64,000 nucleotides of DNA from Coleofasciculus sp. FACHB-1120 (lineage in GTDB: Bacteria > Cyanobacteriota > Cyanobacteriia > Cyanobacteriales > FACHB-T130): positions 186,001-250,000 of the forward strand of contig NZ_JACJTV010000003.1 of the NCBI RefSeq assembly GCF_014698845.1. The letters are read 5' to 3'. Below are positions 1 to 64,000 of the stretch, piece after piece (the first letter of the stretch is position 1; the number at the start of each line of letters is the position of its first letter). Below the pieces are notes generated by a model that saw only the letters and a list, made by a program, of their open reading frames with translations, made no database searches and had not been told where the DNA came from. The translations under genes and the position numbers were made by a program.

Positions 1-1111
1 GGTCAATGCCAAAACTGCGAGCCTTTGCCAAAATATTACTTAATCCAGCTTGGTCGGAAATCACAATTCGACGCTCGTTGCCGACTTGTTCTGGCTGAAT
101 ATGTTCGTAAGTCAACGGGTTGCGTTCAACCGCCGAAACGTGGATGCCACCTTTGTGAGCAAACGCAGAACGACCCACAAACGGTGCGTGTTCATCGGGA
201 GCCAGATTGACGACTTCGCTGATGGAACGACTGGCGGCTGTCAGGTGTAGCAGTTGTTCATCTTGAATACAGTCGTATCCCAGTTTGAGTTGCAAATTGG
301 GAATCACAGAGCAAAGGTTAGCATTACCGCAGCGTTCGCCGTAGCCGTTGATGGTGCCTTGCACCATCCTAGCTCCTTCCATAACGGCTGCTAAAGCATT
401 CGCCACTGCTGTATCAGAATCATTGTGCGTGTGAATGCCAAGAAGCGGGAGGTTTCGAGTTTTGAACTCACTGCTGGCTTCTGACTGCTGAGGGCTGATT
501 CCGATTACACTGGCGACATCCCGGACAATTTGACTAATTTCGTGGGGAAGCGTGCCGCCATTGGTGTCGCAGAAGACGAGCCATTCTGCACCGGCGGCGA
601 TCGCACTCTCTAAGGTCTTGAGCGCATAATCCCGATTGTGCTTATAGCCATCAAACCAGTGTTCCGCATCGTAAATCACCCGCCGCCCCTGACTGCGGAG
701 ATATTCAATCGTATCTCCAATCATCGCCAGATTTTCTTCTAAGCTGGTCTTCAGACCTTCTGTAACCTGTAAATCCCAGGATTTGCCAAATATCGTCACC
801 CAGCGCGTTCCCGCCGCGAGAATGGGCTGCAACATCGGATCTTCTGCCGCAGTTGTATGGGGACGGCGAGTCGAACAAAAGGCGACAATTTCTGAGAAGG
901 AGAGTGGTTCTTCCTTCAATTGCCAAAAAAATTGTACATCTTTAGGATTTGCTCCAGGCCAACCCCCTTCAATAAATGGAACGCCCAACTTATCTAGCTT
1001 TCGGGCAATTCGCAACTTGTCTTCGAGTGACAGCGATAGCCCTTCGCGTTGGGCACCGTCGCGCAATGTCGTGTCGTAAATCCAAATTCGGTTTGTTTGA
1101 TCTGAGTGCAT
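1..1111 (-). CDS. cimA: Citramalate synthase, 3' end cut by window edge
   Basis: Condenses pyruvate with acetyl-CoA to citramalate, first step of the threonine-independent route to 2-oxobutyrate and isoleucine. Read on the minus strand, the frame opens with ATG at 1111 and stays open for 370 codons to the window edge. The HMG-CoA-lyase-like barrel begins with DTTLRDGAQ near residue 13, followed by a GGWPG motif, and HTHND lies near residue 226; these suit the CimA-type branch (TIGR00977-like) better than LeuA, which is a judgement from remembered family sequences. The C-terminal regulatory domain lies outside the window. It diverges from the ferredoxin gene at 1218. Confidence 0.88.
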
Positions 1112-1217
1112 GGGAAGTTGTCGCCGAGGGAGAAAATTTAACAGCTAATTTTGTAAAGAACTGTAAAAATAAAGTGAAGATAAATCGTCACTCAAGAGGC
1201 TCGTTGAATCCATCATT

Positions 1218-1556
1218 ATGCCAAAGGTAACAGCTCAAGGAAAAACGTTTGAGTGCAACACGGGGGCTAATCTGCGTAAAGTGCTATTGGAAAATGGCAT
1301 CGACCTCTACAATGGCAAGGCAAAAATCATTAACTGCCAGGGAATTGGTACCTGTGGCACCTGTGCAGTGGCAGTAGAAGGAAACGTTTCCGAAGCCAAC
1401 TGGAAAGATAAAACCCGGCGATCGCTTCCTCCTCATTCTCCCACGGCAAACCGTCGCTTAGCTTGTCAAACCCAGGTTTTAGGAGATGTCAAAGTAACCA
1501 AATTTGATGGATTTTGGGGACAAGGCACTCAAACGGTTTGGACGCCGCAACAATAA
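1218..1556 (+). CDS. 2Fe-2S ferredoxin
   Basis: A 112-residue soluble electron carrier. Cysteines 40, 46, 49 and 83 form a C-x5-C-x2-C-x33-C pattern that would bind one [2Fe-2S] cluster; C13 is extra. The GTCGTC segment and the LACQ around the last cysteine fit a plant/adrenodoxin-type beta-grasp ferredoxin. The partner enzyme is not evident. It is followed 39 nt later by a membrane protein on the same strand, so cotranscription is possible but unproven. Confidence 0.85.
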   Translation: MPKVTAQGKTFECNTGANLRKVLLENGIDLYNGKAKIINCQGIGTCGTCAVAVEGNVSEANWKDKTRRSLPPHSPTANRRLACQTQVLGDVKVTKFDGFWGQGTQTVWTPQQ

Positions 1557-1595
1557 ACAATTTCAGTTTTAAATTTTAGATTTTGAGTTAAAAGC

Positions 1596-2198
1596 GTGTC
1601 ACAAAATCTTGATTTACAGTCGGAATCAACCCAGTCGGAATCAGCGCAACCCAGTCATTTCGTTTTTCGCATTTCCCCCCTGATTCGCATCACCTTGATG
1701 ACGCTTTACCTGGCACTAACGATTCCGCTACCGTTTTTGTCACAGGCATCTGCGTCACCCGTACCGCCTTGGTTGCTGTGGCTGGGAATTGCCTTAGGGT
1801 TAGTCCCGTTATCTGGCGTCCTCAGCGAACGGGTAATTGTGGATGATGAAAAAATCCAGGTCACTTATCCTCGCTGGGTTCCCGGTTTCTTCCGCAAGGG
1901 TTGGTCGTTAGCTTGGGCAGAAGTCAAAGATTTAAAATTTCGCTCGACAGGGCAAGGTGGAATCGTTTATTACTTTATAAGTAAGTCAGAGCAAAAAGCT
2001 TATTTGCTACCGATGCGGGTCGTTGGCTTTGCTCGGTTAGTTAAACTGGTGGAAGACAAGACGGGAATTGATACAACTGATGTTCGTCCTTTGTCTCAGC
2101 CTTGGATGTATCTAATTTTGTTAGTGTTCTCGCTGCTGCTTTTTGTTACAGATGCGTGGACAATTTGGATGGCGACTACACAAGGACGATTGACATAA
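1596..2198 (+). CDS. Conserved membrane protein of unknown function
   Basis: A 200-residue protein with a polar Ser/Gln-rich N-terminus, two hydrophobic segments at about 29-50 and 57-77, a soluble stretch with Trp/Arg/Gly-rich motifs (about 80-165), and a C-terminal membrane segment at about 169-190. The soluble part resembles small PH-like domains of membrane proteins, but that is only an impression. The start is GTG at 1596; no upstream ATG is in frame. The ABC ATPase begins 4 nt after the stop, so the two are probably cotranscribed and this could be a membrane partner of that ATPase, although it is too small for a usual permease. Confidence 0.7.
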   Translation: MSQNLDLQSESTQSESAQPSHFVFRISPLIRITLMTLYLALTIPLPFLSQASASPVPPWLLWLGIALGLVPLSGVLSERVIVDDEKIQVTYPRWVPGFFRKGWSLAWAEVKDLKFRSTGQGGIVYYFISKSEQKAYLLPMRVVGFARLVKLVEDKTGIDTTDVRPLSQPWMYLILLVFSLLLFVTDAWTIWMATTQGRLT

Positions 2199-2202
2199 TT
2201 TT

Positions 2203-2970
2203 TTGAACTACGAAGACACGAAAGCACAAAAAGATTTGCTGCGGCTGGAACGGGTAAGCCTTGCAGCGCCAGTTGGTTCGCAGTATTTATTGAAGGAAAT
2301 TTCGTTTGAGGTATTTCCGGGCGATCGCTTGTGTTTAATTGGCCCTTCTGGTGCCGGAAAAACCTCGCTGTTGCGGCTATTGAACCGACTATTAGAACCG
2401 ACTGCTGGCACAATTTATCTAGAAAATCAAGATTATCGAAAGCTTCCGGTTATTCCGTTGCGGCGGCAGGTAATGCTAGTTTCTCAAGAACCAAAACTTT
2501 TGGGAATGACTGTTAGAGATGCCTTAGCTTATCCTCTGGTTTTGCAAGGTGCGACAAAACAGGTAATTCAGCAGCAATTGCTCACATGGATCGAGCAACT
2601 ACACATCCCAGAAGATTGGTTAGGGCGGACAGAAGTGCAACTGTCGCAAGGACAACGGCAATTGGTGGGAATTGCCCGTGCCCTCGTTATCCAACCTAAA
2701 ATTTTATTACTTGATGAGCCAACGTCTGCCCTAGATGCGGGTCGTGCTGCTTACGTGCTGCAAGTATTAACGCAACTTTGCAACGAGGGAAAAACTACAG
2801 TATTGATGGTCAATCACCAGTTAGATTTAGCCCAAATGTTTTGCAATCGGGTTTTATATTTGCAGGATGGGCAGTTGCTGGAGGATGTCTCAGCAGCACA
2901 GATAGACTGGACTAATTTACGCGATCGCTTTATCCAAGCGGAAGCACAAGCTGCTCAAGATTGGGGTTAA
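2203..2970 (+). CDS. ABC transporter ATP-binding protein
   Basis: A 255-residue single nucleotide-binding domain. Walker A is GPSGAGKT at 47-54, the signature is LSQGQ at 147-151, Walker B is ILLLDEP at 167-173, followed by the D-loop SALDAG, and the switch His is in MVNHQ. The QEPKLLGMTVRDALAYPL stretch is like FetA/YbbL-type and phosphate-type importer ATPases, so substrate is uncertain. The start would be TTG at 2203, only 4 nt after the preceding stop; no ATG fits before the domain. No permease gene follows; a convergent exbD comes next. Confidence 0.85.
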   Translation: MNYEDTKAQKDLLRLERVSLAAPVGSQYLLKEISFEVFPGDRLCLIGPSGAGKTSLLRLLNRLLEPTAGTIYLENQDYRKLPVIPLRRQVMLVSQEPKLLGMTVRDALAYPLVLQGATKQVIQQQLLTWIEQLHIPEDWLGRTEVQLSQGQRQLVGIARALVIQPKILLLDEPTSALDAGRAAYVLQVLTQLCNEGKTTVLMVNHQLDLAQMFCNRVLYLQDGQLLEDVSAAQIDWTNLRDRFIQAEAQAAQDWG

Positions 2971-2998
2971 GGGTAATTAGTAATTGTCATGAGTGATA

Positions 2999-3030
2999 AG
3001 TCATTAGTTCGTTACTACTAACTAATGACT
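2999..3030. repeat. Inverted repeat between convergent genes
   Basis: AGTCATTAGTT (2999-3009) and AACTAATGACT (3020-3030) are perfect 11-bp arms around a 10-nt loop, between the convergent ABC ATPase and exbD genes. It could act as a weak bidirectional terminator, but lacks a T-tract. The same CATTAGT core recurs in the inverted repeat at 49276-49313. Confidence 0.6.
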
Positions 3031-3069
3031 ATCGACTGATAACGAATAATCTTTGACCCAATGGACGGA

Positions 3070-3489
3070 TTACTTCTTCGTAGCGATCGCTAATTTTGCC
3101 CCTTTAACCTTACGCAATTGATCCATCACCGCCACGACTTGACCGTGGTTGACGCCTTCATCAGCATTTAGCACGACAAGGGTTTCTTGCTCAGATGGAA
3201 TTAGCGATCGCACTCCGGTTTCCAATTCCTCTAAATCAATTGGCTGCCGGTTCAGTGCGATTTCTCCTTCTTCATCAATTGACACCGTTACGGGTGTCGA
3301 TTTTTGAGCTTGTCCGGTTGCTGCATTTGGCAAATTCACCGATAACCCTTCTGAACGGGTCAAAAACAGTGTGGACATGATGAAAAAGGTCAAAATGGCG
3401 AAGATTACATCGATCATCGGCACGATGTTAATCTGCACTGGGATATCCGGCTCATCGGGTAGTCGCATAGGAAGGCTCTCCTTTTTCAT
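3070..3489 (-). CDS. exbD: ExbD/TolR-type biopolymer transport protein
   Basis: A 139-residue component of the proton-driven ExbB-ExbD motor that energises TonB. Residues 18-42 form one membrane helix that contains the Asp of the VPMIDVIF motif, the proton-binding residue of the family; the rest is periplasmic, with the usual SIDEEGEI segment. The gene overlaps the end of exbB by 38 nt if it starts at the MKKESLP methionine at 3489, or by 17 nt if it starts at Met8 (3468). It is cotranscribed with exbB and diverges from tonB. Confidence 0.9.
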   Translation of the reverse strand: MKKESLPMRLPDEPDIPVQINIVPMIDVIFAILTFFIMSTLFLTRSEGLSVNLPNAATGQAQKSTPVTVSIDEEGEIALNRQPIDLEELETGVRSLIPSEQETLVVLNADEGVNHGQVVAVMDQLRKVKGAKLAIATKK

Positions 3490-4102
3490 AACGGCGACGG
3501 TATAACAGTTCTAGCTGACCGCCGTACTCTTGAATGTGTGCCGACTGCCTCTGATAGAAACCGCGAAAGGCATTTGAAAACACGAGGGCAAAAATTGCCA
3601 CAATTAATCCGGTGGCGGTGGAAACTAACGCCTCGCTAATCCCTGCCGTAACACCCACCGTCTGGCTGCCTCCGACGCTTCCTAGCGTCAGCGAGGCAAA
3701 GGAGTTAATCAGCCCCAAAACCGTTCCTAGCAACCCCAGTAGAGGGGAAAGAGCGATGATCGTTTCAAACACCACATTGAATCGCTTCAATCCAGGTAAC
3801 TCGGCTTGCGCTTCACTTTCCAGCGCTAATCGAAATTCTTCTGGATTGGGTTGTTCCAGTTCTAAAGCTGCCAAAAAGATCCGCGCAATCGGCAACTCAG
3901 CATTCTGCTTTAGCCGATGCACAGCAGCTTCAGGATCGTGCTGATAAAGCTTCATCACGTCTCGCACAACCCGATCTTGCCGTCGGTTAATGCGATACCA
4001 AAACCTTGCACGCTCTATTACTAGGGCGATCGCTAATATAGAAAATCCTAGGAGTGGCCACATGACCACGCCACCCGCCGCAAAAAGATTACTAATTCCC
4101 AT
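3452..4102 (-). CDS. exbB: MotA/TolQ/ExbB proton channel protein
   Basis: A 216-residue inner-membrane proton channel subunit paired with ExbD. There is a membrane segment near the N-terminus (about 8-28), a cytoplasmic region, and two C-terminal helices around 108-132 and 148-172 containing the conserved LLGLLGTVLGLI and GISEALVSTATGL stretches. The ATG is at 4102. It diverges from tonB (4414) across a 311-nt spacer that could control both transcription units. TolQ is an alternative name, but the adjacent tonB and receptor favour ExbB. Confidence 0.9.
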   Translation of the reverse strand: MGISNLFAAGGVVMWPLLGFSILAIALVIERARFWYRINRRQDRVVRDVMKLYQHDPEAAVHRLKQNAELPIARIFLAALELEQPNPEEFRLALESEAQAELPGLKRFNVVFETIIALSPLLGLLGTVLGLINSFASLTLGSVGGSQTVGVTAGISEALVSTATGLIVAIFALVFSNAFRGFYQRQSAHIQEYGGQLELLYRRRYEKGEPSYATTR

Positions 4103-4413
4103 CTAATTTCTCTAGGGCAATCAACAAGGCTTAGCCTACCAGCTTACTGGAGTATTAAAGCTGATAGAAGTTCTCAAGAGAAATTAAACCTAATGAGAAT
4201 CTATGTCAAGCAGTTCTCCACAACTTGAGGAATAAGGAGTTTTGTTAAGTAATTTTAACAAAACTGTTGAAAAGGTTGAGAAGCCTATCAAGGAAAGGTT
4301 TGGAGAGGATTAGGCTAAGGCGATCGCAGCCTATTTTACTGGTTCTCCCTCTTGACATTTACTTCAGTGCATCTTACCTTGACCAAACAAGTGCAAATAA
4401 CTTGCAATAATCT
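4103..4413. promoter_or_regulatory. Divergent exbB / tonB control region
   Basis: A 311-nt spacer between divergent transport genes. It holds a perfect 11-bp inverted repeat, AGTTTTGTTAA (4238-4248) and TTAACAAAACT (4255-4265), with a 6-nt gap; a small TTCTC/GAGAA palindrome at 4171-4182 on the exbB side; and ACTTGCAATAA at 4400-4410, an 11-mer that also occurs upstream of the receptor gene at 9010-9020. These are plausible operator sites (Fur-like for the last), not proven ones. Confidence 0.45.
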
Positions 4414-6426
4414 ATGGGCTTGTCAAGTGTTGCTGTTCAGCAGCGAGAAAAAGAAGAAGAGGCTCTGAGGTCTTTTATAACCTACAGCCTCATCGGTTCC
4501 TTCGCACTCCATCTGGGAGTGCTGGCGATGAGCAATCGTTGGGTGAAAACATCTGACATCATTGCCGAAGAGCCAATGGAAGTTGTGGTTCTCGATCCTG
4601 AGAGCCTTCAAGCTTTGGAACCAGAGGAAGATACTCCAAAAGAAGATCAACAAGAGCAGACGCCATCGGCAGCAAGTTCAGTTGCAACCGAAGGTTCTCG
4701 TATACTTACGGGTTCTAGGCAGGAATCGGCAGAAGGTTCAGTTGCAGCAGAGAGTTCGAGTCAAAGCAGTACACCCGATACCAGTGCTGCTGCGCCAGCA
4801 TCTCAACCTCGCACGGAACCAAAAGCGGCTCCCTCTCCACTGGTAGCGTCGCAACCTACGCGCCCTGAAGTAGTACCGCAGCCAGTGCGACAGCCGCTGG
4901 CGGTAAATTTACCCCCGTTCCGACCCACTCAAACGCCCAAACGAGTCGCCCCCGATTCAGCAACACCTGTCAAGCGTGAAGAACCCGTTGCTGACACGCC
5001 CAGACCAATAGAGAAGCCGTCTTTAGAACGCGCTGAGAAACCCAATCCAGTCAGTAACTCGCAGCCGATTGCCCAGCCTAGCTCAGTTGCTGTTGCGCCG
5101 TCTCCACAGAGTGATAAGCCAGCAGCTTCAACACAGGCGAGTCCTTCTTTGCAGCAACAAACGTCTGAAAGATTTAGAGATTTAGTTAGAGGAATTACCG
5201 GCTCCAGACAAACTCAAGAAAGTGCAGGAAATAGCGCTAGCCAAACTGATAACAGCAGTACCATCGGCGGCTCTACTGTTGCTGCCGGAACGGGAAGTCT
5301 GCTAGGCAGTGGTTCTGTTACGGGTAACGGCACTGGTACAGGCTCAGGACAAGGAAGCGGTAGGGGCACTGGCACAGGTAGTGGCACTGTTACGAGTAAC
5401 GGCACTGTTACGGGTAACGGCACTGGTACAGGCTCAGGACAAGGAAGCGGTAGGGGCACTGGCACAGGTAGTGGCACTGGCACCAGCAAAGAATCAGGAA
5501 CTGGAAGAGATGTAGCGATAGTTCCGGAAAATTTCAAACCGAGAACTGAGCCAAGAACTGAGCCAAGAGACCGGGATGAAGAACGTCCTTCGAGGAGATC
5601 GGGATCGAGCCGAATCGGTTGCGTTAAATGTGACAAGCCCAACTATCCAAGTAATGCAAGACGGCAAGGTGTCGAAGGCGCATCCCAGGTCAGTGTTGAT
5701 GTTGATGAAAAAGGCAATGTGACTAATGTTCGGGTGTCGCGTTCCAGTGGTAGTAGGGAACTCGATGAAGCTGCTGTGAGAGCCGCCAGAAATTGGAAGT
5801 TCAGTTCTTCATCTGGTAAACGAGAGGGGGTTCGGGCTTCAGTTGATTTTCAGCTAGAGGGATCGGAGCGATCGCGTCGTTCGCGTGAGCGTCGTCGCAC
5901 AGAATCGGCATCTTCCAGCCGTAGCTCCGAGGCATCGACTCCCCGGCGGCGGCGGCGCTTGGAAGCGGCATCTTCTTCCACGAGCGCCTCAGAAACGCCG
6001 CGTCGTTCTCGGCGGCGGCGCTTGGAAGCGGCATCTTCTTCCACAAGTGCCTCGCAGACTCCACGTCGGGTACGGCGGCGTTTGGAAGCAGCATCTTCTT
6101 CCACAAGTGCCTCGCAGACTCCACGTCGGGCACGGCGGCGGCGCGTGGAATCTGCGGCGGCTAGTCCGACGCGGCAAGCCCCAGGGGCACGGCGACGGCG
6201 TGTAGAATCTGCGGCGGCTAGTCCGACGCGGCAAGCTCCACGTCGGGCACGGCGGCGCGTGGAATCTGCCTCTAGTCCGGTGCGGCAAGCCCCACGGGCA
6301 CGGCGGCAGCGTCGTCTAGAAGCCGGTTCAGGCAGTCAGTCACAACAAGCTCCACGGGCACGGCGGCGGAGAGCTGCACCTTCCTCAGCACAATCATCAG
6401 GTTCACCTACTACGAGCAATGAGTAA
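4414..6426 (+). CDS. tonB: TonB-family energy transducer with long repetitive tails
   Basis: A 670-residue TonB. A membrane helix lies at about 23-40. It is followed by a long Pro/Ser/Gln-rich periplasmic spacer, a Gly/Thr/Ser repeat region (about 300-365) and the TonB C-terminal domain (about 405-490), where YPSNARRQGVEGA and the ELDEAAVRAARNWKF stretch mark the family. Unusually, another 180 residues follow the domain, built of eight or so RRRR(L/V)E(A/S) units; most TonB proteins end with the domain. The start fits the membrane helix, though no clear Shine-Dalgarno precedes it. Partners should be ExbB/ExbD and the receptor at 9077. Confidence 0.85.
   Translation: MGLSSVAVQQREKEEEALRSFITYSLIGSFALHLGVLAMSNRWVKTSDIIAEEPMEVVVLDPESLQALEPEEDTPKEDQQEQTPSAASSVATEGSRILTGSRQESAEGSVAAESSSQSSTPDTSAAAPASQPRTEPKAAPSPLVASQPTRPEVVPQPVRQPLAVNLPPFRPTQTPKRVAPDSATPVKREEPVADTPRPIEKPSLERAEKPNPVSNSQPIAQPSSVAVAPSPQSDKPAASTQASPSLQQQTSERFRDLVRGITGSRQTQESAGNSASQTDNSSTIGGSTVAAGTGSLLGSGSVTGNGTGTGSGQGSGRGTGTGSGTVTSNGTVTGNGTGTGSGQGSGRGTGTGSGTGTSKESGTGRDVAIVPENFKPRTEPRTEPRDRDEERPSRRSGSSRIGCVKCDKPNYPSNARRQGVEGASQVSVDVDEKGNVTNVRVSRSSGSRELDEAAVRAARNWKFSSSSGKREGVRASVDFQLEGSERSRRSRERRRTESASSSRSSEASTPRRRRRLEAASSSTSASETPRRSRRRRLEAASSSTSASQTPRRVRRRLEAASSSTSASQTPRRARRRRVESAAASPTRQAPGARRRRVESAAASPTRQAPRRARRRVESASSPVRQAPRARRQRRLEAGSGSQSQQAPRARRRRAAPSSAQSSGSPTTSNE
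5316..5479 (+). repeat. 90-bp-period direct repeat in the tonB linker
   Basis: A stretch starting TGTTACGGGTAACGG at 5316 recurs at 5406. The roughly 74-nt repeated segments (5316-5389 and 5406-5479) are nearly identical and encode Gly/Thr/Ser/Gln/Arg low-complexity sequence. The period is a multiple of three, so gain or loss of a unit keeps the frame. Confidence 0.85.
5930..6380 (+). repeat. Arg-rich minisatellite in the tonB 3' end
   Basis: About eight in-frame units of roughly 51-63 nt, each starting with CGGCGGCGG-like Arg codons, then (L/V)E(A/S) and a Ser/Ala/Thr/Gln/Pro spacer. Neighbouring units are close copies (for example around 6000-6120), with length differences in multiples of three. 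It is GC-rich compared with its surroundings, and it creates long spurious antisense reading frames. Confidence 0.85.
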
Positions 6427-6502
6427 TTGCCTCTCAATCAGAGTGGGTATAGACTCTTGAACTGATTGTCGAATACCCAATCACTCGTCGCTAAGTAAAC
6501 TT

Positions 6503-7669
6503 ATGCACAGCATTAAGACAGCGATCGCAATTTTAGGAGTTGTTATCGGAGTGGGTGGAGTAACCCCTGGAGTTCGTGCCCAGTCAGAAGCATCCCCCGC
6601 TCCTACCAGCCCTCAAATTAAACCGCCTGCTTCTACCAGTCCCCGCCTCCAAGGGAATCCTGAGGCGCTGCTCCAACAGGGTTTGGACAAACTTGACGCC
6701 GGAGACTACAAGGCAGCGGTCGATCTGTTGTCGAAGGTGCTGGAAGTAAATCCTAATGATACGGAAGCTTACTACAATCGAGCCGTGGCTCTGGTTGAGC
6801 TAGAGGACTACAAGAAAGCGATCGCTGATTATAGCAAAGTGCTACAACTCGATCCCCAGGATGATGAAGCTTACTTGAATCGAGGACTAGCTCGTACCGA
6901 GTTAGAAGACGACGCCGGAGCGATCGCTGATTACAGCGAAGTTATCAAATTGAAGCCCGATCAAGCAGAAGCTTACTATCAAAGAGGAATCGCTTATGCT
7001 CAGCTAGAGGAAGATAATAAAGCGATTGAAGACCTTCAGAAAGCCTCTGAACTCTTTGCTACGCAAGGCAACCCAAATCAGTCCAAAGAAGCACTGCTCA
7101 GCATTGATGTTGACGACAAAGGAAATGTGACTAATGTTCGGGTGTCGCGTTCCAGTGGTAGTAGGGAACTTGATGAAGCTGCTGTGAGAGCCGCCAGAAA
7201 TTGGAAGTTCAGTTCTTCATCTGGTAAACGAGAGGGGGTTCGGGCTTCAGTTGATTTTCAGCTAGAGGGATCGCAGCGATCGCGAGAACGACGCGAGCAT
7301 CGTCGTCGCTTAGAATCGGCATCTTCCGACCGTAGCTCCGAGGCATTGACTCCCCGGCGTCTGAGAGTCGCACCTTCCTCAGCAGAATCATCGGGTTCAG
7401 CCATGCTCAGCTTTGATGTTGATGACAAAGGAAATGTCACCAATGTTCGCCTGTCTCGTTCCAGCGGTAGTAGGGAACTCGATGAAGCTGCTGTGAGAGC
7501 CGCCAGAAATTGGAAGTTTGATTCTTCCTCTGGTAGACAACAGGGGGTTCCGGCTTCAGTTGATTTTCAGCTAGAGGGATCGGAGCGTTCGCGTTGTTCT
7601 TGCGAACATCGTCGCTCAGAATCGGCATCTTCCGACCGTAGCTCGGAGCCATCACTCCCCCAGCGGTGA
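6503..7669 (+). CDS. Chimeric exported protein: TPR domain fused to two TonB C-terminal domains
   Basis: A 388-residue protein. Residues 1-26 form a signal peptide ending VRAQ, followed by a PTSP/IKPPA linker and four tetratricopeptide repeats (about 50-195) that nearly match the protein at 7806. After SKEALL the sequence switches to two TonB C-terminal domain copies (about 197-260 and 300-362), each with GNVTNVR and the ELDEAAVRAARNWKF stretch, separated and followed by Arg/Ser-rich tails copied from the preceding tonB. It has no membrane helix other than the signal. The TGA at 7667 falls inside sequence that continues to match the tonB tail up to TAA at 7729, so the C-terminus is probably truncated. 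Confidence 0.75.
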   Translation: MHSIKTAIAILGVVIGVGGVTPGVRAQSEASPAPTSPQIKPPASTSPRLQGNPEALLQQGLDKLDAGDYKAAVDLLSKVLEVNPNDTEAYYNRAVALVELEDYKKAIADYSKVLQLDPQDDEAYLNRGLARTELEDDAGAIADYSEVIKLKPDQAEAYYQRGIAYAQLEEDNKAIEDLQKASELFATQGNPNQSKEALLSIDVDDKGNVTNVRVSRSSGSRELDEAAVRAARNWKFSSSSGKREGVRASVDFQLEGSQRSRERREHRRRLESASSDRSSEALTPRRLRVAPSSAESSGSAMLSFDVDDKGNVTNVRLSRSSGSRELDEAAVRAARNWKFDSSSGRQQGVPASVDFQLEGSERSRCSCEHRRSESASSDRSSEPSLPQR

Positions 7670-7729
7670 CGGAAAGCTGCACCTTCCTCAGCAGAATCAT
7701 CAGGTTCAGCTACTACGAACAATGAATAA
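7670..7729 (+). pseudogene. Untranslated remnant of the copied tonB tail
   Basis: In the frame of the preceding gene, the 19 codons after the TGA at 7667 encode KAAPSSAESSGSATT-type sequence ending NNE and TAA, closely matching the last residues of the tonB at 4414. The following spacer (7730-7805) likewise matches 6427-6502. This shows a duplicated gene end disabled by one in-frame stop. Confidence 0.75.
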
Positions 7730-7805
7730 TTGCCTCTCAACCAGAGTGGGTATACACTCTTGAACTGATTGTTGAATACCCAATCACTCGTCACCAAGTA
7801 AATTT

Positions 7806-8483
7806 ATGAACATCAAGACAGCGATCGCAATTTTAGGAGTTGTTATCGGAGTGGGTGGAGTGACGCCGGGAGTTCGTGCCCAGTCAGAACCGTCTCCCGC
7901 TCCTACCAGTCCTCAAATCAAACCGCCTGCACCTACCAGTCCTCAAATCAAACCGCCTGCTTCTACCAGTCCCCAAATTAAACCACCTGCTTCTACCAGT
8001 CCCCGCCTCCAAGGGAATCCTGAGGCGCTGCTCCAACAGGGTTTGGACAAACTTGACGCCGGAGACTACAAGGCAGCCGTTGATCTGTTGTCGAGGGTAC
8101 TGGAAGTAAATCCCAATGATACGGAAGCTTACTACAACCGAGCTGTGGCTCTGGTTGAACTAGAGGATTACGAGAAAGCGATCGCGGATTACAGCAAAGT
8201 GCTGCAACTCGATCCCAAGGATGATGAAGCTTACTTGAATCGAGGATTAGCTCGTACCGAGTTAGAAGACGACGCCGGAGCGATCGCTGATTACAGTGAA
8301 GTTATCAAATTGAAGCCCGATCAAGCAGAAGCTTACTATCAAAGAGGAATCGCTTATGCTCAGATAGAGGAAGACAATAAAGCGATTGAAGACCTTCAGA
8401 AAGCCTCTGAACTCTTCGCTACGCAAGGCAAGCCAGATGAGTCCAAACAAGCACTGGCTCTGATCAAAAAACTTCAGCCATAG
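7806..8483 (+). CDS. Exported tetratricopeptide-repeat protein
   Basis: A 225-residue protein with a signal peptide (1-24, ending VRAQ), a Pro-rich linker with repeated PTSPQIKPPA units (one more round than its paralogue), and four TPR units (about 70-215) with the usual AYYNRAVALVELEDYEKAIADY pattern split across helices. It probably scaffolds protein contacts in the periplasm. It is the intact version of the N-terminal half of the gene at 6503, ends with KKLQP, and is followed by a strong terminator. Position suggests a role with TonB, but this is inferred from context only. Confidence 0.82.
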   Translation: MNIKTAIAILGVVIGVGGVTPGVRAQSEPSPAPTSPQIKPPAPTSPQIKPPASTSPQIKPPASTSPRLQGNPEALLQQGLDKLDAGDYKAAVDLLSRVLEVNPNDTEAYYNRAVALVELEDYEKAIADYSKVLQLDPKDDEAYLNRGLARTELEDDAGAIADYSEVIKLKPDQAEAYYQRGIAYAQIEEDNKAIEDLQKASELFATQGKPDESKQALALIKKLQP

Positions 8484-8491
8484 CCTGAATC

Positions 8492-8530
8492 GAGAGGCTG
8501 AGCGTTACTCAGCCTCTCATCTGTTTTTTA
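8492..8530 (+). terminator. Rho-independent terminator of the tonB/TPR unit
   Basis: GAGAGGCTGAG (8492-8502) and CTCAGCCTCTC (8508-8518) form a perfect 11-bp stem with a 5-nt loop, followed by a T-rich stretch, 8 nt after the TPR stop codon. Confidence 0.9.
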
Positions 8531-9076
8531 AATTTTTTTAAATTTGATGGATTATTGAACCCGTACCGCCGCTTCAAAAGCCGCTAGGTGGGTTGAGTTT
8601 TTTTGCTAATTTTTCGGCACTCTAGCTAATTTTTCGGCACTCTAGGCGCGTGTAGAGTTAGTTGCGATCGCCCTCGTGGTGTCTCCATTCAGGATTTTGC
8701 AGCCATCGGATTTAGAAACAAGGCGAAAGGCGAGCGTTCTCCACTCTAAACCAGCCTGCTAGTGTGATTAAATTTACCTTTCTTGAATAACTTTCTTAGT
8801 TAGAGAAAACACTTTTATAGCGTTTTCTCAATTATTCGATTGCTCAACTTCTTTAAACATTGGTTAAAGAAGTTAGGCTTGAGCCAACCCTGAATAATAA
8901 ATGCCCAAAACAAGCCATTTGTCAATCTTTCTCTTAGGCGATGCCTTCTAATTTTTCTACTTGACTTTTACATGGGCGTCGTTTTATCTTAACCACACTA
9001 ATGATAATTACTTGCAATAAAAAATCAGGCTTGTTAATCAAGACCTGGGTGCATAAATTAGGTGTGTGGAAACGGA
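8531..9076. other. Spacer upstream of the receptor gene
   Basis: No convincing gene. It contains a tandem 20-bp direct repeat (8605-8624 and 8625-8644, unit GCTAATTTTTCGGCACTCTA) and, near its end, the iron-box-like sequence described separately. Its length suggests a regulated leader. Confidence 0.6.
9001..9026 (+). promoter_or_regulatory. Candidate Fur (iron) box upstream of the receptor
   Basis: The AT-rich sequence ATGATAATTACTTGCAATAA (9001-9020) resembles cyanobacterial FurA boxes (GATAAT-type half sites) and lies 57 nt before the receptor ATG. Its 11-mer ACTTGCAATAA is shared with 4400-4410 before tonB. The match is by eye only. Confidence 0.45.
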
Positions 9077-11611
9077 ATGAAACTACAGCAATTACTTCCT
9101 GGCTTGTTGCTCGCAGGCTCAGTTGCCATGACAGTGGCTCAGCCAGTAAAGGCTGAGGTCGTACAAGTCACTGGCGTGCAACTCAACTCAACGCCCAATG
9201 GCTTGCAGGTGATTTTGCAGACGACAAATGGAGCAGCGCCCCAAGTGGTCACGTCCAGCTATGACCAAACCCTGCTTATTGACCTGCTTAACGCCCAGTT
9301 AAGTCTTCCAGAAGGGGATACGTTTACTCAGGAAAACCCAGCTTTCGGTATAACTTCTGTAACCGTAAACCGCTTGTATGACAACAGTATTCGGGTAACG
9401 ATCAAAGGCGTCGCAGAACTGCCAATGGCAGAGGTGGTACCGAGTCCGCAGGGAGTGGTACTCAGCTTAACGACCACTTCAGAAACAGCTGAGGCTCCCC
9501 CTAGCCAAACACCAGAGACGACTGACTCTGAGCCTTCTGAGTCGCCCCAGACCCCCACAGAGGCTGAATCTGCTGACGAAACCCAACCAGACGATCTAGT
9601 TGAAGAGCCAGAGGAAATTGAACTGGTGGTAACGGGTCAGCAAGAAGGGGGATATAGAGTCATTGACGCCACAACCGCCACGCGAACCGATACACCTTTG
9701 CGCGACGTTCCTCAGTCCATTCAGGTTGTTCCTCGACAGGTGATTGAGGATCAACAAGTTGTAAGAATCACAGAAGCTGCACGCAACGTTAGCGGTGTTG
9801 TGCGAACAGAAGGCTATGGAGGCGCTACTGATAACTACACCATCCGAGGATTTGCCATCTCCAATAACTTGAGAAATGGTTTCAGCGATGCTGGTTCTTA
9901 CTCATTAACTGATGTCGCCAACATAGAACGAGTCGAAGTTCTCAAAGGACCAGCTTCGGTGCTTTATGGTCAGATTGAACCGGGCGGTGTCGTGAATTAC
10001 ATCACCAAGCAACCACTGAGCGAACCCTTTTATGCCGCTTCATTTACGGCTGGAAGTTACGACTTCTATCGCCCATCGATAGATATTTCTGGTCCCCTCG
10101 ACCCTGACAAAAATGTATTGTATCGATTGAATGTTGCCTATGAAAATTCGGGTAGTTTTAGAGATTTCGTAGACAGCGAGCTTTTCGTAGTTGCACCTAT
10201 CTTGAGCTTCAAGATTACTGATAAAACTACCTTAACCTTGGAGTATGAATACCTGGATCTCGATCGGACTTTCGATCGCGGCTTTCCACCGCTAACCGCG
10301 ATGTTTGATCTGCCCATCAGTCGTTATTTAGGAGAACCCAACGACAGTTACAGCCATAGAAGCCATAAAGCTGGTTATGTTCTAGATCATCGTTTTAGTG
10401 AAAACTGGCGGATTCGGAATGCCTTCTCCGCTCAAATTGTTGATCTAGAGCGTACAAATGTTCAAGCACGGACTTTTCAATTAGAGGGAGACGGACGCAC
10501 CTTAAGACGACGATTTAACGACGCTGATGAATACAGAGAAAATTATTCTCTCCAAACAGACTTAGTAGGAAAATTCAATACTGGCTCAATCAGTCATCAA
10601 CTTCTCCTGGGGCTTGAGTTAAGCAGAGCTAAGGCTGGCTACACATTACTCAGAGCGAATTTCCCTTCCCTTGATATTTACAACCCAGTTTACGGGTTTC
10701 CGCGCCCAACCAGTTTTGGTGATGGTTTTGGTAGGGACGAAAACACCGATACGTTAGGTATTTATGTACAAGATCAGCTGACATTGTTGCCAAACCTGAA
10801 ATTACTGGTTGGCGGTCGATTTGATTCGGTCGATCTTGACATCGAAGATGTTTCAGACGCTTTGAATGGAAGCGAAGCTGAAAAATCCAGCCGTTACTTT
10901 GAAGCCTTTTCACCCCGCGTTGGAATTGTTTATCAGCCGATAGAACCAATTTCACTCTATGCCAGCTACAGCCGCTCTTTTAGACCAAATATTTTTGCTT
11001 TTACGTCGGACGGACAGCTAATAGAGCCTGAAAGAGGTACCCAATACGAAGCCGGAATTAAAGGTGAATTCTTAGATGGTAGATTGTCCACGACGCTGGC
11101 AGCTTACCAGATAACGAAGACAAACGTCGCTACGACAGATCCTAATGATACTGATTTCTCAATTGCAGCGGGAGAAGTTAAGAGCCGAGGCATCGAATTG
11201 GACGTAAGGGGAGAAATTAGACCCGGTTGGAATGTTATTGCATCTTATGCACATATGGATGCTTTTGTTAGCAAAGATGAGAGTATTCCTGAAGGGGACG
11301 AATTAGTTAACGCGCCAAATAATACTGCTAGCTTGTGGATGACTTATGAATTCCAAAGAGGTGCTTTGCAAGGATTAGGTTTTGGAGCTGGATTATATTT
11401 TGTGGGCGCACGGGAAGCGGAGCTTCCAAATACCATCGAAATCCCTTCGTATTTGAGAACTGATGCCGCTATCTTCTATCGGCGAGACAATTACCGAGCT
11501 GCTCTGAATATCAAGAATCTCTTTGATACAAAGTATTACGATTCTCAGGGCTTCTTAGTCTACCCCGGAGCGCCTTTAACTTTGCTGGGGACATTTGGGG
11601 TGGAATTTTGA
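9077..11611 (+). CDS. TonB-dependent siderophore receptor with N-terminal AMIN domain
   Basis: An 844-residue outer-membrane receptor for ferric siderophores (FhuA-type). It has a signal peptide (about 1-25), an AMIN domain (about 27-135) typical of cyanobacterial receptors, an acidic Pro/Ser/Glu linker, a TonB-box-like IELVVTG near 190, then the plug (TDTPLRDVPQSIQVVP, YTIRGF, ERVEVLKGPASVLYG) and a 22-strand barrel ending in the terminal Phe of GVEF. I chose ATG 9077 because the signal peptide begins there; a GTG at 9062 adds five residues. Energised by ExbBD-TonB nearby, and likely iron-repressed. Confidence 0.9.
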   Translation: MKLQQLLPGLLLAGSVAMTVAQPVKAEVVQVTGVQLNSTPNGLQVILQTTNGAAPQVVTSSYDQTLLIDLLNAQLSLPEGDTFTQENPAFGITSVTVNRLYDNSIRVTIKGVAELPMAEVVPSPQGVVLSLTTTSETAEAPPSQTPETTDSEPSESPQTPTEAESADETQPDDLVEEPEEIELVVTGQQEGGYRVIDATTATRTDTPLRDVPQSIQVVPRQVIEDQQVVRITEAARNVSGVVRTEGYGGATDNYTIRGFAISNNLRNGFSDAGSYSLTDVANIERVEVLKGPASVLYGQIEPGGVVNYITKQPLSEPFYAASFTAGSYDFYRPSIDISGPLDPDKNVLYRLNVAYENSGSFRDFVDSELFVVAPILSFKITDKTTLTLEYEYLDLDRTFDRGFPPLTAMFDLPISRYLGEPNDSYSHRSHKAGYVLDHRFSENWRIRNAFSAQIVDLERTNVQARTFQLEGDGRTLRRRFNDADEYRENYSLQTDLVGKFNTGSISHQLLLGLELSRAKAGYTLLRANFPSLDIYNPVYGFPRPTSFGDGFGRDENTDTLGIYVQDQLTLLPNLKLLVGGRFDSVDLDIEDVSDALNGSEAEKSSRYFEAFSPRVGIVYQPIEPISLYASYSRSFRPNIFAFTSDGQLIEPERGTQYEAGIKGEFLDGRLSTTLAAYQITKTNVATTDPNDTDFSIAAGEVKSRGIELDVRGEIRPGWNVIASYAHMDAFVSKDESIPEGDELVNAPNNTASLWMTYEFQRGALQGLGFGAGLYFVGAREAELPNTIEIPSYLRTDAAIFYRRDNYRAALNIKNLFDTKYYDSQGFLVYPGAPLTLLGTFGVEF

Positions 11612-11850
11612 TGTTTTAGGGGCTGGCTAAGCGATTAATCTGGTCTCCCGAACGCCATTCGGGTTAAAGCTCAATACTTTTCGATGAGTAAGTTTCATCT
11701 GTGGCAGATCCTCCCAACCCCCTTTTTTGAGGGGGACGATGTTTCTCTATTTGTTCAGCTCTATTTGAGAGGAACTAGCCTTACTGAAAAGTATTAGATT
11801 AAACCCGCCCAGAGGAAGCCAGAAGACAAAATTCAAAGGAAGTCTTGCTG
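11612..11850. other. Spacer with interspersed inverted sequences
   Basis: It contains CAATACTTTTCGATGAGTAAG (11669-11689) and, 91 nt later, the near-complement CTTACTGAAAAGTATT (11781-11796), enclosing a CCCCC...GGGGG hairpin around 11720-11740. The arrangement is compatible with a degenerate small inverted-repeat element. The ribosome-binding site AAAGGA for the PepSY gene is at 11836. Confidence 0.35.
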
Positions 11851-13038
11851 ATGAAATTACGCAAACTTGCATTGATACTGCACCGCTATGTGGGTGTAAT
11901 GTTCGGTCTTCTGATACTTGTAATCGGATTGACGGGAAGCGCTTTAGTCTTTCACAAAGAGATCGATCGCGCTCTCAATTCCCATTTACATCAGGTTGCC
12001 CCGCAAGGCGAATCTGCTTCCAAGAACCTGCGCGATCGCATATCCCCAGATTCAGCGTTACAGATCGTCCGCTCAGCTTATCCAGACTTGACGCTGTCCT
12101 ATATCGATCTGCCGCGAAAGCCAGATGCGGTATACACGGTGGGGATGGAATCAAAGAAGGATGAGTTTATCTACGCTTACGTTAACCCCTACACTGGAGC
12201 GATCCTCGGCACCCAACAGTGGGGACGCACGTTGATAACTTTCGTGTATGACATCCACTTCTCTCTCCTCGCTGGCAAGGTTGGCGAGAAAGTCGTTGGG
12301 ATTTGTGGCTTGTTGCTGTTGCTGCTGAGCGTCACTGGGATGATTTTATGGTCTGGTTGGAGAAAGCTCCTTTCCGGCTTCCAGATCAGGTGGCAAGCTC
12401 CCTGGCACTTGGTTAACTATGACCTTCATAAGGTCGGGGGTATCGTGTCTGTTGCGTTTCTGCTCCTAATTGCTTCCACAGGAACCGCAATGATTTTTCA
12501 TGCGGAAACCGAGCCAGCGGTCTACTGGTTAACACAGACGCCAAAACCTACGCCCTTAATGTCCACACCCCAAGTGGGCAAGTCACCTTTGACACTCGAT
12601 GAAATTTTGCCCAAAGCTGATGCGGCGTTGCCAGAAGGCAAAACTACCTTCATTTCTCTTGCCAGTAAACCGGATGGAATCGTCAGGGTCACGAAGAAAT
12701 TGCCCCAGGAAATCCGCCCAGATGGTCGTAGCCGTGTCTATCTCGACCAGTACAGCGGAGAGGTCTTGCGGGTGGAAAACGCGCTGACGGTACCTCTAGG
12801 AACCCGGATTATGAATGAGCTGTTTACTTTGCACATTGGGATTTATGGTGGGCTGGGAATGCGGATTTTGTATGTGTTCGCTGGCTTGAGTCCCACCGTT
12901 CTATTTATCACTGGCTTTGTGATGTGGCGACAGCGCCAGTGGGCGATCGCTCGTCGTCAAGAAGCGATCCGCCAGAGTCAGGGAATCCCGGAACCTCGCC
13001 CGAAAATTTACCCAACAACTGAAGTGCCTTGGATTTGA
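11851..13038 (+). CDS. PepSY-associated membrane protein, probable siderophore-iron reductase type
   Basis: A 395-residue membrane protein of the PepSY-TM family (PiuB/FpvG-like), whose members are iron-regulated and proposed to release iron from imported siderophores by reduction. Four membrane helices are visible: about 12-37 (LHRYVGVMFGLLILVIGLTGS), 143-170, 195-220 (KVGGIVSVAFLLLIASTG) and 340-368. The conserved His in LHRYVG, HFSLL, DLHK and LHIG could bind heme. ATG 11851 has AAAGGAAG upstream; the upstream TTG at 11845 is less likely. It follows the receptor on the same strand. Confidence 0.85.
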   Translation: MKLRKLALILHRYVGVMFGLLILVIGLTGSALVFHKEIDRALNSHLHQVAPQGESASKNLRDRISPDSALQIVRSAYPDLTLSYIDLPRKPDAVYTVGMESKKDEFIYAYVNPYTGAILGTQQWGRTLITFVYDIHFSLLAGKVGEKVVGICGLLLLLLSVTGMILWSGWRKLLSGFQIRWQAPWHLVNYDLHKVGGIVSVAFLLLIASTGTAMIFHAETEPAVYWLTQTPKPTPLMSTPQVGKSPLTLDEILPKADAALPEGKTTFISLASKPDGIVRVTKKLPQEIRPDGRSRVYLDQYSGEVLRVENALTVPLGTRIMNELFTLHIGIYGGLGMRILYVFAGLSPTVLFITGFVMWRQRQWAIARRQEAIRQSQGIPEPRPKIYPTTEVPWI

Positions 13039-13070
13039 AGCGGGTGGTAATAATCTATCCGCATCCGAGC

Positions 13071-13856
13071 TTAGCGGTGGCGATTCTGTCCTCCTACCAT
13101 GCTAGGGGTAGCATGAGCAGGGAGCGGTTTGGAATCGTTATCAATGATTGAGGCAACTGGTTCCGCCCCCTTAAGAATCTCTGGATTGAAGCGATAGCCC
13201 ACGTTGCGGACAGTTTGAATCATGCTGGGTTGTCGAGGATCGGTCTCAATCTTCTTGCGTAGTGAGAGGACATGAGTATCAATGGTGCGTGGATTATCGA
13301 TAGCGTCAGGCCAAGCACGGCGCAGCAGTTCGGAACGGCTCAGCGCCACTCCTCCAGCCTGTGCCAGAACGTAAAGCAGGCTGAACTCTTGGGGCGTCAG
13401 CTCAATGAATTCTTCTTTGAAGCGGACGCGGCGCTGCACTAAGTCTATTTTTAGGTCGCCATAATCTAGGGACATGGGTGCGGCTGTGACGCGAACGCGG
13501 CGAACTAGCGCCTCAACCCGCGCCATAAATTCTTGCATCCCAAATGGCTTGGTCAAATAATCGTCAGCTCCTGCTTTTAATCCAGCGACGATATCGGCTT
13601 CCATACTGCGGGCAGACAGCATCAAGATGAGTACCTGTCCCTGTTGATGAAGCCATCGGCAAAATTCAATTCCATCGCCATCTGGCAGGTCGGAATCTAG
13701 GATTACGAGTGCGGGTTGGCGAGTATAAAACGTTTCTCTACCTTGATGAACGCCAGCGGATTGACACACCCAGTAGCTTGCTTGCTGTAAGTGCCAGCCC
13801 AGTAGCGATCGCAGGTGCGGGTTCCCCTCGATGATCTGAATGCAAATCGATCCCAC
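13071..13856 (-). CDS. OmpR-family response regulator with atypical receiver
   Basis: A 261-residue DNA-binding regulator. The receiver (about 3-118) has the phosphoacceptor Asp54 (VILDSDLPDGDG) and Lys in LTKPFG, but the acidic pocket reads IIEGN where DD is usual, so the second acid is missing. The winged-helix domain (about 130-225) has RRVRFKEEFIELTPQEFSLL and TVRNVGYRF. A Pro/Ser/Asn tail follows. The start is GTG 13856; the in-sequence ATG upstream is out of frame. No kinase is adjacent. It converges with the PepSY gene. The target is unknown. Confidence 0.88.
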   Translation of the reverse strand: MGSICIQIIEGNPHLRSLLGWHLQQASYWVCQSAGVHQGRETFYTRQPALVILDSDLPDGDGIEFCRWLHQQGQVLILMLSARSMEADIVAGLKAGADDYLTKPFGMQEFMARVEALVRRVRVTAAPMSLDYGDLKIDLVQRRVRFKEEFIELTPQEFSLLYVLAQAGGVALSRSELLRRAWPDAIDNPRTIDTHVLSLRKKIETDPRQPSMIQTVRNVGYRFNPEILKGAEPVASIIDNDSKPLPAHATPSMVGGQNRHR

Positions 13857-14313
13857 GGTGGCATGCTTCCCTTCAAGCTGGTGAGATTTAGCTTAACAAA
13901 GCTTATGTCAGGATTCTGTAACCAGGGCTACGAGGGGTCTGGGCTATACAATTAAAAATTAAAAGTGAAAAATTAAGAAATTTATATATAAAATCAAACT
14001 TTTGTTTTATATATTTAATTTTTCTAAAGGAATATTACAGATTTAGAGCAGAGCCTGAAGCCAAAGCAGTCATTTCATCAGGCAATGAGTAAAATAAAGG
14101 TTAACGAAGGTTAACGTTTAGTCAAGTTTGCTGAACAATGCCATGCCAAAAGCTGCCGATGTCCAAAGATGATCAAATTAGTATACCCAGCTTGACTAAG
14201 CAGGATGTCTTTCCTACCAGAATCCCCCTGAGTGAGGCACAAGGCAAGAGACCAATAGCGTTTTGGATATACCAGGCAAGGGGCAATAGGCAAATCTATC
14301 CTGGAAATAGGAA
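13857..14313. other. AT-rich spacer, no convincing gene
   Basis: The 457 nt hold an AT-rich imperfect palindrome around 13975-14025, a short tandem AAGGTTAACG repeat near 14097-14115, and only short reading frames without family features. Confidence 0.55.
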
Positions 14314-14739
14314 ATGCGGTTAACTAACCGAAACTTTATTGACAAAAACTCAAAAATTTGCTCATTTGGGAGCCTTCCCTTGCCTACCGGCGGTTTAAAC
14401 CAGCTAACAACTAAATTGCAGTGCTTACTGGAAAAGATGGCACAAATCGCTCGGCAGGGGCATGACGTTGGGGATCGAGTTTTCTACGATGAAACTAAAG
14501 TGAGAGCGATCGCGCAACTCGCTGGTCTCGGAAGGATGAGTTTTGGTGTGATTCCCTTAATTTTCAAGGAACACAACCAACCTTTCTCTCATCACCAAAG
14601 TGGGATGCACCCGTTTTCGATTTCCGCACGGCATCTGCAAAACGCTGTAGTTCTAGTTAGGGCACTCGCCTTAACTGAAGACAAGACAACCAGCGTCCGC
14701 TTGCGTTTTCTAGCGCTAGGCGCTAAGCGTCCTCAATGA
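14314..14739 (+). CDS. Doubtful reading frame of 141 residues
   Basis: ATG to stop with no recognisable domain, signal or membrane segment. The composition is fairly protein-like from residue 35 on (LLEKMAQIARQGHDVGDRVFYDETKVRAIAQ split across this region) but has unusual Gln/His/Leu runs and no clear ribosome-binding site. It could be a real orphan, a decayed gene, or chance. It lies between the response regulator spacer and a well-conserved small gene. Confidence 0.25.
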   Translation: MRLTNRNFIDKNSKICSFGSLPLPTGGLNQLTTKLQCLLEKMAQIARQGHDVGDRVFYDETKVRAIAQLAGLGRMSFGVIPLIFKEHNQPFSHHQSGMHPFSISARHLQNAVVLVRALALTEDKTTSVRLRFLALGAKRPQ

Positions 14740-14832
14740 GTTGCGAGAATCAAAGCTAATCGCTCAGGGCGAAAGTTTTCTTCTTCCGGCTTCACACCGT
14801 ATACTTCTAATTCACACCTGATACTTCCGACC

Positions 14833-15081
14833 ATGCTACAGGACTCTCAAACCATCCGCTACTACCAAAGACTCACCGACGCCCTCGTCGAAATGTGGAA
14901 TCGGGGTTATCGTTTTGATGATTTGCGGCTGTTTTTAGATGGCTATCTCGCAGCTATGCGTCATTCTAACGTTCTGGAACCCTTTCTCATCCACCGCTTA
15001 GAAGAAGAAGTTACCCGTTACATTTACGATCCATCCAACTTTGACATGACCCAGACTCAACCTAAATCGGACTATTATTAG
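14833..15081 (+). CDS. Small conserved cyanobacterial protein (DUF6761-like)
   Basis: An 82-residue soluble, mostly helical protein: TIRYYQRLTDALVEMWNRGYRF then DDLRLFLDGYLAAMRHSN and a helical HRLEEEVTRYIYDPSNF. From memory this is the DUF6761 family, widespread in cyanobacteria with no assigned function. The start ATG begins right at the conserved block; no signal or membrane segments. Confidence 0.82.
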   Translation: MLQDSQTIRYYQRLTDALVEMWNRGYRFDDLRLFLDGYLAAMRHSNVLEPFLIHRLEEEVTRYIYDPSNFDMTQTQPKSDYY

Positions 15082-15397
15082 TTCGGATTAGCTGCCTTGG
15101 TCAAGCTGAGGCTATCAGCGTCAGGCTTGCCATCGTTACCTGTGGATAATGTTGTTAGATTGCCCGCAGGGATAAAGTTTGGGTAGAAAACAGCGATCTT
15201 CCGGGTGCTAATTATCTTTGACGTTCAGCAGCTTCGTAATTTTTATACAGCCGATCGGGAAAAATTTGAAAAAAGAGCGATCGCCCTTAGTATCTCTTAC
15301 TCTCTAGTCCAGTCAATGATTTTATTTAGGATAATTCAGGCTGCACAGCTTTTGAATCAGCTTTAAAATTTAGGCGCAAGTTATCCTAAAAACAGTA
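15082..15397. other. Spacer without a visible gene
   Basis: Just over 300 nt between the DUF6761-like gene and the grxD terminator. There is one HIP1 octamer and no reading frame of note on either strand. Confidence 0.6.
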
Positions 15398-15444
15398 AAA
15401 ATTCCCTCCTTGATTCTTCAAATGAAGAACCAGGAGGGAATTTT
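15398..15444 (-). terminator. Strong hairpin terminator downstream of grxD
   Basis: AAAATTCCCTCCT (15398-15410) pairs with AGGAGGGAATTTT (15432-15444), and inside it TTCTTC/GAAGAA continues the stem. The A/T ends make it usable in both directions, but it lies just after the grxD stop on the minus strand. Confidence 0.88.
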
Positions 15445-15463
15445 CAGTTCGTATCCCAAAGCT

Positions 15464-15787
15464 TTAGGAAGCTAAGGCAACTTCAACCATTTCCTGCAAC
15501 TCGCCCTTTTGGTACAGTTCAATCAGGATGTCTGAGCCGCCGACAAACTGACCATCAACGTAAACCTGGGGAATGGTAGGCCAATTAGAATATTCCTTAA
15601 TTCCCTGCCGGATTTCCCAGTCGTCCAAAATATCAATCGTGTGGTAGGGTACGCCCAAAGTATTCAGAATTTGTACCACATTGTTAGAAAAACCACACTG
15701 GGGCATCAGCTTATTGCCCTTCATAAAGACCACAATTTTATGCTCTTTGAGCAAGCTGTCAATCCGCTCTTTTAATTCTGGCGTCAT
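15464..15787 (-). CDS. grxD: Monothiol glutaredoxin, Grx4/GrxD type
   Basis: A 107-residue monothiol glutaredoxin with the CGFS active site at 31-34 and the family features [16 protein letters not shown] and [11 protein letters not shown]. Such proteins bind a glutathione-ligated [2Fe-2S] cluster and take part in Fe-S delivery and iron sensing rather than thiol reduction. It lies 69 nt downstream of bolA on the same strand; the Grx4-BolA complex is well established, so the pair probably works as one unit. Confidence 0.93.
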
Positions 15788-15856
15788 AGTTCTGCTTGGA
15801 ATGCCTCTGTTTTCTAGTGTAATGCCAGTGCGTGAGAACGCAATTTTTATTCAGGT

Positions 15857-16117
15857 TCAACCTTGCTTGGTAGCAGCCTCCCAATCTTGGGGAGTATAGG
15901 TTTTTAGTGCTAAAGCATGAATTGCTTCTGTAGCCATGGCTGGCTGCACCGCACCGTAAACCAGTTGATGCTGTTGTACAAGCCTTTTGCCTTCAAACTG
16001 CGACGAAACCACTGTCACCTGGTAATGGTCGCCACCGCCAGTCAGATCCTGAACTTGAATCTGGGCATCTGGCATTTTGGCTTTGATCATCGCCTCTACC
16101 TGATCTGGGCTAACCAT
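15857..16117 (-). CDS. BolA-family protein
   Basis: An 86-residue protein with the BolA fold markers VEAMIKAKMPDAQIQV, GGDHYQVTVVS and the FEGKRLVQQHQLVY block, including the conserved His that helps ligate the shared [2Fe-2S] cluster with monothiol glutaredoxins. It starts with ATG 16117. It is placed directly upstream of grxD. Confidence 0.92.
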   Translation of the reverse strand: MVSPDQVEAMIKAKMPDAQIQVQDLTGGGDHYQVTVVSSQFEGKRLVQQHQLVYGAVQPAMATEAIHALALKTYTPQDWEAATKQG

Positions 16118-16154
16118 CTAAACTCCCGTTTCACTTCAAGTTGCTAATTCTAAT

Positions 16155-16796
16155 CTATCGTTTAGGTGCAGAGGAAGAGGAGTTTGAGCGATCGCTCGAA
16201 GAACTAGCCGGTGCAGAATCAGGAGCATCGATAAACCCAATTTCTAGCAACTGCTGATAAGCTTTTTTGCCCAGATCCCGTGTCGGCTGCTGACTGCGAA
16301 CAATCTGAATTAACAAAGGTACTGCCAAATCTGGCTGATTTTGCGCTCGATGGACCAGCGCCAGCTGATAAGTTGCCCGATCTCGAAGTTGAGCCGCTTC
16401 TACAGCCTTGCGGCGCTGGCTCTCGTAAACTCGATTATCAATTCCCGAAAAACTAGAACCCAGTTGTTGATAGAAATTGGACAACTGGTTGAACACCTGA
16501 CGAGCCTCTTGGAGCTTCTTGGCAGCTAGAGTATAGTTCTGCGAAGATACAGCACTATCTGCCTCACTCAGCAAACGGTTCCCTCCTGCCATACTCAATA
16601 AGCCACTGTCCGGATCGATCGGGCGTAGATTGTTGGGGTCGGTTAAGTCTGGTTGTGTTTGGCTGGTGTCTTCTGGTAGAGCAGGGATTTGGTTCTGAGC
16701 CTGCACGGGGGGTTGTAGCAGAGCCAAAGACACTGTTAAAGGTAGACCAGCAAGGCAGGTAAAACCGAGGCGACGAGCAGTTCCAGAAGATACCAT
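16155..16796 (-). CDS. Exported protein of unknown function, helical
   Basis: A 213-residue protein with a signal peptide (about 1-33, ending VQAQ), a Pro/Thr/Asp-rich stretch, then a helical region (about 75-185) with ALVHRAQNQPDLAVPLL resembling TPR-like helices, and a Ser-rich C-terminus. The family appears cyanobacterial, and I cannot name a function. It ends 37 nt before bolA on the same strand and may head that operon. Confidence 0.75.
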   Translation of the reverse strand: MVSSGTARRLGFTCLAGLPLTVSLALLQPPVQAQNQIPALPEDTSQTQPDLTDPNNLRPIDPDSGLLSMAGGNRLLSEADSAVSSQNYTLAAKKLQEARQVFNQLSNFYQQLGSSFSGIDNRVYESQRRKAVEAAQLRDRATYQLALVHRAQNQPDLAVPLLIQIVRSQQPTRDLGKKAYQQLLEIGFIDAPDSAPASSSSDRSNSSSSAPKR

Positions 16797-17926
16797 AAAA
16801 TAACCCTATTAGGGGGCTGAAAACAGAATGATGACAAACTTTGGGTATCTTAACATTGTCGGACTCACCAAGTTTAAGACCAGCCACTGCTAAATTCCCA
16901 AAGTCATGCCCTGTTTAGATTGACAAAACGATAAAAAAGTTTCCGAATATTCTTTAATAATATAAAAAATAAGGGTAGAGATTTTCCGCACCAAAGCTCG
17001 AATATCCCCAGAGCAATTCCATCTAATCTGATAAAAGACTGCAAATTTGGGCAGAGTCAAGGATTTCAACTGGGTATGTAGTCTTGTTCCGTCAACTTGC
17101 ACCTTGTCCCTGATGGTTGAAATCGCCGTCACCCGTTCATCTCGCGCTAGAAGTTCCCCTAAGGGTTGATGCGCTATTTTTGGCTTAAATGCAGATAATC
17201 GGGCGATCGCGCGATCGGCTTCAGTCCGTAGCGATTTCCCAGCACCTCAATATCTTGTACACGAACAGGATATTGAACGGGTTGATGCAGCGATAGTGAT
17301 CGCATCTTCTATGATCTTGCCCGATATGATGGTTCCCTCTGCTCGTGCAGTATCGAAGCCGCATCTATCTATCGCGGGGTTGCTTACTTGCTCTCTTTCA
17401 ACCACTCATTAAGTAGCACTTTTGTGGATTTATTTGAAGTAGATGAATATTTAGTACGAGCTGCTAGCAAATCAAGTAGCAATCGCACTTCAATTTTCGA
17501 GAAGGATTTGTTTCCAGCCTTCAAAAAACTTTCAATTAATCTCTGCGGCTCAACTCAGAAGCCAGCCAAAAAGGACTATCAAGTAGTTATTTTAAGGGGC
17601 AGAATAACAGGAGAAATAGGAAACGATTAGGCAAAACTAAGAAGCCGAGGTAAAGAATATCAAAGAGTTAGAGGCGTTAGCTAAACGGGAAACCGATGCT
17701 TGGAAGGATGTCGCTCGGCTACTAGAAAAATCCCAGGCGCAAGCTCATGATGAAGCAGTGAACTTACTTTTAAAGCTTCAAGGTTTAGCACTCTATTGAA
17801 ACCAAAAGCTGGTCTTTTGGACACGTCTAAACCAAATTTACGAGCAATACAGTAGACGCCTGCTTTTATAAAACGTTTAAATAATGTAGGTTTGATATAA
17901 ACCTACATCTTGCTTCCAATCGCTCA
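16797..17926. other. Gene-poor region with decayed coding sequence
   Basis: No intact gene is convincing over 1.1 kb. On the plus strand three fragments in different frames look protein-like. One is 17171-17407 (with RVDAAIVIASSMILPDMMVPS). Another is 17388-17630 (TTG start, ending RGRITGEIGND). The third, 17643-17800, lacks a start and reads NIKELEALAKRETDAWKDVA. They may be pieces of one or more frameshifted genes. I do not recognise the family. Confidence 0.4.
17643..17800 (+). pseudogene. Start-less coding fragment
   Basis: An open frame of 51 codons ending at TGA 17798-17800 begins right after a stop and has no ATG/GTG/TTG near its beginning. Its amphipathic, charged sequence (LEALAKRETDAWKDVARLLE) looks like a real coiled coil or helical protein end, so a decayed gene is the best guess. 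Confidence 0.3.
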
Positions 17927-18817
17927 ATGCCAGGAATAGCAGCAATTTCGCAGTTGAACTGGCGTCAAGATGACAACGTCTTTTCAAGGCAAACGCTACC
18001 CTTAAGCCCTATGCGGATTGCTTCTATTTCCGACCAACCCATTCATGAAATCCCCTTTATTACCGCTGCTGCGGCAGGTCATCTCCAGGTGGTTGAGCAA
18101 GTTTTACCGATTTTATCGGCAGAAGCTGACTCACTTCCACCTGGCTTAGACGCCATCATCATCGCTAGCGATTTACAGGGTATCAATCCCACAGATGGAC
18201 GCCTTCTCGGTCATCGTGTCGCGGAAGAATTAGAAACTTTAGCGAACCTGGGACGGATTCCATCACCACAGAAAACAGGAATTATCTTGGCAGGCGATCT
18301 TTACGCACGAAGTGATAAGCGTGGCGGTGAGGGAGATGTCCGCGAAGTCTGGCAATCTTTCAGTCGTCGTTTTCGTTGGGTTGCTGGAGTTGCAGGAAAC
18401 CATGACATCTTGGGAAACACGCCAGAGGAAATTCAAACCTTTAAAAAGGGGCGAGGTATCCGCTATTTAGATGGTGAAATCGCTGTGGTTGATGGATTTC
18501 GTATCGCTGGCATCTCAGGGATTATCGGCAAGCCTACTAAACTTTGGCGTCGTTCAGAAAAAGATTTTCATCAAGCCCTTCGCCAACTGCTCAAGGAATT
18601 ACCCAATATCCTAATTTTGCATGAAGGCCCCAACGATCCAGAGGCGAAACTTATGGGAAATCAGTCAATTCGTGCTGAACTTGCCGCAGCGAACGAGTTG
18701 TTAGTCATTTGTGGTCACTCTCATTGGAAGGTGCCGATGACTACTTTATTCCCAGGAGTCCAAGTTCTCAATGTAGACAGCCGCGTTGTTGTCCTGACTG
18801 GAGCAAAGTCAGAATAA
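17927..18817 (+). CDS. Metallophosphoesterase
   Basis: A 296-residue calcineurin-like phosphoesterase. The dinuclear metal motifs seen are GDLYARSD, GNHD (around residue 158) and CGHSHW (around 265), and the early D of ASDLQGINP may complete the site. There is no signal peptide. About 30 residues precede the domain, and Met29 (PMRIASISDQP) at about 18011 is an alternative start. The substrate is unknown. Confidence 0.82.
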   Translation: MPGIAAISQLNWRQDDNVFSRQTLPLSPMRIASISDQPIHEIPFITAAAAGHLQVVEQVLPILSAEADSLPPGLDAIIIASDLQGINPTDGRLLGHRVAEELETLANLGRIPSPQKTGIILAGDLYARSDKRGGEGDVREVWQSFSRRFRWVAGVAGNHDILGNTPEEIQTFKKGRGIRYLDGEIAVVDGFRIAGISGIIGKPTKLWRRSEKDFHQALRQLLKELPNILILHEGPNDPEAKLMGNQSIRAELAAANELLVICGHSHWKVPMTTLFPGVQVLNVDSRVVVLTGAKSE

Positions 18818-19139
18818 TTGGTTATAAATTTTTTTCAAGGGCAAAGGGGGCAAGGGAATGAATCATCTACGGAAAAATCAGCTTTCTCCCACTCCTGCAC
18901 TCTCCCGCTCCTTTAGTCAAATCTAAAAAACCTATCCTTGTGAGGGGGTTTGGTCTGCTTTATCCGGAAAGTATTGATCCTAATAGGGTAGAAAACGAGC
19001 GTTCGTTTACAGTCTAATTGTCATGAGGATCTAGATTTTAGATAAAAAGTAAGTAATAGAGTCAAAAATTTGCTTTCTTCTAGCCGCTAGAAATTCGACA
19101 AACACAAGCATCAGCATTCGTGAAGAAGGGGAAGGGGTC
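18818..19139. other. Spacer without a gene
   Basis: It contains CTCCCACTCCTGCACTCTCCC-like simple sequence (around 18885-18910) and no supportable reading frame. AGGGGAAGGGG at 19126 may serve as ribosome-binding site for the next gene. Confidence 0.5.
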
Positions 19140-20420
19140 GTGGAGTGGATAGAACCACTAAAGAAAGCGCACCAGACGCACCTATTGAGGACACAGATGT
19201 TTGGGCAGGGGCAAGATAGTTTGAGTGTCAAACCTGGGGATTGGTCATGGCCTTTCTGGCTGGCTGTACCACTCTACCCATACAGTCGGCGGCGGACAAT
19301 CCGCAAAGAAGTCGTGAAGGACACGATCTGGACTTTTGACCAGATGCAGGGCATCCTCTACACTGTCGTACCGATTCGCATGACCGTCGTTAAGCTCTCA
19401 GAAGGAGGTCTTCTCGTCTATGCCCCAGTTGCAGCGACCAAAGAGTGTATCCGGCTGGTTCAGGAGTTAGAGGCGAAATACGGCGATGTTAAGTACATCA
19501 TCCTGCCAACTGCTTCTGGCTTAGAACACAAGGTCTTCGTGGGTCCGTTCGCCAGACGCTTTCCTGTGGCACAGGTGTTTGTGACTGAGAACCAATGGAG
19601 CTTTCCAGTGAATCTGCCGCTGAGTTGGCTTGGTTTCCCTAGCAAACGGACTCACGTACTTCCGGAGAATAGCAAGGATGCGCCCTTTGCTGAGGATTTT
19701 AATTATGCGGTGCTGAGCATCGACTTGGGGCGAGGGTCCTTTGAAGAAGTGGCTTTATTGCACAAGCGATCGCGCACGCTGCTGCTGACTGATTCGGTAC
19801 TTTCGGTGCCAGAGTCTCCGCCAGAGATTGTCCAAGTTGACCCATATCCCTTGCTGTTCCACGCCAGAGATAGCGCCTTGGAACGGGTAGAAGATACTGA
19901 GGCGAATCGTCGCAAGGGATGGCAGCGCATTGCGCTGTTTGCTCTGTACCTACGTCCTAGCGCCTTGGAGATGAGCGGGCAGGGGCAAGCTTTGCGCGAT
20001 GCCCTGAAAGCACCGGATCGGTCAAAGAAGGCGTATTTCGGTTGGTTTCCCTTTAAATGGAAGGCTCAGTGGCAGCAGTCCTTTGAGGCTCTGCGAGGGG
20101 GCGGTCGCCCGTTCGTGGCACCGATTCTGCAATCGTTCATTTTCACCCAAGCGCCTCAGGCAGTTCTTGATTGGGCAGACGAGGTAGCAAGCTGGAATTT
20201 CCAGCGAATTATTCCCTGCCACTTTGATGCGCCGATTCAGGCAACTCCCCATGAGTTCCGGCGGGCGTTCACCTTCCTGAAGAAGAAGTCTTCTATCGGT
20301 GAGGGTTTCTTGGGGGCTGGAAGTCAGCCTTTGCCTGAGGAGGACTTTGAATTTATCCGGGAACTGGAAGTAAATTTGACTAAGCGCGGCATCACATCGC
20401 CACAGAAGGAAAAGGTATGA
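19140..20420 (+). CDS. DUF4336 domain protein
   Basis: A 426-residue soluble protein. The domain starts around residue 34 with WSWPFWLAVPLYPYSRRR followed by KDTIWTFDQMQGILYTVVPIRMTVVKL; this block is the hallmark of DUF4336, found in cyanobacteria and plants, with a metallo-beta-lactamase-like architecture. Possible metal ligands include His in SGLEHKVF and CHFDAP. Function is unknown. GTG 19140 has an AAGGGG upstream; Met20 (19197) is a possible alternative. Confidence 0.83.
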   Translation: MEWIEPLKKAHQTHLLRTQMFGQGQDSLSVKPGDWSWPFWLAVPLYPYSRRRTIRKEVVKDTIWTFDQMQGILYTVVPIRMTVVKLSEGGLLVYAPVAATKECIRLVQELEAKYGDVKYIILPTASGLEHKVFVGPFARRFPVAQVFVTENQWSFPVNLPLSWLGFPSKRTHVLPENSKDAPFAEDFNYAVLSIDLGRGSFEEVALLHKRSRTLLLTDSVLSVPESPPEIVQVDPYPLLFHARDSALERVEDTEANRRKGWQRIALFALYLRPSALEMSGQGQALRDALKAPDRSKKAYFGWFPFKWKAQWQQSFEALRGGGRPFVAPILQSFIFTQAPQAVLDWADEVASWNFQRIIPCHFDAPIQATPHEFRRAFTFLKKKSSIGEGFLGAGSQPLPEEDFEFIRELEVNLTKRGITSPQKEKV

Positions 20421-20445
20421 GTCGGTGATTTTTACAATTAGGTTC

Positions 20446-20724
20446 TTAGCCTGAATATACTTCAATCACTATACCCCCAACTCTTCCTTCGTCAGCTCTG
20501 CATTTGATTCCATCTATATAGCAGAAGTGGCTTTTGTATTCTTCTTCGTCGTTGCTGTCTGCATAATATGCGATGTATCCACCTGACATGGAACTATTGT
20601 AAAAATGCAGTTTTCTGCCACTAATATCTGTCGCTTTGCTGCGACAGTCACCACAAATGTATTCCGGGTATCTAAGAGAAGGCGTCACCTCAGTATGGCA
20701 AATGGGACAGGTTTGTGTAGTCAT
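20446..20724 (-). CDS. Small zinc-ribbon protein
   Basis: A 92-residue protein with two CxxC pairs (CPICH and ICGDC) near the N-terminus, typical of a zinc ribbon, then a mixed region with YIAYYADSNDEEEYKSHFCYIDGIKC and a C-terminal EGRVGGIVIEV. ATG 20724 was preferred to a TTG two codons earlier. I do not recognise a family. It lies convergent with the DUF4336 gene. Confidence 0.65.
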   Translation of the reverse strand: MTTQTCPICHTEVTPSLRYPEYICGDCRSKATDISGRKLHFYNSSMSGGYIAYYADSNDEEEYKSHFCYIDGIKCRADEGRVGGIVIEVYSG

Positions 20725-20921
20725 GCTCAAAACTATTTCTATACCTGCTATGACTATAATCTCAACTTAATTGAAACAACTGCTCAATAAGACGGGCAGG
20801 AATATGTTGATTAAGTATTGCTGTAGGACTAATTACCCTGACTAACATAGGAGCGGAGCGCTCGCTTCTCCTGCTGCTTCGGCTTTGGGCGAGTATATTT
20901 AATTTATCAAACACAAAGAAA

Positions 20922-20941
20922 GGGCGAACAGCCGTTCGCCC
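20922..20941. repeat. Short interspersed palindrome
   Basis: GGGCGAAC (20922-20929) and GTTCGCCC (20934-20941) flank AGCC. From memory, this GGGCGAACNGCNGTTCGCCC pattern followed by CTACA is widely interspersed in cyanobacterial genomes. It could terminate the GTPase gene (minus strand). Confidence 0.6.
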
Positions 20942-20996
20942 CTACAAAGAATATGTACTTCAGTGGCTGAAAACTTCCATAAGTTAAGTCGTTGGG

Positions 20997-22271
20997 TTAG
21001 TTTACAAAACTAGGAGACCATCCACCTCCCTGCAATTGGCGAATAAACCCCATTAACTGTTGCATTTGTTCAACAAAAACCTCTTTCAGCTCTGGCGTAG
21101 GTTGTCCTTCATACTCAGCCTTTTTGTAGGTTTTCATTGTCTCGATATAGGTAACTGCCAAAAATCCCGTGGCAAGAGTTGTAGTAATTGCCGTAAGGCA
21201 TGATAGGATTGGCAAACCACTTACGAGCTTACAATCACCAAGACCTGACAGCATCTCCACTAACTGTTCCTTAAAAGGTAATGTTCCTGCTGCATGTTCC
21301 AGTCTTGTCGTAAGATGAAATAGTACGTCTTTAACTGTTTGAATATTGTTGTAGTCAATTCCTGGTAAGTTCTTGAGAGCTTCTTCAATAAAATTGTCGA
21401 AACCGACTGCACCAACGCTTACTGCACACAATTCAGTCAAAAGAGTCCGCTCAAACTGATAACCAAAACTTTTAGAAATATCGGCGAACATCCAAACTTG
21501 CAACCCTGATGCGGTAGTTTTTTTTAAAATTGAAATAGGCAAAAATTGAGACGCTAGAACTTTAGTACATCCATCTCTACACCAGCCAAAGGCTAAATTT
21601 GCTTTAGCGTTCACTGTATTCAAAATTGCTTTTTGAGCGATTTCCTCAAGCATATCTTCAGTTGCATCTAGCAAAGCATCTAAACCATAAGAATTAATGT
21701 CATAGTGATGTGTTGTTTCTCTCCTTGCCATAATTGGTACAACATTCCGAATACTCGGAATACTTTCCAAGTAAGAGTGTAACCAGTCTTTCTCAACACC
21801 TGAGGCACGAGTAATAACAGCGATAACTGGCAATTCTTTGGCAATTGAAGCAATCCACTGCTGTTCAATTTGAGATTCTCTCACAACATGAGAGTCCACA
21901 CAGTACCATACAGCATGAATCTGGTCTTCCGGTTCTTTTTGATTCTTTTGTTTGATGAAATTGGCAATATCTTGCTTTACCTTCTCGCGTTGCTTTTTGC
22001 CCGTCTCAAGCCCAGGTGCGTCGTACACAGCAATTGGCAATCCTGGCTTAGTATATGGCTTATCGGAAATAGCTGGAGTGACAGAGTTGCTGATTGGAAT
22101 TTGGAATAGGCTACTAATCAGTGTACTTTTTCCAACACCAGTATTTCCAATAACTAGAACGTTACAACGCTTAAATTGACTTAAAGCTTGTGGAAATTTC
22201 TTGCCAAAGTTCAACACCGTCATATAGAAGCTACAGCTCTCTAGTTTGTATACTTTTGTCACTGTAGCCAT
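20997..22271 (-). CDS. GTPase (TRAFAC class), dynamin/Era-like
   Basis: A 424-residue P-loop GTPase. G1 is GNTGVGKST near 42-50, G3 is DAPG near 88, and the G4 position reads VITRASG where NKxD or TKxD is usual. The C-terminal half has hydrophobic stretches (about 285-310, 345-385) suggesting membrane association or a helical bundle. The upstream TTG (22277) is less likely than ATG 22271. Such stand-alone GTPases are often near defence or stress genes, and the toxin-antitoxin pair next door fits, but no defence function can be shown here. Confidence 0.75.
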   Translation of the reverse strand: MATVTKVYKLESCSFYMTVLNFGKKFPQALSQFKRCNVLVIGNTGVGKSTLISSLFQIPISNSVTPAISDKPYTKPGLPIAVYDAPGLETGKKQREKVKQDIANFIKQKNQKEPEDQIHAVWYCVDSHVVRESQIEQQWIASIAKELPVIAVITRASGVEKDWLHSYLESIPSIRNVVPIMARRETTHHYDINSYGLDALLDATEDMLEEIAQKAILNTVNAKANLAFGWCRDGCTKVLASQFLPISILKKTTASGLQVWMFADISKSFGYQFERTLLTELCAVSVGAVGFDNFIEEALKNLPGIDYNNIQTVKDVLFHLTTRLEHAAGTLPFKEQLVEMLSGLGDCKLVSGLPILSCLTAITTTLATGFLAVTYIETMKTYKKAEYEGQPTPELKEVFVEQMQQLMGFIRQLQGGGWSPSFVN

Positions 22272-22483
22272 CGCCAAGTCGTTTAGGCATCCGTGTTTTC
22301 CGCAGAGCTTCTAGAGGAGGTATCAGCTATTTTGAGGAAAAGACGGTAATGAAATTAAAATTTACCCTCTTGCAAAACACTAATCTTGGGCGCAGGGGAA
22401 GAGGATATTGCTGAGGCGATCGCAATAGATAGCACAGGCGAGAATTATTACAATTGAGAGAACTATCAACCCTATTGCTACTT

Positions 22484-22747
22484 ATGCTAAAAACTGTCGA
22501 AGGAATTTATCAGAACGGACAAATTGAACTTGCCGAACTGCCACAGGATGTGAGCGATCGCACCCAAGTTCTGATCACCTTTCTCGATCCGGGCAAAATC
22601 GATCCCACCAAAGTACGCCAACTAATCGATCAGTTAGAAACGATTGCAGGTATTCAGCAAGGCTTTGAGGAACTAGAGCGCAGTCAAACTCGCCCTATTG
22701 GAGATTTCATCCAAGAAATGCAGCAAAAGTATGACATTTCAGGTTGA
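22484..22747 (+). CDS. Antitoxin of type II toxin-antitoxin pair
   Basis: An 87-residue protein. The first half, TVEGIYQNGQIELAELPQDV then TQVLITFL, matches the short beta-rich antitoxin type that begins 'Y.nG.i.l.e.lp' in cyanobacterial TA pairs; the second half is helical and acidic and likely wraps the toxin. ATG 22484 was preferred to TTG 22454. It overlaps the toxin gene by 17 nt. Confidence 0.75.
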   Translation: MLKTVEGIYQNGQIELAELPQDVSDRTQVLITFLDPGKIDPTKVRQLIDQLETIAGIQQGFEELERSQTRPIGDFIQEMQQKYDISG

Positions 22748-23069
22748 AATTACCCCGATTGCTGAAGCTCAGATCGAGCAAGCCTACCAATGGTATCGAG
22801 AGCGTAATCCCGAATTTGCCGATCGCTGGTTTCGAGGGTTGATGAACGCGATCGCAACACTCCAAGAGAAACCCCAGCGCTGTGCCTTAGCAGTTGAACA
22901 CGAAATTTTTACCGAGGAAGTCCGGCAGTTACTTTACGGGAAAGCCAAAAATATATATCGAGTGTTGTTTACTATTCGAGATACTACAGTCTATGTATTG
23001 TACGTCCGCCATAGTGTTCAAGCACCATTAACTGTAGATGACCTAGACGATATAGGAGATGAAGTTTAA
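22731..23069 (+). CDS. RelE/ParE-family toxin
   Basis: A 112-residue toxin of the RelE/ParE superfamily: TPIAEAQIEQAYQWYRERNPEFADRW, a helical segment, then beta strands with YRVLFTIRDTTVYVLYVRHS, the last holding the conserved Arg-His seen in ParE-like members. ATG 22731 lies within the end of the antitoxin gene. Family members inhibit ribosomes (RelE) or gyrase (ParE); which applies here is not visible. Confidence 0.83.
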   Translation: MTFQVEITPIAEAQIEQAYQWYRERNPEFADRWFRGLMNAIATLQEKPQRCALAVEHEIFTEEVRQLLYGKAKNIYRVLFTIRDTTVYVLYVRHSVQAPLTVDDLDDIGDEV

Positions 23070-23288
23070 ATAGGTCGTCGGTGAGGGTGCCGGTTCGAGG
23101 TTATTATCGGTGGGGAAATTTCTTCCCTTAATCATCAACCTGATTCGCCTTCAGTAAAGGGTAAGCGTTACCCAGCAAATCTTTGTAAATGTTGGGTTTC
23201 GTGGAATAGCACACAAGTTTTTAGTTTAATTGTTTTCACTGAATTAGTTTCAAAATCGGTTGAGAAAAGATAGCGATCGCTTTCATAT

Positions 23289-23870
23289 TCACGCATCAAC
23301 ATTCTGAAGTCCAGCGACTTTTCGATAGATGGAGGCAATATCGCAGCGAAAATCGATACTTTCAGAGCAAACTTCATCTCCTTGGCGGTAAATTTGAGAA
23401 ACCCAATCGCCTGAGTCGGAAAGGCGAAAACACTCGACACTCATCTGAGATTGATGAATTAACACATATTCTCGTAAAGATGGCGACGTTTGATAGTCAG
23501 CAAATTTCTCTCCTCTGTCAAAAGCTGCTGTTGAGGGAGATAGCACTTCAATGACCAAAATGGGATAGAGGATGAAGTCATCTGTAGAGTTTGTATCCCG
23601 TTCATCGCAAGTTACTGCAACATCGGGATAATAATAGCAGTCTGCTGACTCTAGCCTAACTTTGATATCCGAGGAGAGAACAAGGCAAGGACTATTATTG
23701 AGGTGATTGCCCAATATTCTTACTAGGTTGCTAGCAATAATAATATGAGGCTTCTTTGCCCCTAACATTGCATAAACTTGCCCTCGCCTATACTCATGTT
23801 TGATAGGGCTGACTTGCTCTCCCTCTAGATAATCTTCTTTTGAGATGTAGAATTTTTTGCTAATAGTCAT
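23289..23870 (-). CDS. Uma2-family (DUF820) putative endonuclease
   Basis: A 193-residue protein of the Uma2 family, abundant in cyanobacteria and predicted to have a PD-(D/E)XK fold. Matching features are YISKEDYLEGEQ, KHEYRRGQVYAM, YYPDVAVTCD, PILVIEVLSPST (acidic plus E in the core) and REYVLI. Biological role is unknown. It stands alone. Confidence 0.87.
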   Translation of the reverse strand: MTISKKFYISKEDYLEGEQVSPIKHEYRRGQVYAMLGAKKPHIIIASNLVRILGNHLNNSPCLVLSSDIKVRLESADCYYYPDVAVTCDERDTNSTDDFILYPILVIEVLSPSTAAFDRGEKFADYQTSPSLREYVLIHQSQMSVECFRLSDSGDWVSQIYRQGDEVCSESIDFRCDIASIYRKVAGLQNVDA

Positions 23871-24372
23871 TGGGTATTTTTTTAAAACGAGTGGCTACTT
23901 CGGCAATCTGTAACCAACTTTAACAAAGCATTGCCGAGCTTGGCTTCAGATTCAGTTGACACAAGTAAAGAGCGATCGCTCATTTGTTACTGACGGTTGT
24001 ATACCCGGAAACACACCTGATTCATCCTGTACTCCCCTAGATAGAGAAAGGGAAAGTAACGACCGTAGAACTTGTTAAAGTAGTGATACTGTGGGGTCTT
24101 AATGCAGTCGTTTTTAAAGCGATCGCTACCAGCGCAACCTTCCAACCCTCTCGGCAAGAAACGCTCGGCTCAGACGCGCTACTTGTGGATCAACAGCAAC
24201 TCAAAGCCCTCAAAAAGGAATTAATATGGGCTGGTTTGCCAGTTTCCGAGCAATTCTAAAAACAAAAATTAGAAATTGATCGAACTGCAAAAATATAGAC
24301 AAGGATGGAAATGGCATCTACCCGCAGGTATGTCAGCCAGGTAATTCATTGATAGTTGATATAGATACAACA
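23871..24372. other. Spacer before the hybrid kinase
   Basis: About 500 nt with one short plus-strand reading frame (described separately) and no other convincing gene. There is one HIP1 octamer near 23970. Confidence 0.5.
24083..24259 (+). CDS. Doubtful 58-residue reading frame
   Basis: From GTG 24083 the frame gives a short protein rich in Leu/Ala/Gln that ends LKALKKELIWAGLPVSEQF. Its helical C-terminal half looks coding, but no family is recognised and the frame stays open upstream to a TAG without another good start, so it may be the tail of a lost gene. Confidence 0.25.
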   Translation: MILWGLNAVVFKAIATSATFQPSRQETLGSDALLVDQQQLKALKKELIWAGLPVSEQF

Positions 24373-26985
24373 ATGATCCCCTCGAACGAAGCTGAGCGGC
24401 TCGCCGCAGTAAGTCGCTACGACATTCTTGACACACCTCCGGATGGAGCATTTGACCGAATTACAGCCCTAGCTGCCCGGTTTTTTAATGTCTCGATTTC
24501 CATCATTAGCATCGTTGACCATGACCGAATCTGGTTTAAATCCCATCATGGGCTAGAAGTTCAGCAAATTGAACGGGAACCTGGACTGTGTGCCAGTGCG
24601 ATTTTGCAACAAGAAGTTTACACCGTGCTGGATGCCCGAATAGATCCCCGCACGTTAGCGAATTCCTTAGTAGCTGGGGAATTTGGACTTCGCTTTTACG
24701 CGGCAGCTCCCTTGCACACACGCGATGGTTTCAACTTAGGAACTATCTGTGTAATCGACCATCAACCCCGTCAAGTTACCGAGGCAGAAAAGCAAACCCT
24801 CAAAGACTTAGCTGCTATTGTCGTTGATGAATTGGAACTGCGACTTGCCGCTCAAAAAGCCGTACAAACTGAAGTTGCCCTGCGAATGGCAGCATTGGAG
24901 GCAACACGATCTAAAAGCGAATTTCTGGCAATGATGAGCCATGAAATTCGGACTCCGATGAACGGAGTAATTGGAATGGCGGGACTACTATTGGATACAG
25001 AACTAACGTTCCAGCAACGAAAGTTTGTCGAGATTATCAGTAGCAGTGGTAATTCCTTACTAACAATTATTAACGACATTCTCGACTTTTCAAAAATCGA
25101 AGCTGGGAAACTGGAATTAGAAGAACAACCTTTAACCTTGTTAGATTGCATTGAAGCTGCCTTAGATTTACTCGCTCCTCATGCTTGTGAAAAAGGCTTG
25201 GAACTTGCTTACCGAATTGAGACAGGAACCCCTAGCATCTTGCTGGGGGATGAAGTTAGAGTGCGCCAAGTTTTGGTGAATTTGCTGAGTAATGCGGTTA
25301 AATTCACGTCTGCCGGGGAAGTTGTGGTTTCAGTAACAGCAACCGAAGTTATGGTTAATCGGGAATCGACAATCAGTAACTGGCAAGAAAACCGATCGCA
25401 GATTTCTCCTGATTCATTACCCAATACGTATTACGAAATCCAATTTTCTGTGCAAGATACCGGAATTGGTATTCCTTCAGAGCGAATGCATCGGTTATTT
25501 AAGTCGTTTAGCCAGGTTGAATCTTCTACCAGCCGTCAATATGGGGGCACGGGGTTGGGGCTGGTGATTAGCAAACGCTTGAGTGAAATGATGGGGGGTC
25601 GGATGTGGGTTGAAAGTGAAGTTGGAAGCGGCTCCACCTTTTATTTTACGATCATCGCCCAATCTTTTCCTGGCTGTCCGCTTGTCGAACTTAATGCTGT
25701 CCAGCCGCAGTTATCTGGAAAACGGCTGTTGATTGTGGATAACAATGCTACCAGCCGCCAGAATTTGATTTTACAAACGCAATCTTGGGGAATGATGACG
25801 AAGGCAACTGAATCGGGTGCCCAAGCTTTAAACTGGCTTCGTCAAGGTGAGCGTTTTGATGCGGCAATTCTCGATAGGCAAATTTTAGGCATGGATGCCT
25901 TGAGCCTAGCGACAGAAATTCGCTCCTTACCGAATGCTCAAGTATTACCCGTGGTGATGTTGACTACGTTTGGTAAAGAAGCAGGAGAAAAACAGTTAGA
26001 TAAAGTAAAATTTGCAACCTGCCTGAATAAGCCAATTAAACAATCTCAGCTTTACAATACCTTGAGCGATCTGTTGACACAAGAGCCGATAAAGGTGCAA
26101 CACACGCCCTTTCCTTTACCTGAGCTTCAGCTCCAATTTGCCGAAAGTCTTCCCCTACGAATTCTTGTAGCCGAGGACAATCGGGTAAACCAGAAGGTTG
26201 CTTTGCACTTACTTCAACAGTTGGGGTATCGAGCCGATGTTGTTGAAAATGGCTTAGAAGTGCTAGAAGCCTTGCAGCGTCAACCCTACGATCTGGTACT
26301 AATGGATGTGCAGATGCCAGACATGGATGGGTTAGAGGCGAGTCGTAACATCTGCCAAGAAGGGTTGGCAACCAGTAGCACTAAAAAACCTTGGATTATT
26401 GCCATGACGGCAAATGTGATGCAAGGCGATCGCGAAGCGTGTCTAGAAGCTGGCATGGACGACTATATCAGCAAGCCACTGCGAAAAGAAGAGTTAGTTC
26501 AGGCTTTGCTGAGGTATAAAAAAGCAGGGACGTGGGCGAGTAGGGGAGACAAAAAGATAGAGAGCGAAGCCGCTACTCCACGTAATACTGAGTCTGGTCT
26601 GGGTAGTGAAGTAACAGGATCATTCAGTACTCCTATTGATGCGAAGACCTTGGAAGCATTTGCTAAAACAGTGGGAGGGAACGCCTCAAATTTATTAACT
26701 CAATTGATTAATTGCTATTTAGAAGATGCTCCTAAACTGCTGCAAGCAATGGGAGCGGGGGTAAGTGACAAGGATGCGATCGCGCTCAGGCACGCATCTC
26801 ATACCTTGAGAGCCAGCAGTGCGTCTCTTGGTGCAATACAATTGGCTACTTTGTGTACACAGCTCGAAGCGATGAGTCGAGCTGGAGAAATTGCAGGTGC
26901 ATCCAAAATTGTTGTACAGATCAAAACAGAGTATGAAAAGGTGAAGGCGGCTTTGCAGATGGAAGCACAATCGAGCCAGCGATGA
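24373..26985 (+). CDS. GAF-domain hybrid sensor histidine kinase (HisKA, HATPase, two REC, Hpt)
   Basis: An 870-residue phosphorelay protein. Order: GAF (about 15-160), HisKA with [10 protein letters not shown] (phosphorylated His), HATPase with [16 protein letters not shown] and GGTGLGL, a first receiver with ILDRQI (Asp in place), a second receiver with [16 protein letters not shown] and ISKPLR, and an Hpt domain with [11 protein letters not shown] near the end. It has no membrane segment, so it is cytosolic. I chose ATG 24373 because [19 protein letters not shown] is the usual start of the family; TTG 24349 would add eight residues. The next kinase overlaps it by 4 nt. Confidence 0.9.
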
Positions 26986-29282
26986 ATATTACTTGCCATG
27001 AATCAGATTCCTCCCTCGTCCTGATTGTTGACGACGACCGATTCACGCGGATGCAGCTGCGTGGCATGATGGAGCAAGAAGGCTACACAGTAGTAGAGGC
27101 AAGTGATGGAGAAGAAGGCTTAGCTGTCTACATGAGCCTACATCCAGATATTGTGTTGCTAGATGCATTGATGCCAATTATGGATGGTTTTACTTGCTGT
27201 AGCCAGTTAAGATCGCTTCCTCAAGGCGATCGCACACCTGTCTTAATCATTACCAGCCTTGATGACCGAGAATCCGTCAATCAGGCATTTGAGGCAGGTG
27301 CTACCGATTACGTGACTAAGCCGGTTCACTGGGCAGTGTTGCGCCAACGGATGCGTCGTCTCCTCCAAGCGAGTCGAGCAACAGAAGAATTACGACAGCA
27401 AAATCAGCAACAACGGCTCATGGGAGCGATGCTAGAACGCATCCGCCAGTCTTTGAACTTAGAGGAAATTCTCAGTACTACAGCCAACGAAGTCCGGCAA
27501 TTTCTTCAAACCGATCGAGTGATTATTTATCGCTTCAATCCGGATTGGAGTGGCATCGTAGAGGTGGAATCTGTAGATGAACGCTGGACTGCTATCTTAG
27601 GGCAAACCATTTTAGATCCGTGCTTTGCGAGTAGCTATGTCGAGCCTTACAAACACGGTCGTATCCGAGCTACGGAGGATATCCACAACGCTGGTTTGAA
27701 ACAGTGTTACATCGATTTAGTCTCTCAGTTGCAAGTTAAAGCGAATTTGGTGGTGCCCATCCTGCAAAATAGAGCTGAGGGGCAAGAACTCAAAACGGAA
27801 GAAGGGGAGTCGGGAAGCTCCCAGCCTTTACCCCTCAGCACGGATAACACTGAACTATGGGGGCTGTTGATTGCTCATCACTGTTCGCAACCCCGACAAT
27901 GGCAAGCGTGGGAAATTGACTTCCTTTCTGCGTTGGCAACCCAAGTAGCGATCGCCATCCAACAATCTGAACTTTACCAACAGGTGCAGCGGCTCAATAC
28001 AAACCTCGAACACCAGGTACAGGAACGCACTAGTCAGTTGCAGCAAGCTCTCAAGTTTGAAGCGATGCTTAAACGCATTACTGATAAAGTGCGTGACAGC
28101 CTTGATGAAAGCCATATTTTGCAAACAGCCGTGCAAGAATTAGCACAAGTGCTGGCAGTTAAATACTGCGATACGGCGTTATATGACATTAATGGGGCTA
28201 CTTCCACCGTTTGCTATGAGTATACGCTCTCTATGCCTTCATCTGAGGGAAGCGAAATTCAAATGGCAAGTAATCCGGCGATTTACTCCCAATTGTTGCA
28301 AGGAAAGTATCTGCAATTTTGCAAGCTCGGTCCCAATCCCATTCAGCCGAATTCTGGTCAATTTTCAGTTTTAGCTTGTCCGATTTTTGATAACCAAGGG
28401 GTTTTGGGCGATCTGTGGTTATTAAACGATCGGGAATATATTTTTAACGACTTAGAGATTCGCTTATTACAGCAGGTTGCGAATCAATGCGCGATCGCGA
28501 TTAGACAAGCCCGACTTTACCAAGCTTCACTGACTCAAGTAGAGGAATTAGAAAAACTCAATCAGCTCAAAGATGATTTTCTGAGTACAGTTTCTCATGA
28601 GTTACGCACCCCGGTTTCTAACATGAAAATGGCAATTCAAATGTTGGAGGTTTTGATGGAAAAAAAGGACGATTGGTGTGAGAATCACATCATCAATCAA
28701 AATCCAGAAAATCATCCTGCTTATCGCTATTTCACGTTGCTGAATGATGAGTGCGACCGAGAAATGAACTTAATTAACGACCTACTGCACTTACAGCAAC
28801 TCAATGCCGGGGCGCATCCTTTAGAAAAAACTACAATCCGTTTACAAGACTGGATTCCCCATATCATAGAACCTTTTGAACAGCGAACTCAAAAATATAA
28901 GCAAATTTTACAAGTAGATATTCCCGAAGAACTCCCCATTTTGGTGTCCGATCCATTCAGTTTGGCACGTATCCTTACTGAGTTGTTGACAAATGCTTGT
29001 AAATATACACCACCAGAAGAAAAAATTACAATCGCTGTTCGAGCTAAATCGGAAATCCTGCAAATTTGCGTGACTAATTCTGGTATTGAAATTCCCACAA
29101 ATGAAATTTCTCGAATATTTGATAAGTTCTACCGAATTCCAAGTCATGACCCGTGGAAGCATGGCGGAACTGGTTTAGGATTGGCACTTGTCCAAAAAAT
29201 GGTAGCTTATTTAGGAGGAGTGATTAAGGTTCAAAGTACATCTGAAAATACCTGTTTCTTAGTGGAATTGCCGATTGCATGA
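26982..29282 (+). CDS. Predicted DXCF-type cyanobacteriochrome histidine kinase (REC-GAF-GAF-HisKA-HATPase)
   Basis: A 766-residue protein. The receiver (Asp61) comes first, then a GAF domain (about 155-335), a second GAF (about 365-520), HisKA with SHELRTP and HATPase with LLTNACKY and GGTGLGL. The first GAF has DPCF (Cys214) and CY (Cys242). The 28-residue spacing equals that of the DXCF-type cyanobacteriochrome TePixJ (as remembered: C494 and C522), so a bilin-binding, violet/blue-to-green photoreceptor is predicted. It overlaps the previous kinase gene by ATGA, so the two probably form one relay. Confidence 0.88.
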
Positions 29283-29507
29283 AATTGATAAAATTGTCAA
29301 AAATTAATTTTATTTGAAAAAAACTCGCAAAACTATTAAATATGTCATTCAATCCCACAAAAATACAAGCGATAGGAAAACTATGCCATAGCTATGCGTT
29401 TTCTTGGCGGTAAAACGCAAAGAAAGAGATAAAAACAACCTATAAAAATCTAGATTACTATAGAGAATAAAAATTAAAAGTAAAACTTAAAAGTTAGATT
29501 TTTACCA

Positions 29508-31613
29508 ATGACTAATTATCAGTCTGCCGGTGGTGTTCCAGAAGAAAGTGTGGGTCAAATTTTACAGCGGGGGGGAGAAGAACTGGCGCTGGAAAAAGTG
29601 AGCGATCGCTTCACGGTTCGCCCCGCCACCTCCGACACTGCATCTGAGGAGTTGGCGCAAACAATTCCCGCCCAAGCTCACCACGAAATTCCCGGTAAAA
29701 GCGGAATCGCTCCTCCTCTACAAGAATTTATTGTTGCCCCATCCCAGCGAGACGAAGCCATGCAAGTGGCACGACAATCAGAGGATGTCGCCTTTGCCAG
29801 TCACGTCTATAAACTTAAAGAGAATCCACAGACGTTAGTTTACCTAACGGATCAGGTGACAATTCAATTTGTCCCATCCGTGAATGAAGAAACCCAAAGA
29901 GCGATCGCATCCTTATTTGGCTTACAATTGCTGCGACCCGTCAGCGGGATTCCTAACACCTTCATCTTCGAGGTCAGTCCGCAAGCACAAGAAAATCCGA
30001 TCAAAATTGCCAATCGCTTAATCGGTCGAAAAGAGGTACTCACCGCCGAACCCAATATCGTTGTTCGACAAGAAAAGCACTACCGACCTAAAGATTCCCT
30101 CTATCCCAAGCAATGGTATCTCAACAACCTTGGCGGATCTCAGATAGCAGCGGGTTCTCACATTTCAGTTGAGAAAGCCTGGGATATCACCAAAGGCATC
30201 CGTTCCATCGTTGTCGCAGTGGCAGATGATGGCTTTGACCTCAACCACCCAGATTTTCAGGGAACCGGCAAAATTGTTGCCCCTAAAGATTTCAAAGAAC
30301 AAGACTTCTTGCCGCTACCTGAAGACGACAATGAAAACCACGGAACCGCTTGTGCTGGGGTTGCAGTTGCAGAAGAAACCGGCACCGGCATTGTGGGAGT
30401 TGCCCCAGGCTGTGCCCTGATGCCCCTTCGCACCACCGGCTATCTAGATGACGAAACCATCGAACAGCTCTTTGATTGGGCTACTAACAACGGTGCTGCG
30501 GTCATTTCCTGTAGCTGGGGGCCAGCAGCCGTTTACTTCCCCCTCTCTCTGCGGCAACGCGCCGCCCTAACTCGTGCCGCAACCGAAGGACGAGACGGTA
30601 AAGGCTGTGTCATTGTCTTTGCTGCCGGGAATGCGAATCGCCCCATCAGCGGCACGATTAACGAACAGGGATGGCAGAATAACCTGCTAAAAGGTCCGAC
30701 TCAGTGGCTAGGTGGTTTCACCGTTCATCCAGATGCGATCGCAGTTTCTGCTTGTACCAGCCTCAACAAAAAATCTGCCTACAGCAACTGGGGAACCAAC
30801 ATCTCTGTCTGTGCCCCCAGCAACAATGCGCCGCCGGGAATGTGGTTTGAACAAACCGGCTATGTCAGTACCGCCCCCGAAGTCAGAGCAGTGCTGTTAG
30901 GATTAGGAATCTTTACCACTGACCGACTGGGAGCCGCTGGCTACGGCAGCAGCAACTTCACTAGTGACTTCGGCGGCACCTCCAGTGCTTGTCCCGTGGT
31001 CGCAGGCGTCGCTGCCTTGATTCTGTCAGCTAATCCCGATTTAACTGCAAAAGAAGTTAGGCAAATTCTGCAACAAACCGCTGACAAAGTAGTTGACCCC
31101 GACCCCGACCCCCAATTAGCTTTTCGATTGGGCAGTTACGATGCAAACGGTTTCTCTCAGTGGTTCGGCTATGGCAAGATCAATGCTTTTAAAGCTGTTC
31201 AAGCTGCCCAACAGCAGCGCGCCCAACCATCACAAGCCTCCCAAGTCTTGCACGGACGCAACGACAACCTCATCCTCATTCCCGACTATAATTTGCAAGG
31301 CGTTACCAGCCCAATTAATGTAACCTACCCCAGCCCCCTACGAGAGATCCAAGTCAGCCTCAACATTCAACACGAGTTTTTGGGGGATATTGAGGTTAGT
31401 TTGAGAAGTCCTAACGGGATTACGGTGCTGTTGCAAGGTCGCACACTGGGTTCTACAACTCAATTGCAAGCCACCTACACTCTGCAAAATACACCTGCAC
31501 TCAAGGAATTCCTCAACAAATCCGCAGCAGGCGTCTGGCATCTGGGGGTGGTGGATTACGCCCAAATGGATACGGGGACTTTGAACAGTTGGGAATTAAC
31601 CTTGGGCATCTGA
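29508..31613 (+). CDS. Subtilisin-like (S8) serine protease with P-domain
   Basis: A 701-residue protease. The catalytic triad is visible: Asp240 (VADDGFD), His278 (ENHGT) and Ser492 (GGTSSACP). An N-terminal region of about 200 residues likely includes an inhibitor-like propeptide (QVTIQFVPSVNEETQRAIASLFG). A P-domain (about 580-701) with YPSPLREIQVSLNI, GDIEVSL and AAGVWHL ends the protein. No classical signal peptide is seen, so export is unclear. It stands alone after the kinases. Confidence 0.88.
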   Translation: MTNYQSAGGVPEESVGQILQRGGEELALEKVSDRFTVRPATSDTASEELAQTIPAQAHHEIPGKSGIAPPLQEFIVAPSQRDEAMQVARQSEDVAFASHVYKLKENPQTLVYLTDQVTIQFVPSVNEETQRAIASLFGLQLLRPVSGIPNTFIFEVSPQAQENPIKIANRLIGRKEVLTAEPNIVVRQEKHYRPKDSLYPKQWYLNNLGGSQIAAGSHISVEKAWDITKGIRSIVVAVADDGFDLNHPDFQGTGKIVAPKDFKEQDFLPLPEDDNENHGTACAGVAVAEETGTGIVGVAPGCALMPLRTTGYLDDETIEQLFDWATNNGAAVISCSWGPAAVYFPLSLRQRAALTRAATEGRDGKGCVIVFAAGNANRPISGTINEQGWQNNLLKGPTQWLGGFTVHPDAIAVSACTSLNKKSAYSNWGTNISVCAPSNNAPPGMWFEQTGYVSTAPEVRAVLLGLGIFTTDRLGAAGYGSSNFTSDFGGTSSACPVVAGVAALILSANPDLTAKEVRQILQQTADKVVDPDPDPQLAFRLGSYDANGFSQWFGYGKINAFKAVQAAQQQRAQPSQASQVLHGRNDNLILIPDYNLQGVTSPINVTYPSPLREIQVSLNIQHEFLGDIEVSLRSPNGITVLLQGRTLGSTTQLQATYTLQNTPALKEFLNKSAAGVWHLGVVDYAQMDTGTLNSWELTLGI

Positions 31614-31791
31614 TATAGGGTTACGGCTGTAAGGGTATGGCACTGTCCCTACTACGCCCAATATCGGCAATCAGAGGATGGTGCTTGATCTATAAAAATA
31701 GCGGTAATGGTAATTGAGTAATGGGTCGTCTCCCATTACCAATTACCTAAAAGCTTTTGTTCGCGAATAAATGAGAATTTCGATAGAGATG

Positions 31792-32574
31792 TTAAAACGA
31801 TGACTGAGCGCCCGATACTTTCTCTAAGGGGGGTGCAGCCTGGAGCGTATCCACCTCTTCTACTTCGCATCCATCTATCTGTTTAAGCGCTGCTTCTAAA
31901 TCGGCGGTTAGCTTTTTCGCACTTTGTTTTGGCGTATTGCTGCAATAATCCGCTACTGAAATCGGCGAACCAATGTGAATTTTGACACCGCAGCCCCAAT
32001 GGGGTACTGAGCTGCCGTAACGGACGCTGATGGGCACAATTTTCACATCCAACTCGGGTTGACTGGATTCTACTTGCAAGGCAATACGAGCTAAACCCGT
32101 CTTCAGGGGGTGAACGTCTTTGTCTTGATAGATGCCGCCCTCTGGGAAGATGACCAGCACTTCACCCCGACGGAGAACTTCGACGCCATGACGAAAAGTG
32201 CCAACTCCGGGATTGCGGGTATCCACTGGAAACCCTCCCATACGGCTGATGAACCAGCCTTGCCACCCTTTCATTTCATCCGCGGAAACCATAAACCGCA
32301 GGTCACGACCCGTCACAGGTTGTCCAGCCGCGTGAGGCACCACAAATGCATCCCAGCGAGAGCGATGGGTAGGAGCCAGAATCACTGGTCCGGTAGCAGG
32401 GATATTCTCTTGTCCGGTGACTTCGGCTTTACCAAAATAAAACGGTATGACAAGATATTTCGTCACCTTATAGCCTAAAGAAGCTAGCCAAGGTAAAACA
32501 CGGGAAGTAACAGGAACTACCTTGACTGGTTTCGGTGTCTCTATCGTTTGTTCAGAGGGGTCGGGCTGAGTCAT
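31792..32574 (-). CDS. plsC: 1-acyl-sn-glycerol-3-phosphate acyltransferase
   Basis: A 260-residue acyltransferase for phosphatidic acid synthesis. It has the HX4D motif in THRSRWD, then FPEGG and the MGGFPVDTRN block, and a membrane-associated N-terminus. The GTG three nt upstream of ATG 32574 is less likely. It lies next to tadA on the same strand, though 150 nt away. Confidence 0.87.
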   Translation of the reverse strand: MTQPDPSEQTIETPKPVKVVPVTSRVLPWLASLGYKVTKYLVIPFYFGKAEVTGQENIPATGPVILAPTHRSRWDAFVVPHAAGQPVTGRDLRFMVSADEMKGWQGWFISRMGGFPVDTRNPGVGTFRHGVEVLRRGEVLVIFPEGGIYQDKDVHPLKTGLARIALQVESSQPELDVKIVPISVRYGSSVPHWGCGVKIHIGSPISVADYCSNTPKQSAKKLTADLEAALKQIDGCEVEEVDTLQAAPPLEKVSGAQSSF

Positions 32575-32725
32575 CACGAATAAAACTTCTCACAGCATCC
32601 ATAATGCCACCTTATATATGATTACGGCATCTGTCTTCTACAAGAAGGACAGTTCTCATGCTGTCATTAGCAGAGTGAAAGTAATCATAAATAAGAGCAA
32701 TTTTTTTGTTTTACCTTTTGCCTAT

Positions 32726-33235
32726 TTACTTTTGACTTTTTAAACGCCGCTGGGCAAACCAGGATTGCAGATGTTGGCGGCAGGCAGACTCTAAGATACC
32801 ACTTATGACCGGCAAGCGGTGGTTAGAGCAAGCGCTATCTGGAATATTGGCAACGGTACGAATCGCGCCAGTTTTTGGATCGTCCACACCGTAAACGAGA
32901 AGCTGAAGACGTGCAAGCGCAATCGCACCGGCGCACATGGGGCAAGGTTCTAAGGTGACGTAGAGGGTACATTGGTTAAGGTACCAGTTCTGCATTGCTT
33001 GCCCAGTGGCTCGAAGAGCTAAAATCTCAGCGTGGGCAGTTGGGTCTTTGTCACGTTCTTTGCGATTTTCGGCCTCTGCAATCAAGTGACCATCTGCGCT
33101 AACAATCACTGCTCCCACGGGCACTTCCCCCGCATCACCCGCCTTCTCGGCAAGTTCTAGCGCTCGAATCATCCATTGTCGGTGAACTAGGTACGCAGTA
33201 TCCTCAATTCCCGGTGGCGGAATCTCAATAGCCAT
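32726..33235 (-). CDS. tadA: tRNA(adenine34) deaminase TadA
   Basis: A 169-residue zinc deaminase that makes inosine at the wobble position of tRNA-Arg(ACG). Zinc ligands are His68 (HAE, with catalytic Glu70), Cys98 and Cys101 in PCPMC. ATG 33235 begins the protein just before the MAIEIPPP stretch; the longer 183-residue reading would add a poor N-terminus. Confidence 0.92.
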   Translation of the reverse strand: MAIEIPPPGIEDTAYLVHRQWMIRALELAEKAGDAGEVPVGAVIVSADGHLIAEAENRKERDKDPTAHAEILALRATGQAMQNWYLNQCTLYVTLEPCPMCAGAIALARLQLLVYGVDDPKTGAIRTVANIPDSACSNHRLPVISGILESACRQHLQSWFAQRRLKSQK

Positions 33236-33309
33236 GCTCGTACCCGTACGAACTACACAAACTAAATGCCTACACAAACTAAATCCGTCTGTGCTAGCTG
33301 ATTCTAGCC

Positions 33310-33624
33310 TTAAGCAGTGGGTTGAGCCAGTAGGGAGTCTAATTCTCCGCCTGTATTCAGCTGATAGAGGTCATCACTGCCACCAATATGCTGCTCATTG
33401 ATGAAAATCTGCGGCACACTTCGACGCCCGTTGGCACGTTCAGCCATCTTAGCTCTGGCTGCTTCATCCCCATCAATTTTATATTCAGTAAAGTTGACGC
33501 CCTTCCACCAGAGCAGCATCTTTGCTCTGATACAAAAGGGACAAGTTTGCCAAGTATAAATTTCAACGTTGGCTTTGTTGCGCTCTGGATGACGCCCTAA
33601 GATTGGATTAAGAAAGTCAAACAT
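33310..33624 (-). CDS. grxC: Glutaredoxin 3
   Basis: A 104-residue dithiol glutaredoxin. Active site is CPFC (28-31), followed by the cis-Pro region RRSVPQIFINEQHIGGSDDL, matching GrxC. It reduces disulfides and ribonucleotide reductase using glutathione. It lies upstream of tadA on the minus strand. Confidence 0.92.
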   Translation of the reverse strand: MFDFLNPILGRHPERNKANVEIYTWQTCPFCIRAKMLLWWKGVNFTEYKIDGDEAARAKMAERANGRRSVPQIFINEQHIGGSDDLYQLNTGGELDSLLAQPTA

Positions 33625-34329
33625 TTTAAGATTTTTGAGTTATTTAGATTTGGATATGTGTTTAGCTATCGGCATTCGGCAATGCGCCTTCAGTTTAATT
33701 TCTCAAGCCCAAGCCTGAATACCTCTCTCTAAACTAGATCGTTTTTTTAAGCAAAACAACAACTGCAACATATTAGCAATTTTAGCAAATCAAAAGATGA
33801 GTTCTATTATTGGAGGTTTGTATTCTCTCATGAGATATCACAATCCCATTTAGGTTGAAAGATCCCAGCAGTTTCAATTCTCGGCTTCATGGAGAAGCGG
33901 GTATTTCGTTTTCACGAATCATTTAGGACTGCTATATCGTTGGCAACTACAACGGATCGCGCTAACCTTTGAGCAACTACGGTGCCATCTAGAGGTACCC
34001 TTGGCAGTAACCCTAGATTTTTTAGCAAGTTAATTACTGTCTCGTCCGGTTTTTGGCTGGAAAGTTCAGAAAGAACGTTATGACTTCAGTCCTCTAGCCT
34101 ATGAGGATTTTTAGCTAACTGTTTTTTTGATTACAAAATACAATTGTTTCATCAGTTAAGAGCTGTCTGTAAAGCCATAGCCCCCTAGTCAGGGGTAATT
34201 CAATTCCTACTCCTATGCTTAATGCTTACCGTGTTACCTAACAAACGGATCGGGATTTGTTCAATTAAGATTTAAAATATTAATAAAAATAATTCATTTT
34301 ATTTATTAAATTTAATAACATATTCTTAT
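33625..34329. other. Spacer without a visible gene
   Basis: About 700 nt between the divergent grxC and GGDEF genes. The last 65 nt before 34330 are extremely AT-rich (promoter-like). No reading frame or structured repeat was convincing. Confidence 0.55.
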
Positions 34330-37140
34330 ATGCTCAACCCCTACGCTTTACCACTTCATCAAGCAATCGATCGCACCCCTCTAACGGTGACTCCAGACAC
34401 ACTGGCAACAGAGGCGATCGCATTGATGAGTCGGGCACAGGCTAGCTGTGTCATCGTGGTACAACAGCAGGTATCGGCGGAAAAACAAACCCAAGTAGCG
34501 ACACAAACCCCGATCGGAATTTTTACAGAACGGGACTTGGTTCAAGTCACGGCTCTAGGTAGAGATATTAAAGATGTAGCGATCGCTGCATTGATGAACC
34601 AGCCACTCATCACCTTGAAGGAATCCCAAGTAGAAGATATCCAAACTGTCAGCCGACTGTTTCACCACCATCAGATTCGCCATCTGCTGATTGTAGAGGA
34701 TGAATCCAGTCAACTGGTAGGAATCATCACGCCAAGCAGTCTGATGCCAGTTGTGAGCGATCGCCCTAACCCAAAACCGGAAAACTTATTCGGCTATTCA
34801 AACTTAAACTTACCTGAGAGGGAAGCTTGTTACCGATTGTTGGCAGAAAACTGCACCGACATGATTTCCAGCCACACTCCAGAAGGTGTTTATCTTTACG
34901 TTTCACCTGTATGCAGTATTTTACTGGGATATGAGCCGGATGAACTAGTGGGACACTCGGTGCTTGAATTTTGCCATCCGCAAGATTGGGTAGTGATGGA
35001 GCAATTTGCTAAAAATGACACTGTTACTTTAAGAGAATATGGAACCCAGCTAAATTTTCCAGAAATCGAAACAGTTAGCTACCGGATGCGTCATCGGCAA
35101 GGTTATTACATCTGGTTAAAAACTACGCTCCGAACTATCCGCCATCCAGATACAGGTGCAGTGCAAGAAATCATTGCCATTTCTTGCGATATTAGCCAGC
35201 GCCAGCAGGCAGAAACCGAGTTAAGAGAAAGTCAGGAAAAATACAAAGTTCTTTTTCAACGCTTCCCCATTGGCATTTCCATTACCGATAAAAACGGCAA
35301 TATTATTGAAGCCAATCAAGCTTCAGAAAAAATTCTCGGTTTATCCATTGAAAAACATAAAACAAGAAGCTGTGACAGCCAAGAATGGCGCATCATCCGA
35401 CCGGATGGCACCCCAATGCCACCGGAAGAATTTGCTAGCGTTCGGGCATTAAAAGAAAATAAAGTGATTGTAAATCGGGAAATGGGAATTTTGAACGACC
35501 AGGATGAAATTACCTGGATTAACGTTACTGCTGCTCCCATTCCTCTCAAAGATTATGGCGTTGCGATCGCTTACGTTAACATCACAGAGCGTAAAGCCGC
35601 AGAGGAGAAAGTTGAGAAATCGCTTTCTCTGCTTCGCACCACACTCGAATCAACCGCAGACGGCATCGTTGCAGTGAGCCTAGAAGGAGATATTGTCAGC
35701 TACAATCAGAAATTTCTTCAGATGTGGCAGGTTCCAGAAGACCTGATAAGCTCGCCTCGCGCTGACAAACGACTCGTCTTCCTTAAAAACCAGATGAAAG
35801 AGCCAGAAGCGTTTGTGAGACGGATTCAGGAACTTTCCAGGCAACCGGAAGCCAAGGCATACGACATTCTGGAATTAAAAAATGGAAGAATCTTTGAGCG
35901 CTACTCTGCACCGCATCGACTCGGCGAACAAATCATTGGCAGAGTATGGAGCTTTCTTGACATTACCGAACGGAAGCGAACGGAGGAGGCATTGCGCTCT
36001 TCTATTGAGCGGGAGCGTTTGCTGGGGAGGATACAAGGGCGTATCCGCCAATCTTTGCATTTAAACGAAATCCTCAACACAGCGGTTGCGGAGGTGCGAA
36101 ACTTTCTGCAAGCGGAGCGAGTTGCTCTTTATCGGCTCGATCCTCGCGGTGCCTGTTTTGTGGTCGAATCTGTCGCACCCGGTTGTGAATCCATTCTGGA
36201 TGTCTCGCTGTATGACCCCTGCTTTGAGACAGAATATATCCAAAAGTTTCAAACCACCGGGTATGTGTCGGCGGTGGATGATATCTACCAAGCGGATCTG
36301 CCTGCGAGTTACGTGAAGTTACTGGAAGGGGCAGGAATTCGGGCGAATTTAATGGTGCCAATCTTGATTCGGGAACAGGTAGGGGGAAACCGAGAAGCGA
36401 AGAATGAATTTAAAACCCAAAATCCTGCCCCTATCCGTCCGTCTTTATCCAATCCAGCCGCCAAAATTCATTTGTGGGGAATCCTCTGCGTCCATCAATG
36501 CTCTGGATCTCGTCACTGGGAGCCGTATGAAATTAAGTTGTTGCAACAATTGTCCGTCGGGTTAGCGATCGCAATTCAGCAGTCTTCTCTGTTCAAACAG
36601 CTAGAGGAAGCTAACCGGGAGTTGCAGTGTATTGCTTCTTTGGATGGCTTAACTCATGTGGCGAATCGACGCAGGTTTGACGAATATCTCGCCCAAGAGT
36701 GGCGGCGGCTGGCACGAGAACAAGTGCCGATTTCGCTGATTTTCTGCGATATTGACTGTTTTAAAATCTACAACGATACCTACGGTCATCAAGCTGGAGA
36801 TAGCTGTTTGCGACAGGTTGCTGGTGCGATTCGCTTGATGCTAAAGCGCTCAAGCGACTTAGTTGCCCGTTATGGGGGCGAGGAGTTTGCTCTCATTTTG
36901 CCCAATACTCCTTCTGCGGGTGCCGGTTACATTGCTGAGTCGATCCGTTCAATGGTGAAAAGCTTAGAAATTGTCCACGTCCACTCACCAGTCAGCCCCT
37001 ACGTCACGCTGAGTTTGGGTGTTGCCAGCATCGTTCCCAGTTTAACGTCTTCACCGGCAGCGCTGATTGCCGCCGCCGATGAGGCGTTGTATCAAGCGAA
37101 AAAAGAGGGACGCGATCGCGTCAGCGTATGCGGCGTCTAG
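34330..37140 (+). CDS. CBS-PAS-GAF diguanylate cyclase
   Basis: A 936-residue c-di-GMP synthase. A pair of CBS domains (about 10-145) is followed by three PAS domains (about 165-545), a phytochrome-like GAF (about 575-755) and a GGDEF domain with GGEEF and the RSSD inhibitory site five residues earlier. The GAF keeps DPCF (Cys631) but has PASY where the bilin-binding Cys is expected, so it probably does not bind a bilin by the usual bond. No membrane helices. Between two photoreceptor genes, suggesting a light-related role. Confidence 0.9.
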   Translation: MLNPYALPLHQAIDRTPLTVTPDTLATEAIALMSRAQASCVIVVQQQVSAEKQTQVATQTPIGIFTERDLVQVTALGRDIKDVAIAALMNQPLITLKESQVEDIQTVSRLFHHHQIRHLLIVEDESSQLVGIITPSSLMPVVSDRPNPKPENLFGYSNLNLPEREACYRLLAENCTDMISSHTPEGVYLYVSPVCSILLGYEPDELVGHSVLEFCHPQDWVVMEQFAKNDTVTLREYGTQLNFPEIETVSYRMRHRQGYYIWLKTTLRTIRHPDTGAVQEIIAISCDISQRQQAETELRESQEKYKVLFQRFPIGISITDKNGNIIEANQASEKILGLSIEKHKTRSCDSQEWRIIRPDGTPMPPEEFASVRALKENKVIVNREMGILNDQDEITWINVTAAPIPLKDYGVAIAYVNITERKAAEEKVEKSLSLLRTTLESTADGIVAVSLEGDIVSYNQKFLQMWQVPEDLISSPRADKRLVFLKNQMKEPEAFVRRIQELSRQPEAKAYDILELKNGRIFERYSAPHRLGEQIIGRVWSFLDITERKRTEEALRSSIERERLLGRIQGRIRQSLHLNEILNTAVAEVRNFLQAERVALYRLDPRGACFVVESVAPGCESILDVSLYDPCFETEYIQKFQTTGYVSAVDDIYQADLPASYVKLLEGAGIRANLMVPILIREQVGGNREAKNEFKTQNPAPIRPSLSNPAAKIHLWGILCVHQCSGSRHWEPYEIKLLQQLSVGLAIAIQQSSLFKQLEEANRELQCIASLDGLTHVANRRRFDEYLAQEWRRLAREQVPISLIFCDIDCFKIYNDTYGHQAGDSCLRQVAGAIRLMLKRSSDLVARYGGEEFALILPNTPSAGAGYIAESIRSMVKSLEIVHVHSPVSPYVTLSLGVASIVPSLTSSPAALIAAADEALYQAKKEGRDRVSVCGV

Positions 37141-37239
37141 CCGGTCTTCGCGTCAGAGGATACTGCTAGACGCTGCTCTTCGCGTTAGAGTACACCAGAA
37201 TCATTGAGAGCGTCGCCCCATCCTACAAGCTGAGAATTT

Positions 37240-40011
37240 CTAACTTTGATTTTTTAACGTTTTAGATTTAAGGATCTCTGTTGCCGCTTCCACTGGAACC
37301 GGGGGACTAAACAGATAACCCTGCAAACCATCACACTGAACTGAGTACAAAAAATCCAATTGTTCTATTGTTTCAACACCCTCAGCAATCACTTTTAAAT
37401 TGAGTCCATGACCCAGTGCCATGACTGCCTTGATAATCGCAGCATCATGAGTATTCGTCATGAGATCGCAAATAAATGAGCGATCGATTTTTAGCGTATT
37501 GAGCGGAAAGTGTTTTAGATAGCTCAGTGAAGAATAACCCGTCCCAAAATCATCCATTGAAATGTGAATTCCCAACTTCTGCAACTTCTGCAACACAGAA
37601 ATTGTCCATTCCACATCCTGCATTGCAATGCTCTCAGTAATTTCAAGTTCCAGATAACGAGGCTCTAACCCAGTCTCAGCCAGAACTTGCTCAACAACTT
37701 TGACTAAAGTGGGTTGCTGAACTTGACGCCCTGAAAGATTCACGGCAATCCGGATTGGTGGCAGCCCAATTGATTGCCAAAAACGATTTTGCAGACAAGC
37801 CTTCCGTAAAACCCATTCTCCAATCGGACAGATTAAACCCGTTTCTTCTGCTACGGGAATAAATTGATAAGGAGAAATTAATCCTAGTTCGGGAGATTGC
37901 CAGCGAATCAGTGCTTCCATCCCCACAACTTGACCTGTTTTTAGGTCTACTTGCGGCTGGTAATGTAATAGAAATTCCTCGCGTTCTAAGGCTTTGTAAA
38001 GTCTGTTTTCCAACCTCAACCGTTCTAGCGCTTTTGCCCCCAGAGCTGGTGTGTATAGCTGGTAATTATTGCGACCTTGTTGCTTGGCTCTATACATCGC
38101 AGCATCGGCGTTTTTTAACAACGTTTCTGCATCTTCCCCATCATAAGGAGCCAAAGCAATCCCCAAACTCGCCTTAATGTGTAAAGGGGTATCATGATAG
38201 GTCTCTACATCTTCACAATGAAAAGGAACATTCAGGGCACCCAGAATTCTTTTCGCAATCTTGGTAACATCTTCTAGACAAGCGATGGGTGACAGCATAA
38301 GGGTGAATTCATCCCCACCCCAGCGGGCAACAATGTCGCTTTCTCGCAGGCAATCTGTGAGGCGTCGAGCCGCACATTGCAGCAGTAGGTCGCCCACGGC
38401 ATGACCGAGCGTGTCGTTAATTGTTTTGAAGCCATCCAGGTCGAGAAACACCACCGCCAGCATATCGCCGCAATTCAGATGAGTGCTTGCCAGCGCCAGA
38501 GAAAGCCGGTCATTAAATAGCAATCGGTTTGGCAAACCCGTTAAGAGGTCATGAGACGCCTGATGTCGGATGGTATCCTCTACCCGTCTTTGCATTACCG
38601 CCATATAGAGGTGAGTTCCCACCGCTTGAGCCAGCTTGAGTTCTTCGGATGTCCACTCTTTAGCCTGTCCTTGGGTAATTTCTCGCCATGCTTCAAATGA
38701 CTGACGGGGGCGGACATTGCGTTCGTCGGGATTCTGACGACCTGCCCAGAGGGTTTCTGTATTCATCTCAGGGCGGAAAATGGTGAGGCACCCCACGCAT
38801 TGCTGATGATAACTGAGCGGCACAATCAGAATCGAGCGAATCATTGTTCGCCCGAAAGCAGAGGCTATATATTTTAGCTGGGGTTCTTGATATAAATCGG
38901 GGATAGTGTAAAGAGAATTTTGAACTTTAAAATTCGATAGTTCGCTAGCTGCTTTGTAGCCGTGACGCGAAGATTCAAGAGAATGATTTTGAGGATTAAA
39001 TTCCGACTTCAGAAACCAAGAATCAGAAGAGTGATTGATGGGATTTTGAGGATTGAAATCTTGATTGCTGTCTTTGTAATTGTTTGTAGTAGGATTGCTT
39101 GGGATGCTAGCACTGCTCAGTTTCCCAGAAATAATTTGTTGCCAGAAGGGAGTTTCTTCAATCCAAGGTAGGATCGGCTGTTCGCCAGTGGTATAAAGTT
39201 GAGCCGGTTGACCCGTTGTATCTGCTGTAATATACAATCTGCCAGAGGCACCTTGTAAGGCGTTAACGGTTTTTTCTAAAACAGTCTGACGAATTTCTGA
39301 GATTTTTAATGGGGAGTGGAGCAGACTGCTGATTTGGTTGATCGTTGACTCATGCTGAGCTTGTTCACGTGCAGTTTGGAGAAGATGGGACTGAGCGATC
39401 GCAATCGATACCTGATCTACCAGCAGCTGAACAATTTGTAATTCTTGTTCGCTAAATTTGCGCTGGGACACCTGGTGACACACCAACAACCCCCACAAGC
39501 TGTTTTGATGCAATATTGGCACGGCGAGAGAAGCACTCACCCCCATCGTCGTTAGATATTCAGCATGGCAAGGATCGACGGGAGAATAGCGGATATCTCT
39601 AATGGCTAGATTTTTGCCGGTTGATGGGCAATCTAACTGCTCTTGGGTTTTCTGCCTAGCCGTAACATCGATAATGACGCGCTGGCGGACTTTGACAAAC
39701 AACTCACGAGCATGGGCAGGAATGTCCTCTGCTGGAAACCGTAGCCCCATCATAGAGGGTAAGCGATCGCCATTTATGGATTCGGCAATCACTTCGCCAC
39801 TGGCATCCGGATGGAATCGGTAAATTTTGACCCGATCCATGTCTAAAAATGAGCGAATTTCCCGCGCCGTTGTCGCCAAAATCTCTTGCAACTCTAAAGA
39901 TTGGCGAATTCGCGTTGTAATTCGATTTAGCAAGCTTTCTCTATCGTAGGATCGGTTTGTTCCCGTCTTTCCTGCTTGCTGTAATGCCGGTATATTCTTT
40001 CGTCGAATCAT
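37240..40011 (-). CDS. Cph2-type phytochrome with GGDEF and EAL domains
   Basis: A 923-residue bilin photoreceptor and c-di-GMP enzyme. GAF1 (about 45-215) has FPAEDIP and the chromophore Cys148 in DPCH; GAF2 (about 225-460, with an Asn/Ser-rich insertion) would supply the tongue, as in knotless phytochromes. The GGDEF is intact with RESD inhibitory site, and the EAL domain shows EALIRW, NLSGRQ, EITES, DDFGTGYSS, KIDRSF and AEGVE. Unlike Synechocystis Cph2, there is no further C-terminal GAF-GGDEF. A red/far-red switch is predicted. Confidence 0.9.
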   Translation of the reverse strand: MIRRKNIPALQQAGKTGTNRSYDRESLLNRITTRIRQSLELQEILATTAREIRSFLDMDRVKIYRFHPDASGEVIAESINGDRLPSMMGLRFPAEDIPAHARELFVKVRQRVIIDVTARQKTQEQLDCPSTGKNLAIRDIRYSPVDPCHAEYLTTMGVSASLAVPILHQNSLWGLLVCHQVSQRKFSEQELQIVQLLVDQVSIAIAQSHLLQTAREQAQHESTINQISSLLHSPLKISEIRQTVLEKTVNALQGASGRLYITADTTGQPAQLYTTGEQPILPWIEETPFWQQIISGKLSSASIPSNPTTNNYKDSNQDFNPQNPINHSSDSWFLKSEFNPQNHSLESSRHGYKAASELSNFKVQNSLYTIPDLYQEPQLKYIASAFGRTMIRSILIVPLSYHQQCVGCLTIFRPEMNTETLWAGRQNPDERNVRPRQSFEAWREITQGQAKEWTSEELKLAQAVGTHLYMAVMQRRVEDTIRHQASHDLLTGLPNRLLFNDRLSLALASTHLNCGDMLAVVFLDLDGFKTINDTLGHAVGDLLLQCAARRLTDCLRESDIVARWGGDEFTLMLSPIACLEDVTKIAKRILGALNVPFHCEDVETYHDTPLHIKASLGIALAPYDGEDAETLLKNADAAMYRAKQQGRNNYQLYTPALGAKALERLRLENRLYKALEREEFLLHYQPQVDLKTGQVVGMEALIRWQSPELGLISPYQFIPVAEETGLICPIGEWVLRKACLQNRFWQSIGLPPIRIAVNLSGRQVQQPTLVKVVEQVLAETGLEPRYLELEITESIAMQDVEWTISVLQKLQKLGIHISMDDFGTGYSSLSYLKHFPLNTLKIDRSFICDLMTNTHDAAIIKAVMALGHGLNLKVIAEGVETIEQLDFLYSVQCDGLQGYLFSPPVPVEAATEILKSKTLKNQS

Positions 40012-40216
40012 TCAATTAAACCTGTCTAGAGAGAAATAGACCCTATAAATACCAGTATGAAGTGTGGCATCTATCCTGAGAGATAGACAAATAAATTTGT
40101 AACTAAATACTTTAATGATGTTATGAAAATAACTCAGTGCTACTTGCGTACCGCGCTTATGTTTTGCTAGTGTTCATGTCCACCTGAGTGCGATCGCACA
40201 GATGTTTTTTTAAGCA

Positions 40217-41539
40217 ATGAATAGCGTAGCCCAAAAACTTGAAAGTCTCCTCCCCAGCTCCGGCATTGTGCAGTGGGAACAGATAGAAGGCACCCAAAAA
40301 GCACAAATCTCGCCAGCAATTGCACCGGGAAAGAACCCTGATTGCATTGTTTATCCCCGCACTGAGGAAGAACTCGCTCAGGTTATGGCTTATGCCTACC
40401 AGCAACGGTGGAGCGTCTTACCCTGTGGCAGCGCCAGCAAACTGGGTTGGGGCGGATTGGTTGATGGGGTCAATTTAGTTGTCAGTACCGAACGCCTGAA
40501 TCGCTTAATCGCTCATGCGGTTGGCGATTTAACCGTTACGGTCGAAGCAGGCATGAAATTTGCCGAACTGCAAAAGATTCTAGCGCAACAAGGTCAGTTT
40601 TTCGCCCTCGATCCAGCCTATCCAGAAGACGCCACAGTTGGTGGTATTGTTGCGACGGCTGGGGGCGGTTCCTGGCGACAACGCTATGGCGGGGTTCGGG
40701 ATATGCTACTGGGTCTTTCCTTTATCCGCAGCGATGGTCAGATTGCCAAGGCTGGGGGTCGAGTGGTAAAAAATGTTGCCGGTTACGACATGATGAAGCT
40801 ATTTACTGGCTCTTTTGGAACCCTAGGGATTATCACTCAAGTGACGTTTCGAGTTTATCCCCTGCCTGAGGCATCTGCAACCGTAGTGCTGACTGGTACA
40901 GCCGAAAAAATTGCCGCAGCCACCAAAACTTTGCTCGCTTCAGCCTTGACGCCCACGGCGATTGACCTGCTATCCACTCAGATGGTGGCTGGTTTAGGCT
41001 TAGGGGAGGGAATTGGCGCGATTGCTCGTTTTCAAAGTGTATCGCCGAGCGTGAAGGAACAGTGCGCTCGATGGTTGGAAGTAGGGCAGCATCTGGGTTT
41101 ACAGGGTGTCCTCTATTCAGATGCCGATGAGACCCAGTTATGGCAGAAGTTACAAGAACAAATGTGGGCATCCCACACAGAGGCAGCGATCGCTTGCAAA
41201 ATAGGAGTATTACCAACTGCCGCGGCGACCATTTTGACTCATTTGCAAATCCATGCCCCATCGGTGATGTGTCTCGTCCATGCTGGAAGTGGGTTGGGGC
41301 TATTGCGGTGCGATGGTGATGTTGTAGAGACAACAGCGATCGCGTTTCTACAACAGATGCGATCGCTCTGTGAATCTCACGGCGGGTTTCTGACAATTCT
41401 AGAAGCGCCGATCTCCTTGAAGCAGCAACTAGATGTTTGGGGTTATACCGGCAACGCCCTGGATTTAATGCAGAAAATCAAAACCCAATTTGATCCAGGA
41501 AATGTTTTAAGTCCAAGTCGGTTTGTCGGTGGAATGTGA
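40217..41539 (+). CDS. glcE: Glycolate oxidase subunit GlcE (FAD-binding)
   Basis: A 440-residue FAD-linked oxidoreductase of the FAD_binding_4 type. The flavin region has VYPRTEEELAQVMAYA, VEAGMKFAELQ, ATVGGIVATAGGGSWRQRYGGVRD and GRVVKNVAGYDM, and the C-terminal FDPGNVLSP motif. It is followed at 59 nt by glcF. In the photorespiratory glycolate dehydrogenase complex GlcD is the catalytic subunit; it is not in this window and must be elsewhere. Confidence 0.88.
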   Translation: MNSVAQKLESLLPSSGIVQWEQIEGTQKAQISPAIAPGKNPDCIVYPRTEEELAQVMAYAYQQRWSVLPCGSASKLGWGGLVDGVNLVVSTERLNRLIAHAVGDLTVTVEAGMKFAELQKILAQQGQFFALDPAYPEDATVGGIVATAGGGSWRQRYGGVRDMLLGLSFIRSDGQIAKAGGRVVKNVAGYDMMKLFTGSFGTLGIITQVTFRVYPLPEASATVVLTGTAEKIAAATKTLLASALTPTAIDLLSTQMVAGLGLGEGIGAIARFQSVSPSVKEQCARWLEVGQHLGLQGVLYSDADETQLWQKLQEQMWASHTEAAIACKIGVLPTAAATILTHLQIHAPSVMCLVHAGSGLGLLRCDGDVVETTAIAFLQQMRSLCESHGGFLTILEAPISLKQQLDVWGYTGNALDLMQKIKTQFDPGNVLSPSRFVGGM

Positions 41540-41598
41540 ATAAAGCGCTTTCATCGCAGAAAATACCGTCTAAAAAGTAGGGAAGATTACACCCATCC

Positions 41599-42960
41599 AT
41601 GCAAACATCAGAGAATTCTTTAACAAATTCAGATGACTCAAACCCAATTAAAATTCATGGGTTCGATGACGATCATCCACCCAATCCCAAGTTAATTGAT
41701 AGCTGCGTTCACTGTGGTTTTTGTCTGTCTACTTGTCCCAGCTATCGGGTGATTGGCAAAGAGATGGATTCTCCCAGAGGCAGAATTTATCTCATGGATG
41801 CTATTAACAAAGGTGAGATTTCTCTGAATACTGCCACAGTACAGCATTTTGACTCTTGCTTAGGATGTCTTGCCTGTGTCACAACCTGTCCTTCTGGCGT
41901 GCAGTATGACAAGTTGATTACTGCCATGCGTCCCCAGATTGAACGCAATTATGAGCGCAGTTTGCCAGACAAGTTGTATCGAAAACTAATTTTTTCCCTA
42001 TTTCCTTATCCTAATCGGCTGCGAGTTTTGCTAGCGCCTCTGATGGTTTATCAGAAATTAGGTTTGCAAAAATTGGTTCGTTCGACTGGATTACTCCAAC
42101 GCCTTTCTTCCCGCTTGGCAGCGATGGAATCAAATCTGCAAGAAATTACTCCCAGTACCTTTGTAGACACTCTACCAGAGATGATTCCGGCTGAGGGTGA
42201 GAAACGCTATCGCGTAGGCGTTATTTTGGGCTGCGTGCAACGTCTATTCTTCTCAAAGGTCAATGAAGCAACGGTGCGGGTGTTAACCGCTAATGGCTGT
42301 GAAGTCGTGATTCCGAAGTCTCAGGGGTGTTGTGCTGCATTGCCACATCACCAAGGACAGGAAGAACAAGCAAAAGCGATCGCTCGCCAAATGATTGATA
42401 GTTTTGAAGGTACAAACGTTGATGCCATCATCATCAATGCTGCCGGGTGCGGTCATACTCTAAAAGAATACGGACACCTGCTACAAGATGACCCCGATTA
42501 TCAAGAGAAAGCCGTAAAATTTGCCGCTAAAGTAAAAGACGCTCAAGAGTTTCTGTACGAAGCCGGAATAACTGCGAAACTTTCCCCGCTTTCTGATAAA
42601 CCGTTGACTTTAGTTTATCAAGATGCCTGTCATTTATTGCATGGGCAAAAAATTAGCGTACAACCGCGCCAATTATTGCGACAAATTCCAGGCGTTCAAC
42701 TGCGGGAACCCATTGATGCAGCTTTGTGTTGTGGTAGTGCTGGGGTTTACAATATGCTGCAACCTGAAGTTGCTGGAGAATTGGGTAAGCAAAAAGTTGA
42801 GAACCTTCTCAATACGGGTGCTGAATTAATTGCTTCGGCAAATCCCGGTTGTACGATCCAAATTAGTAAGCATTTAGAACTGCAAGAAAAGGCGATTCCC
42901 ATCATGCACCCCGTTGAGTTGTTGGATTTGTCAATTCGGGGAGTGAAACTGCACAAGTAG
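41599..42960 (+). CDS. glcF: Glycolate oxidase iron-sulfur subunit GlcF
   Basis: A 453-residue electron-transfer subunit. Two [4Fe-4S] motifs, CVHCGFCLSTCPSYR (about 36-50) and CLGCLACVTTCPSG (about 88-101), are followed by two CCG domains with GCCAALPHH and LCCGSAGVY. No membrane segment is obvious. It works with GlcE and GlcD to oxidise glycolate to glyoxylate, linking to the aminotransferase at 52436. Confidence 0.9.
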   Translation: MQTSENSLTNSDDSNPIKIHGFDDDHPPNPKLIDSCVHCGFCLSTCPSYRVIGKEMDSPRGRIYLMDAINKGEISLNTATVQHFDSCLGCLACVTTCPSGVQYDKLITAMRPQIERNYERSLPDKLYRKLIFSLFPYPNRLRVLLAPLMVYQKLGLQKLVRSTGLLQRLSSRLAAMESNLQEITPSTFVDTLPEMIPAEGEKRYRVGVILGCVQRLFFSKVNEATVRVLTANGCEVVIPKSQGCCAALPHHQGQEEQAKAIARQMIDSFEGTNVDAIIINAAGCGHTLKEYGHLLQDDPDYQEKAVKFAAKVKDAQEFLYEAGITAKLSPLSDKPLTLVYQDACHLLHGQKISVQPRQLLRQIPGVQLREPIDAALCCGSAGVYNMLQPEVAGELGKQKVENLLNTGAELIASANPGCTIQISKHLELQEKAIPIMHPVELLDLSIRGVKLHK

Positions 42961-43121
42961 GGTAATAGTAGAGGCAGAAGGCGATCGCTTGTGGTACAAA
43001 CACCTACCACTTGCTAAAAACATTTTAGGCGATCGCTTCTAACCTCTCTAGCTCGCCGACTCAATGCTCGGAGGGCATTTAACTTTTGTATACTACTTTA
43101 TGAGTTTCATTAATTTTGTGC

Positions 43122-43526
43122 ATGACTTCTAATACACCCTTAATTCAATTTTTTGAAGGAATTCCTGAAGAAATCAGTAACGTCAGCTTACGGCGGAATC
43201 GCAGTTCTGGCGTCCGCACTGTATTGATGACATTTAACGAGCTGAAAGCCATAGAAAAATTCAACAGCTTTAAAAATAAGTTTTCTAATGGGCTGCGGTT
43301 AACGGATGAAGAAGGTGAAATCAGCGTTGAGCCTTCTTCTGTAAAATTTGTTTTCAGCGGGCCAGAAGGAGATGACTTTCAGCGGCTGGACTGCGAATTT
43401 GAAATTCAGCGAGAAGACCACTGGGAGAGATTCATGCGGTTTATGAATCGCTATGCTGAGGTAAATGGTATGGCTTACAGCGACACGAAAAAAACCCTCG
43501 ATAGAGAGGCAACGAGAGAAGCATGA
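43122..43526 (+). CDS. psb28: Photosystem II assembly protein Psb28-type
   Basis: A 134-residue thylakoid protein that binds assembling photosystem II on the cytoplasmic side. Family features are IQFFEGIPEE, LTDEEGEI and the C-terminal HWERFMRFMNRYAEVNG. It is divergent from usual Psb28-1 in the middle and could be the Psb28-2 type. The start is ATG 43122 (GTG six nt earlier less likely). It overlaps the next gene by 4 nt (ATGA). Confidence 0.85.
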   Translation: MTSNTPLIQFFEGIPEEISNVSLRRNRSSGVRTVLMTFNELKAIEKFNSFKNKFSNGLRLTDEEGEISVEPSSVKFVFSGPEGDDFQRLDCEFEIQREDHWERFMRFMNRYAEVNGMAYSDTKKTLDREATREA

Positions 43527-44446
43527 AAGTAGCCATTACAGGAGCAACTGGATTTGTCGGCTCTCGGCTGGTAGAACGACTGCACGCTCAAGGAAATCAA
43601 ATATTGGTTTTTAGCCGTAACCCTGCTAAAGCAAAGCAAGTCTTTCCTGCCAACACCTATCCCAATCTCGAAATTATTGCTTATACACCCACTGAATCAG
43701 GCTCCTGGCAACAGTCCATTACTGGATGTGATGCTGTGGTGAATCTATCGGGAGAACCGATTGCGGAAAAACGCTGGACTCCCGAACAAAAGCAGACGAT
43801 TCTAAATAGCCGAAAGCTAGGGACACAAAAAATTGTAGAAGCGATTAATCAAGCCAATCCTAAGCCCACTCTCTTGGTTAATTCTTCTGCAATTGGCTAC
43901 TACGGCACCAGCGAAACGGCTGCCTTTGATGAAACCAGCGCAGCCGGTAATGATTTTCTCAGCACTGTCTGCAAAGAGTGGGAAACAGAAGCCCAAAAAG
44001 TCAAAGACAGCGGCACGCGACTGGTAATTGTGCGAACTGGAATTGTCCTAGGAATGGGAGGCGCACTTGCCAAAATGCTTCCCCCGTTCAAAATGTTTGC
44101 TGGTGGCCCTATTGGTACAGGGCGTCAGTGGTTCTCGTGGATTCACCGAGACGATCTGGTGAATCTGATTTTATTGGCCCTCAGCCACCCGGAAATTGAA
44201 GGTGTCCTAAACGGTACAGCTCCAAATCCAGTCCGGATGAACGAATTGGCTCAAACTTTGGGGGAAGTGTTAAATCGACCCTCCTGGTTGCCAGTTCCCA
44301 GCTTTGTTTTAGAAGGTCTCTTAGGAGATGGTGCCCAAGTGGTTTTGGAAGGGCAACAAGTTCTTCCAAAACGCACCTTGTCACAAAGTTTTGAATATCA
44401 ATATCCGACCCTAAAACCAGCGCTGACGGAAATTGTGAAGGAATAG
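43523..44446 (+). CDS. SDR39U1/TIGR01777-type NAD(P)-binding protein (ThyD-like)
   Basis: A 307-residue extended short-chain dehydrogenase-like protein. It has the Rossmann motif TGATGFVG at 6-13, NLSGEPIAEKRW, SSAIGYYG and the FSWIHRDDLV signature of the TIGR01777 family; cyanobacterial members have been called ThyD and linked to thylakoid and division functions. Translationally coupled to psb28. It is convergent with murA. Confidence 0.87.
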   Translation: MKVAITGATGFVGSRLVERLHAQGNQILVFSRNPAKAKQVFPANTYPNLEIIAYTPTESGSWQQSITGCDAVVNLSGEPIAEKRWTPEQKQTILNSRKLGTQKIVEAINQANPKPTLLVNSSAIGYYGTSETAAFDETSAAGNDFLSTVCKEWETEAQKVKDSGTRLVIVRTGIVLGMGGALAKMLPPFKMFAGGPIGTGRQWFSWIHRDDLVNLILLALSHPEIEGVLNGTAPNPVRMNELAQTLGEVLNRPSWLPVPSFVLEGLLGDGAQVVLEGQQVLPKRTLSQSFEYQYPTLKPALTEIVKE

Positions 44447-44472
44447 ATAATTGGGAAAAAGGTAATTGTTTT

Positions 44473-44520
44473 GAGTGATGAGTGTTGAGTTTTGAATTAA
44501 TATCTCATCACTCATCACTC
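44473..44520. repeat. Inverted repeat between convergent genes
   Basis: GAGTGATGAGT (44473-44483) and ACTCATCACTC (44510-44520) are perfect 11-bp arms between the ends of the convergent SDR and murA genes, and could terminate either. Confidence 0.6.
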
Positions 44521-44544
44521 TACTTGTTACCGATTCCCCTTCCT

Positions 44545-45954
44545 TCAATTTTCAACTTTCAAACCTTCAACCGGCAGGCTGCCATCTTCAACCTTCAAAC
44601 CTTCAACTGGCAAACTGTCATCATCCTGCACCCGCTGTAGTTTAGCTCCCAAGTGCCGCAGTTTATCCTCCAGCTTTTCGTAACCCCGATCTAGATGCTG
44701 CAATCCTCGAATGATTGTTTTTCCTTCTGCCGCCAGCGCTGCCAAAACCAACGCCGCCGAAGCACGTAAATCAGTAGCCAATACAGGTGCCCCCGATAAC
44801 ATTGGCACCCCTCGCACGATTGCATGATTGCCTTTGACGCGAATGTCTGCACCCATGCGATTCAACTCTGCCACATGACGCAATCGGTTTTCAAAAACCG
44901 TTTCGCTAATCACGCTGTCCCCTTCACTGAGGGTTAGCAAAGCCATAAACTGTGCCTGCATATCCGTGGGGAAACCAGGATAGGGCAATGTTTCAATATC
45001 TGTTGCTGCGTGTGTTTGCCCTCCGATAATCCGCAGGCGGTCGGGTGCGTCTTCGAGTACCGTTGCCCCAATTTCCCGCAGCTTGGCAATCACAGCGGTG
45101 AGATGGTCTGGAACAATTGGGGACAGGCTCAGTTCTGAATGGGTAATCGCCCCAGCAACGAGTAATGTCCCCGCCTCAATCCGGTCGGGAATGATGCTGT
45201 AGTCCACAGAATGTAAGCTGGGGACGCCAGAAATCACAATTGTATTGGTGCCTGCACCACGAATCCGCGCTCCCATTGCAATGCAGAAATTAGCCAGATC
45301 CACGACTTCTGGCTCTTGAGCGGCATTTTCTAGGATTGTTTCTCCCTCTGCTAGGGTTGCCGCCATCATCAGTGTCTCTGTCGCACCAACACTGGGATAG
45401 TCTAGATAAATTTTGGCTCCCTTTAATCTTCGATTGCTGCCGGTTACATGGGCATTGACCATCCCATGATCAATTTGGACATCTGCCCCCATGTCCCGCA
45501 AACCTCGGACATGAAGATCGACGGGTCTGGCACCGATAGCACAACCGCCTGGGAGTGGAACTCTTGCTACACCCAGTCGCGCCAGCATTGGGCCAACGAT
45601 AAAGAAACTGGCTCGTAGCTGAGAAACTAACTCGTAGGGCGCTTTTGATTGTCCAATGTGGCTAGCGTTGATGTCGAGGATGTCGCCATTCCATTCCAGC
45701 TTCAGGTCTAGGGACGACAGAATTTGACCCATGCGCTTGACATCGACAAGCGAGGGAACGTTACGGATTCGGCAATCTTCAGGACACAGCAAGGCTCCTG
45801 CCATGATCGCTAGTGCCGCGTTCTTTGCGCCGCTAATCTTGACGTGCCCTTGCAAGGAAGCTCTACCCCAAATGTGCAAAACGGACTTGTCTTCTTCGGG
45901 CAGAGATTGGGTATCGGTCAGGCTGAGAGGGGGGTTAATAGGTCTGTCCTCCAA
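44545..45954 (-). CDS. murA: UDP-N-acetylglucosamine 1-carboxyvinyltransferase
   Basis: A 469-residue enzyme for the first committed step of peptidoglycan synthesis. It has the [11 protein letters not shown] motif (Lys44, Asn45) and the catalytic Cys138 in [12 protein letters not shown], matching the fosfomycin-sensitive type. The ordinary enzyme ends near LGAKLQRV; here about 25 residues follow, made of a 12-residue repeat encoded by a 36-bp tandem (44551-44622). Confidence 0.93.
44551..44622 (-). repeat. 36-bp tandem repeat at murA 3' end
   Basis: Two 36-nt copies (44551-44586 and 44587-44622) differ by a few substitutions and encode PVEGLKVE(D/N)GSL-type repeats. In frame, so the extension probably grew by duplication. 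Confidence 0.85.
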
Positions 45955-46156
45955 ATTTCACGGAATAGGGTGGCTTTTTTTAAATTTGGTTTTGATTCTA
46001 CAGGAAAGATTTCAAATGTCTAGATTAGCGATCTAGCTTCATTGTCAATCGATGAAGCATTGTACCTTGTATCGGTTCACTTTTCCGGATAAAAGGAGTT
46101 GACAAATTATGGAATATGTTGCAGGATAGTAAATCGGTGATATAAATCGAGATTAA

Positions 46157-46240
46157 GCGGAACTGGCGGAATTGGCAGACGCGCTAGATTCAGGTTCTAG
46201 TGTTCGCAAGGACTTCCGGGTTCAAGTCCCGGGTTCCGCA
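46157..46240 (+). tRNA. tRNA-Leu (CAG)
   Basis: An 84-nt class II tRNA with acceptor arms GCGGAAC (46157-46163) and GTTCCGC (46233-46239), D-loop AATTGGCAGA, anticodon stem CTAGA/TCTAG with anticodon CAG at 46191-46193, a variable arm TGTTCGCAAGGACT, and T-arm CCGGG-TTCAAGT-CCCGG. Discriminator is A46240 and CCA is not encoded. No intron. Confidence 0.95.
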
Positions 46241-46470
46241 TTTTTAGGGGTTAGCTATACAGGGCTAAGGATTAGGACTGAGTAGAAGAAAGCGGCGATC
46301 AAGATAGGGTAGCAAGAAGCAACAAAGAATTTCGTCACTTATGTAACACTCAGAACTCAATCCTTTGCCGGATTGGGAAAAAGTTCTTTCTTTTGTTTTG
46401 ATACTTTCTCAACCCTCAGTCCTGATACCTCAATCCTTCAGTCCTACTAGGTCAGTCCTAATTCTTGTTG

Positions 46471-47256
46471 ATGTTGACGAGTCTCCAGAATCCTCTGGTC
46501 AAGCAAATTCGCAAGTTACACCGCTCGAAGGAACGGCGGGAGCAGCAAATATTTTTGTTGGAAGGAACGCATTTGCTGGAAGAAGCGTGTGCGGTTGATT
46601 ATCCGTTAGAGACGGTATGCTGTACACCCCAATGGCAAGAACGTCACCAGCAACTGTGGGAAGAAGCTTGTAATCGGTGTCAGAGGGCGGAAGTGGTGAG
46701 CGAGGAAATTGTGAAAGCGATCGCTACCACGATTCAACCCGATGGTGTCATCGCGACAGCACCCCGGATGAGCCGCCAGGTGTCCCCATTGCCAGTTACG
46801 GGTTTGGGGCTAATTTTGGAAACCGTGCAAGATCCGGGCAACCTCGGCACGATGATTCGTACTGCCGCCGCTGCGGGTGCGGATTGGTTGTGTGTCAGTG
46901 AAGATAGTGTGGATCTGGACAATCCAAAGGTGCTGCGAGCCTCTGCTGGACAATGGTTTCGGCTACCGATGCGGATCAGTTCCGATTTGATCGCAGATAT
47001 CTCTCAGTGTCGGGAACGAGGAATGCAAGTCGTGGCAACTGTGCCTAGTGCGACTTTAACCTACTGGGAGGTAGACTTACGCCGTCCCACGCTGATTTTG
47101 ATGGGCAATGAAGGTGCTGGATTGTCTTCAGAGTTAGTTTCACTGGCACAGGTGCAAGTGACCATCCCCCTGAGTCCAGGAGTCGAGTCGCTAAACGTGG
47201 CTGTAGCAGCTGCTTTGATGTTGTACGAAGTAAAGCGTCAGAATGGCAGAAGTTAG
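46471..47256 (+). CDS. TrmH/SpoU-family RNA 2'-O-methyltransferase
   Basis: A 261-residue methyltransferase with an N-terminal substrate-binding domain (LVKQIRKLHRSKERRE, FLLEGTHL) and a SPOUT domain with motif 1 VQDPGNLGTMIRTA, motif 2 LIMGNEGAGL and motif 3 IPLSPGVESLNVAVAAALMLYE. It is the rRNA-type TrmH family; the target nucleotide is not predictable. ATG 46471 was chosen; two TTGs precede it. Confidence 0.9.
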   Translation: MLTSLQNPLVKQIRKLHRSKERREQQIFLLEGTHLLEEACAVDYPLETVCCTPQWQERHQQLWEEACNRCQRAEVVSEEIVKAIATTIQPDGVIATAPRMSRQVSPLPVTGLGLILETVQDPGNLGTMIRTAAAAGADWLCVSEDSVDLDNPKVLRASAGQWFRLPMRISSDLIADISQCRERGMQVVATVPSATLTYWEVDLRRPTLILMGNEGAGLSSELVSLAQVQVTIPLSPGVESLNVAVAAALMLYEVKRQNGRS

Positions 47257-47330
47257 GAAGTAGGCACTAATCAGTAGTTATGGGTCAACAATGGTTAGTG
47301 TTTTTTTCGCTTTTCCCAACCAATTACTTG

Positions 47331-47564
47331 CTATCCGTTCCCCGATGATTTAGTCTTTTTCTGCATATATTCCTCAATGTCAGCAGCGGCTTGTTCCAGC
47401 TCATCTGCTTCAGTCAATTCTTTTTGATGATTACCGCTGTCCGACTCTGACTGGGATCGAGCCGTCTGATTGTCCGGCAATTCCAATAAATCCTGCAATT
47501 GCTCAAGCGATTCGCTAAACGCTTTATCAGCGGCGCGACGATGGTCTTGGTCACTCTGATTCAT
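47331..47564 (-). CDS. Small conserved hydrophilic protein
   Basis: A 77-residue Gln/Glu/Asp/Ser-rich protein (AADKAFSESLEQLQDLLEL, then AADIEEYMQKK). It is predicted helical, with no membrane segment. The longer frame to 47630 has a poor N-terminus with cysteines; ATG 47564 is better. I cannot name the family. Confidence 0.6.
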   Translation of the reverse strand: MNQSDQDHRRAADKAFSESLEQLQDLLELPDNQTARSQSESDSGNHQKELTEADELEQAAADIEEYMQKKTKSSGNG

Positions 47565-47616
47565 TACGCTGGTTCCACAAACACTGCTTTTGATGGCAGG
47601 GCACCCTAGTAATTGA

Positions 47617-47645
47617 CAGCGATCGCTCAATTCAAGCGATCGCTG
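47617..47645. repeat. Hairpin made of two HIP1 octamers
   Basis: CAGCGATCGCT (47617-47627) and AGCGATCGCTG (47635-47645) form an 11-bp stem with a 7-nt loop. It lies in a divergent spacer, upstream of both neighbours, so it is not a normal terminator. Confidence 0.6.
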
Positions 47646-47826
47646 GATTTCTTTTAGTTTCTAAGATATAACACGCGGCTGAAGGGATGACTCATTCGTA
47701 ATTTTTTTAGAGAAAATTGTAAGGAGAATAACTTGCACTCTTTCACTCCACAACCGATTGGGGACTTGCGCTCACCGTTGGTCAAGCTGAAAATGAGGAG
47801 GGCATCGTCGTCTAGGGGAGAGTAAC

Positions 47827-49257
47827 GTGACTCAAGGATTTGATTACGATTTAGTGATTATTGGAGCCGGTGTCGGCGGACATGGCGCTGCCCTACACGC
47901 CGTTTCCTGCGGTCTCAAAACCGCCATTGTGGAAGCAGCCGATATGGGCGGCACCTGCGTGAATCGGGGCTGCATTCCTTCTAAAGCTTTGTTGGCAGCA
48001 TCCGGTCGAGTGCGAGAGTTACGCAATGCCCACCATCTGAAATCGCTGGGGATTCAAGTTGCAGGCGTTGAGTTTGACCGACAAGCGATCGCAGACCATG
48101 CTAATAACCTTGTCTCCAAGCTTCGCGGCGATTTGACAAACAGTTTGAAACGGCTGGACGTTGAGATTCTCCAAGGTCGGGGGAAAATCGCGGGACCGCA
48201 AAAAGTCACCATCAGCACGGGATCGGGTGAAAAAACCGTTACGGCAAAAGACATTATCATTGCCTCTGGATCAATTCCTTGGGTACCACCCGGAATTGAA
48301 ATTGATGGCAAAACTGTTTTTACCAGCGACGACGGCGTGAGATTGGAGTCGCTACCTTCCTGGATTGCGATTATTGGCAGCGGTTACATTGGTCTAGAAT
48401 TTTCAGATGTTTACACGGCATTAGGCGCTGAAGTCACCATGATTGAAGCTTTACCCCAGCTGATGCCAGGGTTTGACCGGGATATTGCCACAATTGCCGA
48501 AAGAGTCTTGATTAAGCCGCGCGACATTGAAACGAAAGTAGGCACTTTGGCGAAGAGCGTTAAACCCGGTTCTCCCGTGGTCATTGAGCTAGCCGACGCC
48601 AAAACTAAAGAAGTTGTGGATGTGCTGGAAGTAGACGCTTGCTTGGTCGCTACAGGTCGCATTCCGGATACGAAGGACTTAGGGCTGGACGCTATCGGCG
48701 TTGAGACAAACCGGGGCTTTATCCCTGTTGATGACCGGATGGCAGTCTTGTCTGGCGGCGAACCCGTGCCTCACCTGTGGGCGATTGGAGATGCTACGGG
48801 CAAGATGCAGCTGGCTCATGCGGCTTCTGCTCAAGGTGTTGTGGCGGTAGAGAATATCTGCGGGCGTCACCGTTTGATCGATTATCACAGCATCCCCGCT
48901 GCCGCCTTTACTCACCCAGAAATTAGCTTTGTCGGCAAGACAGAACTCGCGGCGAAAGAAATGGGGAAAGAGGAAGGATTTGAAGTTGCGGTGGCGAAGA
49001 GTTATTTCAAAGGAAACTCGAAAGCGATCGCAGAAGGGGAAGCCGATGGGATGGCAAAAGTAATTTACCGCAAAGATACAGGCGAAGTGCTGGGCGTCCA
49101 CATCATCGGAATGCACGCAGCGGATTTGATTCACGAAGCCGCAAACGCGATCGCCCAACGCAATTCTGTCCAGACTCTGGCATACTTTGTCCACGCACAC
49201 CCCACCCTCTCAGAAGTATTGGATGAAGCATACAAACGCGCTGTAGGTTCTCATTAA
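47827..49257 (+). CDS. lpdA: Dihydrolipoyl dehydrogenase (E3)
   Basis: A 476-residue flavoprotein disulfide reductase, part of pyruvate dehydrogenase and glycine cleavage complexes. It has FAD motif [13 protein letters not shown], redox-active [13 protein letters not shown]-binding [15 protein letters not shown] and the C-terminal [10 protein letters not shown] with catalytic His-Glu. GTG 47827 is the start; no closer ATG. Confidence 0.93.
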
Positions 49258-49275
49258 GGCTAAAAATCATTCGTC

Positions 49276-49313
49276 ATTCGTCATTAGTCACTCGCAATCG
49301 ACTAATGACGAAT
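49276..49313. repeat. 14-bp inverted repeat
   Basis: ATTCGTCATTAGTC (49276-49289) and GACTAATGACGAAT (49300-49313) with a 10-nt loop lie downstream of lpdA and upstream of trpC; a possible terminator for lpdA. The core is shared with 2999-3030. Confidence 0.65.
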
Positions 49314-49380
49314 TAGCTTGGACGAATGACCCATTCCCTATCTCCGATTCCCTCTGAATAATTGTGCCAAACTAAGAAAT

Positions 49381-50262
49381 ATGCAAATTCGCCGTCGTCC
49401 CCCAAATCCATCGATTGCCATCAGCACTTTACGCTACCAGGTTGCCGTACCTGATGCCAAACCACTCCACATTCTGGAGGAAATTGTCTGGCAGAAAGAA
49501 ACGGAAGTTGACAAGATGCGAGAACGCCTCCCCTTAGTGGAGTTGCGGCGTCAAGTGCAGAATGCGCCTGCGCCTCGCGATTTTATCGGAGCTTTGCGAC
49601 AAGGGAAGACAAAACCTGCCTTAATTGCAGAAGTCAAAAAGGCTTCCCCCAGCAAAGGAGTGATTCGGGAAGATTTCGATCCAGTGGCGATCGCGACTGC
49701 TTACCAGCAAGGGGGAGCCACCTGTTTATCAGTCTTAACCGATCAAAAATTTTTCTCTGGGAGTTTTGAAAATTTGACGGCTGTTCGCGCTGCCGTAGAC
49801 TTGCCGGTTTTATGTAAGGATTTTTTGATATATCCTTACCAAATTTATCTCGCCCGACGCCACGGAGCCGATGCCGTGCTGCTGATTGCAGGAATTCTCA
49901 GCGATCAAGACCTCCAATACTTTGTCAAAATTACCAATGCTTTGAGGATGACACCGCTGATTGAGGTGCATACTCTAGCCGAATTAGACCGGGTATTATC
50001 CCTAGAAGGCGTTACCCTAGTTGGTATAAATAATCGCAATCTGGAAGATTTTTCCGTAGACTTGCAAACAACCTGCCAGATTTTAGCGGCGCGAGGTAGC
50101 GAGTTGCGGGATCGGGCGATCGCTGTCGTTAGCGAATCAGGTCTGCACACCCCATCTGACCTTCACTTGGTTCTGCAAGCGGGTGCTGATGCGGTGCTGA
50201 TTGGTGAGTCTTTGGTGAAACAGTCCGACCCTGCTGTTGGCATTGCCAAGCTGTTTTCTTAA
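49381..50262 (+). CDS. trpC: Indole-3-glycerol phosphate synthase
   Basis: A 293-residue TIM-barrel enzyme of tryptophan synthesis. It has [11 protein letters not shown] with the catalytic Lys, VLCKDF with the second Lys, [14 protein letters not shown] and AVLIGESL. About 30 residues precede the usual start ([17 protein letters not shown]). It follows lpdA after an inverted repeat. Confidence 0.92.
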
Positions 50263-50376
50263 AATTAGAACGCTTTTGCCGGATCGAGGATGAAAGAGGA
50301 ATCCAGAATTTTTTCATTCCCCCTTCCGCCTTCATCCTTGCCCCATATCCCGACTTCTATAGGTAAATTAGGTTTC

Positions 50377-50670
50377 ATGGAGCCAATTCCTCTTCCGTCT
50401 CGTATCCACTACGAACTACTCTTGCAAGTGTTAGAGCGCCAAACTGCATTTGCGGTTAGTCAAAAACCGGCAGTGCGAGAGCAAGTTCACCAGCTAATTA
50501 GCACTCTCCGTAAAGCAATGGCTCAACAGAAGCAACTGGAACAAACTTGCGAACGAACAAATTTGCCGGTTGATTACCGTTGGTCTCTGAATAATATTGC
50601 CTTCGAGCAACCATTCGATCAACCACCGTCCCCGGATATTGTCACCGGACACCGGGAACCCAAGGTATAA
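50377..50670 (+). CDS. Small DUF5340-like protein
   Basis: A 97-residue soluble protein starting MEPIPLPSRIHYELLLQVLERQ, followed by a helical HQLISTLRKAMAQQKQLEQ. From memory this is a cyanobacterial DUF5340-type family of unknown function. The ATG at 50377 begins the conserved block; an upstream ATG (50290) would add 29 residues of Pro/Ser-rich sequence. Confidence 0.72.
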   Translation: MEPIPLPSRIHYELLLQVLERQTAFAVSQKPAVREQVHQLISTLRKAMAQQKQLEQTCERTNLPVDYRWSLNNIAFEQPFDQPPSPDIVTGHREPKV

Positions 50671-50924
50671 AAGATTTCGAGATTAGAACAGGGTGTAGGG
50701 GCACAAGAGTTTTTAAATACCTGAATTTTACGTTTAGATGCTGGCACTGATGCTTCGTCCTCAATGCAGAAAAATCGCCGGAAAGCCATAGAATTAGGGT
50801 CAATGCTTTCTACTTAACTTGGTGATAAAAGCTCCGAGAACAGATAACTGCTAATTCATCACTCGGAAATACGAGATGGCTGTTGGATTCTCCAAGACCG
50901 TTATTGACTTCTGGGAGGTTCGGA

Positions 50925-52226
50925 GTGACTGAACCAGATTCAGCCGATCGTTTTTGGTTAAACGCAGAGGAAGCTTCAGCAGACGCAGAGGCAAGGGATG
51001 CTCTTGCCTCTGCACAGCCTCAACCCAGCGAATTATCCCCGCAAGACCCACAAGGACAATCCTGGGAACAGGAGCCTCCAGAACCGCTGGAATTGGCGCG
51101 ATCGCCTTCGCAAGAACAGCAGCAGTTAGCTCGCATTCATCAGTTAGAGCAGGCGTTGGAGGAATCCCAAGCTTGTGTCAGTGAGTTGAGGCTCCAACTG
51201 AGCGAGCAACATCTTTTAGAAACTCAGCTGGCATCGACAGAGGAAGCCGCGAATCTTCAACAGCGGGCGCTCGATCAATTCAAGCAACAGCTTTTCGAGC
51301 AGCAGCAAGCGCTAGAGAGTCATCAATCGCAAGCGGTTCTCAAAGACGAAACGGTTCAAGAATTGTTAGCGACAATTGAAACTTTAGCTGAGGCGCAGCA
51401 AGGGGAATTAGGGGGTTTGCGAAGGCAGCTGGCTCAGAGCCGCCAGACTATCCAAAACAGTCAAACGCTGCTGGAACAAGAGCTAGCGAACCGGCAAACC
51501 GCCTTAGAAGCCCAGCAACAACGAGTGCAGGAGCTAGAATTTCAAATTCTGGAAGCTCGAACTGTAGTCAGGCGTTTGGAGGTGCAGGCGCTAGAACAGG
51601 AGCAGCAAATGCAGGCGCTTTATCGTCGATGTAGCGATCGCGCTATAGTTATCAATCAGCTAGAAGATCAACTCCAAGAAGCCAACGAAACTCTGGAAGA
51701 ACAGCAACAACTGTTGGCAAACCTCTTCGAGACTGAAGACTTGGTTGCGGAACAGGATGCAGCCATTAAAGCTCTTCACCGCCAGATTGAAGACCTGGAA
51801 AACCAGCTAGACAAGCAAGTAAAAATTCAGGCTCGATTGCAACAAGCTTGCCACGACTTGGCAGAGTCGCGCGATCGCTATCAAGCCCAGACAACTGAAT
51901 TAGAAACTCACACTGCGACGCTGCAAGAGCAAATTCTCATGCAAGCCCAGCAAGCAAATGAGTACGAAGCCGCCATCCAGTACTGGAAAGACCGTTGCAA
52001 TGCTAGCCTTCGCAGCGCTCAAAAACTAAAGGATTTCTTGCAACGAGTGCTAGCAGATAGCCCTGAGGATCTGGAAGAACTGCTAATGGCAATAGAACCC
52101 CCAACTGCGGCTGAGATTCCTCAGCCAATCAACCGAACTCCTTTTCCATCCCCTCAACCCAACAAACATTTACAGGTAGACCTTCCGGCTTTTTTAAGAA
52201 AAAATCCACCGGAGAAATTAGAGTAA
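50925..52226 (+). CDS. Long coiled-coil protein
   Basis: A 433-residue protein. After an acidic Pro/Ser-rich N-terminus, residues 70-390 are a nearly continuous Gln/Glu/Leu-rich coiled coil (QLEQALEESQACVSELRLQL and similar), ending in a Pro-rich tail with PAFLRKNPPEK. GTG 50925 has GGGAGG seven nt upstream and is better supported than TTG 50883. No domain is recognised; structural or scaffolding role is a guess. Confidence 0.75.
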   Translation: MTEPDSADRFWLNAEEASADAEARDALASAQPQPSELSPQDPQGQSWEQEPPEPLELARSPSQEQQQLARIHQLEQALEESQACVSELRLQLSEQHLLETQLASTEEAANLQQRALDQFKQQLFEQQQALESHQSQAVLKDETVQELLATIETLAEAQQGELGGLRRQLAQSRQTIQNSQTLLEQELANRQTALEAQQQRVQELEFQILEARTVVRRLEVQALEQEQQMQALYRRCSDRAIVINQLEDQLQEANETLEEQQQLLANLFETEDLVAEQDAAIKALHRQIEDLENQLDKQVKIQARLQQACHDLAESRDRYQAQTTELETHTATLQEQILMQAQQANEYEAAIQYWKDRCNASLRSAQKLKDFLQRVLADSPEDLEELLMAIEPPTAAEIPQPINRTPFPSPQPNKHLQVDLPAFLRKNPPEKLE

Positions 52227-52435
52227 AGATTTGGCTTTTTGTCAATCTTTCAGTATTCATTAACTCCTTACTTGTCAGTACTAGCTCGTAAATAGACCGT
52301 AAACCGATTACCCACTACCGACTACCGATTACTCAATTACTCCGAAAAGCTAAAAAGCTGATTGCTAATTGGTGAATGGATTGGAAAAGATATGCGATTC
52401 TGGAGTATGCGCTCTTCAAGTTTAAGGACAGATCG

Positions 52436-53590
52436 ATGGACGATAAGTTAATGTTGATGATTCCCGGCCCGACACCCGTGCCGGAACAGGTATTACTCGC
52501 CTTAGCCAAGCATCCATTTGGGCACCGCAGCAGTGAATTTAGCAAACTGATGGCTGAGGTGACGCAAAACCTGAAATGGTTGCACCAAACCGAGAATGAC
52601 GTGCTGATGTTGACTGCCAGTGGCACGGGGGCGATGGAAGCTGGCATCATTAACTTCCTGAGTCCAGGTGATCGCGTTTTGGTTGGTTGTAATGGCAAAT
52701 TTGGCGATCGCTGGGCGGAACTTAGCCAAGCTTTTGGTTTGAATGTTGATACGGTAAAAGCTGAGTGGGGTCAAGCTCTCGACCCAGAACAATTCCGGGA
52801 AAAACTCGAAGCCGATACCGATAAACAAATCAAAGCGGTCATTGTCACCCATAGCGAGACCTCTACCGGCGTTCTCAACGATCTGGAAACGATCATTCGT
52901 CACGTTAAAGCTCACGGTGAAGCTTTAACGATCGTTGATGCTGTTACCAGCTTGGGAGCTGTTCATCTGCCGATTGATGAATGGGGTATTGATGTGGTGG
53001 GATCTGGTTCCCAAAAAGGTTACATGATTCCCCCAGGACTCGCGTTTGTCTCTGTCAGCCCGAAAGCTTGGGAAGCTTACAAAACGGCTAAGTTGCCCCG
53101 CTACTACTTGGATTTAGGCAAGTACCGCAAAGATGCCGCCAAAAACACGACTCCTTTTACCCCGCCGGTGAACTTATTTGTGGGGCTGCACGTTGCCCTG
53201 AAAATGATGAAAGCTGAGGGTTTGGAGTCGATTTTTGCCCGTCACCAGCGGCTGATGACTGCGACCCGCGAGGCGATGAATGCGCTTTCGTTGCCGCTGT
53301 TTGCGCCTGAAGGTGCAGGTAGTCCAGCGATTACCGCTGTGGCACCGACTGGGGTGGATTCCGAGCAAATCCGTAGCGTGATGAAAAAGCGGTTCGACAT
53401 CGTTCTGGCTGGCGGACAAGACCATCTCAAAGGCAAAATCTTCCGGATTGGGCACTTGGGCTTTGTGAGCGATCGCGATATCCTCGCTGCCGTTGCCGCT
53501 CTGGAAGCGACACTGCGAGAAGTCGGATACGAAGGCTTTACTCCCGGAGCCGGTGTTGCCGCTGCCGCTAGGGTATTTAGCACCCACTAG
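52436..53590 (+). CDS. Alanine/serine-glyoxylate aminotransferase (class V)
   Basis: A 384-residue PLP enzyme. It begins MLMIPGPTPVPEQV, has GTGAMEAG, THSETSTGV, VDAVTSLGA and the PLP-binding Lys194 in GSQKGYM, then a C-terminal FRIGHLGF. It converts glyoxylate to glycine in photorespiration, downstream of GlcDEF. The relative called the soluble hydrogenase small subunit is the same family. ATG 52436 was preferred to a start 20 codons upstream. Confidence 0.9.
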   Translation: MDDKLMLMIPGPTPVPEQVLLALAKHPFGHRSSEFSKLMAEVTQNLKWLHQTENDVLMLTASGTGAMEAGIINFLSPGDRVLVGCNGKFGDRWAELSQAFGLNVDTVKAEWGQALDPEQFREKLEADTDKQIKAVIVTHSETSTGVLNDLETIIRHVKAHGEALTIVDAVTSLGAVHLPIDEWGIDVVGSGSQKGYMIPPGLAFVSVSPKAWEAYKTAKLPRYYLDLGKYRKDAAKNTTPFTPPVNLFVGLHVALKMMKAEGLESIFARHQRLMTATREAMNALSLPLFAPEGAGSPAITAVAPTGVDSEQIRSVMKKRFDIVLAGGQDHLKGKIFRIGHLGFVSDRDILAAVAALEATLREVGYEGFTPGAGVAAAARVFSTH

Positions 53591-53670
53591 AGCTGTCTCT
53601 TGGGGTTTGGATAGTTGCAGGCATTTTATATTGCAGTCTTATTTGAGTAGTGAGATGCCAGCGGTTTAGA

Positions 53671-53703
53671 TCCCGGACTTCTGAGAAGTCCGGGATTTTG
53701 CCT
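53671..53703 (+). terminator. Rho-independent terminator after the aminotransferase
   Basis: TCCCGGACTTC (53671-53681), loop TGA, GAAGTCCGGGA (53685-53695), followed by TTTTGCCTTT. It is 80 nt after the stop codon. Confidence 0.9.
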
Positions 53704-53860
53704 TTAGTCCGATCTGATTTGTCAGTCAGCACATCGCGATCGCGCTCTCTCTAACTCAAGCGCTCCCATTCTGATTATTATTGGAGTCGGTGCCAATTCA
53801 GGGGCTGGGGATTCGGTATCATTAGTAAAGATTGTTACCTTTTAACTTGGCGATCTCTCC

Positions 53861-54397
53861 ATGCAAAAAACCAAGTTGATCAGTCAACTTCTTATTGGCG
53901 GGCTGCTGTCCTTTGTCTTGGCGACTCTGGGCAATCAAGCTGTACAGGCACGGCGTACAGTCTCTCTACCAGAGACTAAATGCGTGAGTACTGGCCCTGG
54001 TCGTTGGCGTCCTTATAAGTCAGATGTTGCTGTGGGTAGAGCCGTCTACACCAGCCGTCTCAGTCTGGCTCCAGGCAACGCTTTTGTGTCGATGACCTGT
54101 AGAATCATGCCGGAGGGTTATAACACTTACTTCCAAACTCTGAATTTGGAATATGGAATGCGGGATAACGACAGCGGTAGTCCTCCCACCACGGTCAATA
54201 TTTATTTAGATGGACAGCGTAAGCATTCTCGCACGATTGTTCCTGGGCAGAAAGATTCCCTGTCATTTGATGTGACTAATGTCAATAATGTGGCGATAGA
54301 AACGATCTGTTCTAACAGGTCGCAATATTGCGGTCGCGTTTATTTTTTCCAAGCGGCGCTGGTGCCTTTCCCTCCACCTCCTGATGAGAGCAAGTAA
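53861..54397 (+). CDS. Exported protein, paralogue of the 58373 gene
   Basis: A 178-residue protein with a signal peptide (about 1-30, ending VQAR), then a beta-rich domain with TKCVSTGPGRWRPY, FVSMTCRIMPEG, LDGQRKHSRTI and SLSFDVTNVNNVAIETIC. It shares GRW, SMTCRI.P, LDG...SRTI..G and ALETSC-like positions with the protein at 58373. The pattern of a small beta-sandwich that might bind sugars (NPCBM-like) is speculative. Convergent with the kinase. Confidence 0.75.
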   Translation: MQKTKLISQLLIGGLLSFVLATLGNQAVQARRTVSLPETKCVSTGPGRWRPYKSDVAVGRAVYTSRLSLAPGNAFVSMTCRIMPEGYNTYFQTLNLEYGMRDNDSGSPPTTVNIYLDGQRKHSRTIVPGQKDSLSFDVTNVNNVAIETICSNRSQYCGRVYFFQAALVPFPPPPDESK

Positions 54398-54472
54398 GGA
54401 AATGTGCCCGATTTGAGCGCAAAGCGATCGCCTCTTGTCGAGAGCGATCACTTTGCACTTATATGAGTGTCG

Positions 54473-56329
54473 TCACGAGGAAGGCTCAGTTGTTGGACTC
54501 TCAGTCGGGCTAGGGCTTTCGCTGGGACTGGGACTCTCAATTGGACTAGGACTTTCAGTGGGGCTGGGACTCTCGGTGGGGCTTTCGCTGGGACTGGGAG
54601 AAGGTGTTTGTTGGTTCTGTTTTTGCTCGGCTTGTGCAGCTAATTGGCGTAACTGATCTTGCCAAAATTTAATCTGCGGAAGTCCAGGGTCTTTTGCAGC
54701 AGCAATGACGTCTTGCCACCGACCTTGCTCGAAAGCTCTTTGGGCATCCTTATATATCCCTTCTGCAACTGACCAATTCAGGGGCCACTCTTGCAGCGCT
54801 TCCCTCGCTTGTCCGAAAGCAGGACTGTTAGCAGGAATGGATCTAACGAGAGCGATCGCGCCGCCGAAATCTCCCGCTTGAAATTTTTCCGTTGCTTGTG
54901 CAATAATCTCCCGTCCCCGATCGACGGCAGGTTTCGGCGTTTCTGGAGAAGGTTTAGGAGTGGTTGTGGGAGAAGGCTTGGGAGTTGCTGAGGCAGATGA
55001 GCCACAATCGATAAACTTGCTAAAGACCCATCCCTTTACGGGCGAACTAATCGGCACCCACCCATTTTTTTCAGTCCCGGTAACAGATAAACTTGTCCCT
55101 TGTTTGACGCTGCCTACTACCCTAGCGTTAGGGCTAGAACGTACATTTAAGGGACCCTCTGAAACTCTGCAAGTTTCTTGTGGTTTGTCTACCACTTCAT
55201 TCGGATTGCTCTTAGACCCTCCATCACTCTTTTGTTGAAATTGTGGATAAATAGCGAAGAATGCCCCGACGCCAAAAACCAAACCAGTCACAATGACCCC
55301 CATCGCTAGGGGAAATTTATTAGACGAGGGAGCAACAACAGGAGGACTGTACTCGTGACTGATTGGTTTTGGAGTAGGTTGTGATGTGGGTTGTGGAGGA
55401 ACGACTGCAAAGGTTTTCTGTTCAGACGGTGGAGTTGGCGGCGGTGGGGGAGTGGGTGTGTACTCGATGGGTGGATATCCAACCCCCACTCCTGGCTGTC
55501 CACCCCCATAGAGTAGCTGTTGCAAGTTTTGTAGTGCTTCCGTTGCTGACTGATAGCGGTCTTTGAAGTGGTAGCGGGTCATTTTTGTTAAAACACCTGC
55601 TAACCCTGGACTGACCGCCACCAGATGCTGCCAGAGAGTCTCGCCCGTCTGGGGATCTTCGTGCAATTGCAGTGGCATTAGCCCCGTCAGCGCCTGGATG
55701 CCAATCATGCCCAAAGCATAAATATCGCTATTAGGGCGGGGTCTGCCTTGCGCTTGTTCAGTTGGCATATAGCCGGGAGTGCCAATGGCAACGGTGGCAC
55801 TGGCTTGTGCTTGATTGATGAGGGTTTGAGTCCGCAGTAGCTTGACTGCGCCAAAGTCAACTAAAACTAACTTGTTATCTGAGTTGCGTCGGATTAAGTT
55901 GTCTGGTTTGATGTCGCGGTGGATGACGCCGTTGTAGTGGACAAATTCCAAAACGCTCAAAACTTGTTGTAGCATTTGGATGACTTGACCTTCTTGCCAA
56001 CGATAAGTGGGTGAGAGTTCGGCGCTGAGGGGATGCCCATCGATGAACTCTTGTACCAAGTAAAATTCTTGGTTTTCTTCAAAGTTGGCTAATAATCTAG
56101 GGATTTGGTCGTGATTTCCTAGTTGTTCTAGGGTTTCGGCTTCGCTGGTGAATAACCGTCTAGCCGTTTCCAAAAAATTAACATCGCTACTAGCAGGCTT
56201 GAGGTGCTTGACAACACAAGTTGGGGCACCAGGACGGCGGGTGTCTTTGGCGATGTAAGTTTTTCCGAATCCACCGGCACCTAAGGCTTGGACAACTTGG
56301 TAACGCTGGTCTAATAAACGCCCGATCAT
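54473..56329 (-). CDS. Membrane-anchored Ser/Thr protein kinase with SH3b domain
   Basis: A 618-residue eukaryotic-type kinase. It has the Gly loop GAGGFGKTY, Lys41, HRDIKPDN (about 138-145), DFGAVKLL and GTPGYMPTEQ. A Pro-rich linker, one membrane helix (about 336-358), an SH3b domain (CRVSEGPLNVRSSPNARVVG) and a helical region follow, ending in a PSPSESPTESP repeat tail. The SH3b domain may sense cell-wall ligand outside. It diverges from the DUF389 gene. Confidence 0.9.
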   Translation of the reverse strand: MIGRLLDQRYQVVQALGAGGFGKTYIAKDTRRPGAPTCVVKHLKPASSDVNFLETARRLFTSEAETLEQLGNHDQIPRLLANFEENQEFYLVQEFIDGHPLSAELSPTYRWQEGQVIQMLQQVLSVLEFVHYNGVIHRDIKPDNLIRRNSDNKLVLVDFGAVKLLRTQTLINQAQASATVAIGTPGYMPTEQAQGRPRPNSDIYALGMIGIQALTGLMPLQLHEDPQTGETLWQHLVAVSPGLAGVLTKMTRYHFKDRYQSATEALQNLQQLLYGGGQPGVGVGYPPIEYTPTPPPPPTPPSEQKTFAVVPPQPTSQPTPKPISHEYSPPVVAPSSNKFPLAMGVIVTGLVFGVGAFFAIYPQFQQKSDGGSKSNPNEVVDKPQETCRVSEGPLNVRSSPNARVVGSVKQGTSLSVTGTEKNGWVPISSPVKGWVFSKFIDCGSSASATPKPSPTTTPKPSPETPKPAVDRGREIIAQATEKFQAGDFGGAIALVRSIPANSPAFGQAREALQEWPLNWSVAEGIYKDAQRAFEQGRWQDVIAAAKDPGLPQIKFWQDQLRQLAAQAEQKQNQQTPSPSPSESPTESPSPTESPSPIESPSPSESPSPTESPTTEPSS

Positions 56330-56543
56330 GGTGCGACCTGCTGAAAAAAGAATGTACGCTCAATATTAATACCACTCGGATAAACTCAACGAATCCGCAG
56401 AGTTTGTCAAAGATTTCACTAATTTTTGCGGCTTGGGGTGTGAAGCGTTCGGGAAGCGTGCCTGTAAACACCGATGATTCACTGCTGATTTCCACCCAGA
56501 GAAGTAGCTGAATTTTGCGGAGGGATTGCGATCATTGTGAATA

Positions 56544-57629
56544 TTGAGCATCAAGCGGAGCTTTTATCAGGCTTCAGATAGAATTTTAGGGTACTATTTT
56601 CATTTGCTAAAAAATATTCATTGGAAGTGGTCGAAATATCGGCGATGGCGACAAAAGGCACAGCAGGAGTTAGGCGTGCAGCGAGAGGGGCTGTTGGAAG
56701 AATCCACGATGGATTTGAACTACATCGTGTTGATTATTGGTTCCTGCGCGATCGCAACTTTGGGATTGTTGACTAACAGTGCGGCTGTCATTATTGGTGC
56801 GATGATTGTTGCCCCGTTGATGTTCCCCATTCGAGGATTAGCCTTTGCCGCTTTAGAAGGCGACGTGATTCTGTTTCGCAAAGGCTTGGTTGCGGTCGTT
56901 GTGGGGACGTGTCTGGCGATTGTTTTAGCGATGCTTCTGGGTTCTTTTGTTGGACTCCCAGAATTTGGCAGCGAAGTGCTGTCTCGCTCTAAACCGACTC
57001 TACTCGATTTGGGAATTGCTGTAGCCGCTGGGGGCATTAGTGGCTTTGCGAAAGTGCAGCCCAAAATTTCTGGGACTTTGGCGGGGACAGCGATCGCTGT
57101 GGCACTGATGCCTCCGATTTGTGTCATCGGTTTGGGGCTTGCCCAAGCGAATTGGTCGCTGAGTCTGGGTGCAGCGCTGCTGTACATGACGAACTTGCTG
57201 GGGATTACTCTTGCCTGTATGCTGACTTTTTTATTGTCAGGCTATACCCCCCTAGCGAAAGCAAGGAAAGCCCTAAGTTGGACGCTTGCCTTGACGGCGA
57301 TACTTTTGATTCCTTTAGGGATCAGTTTTGTAGAATTACTCCGGCAAGCCCGACTGGAAGCGAGTTTGAAGCAGGCGCTACTGAAGAATACGATTACTTT
57401 TCAGCGAGTAGAACTGGTTAAAACTGAGTCCAACTGGTTAACGAACCCCCCTGAAGTTTATCTCACTGTTCGCGCTCAGCAAGTTTTAACCCCTAAACAA
57501 GTGCGGTTGTTGGAAGAGTTTGTTGCCAAAAAGATGGGTCAACCTTTTACCTTGATTTTTCAAGTTAGTCAAGTTGAAACGGTACAACGAGAAGAGCCAG
57601 CCTCGTCACCCTCTTCACCTCAACCTTAA
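56544..57629 (+). CDS. DUF389 membrane protein
   Basis: A 361-residue protein of the TIGR00341/DUF389 family. About seven membrane helices span about 57-255 (LNYIVLIIGSCAIATLGLLTNS, AAVIIGAMIVAPLM), and a C-terminal soluble region follows, with an Ala/Ser/Pro tail. Function is unknown. The start would be TTG 56544; no ATG precedes the first helix in frame nearer than that. Confidence 0.83.
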   Translation: MSIKRSFYQASDRILGYYFHLLKNIHWKWSKYRRWRQKAQQELGVQREGLLEESTMDLNYIVLIIGSCAIATLGLLTNSAAVIIGAMIVAPLMFPIRGLAFAALEGDVILFRKGLVAVVVGTCLAIVLAMLLGSFVGLPEFGSEVLSRSKPTLLDLGIAVAAGGISGFAKVQPKISGTLAGTAIAVALMPPICVIGLGLAQANWSLSLGAALLYMTNLLGITLACMLTFLLSGYTPLAKARKALSWTLALTAILLIPLGISFVELLRQARLEASLKQALLKNTITFQRVELVKTESNWLTNPPEVYLTVRAQQVLTPKQVRLLEEFVAKKMGQPFTLIFQVSQVETVQREEPASSPSSPQP

Positions 57630-57669
57630 GTTTTTTCTATCACATTTTTTTCAATTTTTTAAGATAAAA

Positions 57670-58176
57670 ATGATGCCAAAGTTCACAAATATTACCAGTT
57701 GGGAACAAGCTGAATTGCTTATGCAACCAGCTTTTATCCGAATCATCGACCAGATTCGCAAACAGCTAGACGAATCAAGCTGGAGGGGAACTTACCAAGA
57801 TGTGTTAATTTGGCCTGAGGGGACGCCGGAGGAAACTAAAACCACTTTTACGTTATTAAGAGAACAGATGGCAGCGGCTTCTCCAGAAGAAGCTTCGGAG
57901 ATAGAACAAGCTTTGATGGCAATGCCCAATCCCTATCCTGGTTATCTCCTTTGTTTGAAGCATCAAGACCAGCAAGTTACTGTTGATTTATGGGAACTTT
58001 GTTATCAAGTCTGTTTTCGCAATTACGATCGAGCGATCGCTCACCCCGAAAATCAGCAAGTCGAGATTGATACTAGCTTAATTGAAGAGGACACTGGCGA
58101 TGTAGACTGGAACCTCTTAGACGCTAAAGCACGACATCTGGTGGAGAAGGTATTTGCGGACTTACCAGCTAGTTAA
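57670..58176 (+). CDS. Conserved cyanobacterial protein of unknown function
   Basis: A 168-residue soluble protein: ITSWEQAELLMQPAFIRIID, IRKQLDESSWRGTYQDVLIWPEGTP and later VDLWELCYQVCFRNYD and an acidic C-terminus. ATG 57670 with AAGATAAA upstream was preferred over the longer 200-residue frame, whose first 32 residues overlap the DUF389 end. I cannot name a family. Confidence 0.7.
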   Translation: MMPKFTNITSWEQAELLMQPAFIRIIDQIRKQLDESSWRGTYQDVLIWPEGTPEETKTTFTLLREQMAAASPEEASEIEQALMAMPNPYPGYLLCLKHQDQQVTVDLWELCYQVCFRNYDRAIAHPENQQVEIDTSLIEEDTGDVDWNLLDAKARHLVEKVFADLPAS

Positions 58177-58372
58177 AAAGTCCGCAAGTTAAAAGGTGAG
58201 GAAAGGATGAGATCGCGCATCAGTGAATCTATTGTAACGACGTTGCAATTTGCAACTGGAGATATTAAAATTACGCAATATTACTGACCTCAAACCATTT
58301 TTGGAGTGTTAACTTAGGCTCACGTAGATACAATGCCGTATCTTCAGCCAGAATTCACGAGCCGCAGTAACC

Positions 58373-58912
58373 ATGAATAAAATGAAGTTGATCCGTAAAA
58401 TTGCCGTAGTTAGTGCGATATATCTGGCTGGTGCTGGAATAGCTGAAGAAGTAGCACACGCACAGAAGCCTGCCTTTTTACTGTCAAATACATGTGTTAA
58501 AACGAGTGGCAGGTGGGGGACATCTCGTGAAGAAATTTCTGTAGGTAAAGAACTTTTTACCTCTGTTATGTATATAACATCTGGTTATTATGGTGGGGAT
58601 GGTCAGCCCTCCTCAATGACCTGTAGAATTAGACCCGCTGGCTCCGCATCTAAATTTAAAACACTACGGTTAGCATTTGGGATTGACGACAGTGCCAGGA
58701 AAGGTCAAGTCACAGTTTCTGTTCATTTAGATGGGAATCAAGTTGCGTCTCGAACCATTTCTTCTGGAGAGAAAGAATTGCTATTAATTGACGTTTCTAA
58801 AGCAAGTAGCCTTGCCTTAGAAACAAGTTGTTCTAGCAAATGTCCAGTTTTTGTTCATGTCTTCCAGGCACTTCTTGAGCCTATTTCTTCACGCCCAGGT
58901 CAGAGAAGATAA
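58373..58912 (+). CDS. Exported protein, first gene of a secreted operon
   Basis: A 179-residue protein with a signal peptide (about 1-31, ending AHAQ) and a cysteine-containing beta-rich domain: NTCVKTSGRWGTS, SSMTCRIRPAG, VHLDGNQVASRTI and LALETSCSSKCP. It is clearly a paralogue of the gene at 53861. The next gene begins 2 nt after its stop. The role is unknown; binding of a surface ligand is a possibility. Confidence 0.75.
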   Translation: MNKMKLIRKIAVVSAIYLAGAGIAEEVAHAQKPAFLLSNTCVKTSGRWGTSREEISVGKELFTSVMYITSGYYGGDGQPSSMTCRIRPAGSASKFKTLRLAFGIDDSARKGQVTVSVHLDGNQVASRTISSGEKELLLIDVSKASSLALETSCSSKCPVFVHVFQALLEPISSRPGQRR

Positions 58913-58914
58913 CC

Positions 58915-59643
58915 ATGACACTTAACCGACGCAAGTTTACTCGCATTGCACTTATAGGCGGGGCTTCTTTTGCAGCTAGTTCTGGTATTTTTTTCCCAAA
59001 ACCATCTGAAGCAGTTATCTGGGGCTTGGCGCTGAGGGGATTAACAGCTCCTGGAGTTTTTGGCAGTCTGGTACGTTTTGCCGCTGGCAGAGTAATTCGA
59101 GGTGCATTATCCGGCGCATTTGGTCCTTCTCAAGAAGAACTTTTACAGATCCAACTAGCTGACAAAGATTTTATAGAGCGCCGATTTACTCAAAATAGAA
59201 CTCAGTTCGCACAAGCTGAATCAACTATTTTCTGGGGTCAGCAAAGGCAAGATAAGTGGGGACCAAATGTCGGGTTCGGCTTTGTTCAGGAATATCAGGA
59301 TGAGATTAGCACCGCTAAAATTTCTGGCCCTACGATGACAGGAATTCACGTCGCTTCTCAATTTCTGGCGAAACAAGGACTTTCACCTAGTGAGGTAGCA
59401 GGATCGCTTATGCCAGTGCGATCGCAGTTTGATGATTGGGGAACGTGGGAAGGAGACAACGATCCATCTATCGGTGCAAGTTATGGTGTGGGTTTCACAA
59501 ACTACCTCACACTTTTAGGCGAAGTTACTTCTCGCTATGACCTCATCCAACCCGGTCGTGGTGGGCGTGGTGAAGTTCAGCTTATAGTTGAAGCTGGCGG
59601 TCAACCCCGCCGAGATATTATCGTTCAAGTTAAGTTTTCATAA
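58915..59643 (+). CDS. Tat-exported protein of unknown function
   Basis: A 242-residue protein. Its N-terminus, NRRKFTRIALIGGASFAASS, is a twin-arginine signal; a hydrophobic Gly-rich stretch (about 33-70) follows, then a soluble region with FGFVQEYQDE and WGTWEGDNDPS. Tat export means it folds, perhaps with a cofactor, in the cytoplasm. It is 2 nt after the previous gene and 8 nt before the next. I do not recognise the family. Confidence 0.72.
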   Translation: MTLNRRKFTRIALIGGASFAASSGIFFPKPSEAVIWGLALRGLTAPGVFGSLVRFAAGRVIRGALSGAFGPSQEELLQIQLADKDFIERRFTQNRTQFAQAESTIFWGQQRQDKWGPNVGFGFVQEYQDEISTAKISGPTMTGIHVASQFLAKQGLSPSEVAGSLMPVRSQFDDWGTWEGDNDPSIGASYGVGFTNYLTLLGEVTSRYDLIQPGRGGRGEVQLIVEAGGQPRRDIIVQVKFS

Positions 59644-59651
59644 CCTCCAAC

Positions 59652-60173
59652 ATGAAAATATCAATCAAAATTACCACATCTTTACTTTTACTGTTCAGCG
59701 TCTCTTTACAAGCTGAAGCGAAAAATCTACACAGTCGCGATCTGTTCACAGCCGATCTTGGTAGTGTACAGATGAATGAAGAGCAACTCCTAGCTAGGAA
59801 GGTTCCATCAATACGGATACAACCAAACAGGCTAAGAGCCGCTTTATCCACATTTAGAACCAGAAGAGTAAAAATTGGCTCTACAAACTTCACTTTGGGT
59901 CCAAACGATATGCGACACATCCTTCGGGAACATCACCCTAGGTTCTGGAACCTAGGAAACCCGAATAAAAAAAAGAAGGTACAAACCTTCTTTAGAGAAA
60001 ATATGACAGTTGATTCTATTTCTAATGCAGTCATATCAGTAGCGAATCAAAATCGCCAAAAGCTTAGCAGAATCGGCTTTGGAACTGCTCAAGTTAATGG
60101 AGTTGTGAACGGCGTAACTTATGTACTAGGAGTAAAACAAGGACGATTACACCAGTTTTATCCTATAAAATAG
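59652..60173 (+). CDS. Exported protein with toxin-like C-terminal domain
   Basis: A 173-residue protein with a signal peptide (about 1-23). Residues about 75-173 include MRHILREHHPRFW, TFFRENMTVDSISNAV, VVNGVTYVLGV and end HQFYPIK. From memory, this pattern (HIL..HHP, TFF, ...YVLGV..GR..QFYP) resembles C-terminal toxin domains of polymorphic toxin proteins, of the EndoU-like/BECR nuclease type; this could not be tested. It follows the Tat-exported protein at 8 nt. Confidence 0.6.
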   Translation: MKISIKITTSLLLLFSVSLQAEAKNLHSRDLFTADLGSVQMNEEQLLARKVPSIRIQPNRLRAALSTFRTRRVKIGSTNFTLGPNDMRHILREHHPRFWNLGNPNKKKKVQTFFRENMTVDSISNAVISVANQNRQKLSRIGFGTAQVNGVVNGVTYVLGVKQGRLHQFYPIK

Positions 60174-60180
60174 AAAAAAT

Positions 60181-60513
60181 ATGTTTGATATTAAGTTATG
60201 CATGAACATCCCAGATAGAAAAATTCTTTGCCAGGATGAAGCTAACACAAATTATTAATCTTTTTTCGTAGAGGTTAGCGATGTTGAAAGTGTAAAAAAA
60301 ATAACACTAAAAGTCATTCCTCCATCATCAAATCCAGGCATAGCGCTCGCTCTCCCAGAAATTACACTACATTTGGGGAAGCGAGCACATTCTCTTTACA
60401 AAGCACGATCCTTCTTCAAGCTTCATCTGGTTCAATCGGCAATAGTATCAATGTCTCGATACGTTGTTAGCTTCATATGGAATAGCGGATTGAAGCTGAT
60501 TAGTCTTATTTGA
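60181..60513 (+). pseudogene. Reading frame broken by one stop, possible lost partner (immunity) gene
   Basis: ATG 60181 opens 7 nt after the toxin-like gene. The frame runs 25 codons to TAA 60256-60258, then continues open in the same frame for 84 more codons to TGA 60511-60513, with protein-like sequence (FVEVSDVESVKKITLKVIPP). A single nonsense change in an old gene would explain it; the last third contains repeat-like GCGAGC sequence and is less convincing. No family is recognised. Confidence 0.4.
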
Positions 60514-60582
60514 TAAGATTTTCAAGTCAGAGAAACTAGCAGAAATGCTAGATAAAAATTGAAACTATTAGCAACAATCACC

Positions 60583-61587
60583 ATGCCTACATCTGCAATT
60601 GACGGCAATTTTGACGACAAGAGTGCAGCAGCTATCCAAGCGGCGCGGGAGGGGGTTGCTGTATGCGATCGCTCTCATTGGGGACGGATTCAAGTTTCCG
60701 AAGGCGATCGCATCCGATTTTTGCACAACCAGAGTACAAACGATTTCCAGCGACTCAAGCCAGGACAAGGCTGCGATACGGTTTTTGTCACATCCACAGC
60801 GCGAACGATTGACTTAACCACCGCCTATGTGATGGAAGATGCAGTCCTGCTGTTGGTTTCACCCAATCGGCGCGAGAAGCTGATGAAATGGCTAGACCAA
60901 TACATTTTTTTCGCTGACAAGGTGCAATTAACCGATATAACTGATAATACTGCCACCTTCAGCTTGATTGGGTCAGGGAGTGATGCCCTATTAGAACAGT
61001 TGGGTGCGGGTGTCATGATTGGTCAACCTGATGGTTCTCATCAGCAATTGACAGTGGGGGATACCGAGGTGCGGGTAGCTGTGGGCAGCGGTTTGGCAAC
61101 GCCGGGATACACTCTGATCCTCTCCGCTGCTGATAAGGAAACGTTGTGGAATACTTTAGCGCAAGCTGGGGCAGTGCCGATGAGCGATCGCGTTTGGGAA
61201 CATCTGCGAATTGAACAAGGACGCCCCGCACCTGACCTTGAGCTAACTGAGGATTACAATCCTCTAGAAGCAGGCTTGTGGCAAACCATCTCCTTTGAAA
61301 AAGGCTGCTATATCGGACAGGAGACAATTGCCCGTTTAAACACTTATAAAGGAGTCAAACAACACCTTTGGGGTGTCCGACTCAACGCACCCGCCGACCC
61401 AGGAAGTGTAATTACGATTGGAGAAGAAAAAGTCGGCAAACTCACCAGCTACACCAAAACCGACCAAGGTTCCTTTGGACTCGGCTACATCCGCACCAAA
61501 GCCGGTGGTGAAGGGCTGAAAGTACAAGTAGGGGAAAGCCAGGGTGAACTCGTTGCGGTGCCATTCGTGACACACGACTACGTTTAG
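60583..61587 (+). CDS. ygfZ: Folate-binding protein YgfZ
   Basis: A 334-residue GcvT-like protein with the family signature KGCYIGQE (about residues 240-247), which holds the Cys needed for its role with folate in assembly or repair of Fe-S proteins. The N-terminal DRSHWGRIQVSEGDRIRFLHNQSTND fits the tetrahydrofolate-binding part. ATG 60583 starts the usual N-terminus; a TTG 24 nt upstream is less likely. It converges with a ferredoxin-like gene. Confidence 0.9.
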   Translation: MPTSAIDGNFDDKSAAAIQAAREGVAVCDRSHWGRIQVSEGDRIRFLHNQSTNDFQRLKPGQGCDTVFVTSTARTIDLTTAYVMEDAVLLLVSPNRREKLMKWLDQYIFFADKVQLTDITDNTATFSLIGSGSDALLEQLGAGVMIGQPDGSHQQLTVGDTEVRVAVGSGLATPGYTLILSAADKETLWNTLAQAGAVPMSDRVWEHLRIEQGRPAPDLELTEDYNPLEAGLWQTISFEKGCYIGQETIARLNTYKGVKQHLWGVRLNAPADPGSVITIGEEKVGKLTSYTKTDQGSFGLGYIRTKAGGEGLKVQVGESQGELVAVPFVTHDYV

Positions 61588-61598
61588 GGACAATACTG

Positions 61599-61886
61599 CT
61601 ACGAACGCTGGTGAAATTTGCGATAAAGCATAGCTGCAACAGGTTTTCCACCCCGTAAATGTCGTTCTATCACTGTTGGCACTTCATCAGGATGGACGTG
61701 GTTGTACCAAACCTCTTCTGGCATCACCACTACCATCGGGCCATTGCCACATTGTCCTAAACATTGGCTACCTGTTACAGTGACGCCGGGAACTTCAGAC
61801 GCCTGGAAAGCTGCCAAAACCTTAGCTGCACCTTGCTTGCGGCAGCTGCGGTTTTGGCAAATTAAAATACTTTTAGAGCAAGACAA
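61599..61886 (-). CDS. Thioredoxin-like [2Fe-2S] ferredoxin
   Basis: A 95-residue protein with the thioredoxin-like ferredoxin pattern CQNRSCRKQGA then SQCLGQCGNGPM and VWYNHVHPDEV. Four Cys (C10, C15, C42, C46) would bind the cluster. A TTG start is used at 61886; family members start just before CQN. It converges with ygfZ. Confidence 0.85.
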   Translation of the reverse strand: MSCSKSILICQNRSCRKQGAAKVLAAFQASEVPGVTVTGSQCLGQCGNGPMVVVMPEEVWYNHVHPDEVPTVIERHLRGGKPVAAMLYRKFHQRS

Positions 61887-62062
61887 GGTAAGGATTAGAA
61901 AAATTTCCGCTCCTTGGGAAAGAAGCCGAAGCCTACAATTCTAGGGTAGCTCAGGCAGATTCCCACGCAGGGCAAGGCAATTGCACAAGACGACGATGCT
62001 AGATTAATGGCATTCTTGAGAGAGTATGCGATCACCTTGTAATTTGCTAAGCAGACAATTTT

Positions 62063-63709
62063 TCAAAAATTAACTTTTCTAGCTAAGTGCCAGAGAGTAG
62101 CCTTAGTGATGTAAACAGGATCTATCTGCTGCTCCCACTCATATACTTTCTTTATCTGGTAGCTTGGTTCTTGATCGAGAATAGCGTTCAAAGCTTTTTT
62201 AGAATTAACAAATACATCAGTGAAATTATCAGCAATATAATTTATAGGTATCTTGCTTTCAATCTCTTCATTGGGCGTTATGAGAGGTTGGCTAAATACT
62301 GACTGGAGTCGAACTTTTGGAGCGAGCAGATAAGTCAGAGAAAGAGGAGGGAAGTTGTACCAGATGAAGAGTGGCTGAGTAGCTTGATTAACAATCTGAG
62401 CAATTTCGTTGTAGTGACAACCGTTATATTTGTTCCACCATTCTTGTGCTTGAGAACTGACTGCACAAGATAAAACTCCTCCCGTAATGATTACGACTGT
62501 AGTAATTTGCCATAGCCGCCGTTGCCATATTTCAGCAGAAAGCGAGGATATTTTGACAGCAAGAAGGTAGGCAATTGCTATTTCTATAGCTAAGTAACAC
62601 GGGATGAGATATCGAGCAACGCCGGAGCGCCTTCCTCCAGAAATTAAATCTGGTAGTGTCAATGCGATCGCTGTAACTCCAACCATCGTCAAGATAAACA
62701 ACCAAACGCGCTTTTCAGTCTGACGGCAAAGAAAGTAAATTGCATAACTTACTAAAATTAACGACAGAAAGATTGCAATATATAACCCAAAATTTCTATA
62801 CTTAAAACTATAATTAAAATCAATAAAGATACGACTAAGATTTAAAATCCACGTTTTTACTAAAGATTGTATCGGAAAACTCGATCGAGTCCACTCTGTT
62901 GCTTCATCAACTGTTGATAAATTAGCAAGAGCAATCAGAAGCCAAGGTACAAAAAGTAAGATAGCAGCTAAAGATGCCAGCAGATAGGAGACAAATGTTT
63001 TACTTGCTCGAAACTTTTCTAGCGAAAATACATAAACTCCATGACTAATTGCAGTCAATAGGAAAAATAAATGAGAATAAAGACCTAAAATTAAGGTTGC
63101 TGCGTAAATACTCCAGGCAGATTTTGTTTTTACTCGCATTGCTCTCAAAAGCGATGCACTAGATATTAAAACCGCTACTGTCCACAAGCTATACTGACGC
63201 GCTTCTTGAGCATATAAGATATGAAATGGTGAAATAGCTATCAGTCCAGTTGCCATCCACCCCACCAAAGGCAACTCAAATAATTCTACACATAACCAAT
63301 AAATACAAGGAAACGCAAGTAGACTAATTAAAGCAGGTAGACTCCTCATCACTGCCACTGAGTTCCCCCACATCTGTGCCCAAAATCGAGCTAGCAAAAA
63401 ATAGAGTGGTGGATGCTCAGCAGTTGCTGCTAATGAAGTAATCATATCAGTTAAATCTTTTTCACCATTAGGGCGCTGATATTTCTGCAAATCTTTAGCA
63501 GAGATTTCACCAGTATGAGAAGCTTCCTGCTTAACTTCTTCTATTTTATAACCCGAAATCCGACGTGAAGTGCTACTCTCATCACCCCAATAAACTTTCT
63601 TGTCAAGATTAGAAAATCGAAAGAAAAAACCTATGATTAACAAGATTGCGATAAAAAATCGTAACTCTTTTGAGTAAAAACCGTTGCTCCCTTCCTGTTT
63701 TCTTATCAT
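62063..63709 (-). CDS. GT39-type (ArnT/PMT-like) membrane glycosyltransferase
   Basis: A 548-residue protein with about ten membrane helices. The first loop has KVYWGDESSTSRR with a catalytic-type acidic residue, and AEHPPLYFLLARFWAQMWG after helix 2 matches lipid-phosphate-sugar-dependent glycosyltransferases (PMT_2/DUF2723-like). It would transfer a sugar from a polyprenyl-linked donor. The C-terminal part (about 440-548) lies in the periplasm. AT-richer than the neighbours. Confidence 0.85.
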   Translation of the reverse strand: MIRKQEGSNGFYSKELRFFIAILLIIGFFFRFSNLDKKVYWGDESSTSRRISGYKIEEVKQEASHTGEISAKDLQKYQRPNGEKDLTDMITSLAATAEHPPLYFLLARFWAQMWGNSVAVMRSLPALISLLAFPCIYWLCVELFELPLVGWMATGLIAISPFHILYAQEARQYSLWTVAVLISSASLLRAMRVKTKSAWSIYAATLILGLYSHLFFLLTAISHGVYVFSLEKFRASKTFVSYLLASLAAILLFVPWLLIALANLSTVDEATEWTRSSFPIQSLVKTWILNLSRIFIDFNYSFKYRNFGLYIAIFLSLILVSYAIYFLCRQTEKRVWLFILTMVGVTAIALTLPDLISGGRRSGVARYLIPCYLAIEIAIAYLLAVKISSLSAEIWQRRLWQITTVVIITGGVLSCAVSSQAQEWWNKYNGCHYNEIAQIVNQATQPLFIWYNFPPLSLTYLLAPKVRLQSVFSQPLITPNEEIESKIPINYIADNFTDVFVNSKKALNAILDQEPSYQIKKVYEWEQQIDPVYITKATLWHLARKVNF

Positions 63710-63768
63710 GAGGTTAGTCCTTTCATTTCAGTCCTTAAATATTTAACCTAGCTAAAAATAAGGTCTCT

Positions 63769-63999
63769 TTACTGGAGAAGATAAACCTCGGCAACTTGAG
63801 TTTCTAAAACCGTACTATGAGCTCGTGTTAAATCTGGATTTCTATAAACATTAAAAACAGGAAAAAGGTTATCAGTACGTTGTACCATGTAGGATTTTGG
63901 ATAAATTAGGTAGTTACCTGCTTGACAAAAAGTTTTAACAATATTGAAATTCTTTTTAGTAATGTATTGATCAATATATTTATAAGGCTGGTACATGGA
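63769..63999 (-). CDS. C-terminal part of a protein that continues past the window
   Basis: The minus-strand frame is open to the right window edge. Its last 75 codons include VKTFCQAGNYLIYPKSYM and NPDLTRAHSTVLETQVAEVYLLQ. It lies just upstream of the GT39 gene and ends in a similar way, so a second membrane glycosyltransferase is likely, but this is only inferred from context. ATG 63996 is probably internal. Confidence 0.5.
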   Translation of the reverse strand, partial: SMYQPYKYIDQYITKKNFNIVKTFCQAGNYLIYPKSYMVQRTDNLFPVFNVYRNPDLTRAHSTVLETQVAEVYLLQ

Positions 64000-64000
64000 C

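Follow-up and report, generated by a model that had tools for sequence, protein, structure and literature searches.

A TPR–TonB fusion gene apparently formed by tandem duplication at the tonB locus of Coleofasciculus sp. FACHB-1120

We analysed a 64,000-nucleotide stretch of DNA (the window) from a draft assembly of 6.2 Mb in 79 contigs, with completeness 100 and contamination 0.31. The window contains 78 copies of GCGATCGC, which we take to be HIP1. These copies, together with the AMIN domain on the receptor and the Pseudanabaena relatives of the TonB proteins, indicate a cyanobacterial origin. The features at the tonB locus are given below, with the evidence for each in brackets (CTD, C-terminal domain; TPR, tetratricopeptide repeat).

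3070–3489, − strand: exbD (Pfam ExbD, E=2.5e-31)
3452–4102, − strand: exbB (Pfam MotA_ExbB, E=2.4e-33)
4414–6426, + strand: tonB, 670 aa (ORF list, TonB_C profile, Pfam, hydrophobicity)
5681–5955, + strand: T0, the reference copy of the CTD/tail repeat, within tonB (repeat search)
6427–6502, + strand: 76-nt spacer, copy 1 (TAA-to-ATG gap, read from the sequence, and repeat search)
6503–7669, + strand: fusion ORF, 388 aa (ORF list, Pfam, AlphaFold model, stop analysis)
7089–7363, + strand: F1, copy 2 of the CTD/tail repeat (repeat search; TonB_C profile 20–71)
7398–7672, + strand: F2, copy 3 of the CTD/tail repeat (repeat search; TonB_C profile 14–71)
7670–7729, + strand: copied end of the tonB tail with its TAA, outside the fusion ORF and in frame past its TGA
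7730–7805, + strand: 76-nt spacer, copy 2 (TAA-to-ATG gap, read from the sequence, and repeat search)
7806–8483, + strand: full-length TPR gene, 225 aa (ORF list, Pfam; signal-peptide-like N-terminus by eye)
8492–8518, + strand: terminator-like hairpin past the TPR gene, 11 pairs then T-rich (consensus scan, suggestive only)
9062–11611, + strand: AMIN-plug-barrel receptor, siderophore-type (TonB-siderophor model above its cut-off; TonB-box-like EEIELVVTG)

The tonB product consists of an N-terminal hydrophobic segment containing His33, a Pro/Gly-rich linker, a CTD (residues 408–477) and an Arg/Ser-rich tail of about 190 aa. With its His anchor, linker, full CTD and adjoining exbB and exbD genes it has the make-up of a TonB energy transducer, and of the three TonB_C matches in the genome it alone begins at the start of the profile (positions 2–71 of 79). 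It shares the layout of TonB (Pfam PF03544/TIGR01352), with a C-terminal extension like that which the extract of PMC8597729 describes for Anabaena TonB2-4. The tails of several other cyanobacterial TonBs are Arg/Glu/Gln- or Pro-rich, and others have nearly none. The tail of tonB in the window (5890–6420) contains Arg/Ser repeats of about 20 codons, and its length is unlike that in G001, the second of the two genomes of the genus that were searched, the other being the window's own. In the Gly-rich linker (5315–5479) a 75-nt stretch occurs twice, 100% identical and with starts 90 nt apart, which on sequence grounds is a very recent, in-frame repeat. The lengths of both linker and tail are unequal between G001 and the window's own genome (G000), and the locus is therefore prone to repeat-driven change.

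The fusion ORF encodes, in order, an N-terminus that resembles a signal peptide by eye, a Pro-rich stretch, a TPR domain (about residues 51–199), F1 and F2. The TPR part stops short of the parent protein's end and passes into the first β-strand of a CTD. A short Arg/Ser tail separates the truncated F1 from F2, and another short tail follows F2 before the TGA at 7667–7669. This stop costs the copied tail its final 20 codons, and 19 in-frame codons lie between it and the copied TAA. Pfam identified one TonB_C domain in tonB, and two TonB_C and four TPR_1 domains in the fusion, TonB_C and TPR_1 being above cut-offs; the downstream gene has four TPR_1 stretches, confirming tandem TPR repeats as in the fusion. 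The predicted in-frame joining of the first TPR copy to two TonB CTDs is thus found in ORF 6503–7669, with the qualification that both CTDs are partial. They match positions 20–71 and 14–71 of the 79-position TonB_C profile, compared with 2–71 in tonB, and both lack the 'CxxC...YP..AR' segment and first helix of tonB.

The fusion also differs from TonB in having neither the His-bearing anchor nor the linker. Its sole strongly hydrophobic stretch is the N-terminus (19-residue windows starting at 2–8). The one His there is residue 2, ahead of the hydrophobic core, whereas His33 of tonB lies inside the helix (by eye); the core itself has no His and is followed by VRAQS. The Ser/His motor-binding motif of the transducer anchor, taken as described in the extract of PMC12204202, is by eye absent from the fusion. 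As it has no His-bearing helix (by eye), ExbBD should not drive the fusion, which without the anchor of tonB should not be energised. The N-terminus could conceivably be an uncleaved anchor.

The original prediction was of a tandem duplication of CTD, tail, 76-nt spacer and TPR gene, with CTD copies near 5690, 7100 and 7405. Repeat searches and self-BLASTN agree on this arrangement, placing the copies at 5681–5955, 7089–7363 and 7398–7672. The latter two, covering the CTD and the start of the tail, are 78% and 85% identical to the first without gaps. Two further repeats, 6361–6512 with 7664–7815 (90% identical) and 6596–6895 with 7956–8255 (93%), take in the tail end, spacer and TPR gene; self-BLASTN of the locus gave 86% over 796 columns with three gap openings. 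Describing the copies as nearly identical was therefore too strong: they are 78–93% alike, and dS is 0.197 for the TPR pair and 0.267 for F2 compared with tonB. A consensus scan of 4100–9100 found two terminator-like sites (5.4 in shuffled sequences) and one promoter-like site, at 8961 (3.3 in shuffles), and gave no site of either kind in the two spacers. Rfam gave nothing at the gathering threshold in the window. A structured RNA in the spacer was considered and rejected, as 82-nt stretches containing each spacer fold like shuffled sequences (z −0.73 and −0.40). Directly past the TPR gene there is a perfect 20-nt tandem repeat (8605–8644).

To place the duplication in time, we compared the locus with G001. 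There tonB (705 aa) is followed directly by a TPR gene (236 aa) and then a receptor, with no fusion, and the flanking DNA is collinear with the window, at 87.6% and 91.4% identity on the two sides. This unduplicated order further supports tandem duplication as the origin of the fusion. The dS of 0.197 between the two TPR copies compares with 0.297 (fusion TPR) and 0.324 (full TPR copy) to G001, and with 0.11–0.34 to G001 for five neighbouring genes. Because the divergence of the TPR copies is below that to G001, at about 60–65% of it, the duplication most likely postdates the split from G001 and is not very recent; the predicted 'recent' origin is not supported. The one close pair of CTDs is F1 and tonB (dS 0.092). 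In G004, from another genus of the same family, tonB is followed by a receptor with no TPR gene between them. Comparison with relatives, proposed earlier as a check, thus yielded a close relative without the fusion and, in the open frame of the fusion, one late nonsense codon and no frameshift of the kind that decay would leave. Taken at the level of sequence, the fusion appears to be a genuine gene restricted to this lineage.

The suggestion of gene conversion was examined at 32 variable sites in four CTD sequences. Agreement between tonB and F1 was 1 of the first 8 sites and 22 of the last 24, a mosaic that is significant by maximum chi-square with permutation (p=0.0004). The longest-run test was weaker for this pair (p=0.06), gave p=0.006 for T0 and F2, and was at least 0.28 for the other four pairs. 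At six sites T0 and F1 have one letter in common and F2 and G001 another, and the T0/F1 letters therefore seem to be derived. This mosaic pattern points to gene conversion, in either direction, between F1 and tonB.

We looked for similar arrangements elsewhere. Conservation of the tonB–TPR linkage beyond the genus was rejected: among 47 TonB-CTD loci (several of them sharing a genome, mostly with about 1.5 kb each side), a TPR profile at E≤0.01 found a TPR gene only at the same-genus locus L007. In 59 other relatives, 53 of them with a TonB_C match, no two CTD matches lay within 3 kb on one contig; where a contig carried two, they were widely spaced, by about 12 kb in G019 for instance. Among 290 other genomes of the class (83 of them with a match at E≤1e-8) there was no tandem pair and no match spanning both query CTDs. 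These tandem-CTD searches score limited candidates from a loose first look, so that misses are possible. A scan of genome contigs returned eight loci, of which six matched the TPR portion alone and two were Pseudanabaena TonBs; none was assignable to the genus. Our literature search found no paper pairing a TonB C-terminal domain and a tetratricopeptide repeat in a fusion, which is not a claim of absence from print, and none on TtpC with TonB and tetratricopeptide; the extract of PMC10878165 does not mention TPR.

Selection was assessed by parsimony with G001 as outgroup, against a neutral expectation of 70% N changes. The TPR part of the fusion has 6 N and 13 S changes (p=6e-4 against neutrality); for the full-length TPR gene the counts are 4 N and 12 S. 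Changes unique to F2 number 3 N and 4 S, compatible with neutrality (p=0.12), and those unique to F1 1 N and 0 S. The proposed comparison of dN/dS between copies thus shows purifying selection on the TPR half of the fusion, where exchange between the TPR copies could mimic constraint, and leaves the CTD counts compatible with neutrality. In simulations under neutrality, a stop-free frame of 388 codons had probabilities of 0.144, 0.024 and 0.006 at branch lengths of 0.05, 0.10 and 0.15. The CTD part would be stop-free by chance with a probability of 0.07–0.38 over the branch lengths tried, and its open frame is therefore weak evidence.

An AlphaFold model of the full-length fusion (5-row alignment) gave residues 51–190 a 10-residue mean pLDDT of 89–98. 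Most CTD residues were below 50, and both CTDs came out lacking strand three, which is where contact with the TonB box is expected. Given this poor confidence in the CTDs, F2 was modelled apart (20-row alignment), and was predicted to fold as strand-strand-helix-strand, the β-β-α-β core of TonB, with 52 of 100 residues at pLDDT 70–90 and none at 90 or above. Foldseek placed TonB-family CTDs on top for this model, with E≤0.001 for two FusB chains only. TonB bound to FhuA (2grx_C) matched with E 3.4e-3 (1.9 Å, 62 columns) and TonB bound to BtuB (2gsk_B) with E 4.6e-3 (1.6 Å, 61 columns).

Besides its one full TonB_C match, the genome encodes two receptors with a Plug match, each with a box-like EEIELVVT; the best NCBIfam match of the second is the vitamin B12 receptor model (149 bits, cut-off 599.7). 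In three genomes, from two genera of the family, the gene immediately ahead of a BtuB-like AMIN-plug-barrel receptor or its counterpart is a related TPR gene:

L063:2646–5769 (G000, contig 4): related TPR gene and BtuB-like receptor
L064:4791–7921 (G001): related TPR gene and BtuB-like receptor
L065:1277–4574 (G004): related TPR gene and BtuB-like receptor

This order was found at 3 of the 30 TPR loci of one search (L066–L095). Since a TPR gene precedes the receptor in three genomes, the arrangement suggests, without proving it, that the TPR proteins of such loci serve TonB-dependent receptors, possibly as an accessory factor. Also in G000, a cobalamin riboswitch (RF00174, 59.8 bits, L063:7921–8070) lies upstream of a HupE-like gene (labelled by eye), about 2.2 kb from the second TPR gene and apparently in another operon.

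Two further known systems resemble the fusion in part. Positions 9–132 of the MxcH-type receptor model NF038079 match the tonB CTD and tail (E=3.4e-8, 32 bits, cut-off 925), and this model match suggests that TonB-like CTDs also occur outside the anchored transducer, in another protein. In MxcH-type proteins the remainder is a receptor, whereas in the fusion it is a TPR protein and there are two CTDs. CpoB/YbgF, in the extract of PMC12204202 the TPR protein of Tol-Pal, is likewise a TPR protein that works in the periplasm alongside a motor and its transducer; it differs in that TIGR02795 scores only 39.4 bits with the fusion and 43.1 with the TPR gene, under its cut-off of 90.1.

We put at about even the chances of an account in which the fusion was born by duplication, its TPR half being kept as an extra dose and its CTDs as passengers. 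An ancestral tonB–TPR pair would have been duplicated in tandem, with a junction at which the last TPR helix meets strand one of the tonB CTD. The outcome would be an intact tonB, then the TPR-CTD fusion in frame, then a complete TPR gene, all of which may be co-transcribed. The fused CTD and tail would then have been doubled again and the tails shortened, tonB and one fused copy would have exchanged a tract, and the end would have been clipped by a premature stop. The product would most likely be exported to the periplasm and unanchored, as predicted from the N-terminus by eye. Its TPR half was probably retained because it doubles the dose of a TPR protein associated with receptors, the CTDs could do no more than bind TonB boxes passively, exerting no pull, and tonB itself would remain the energy transducer. 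We count against the receptor-partner role that the G004 receptor follows tonB without an intervening TPR gene, that the terminator-like site at 8492–8518 parts the TPR gene from the receptor in the window, and that the second TPR protein, encoded next to the BtuB-like receptor, is only about 35% identical to that of the locus.

The fusion might instead be a working periplasmic regulator, whose TPR domain docks at receptors while its CTDs pair with TonB boxes, so that receptors are held closed, shielded or handed to TonB. The F2 model and its matches to receptor-bound TonB, the two Plug receptors with box-like sequences, the in-frame position of both CTDs and the company that TPR genes keep with receptors are all consistent with such a role. 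We nevertheless consider it rather unlikely, since AF2 may return the family fold even for crippled domains, the full-length model has mostly low-confidence CTDs without the third strand, both CTDs have lost the CxxC segment and helix one, the changes in F2 and F1 do not set them apart from neutrality, and the open CTD frame is weak evidence. More doubtful still is a specific form of this idea, in which a newborn soluble protein, with a TPR scaffold that docks at receptors and two TonB CTDs, would sit unenergised on TonB boxes and so brake or adapt the uptake of iron and cobalamin, and in which the fusion may also store variants that reach the single tonB through gene conversion; a decoy role is possible. 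That the fusion is a by-product heading for decay, with no part selected, would fit its absence from G001, the late nonsense codon and the shortened tails, and is rather unlikely in view of the 6 N to 13 S changes on its TPR branch, the improbability of a stop-free frame under neutrality and the lack of a frameshift. Versions from two related strains could also have been stitched in tandem in a draft assembly of 79 contigs. Such an artefact is very improbable: the junctions are in frame and inside genes, the CTD is present three times, the T0/F1 tract is unlike a simple outcome of two haplotypes, the contig is 402 kb long and contamination is 0.31.

The locus is thus an interesting but modest case of a lineage-specific fusion, for which an active brake or adaptor function is possible and unsupported by the selection data. 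It offers a fusion gene that can be dated and that arose through local duplication next to an operon, and a species of the same genus still shows the unfused order. Binding of TonB boxes by the fused CTDs, if it occurs, would make the protein a natural experiment on receptor regulation by an unanchored TonB domain. Separately, the way exported TPR genes and TonB-dependent receptors are paired in this family points to a possible accessory factor in cyanobacterial nutrient uptake.
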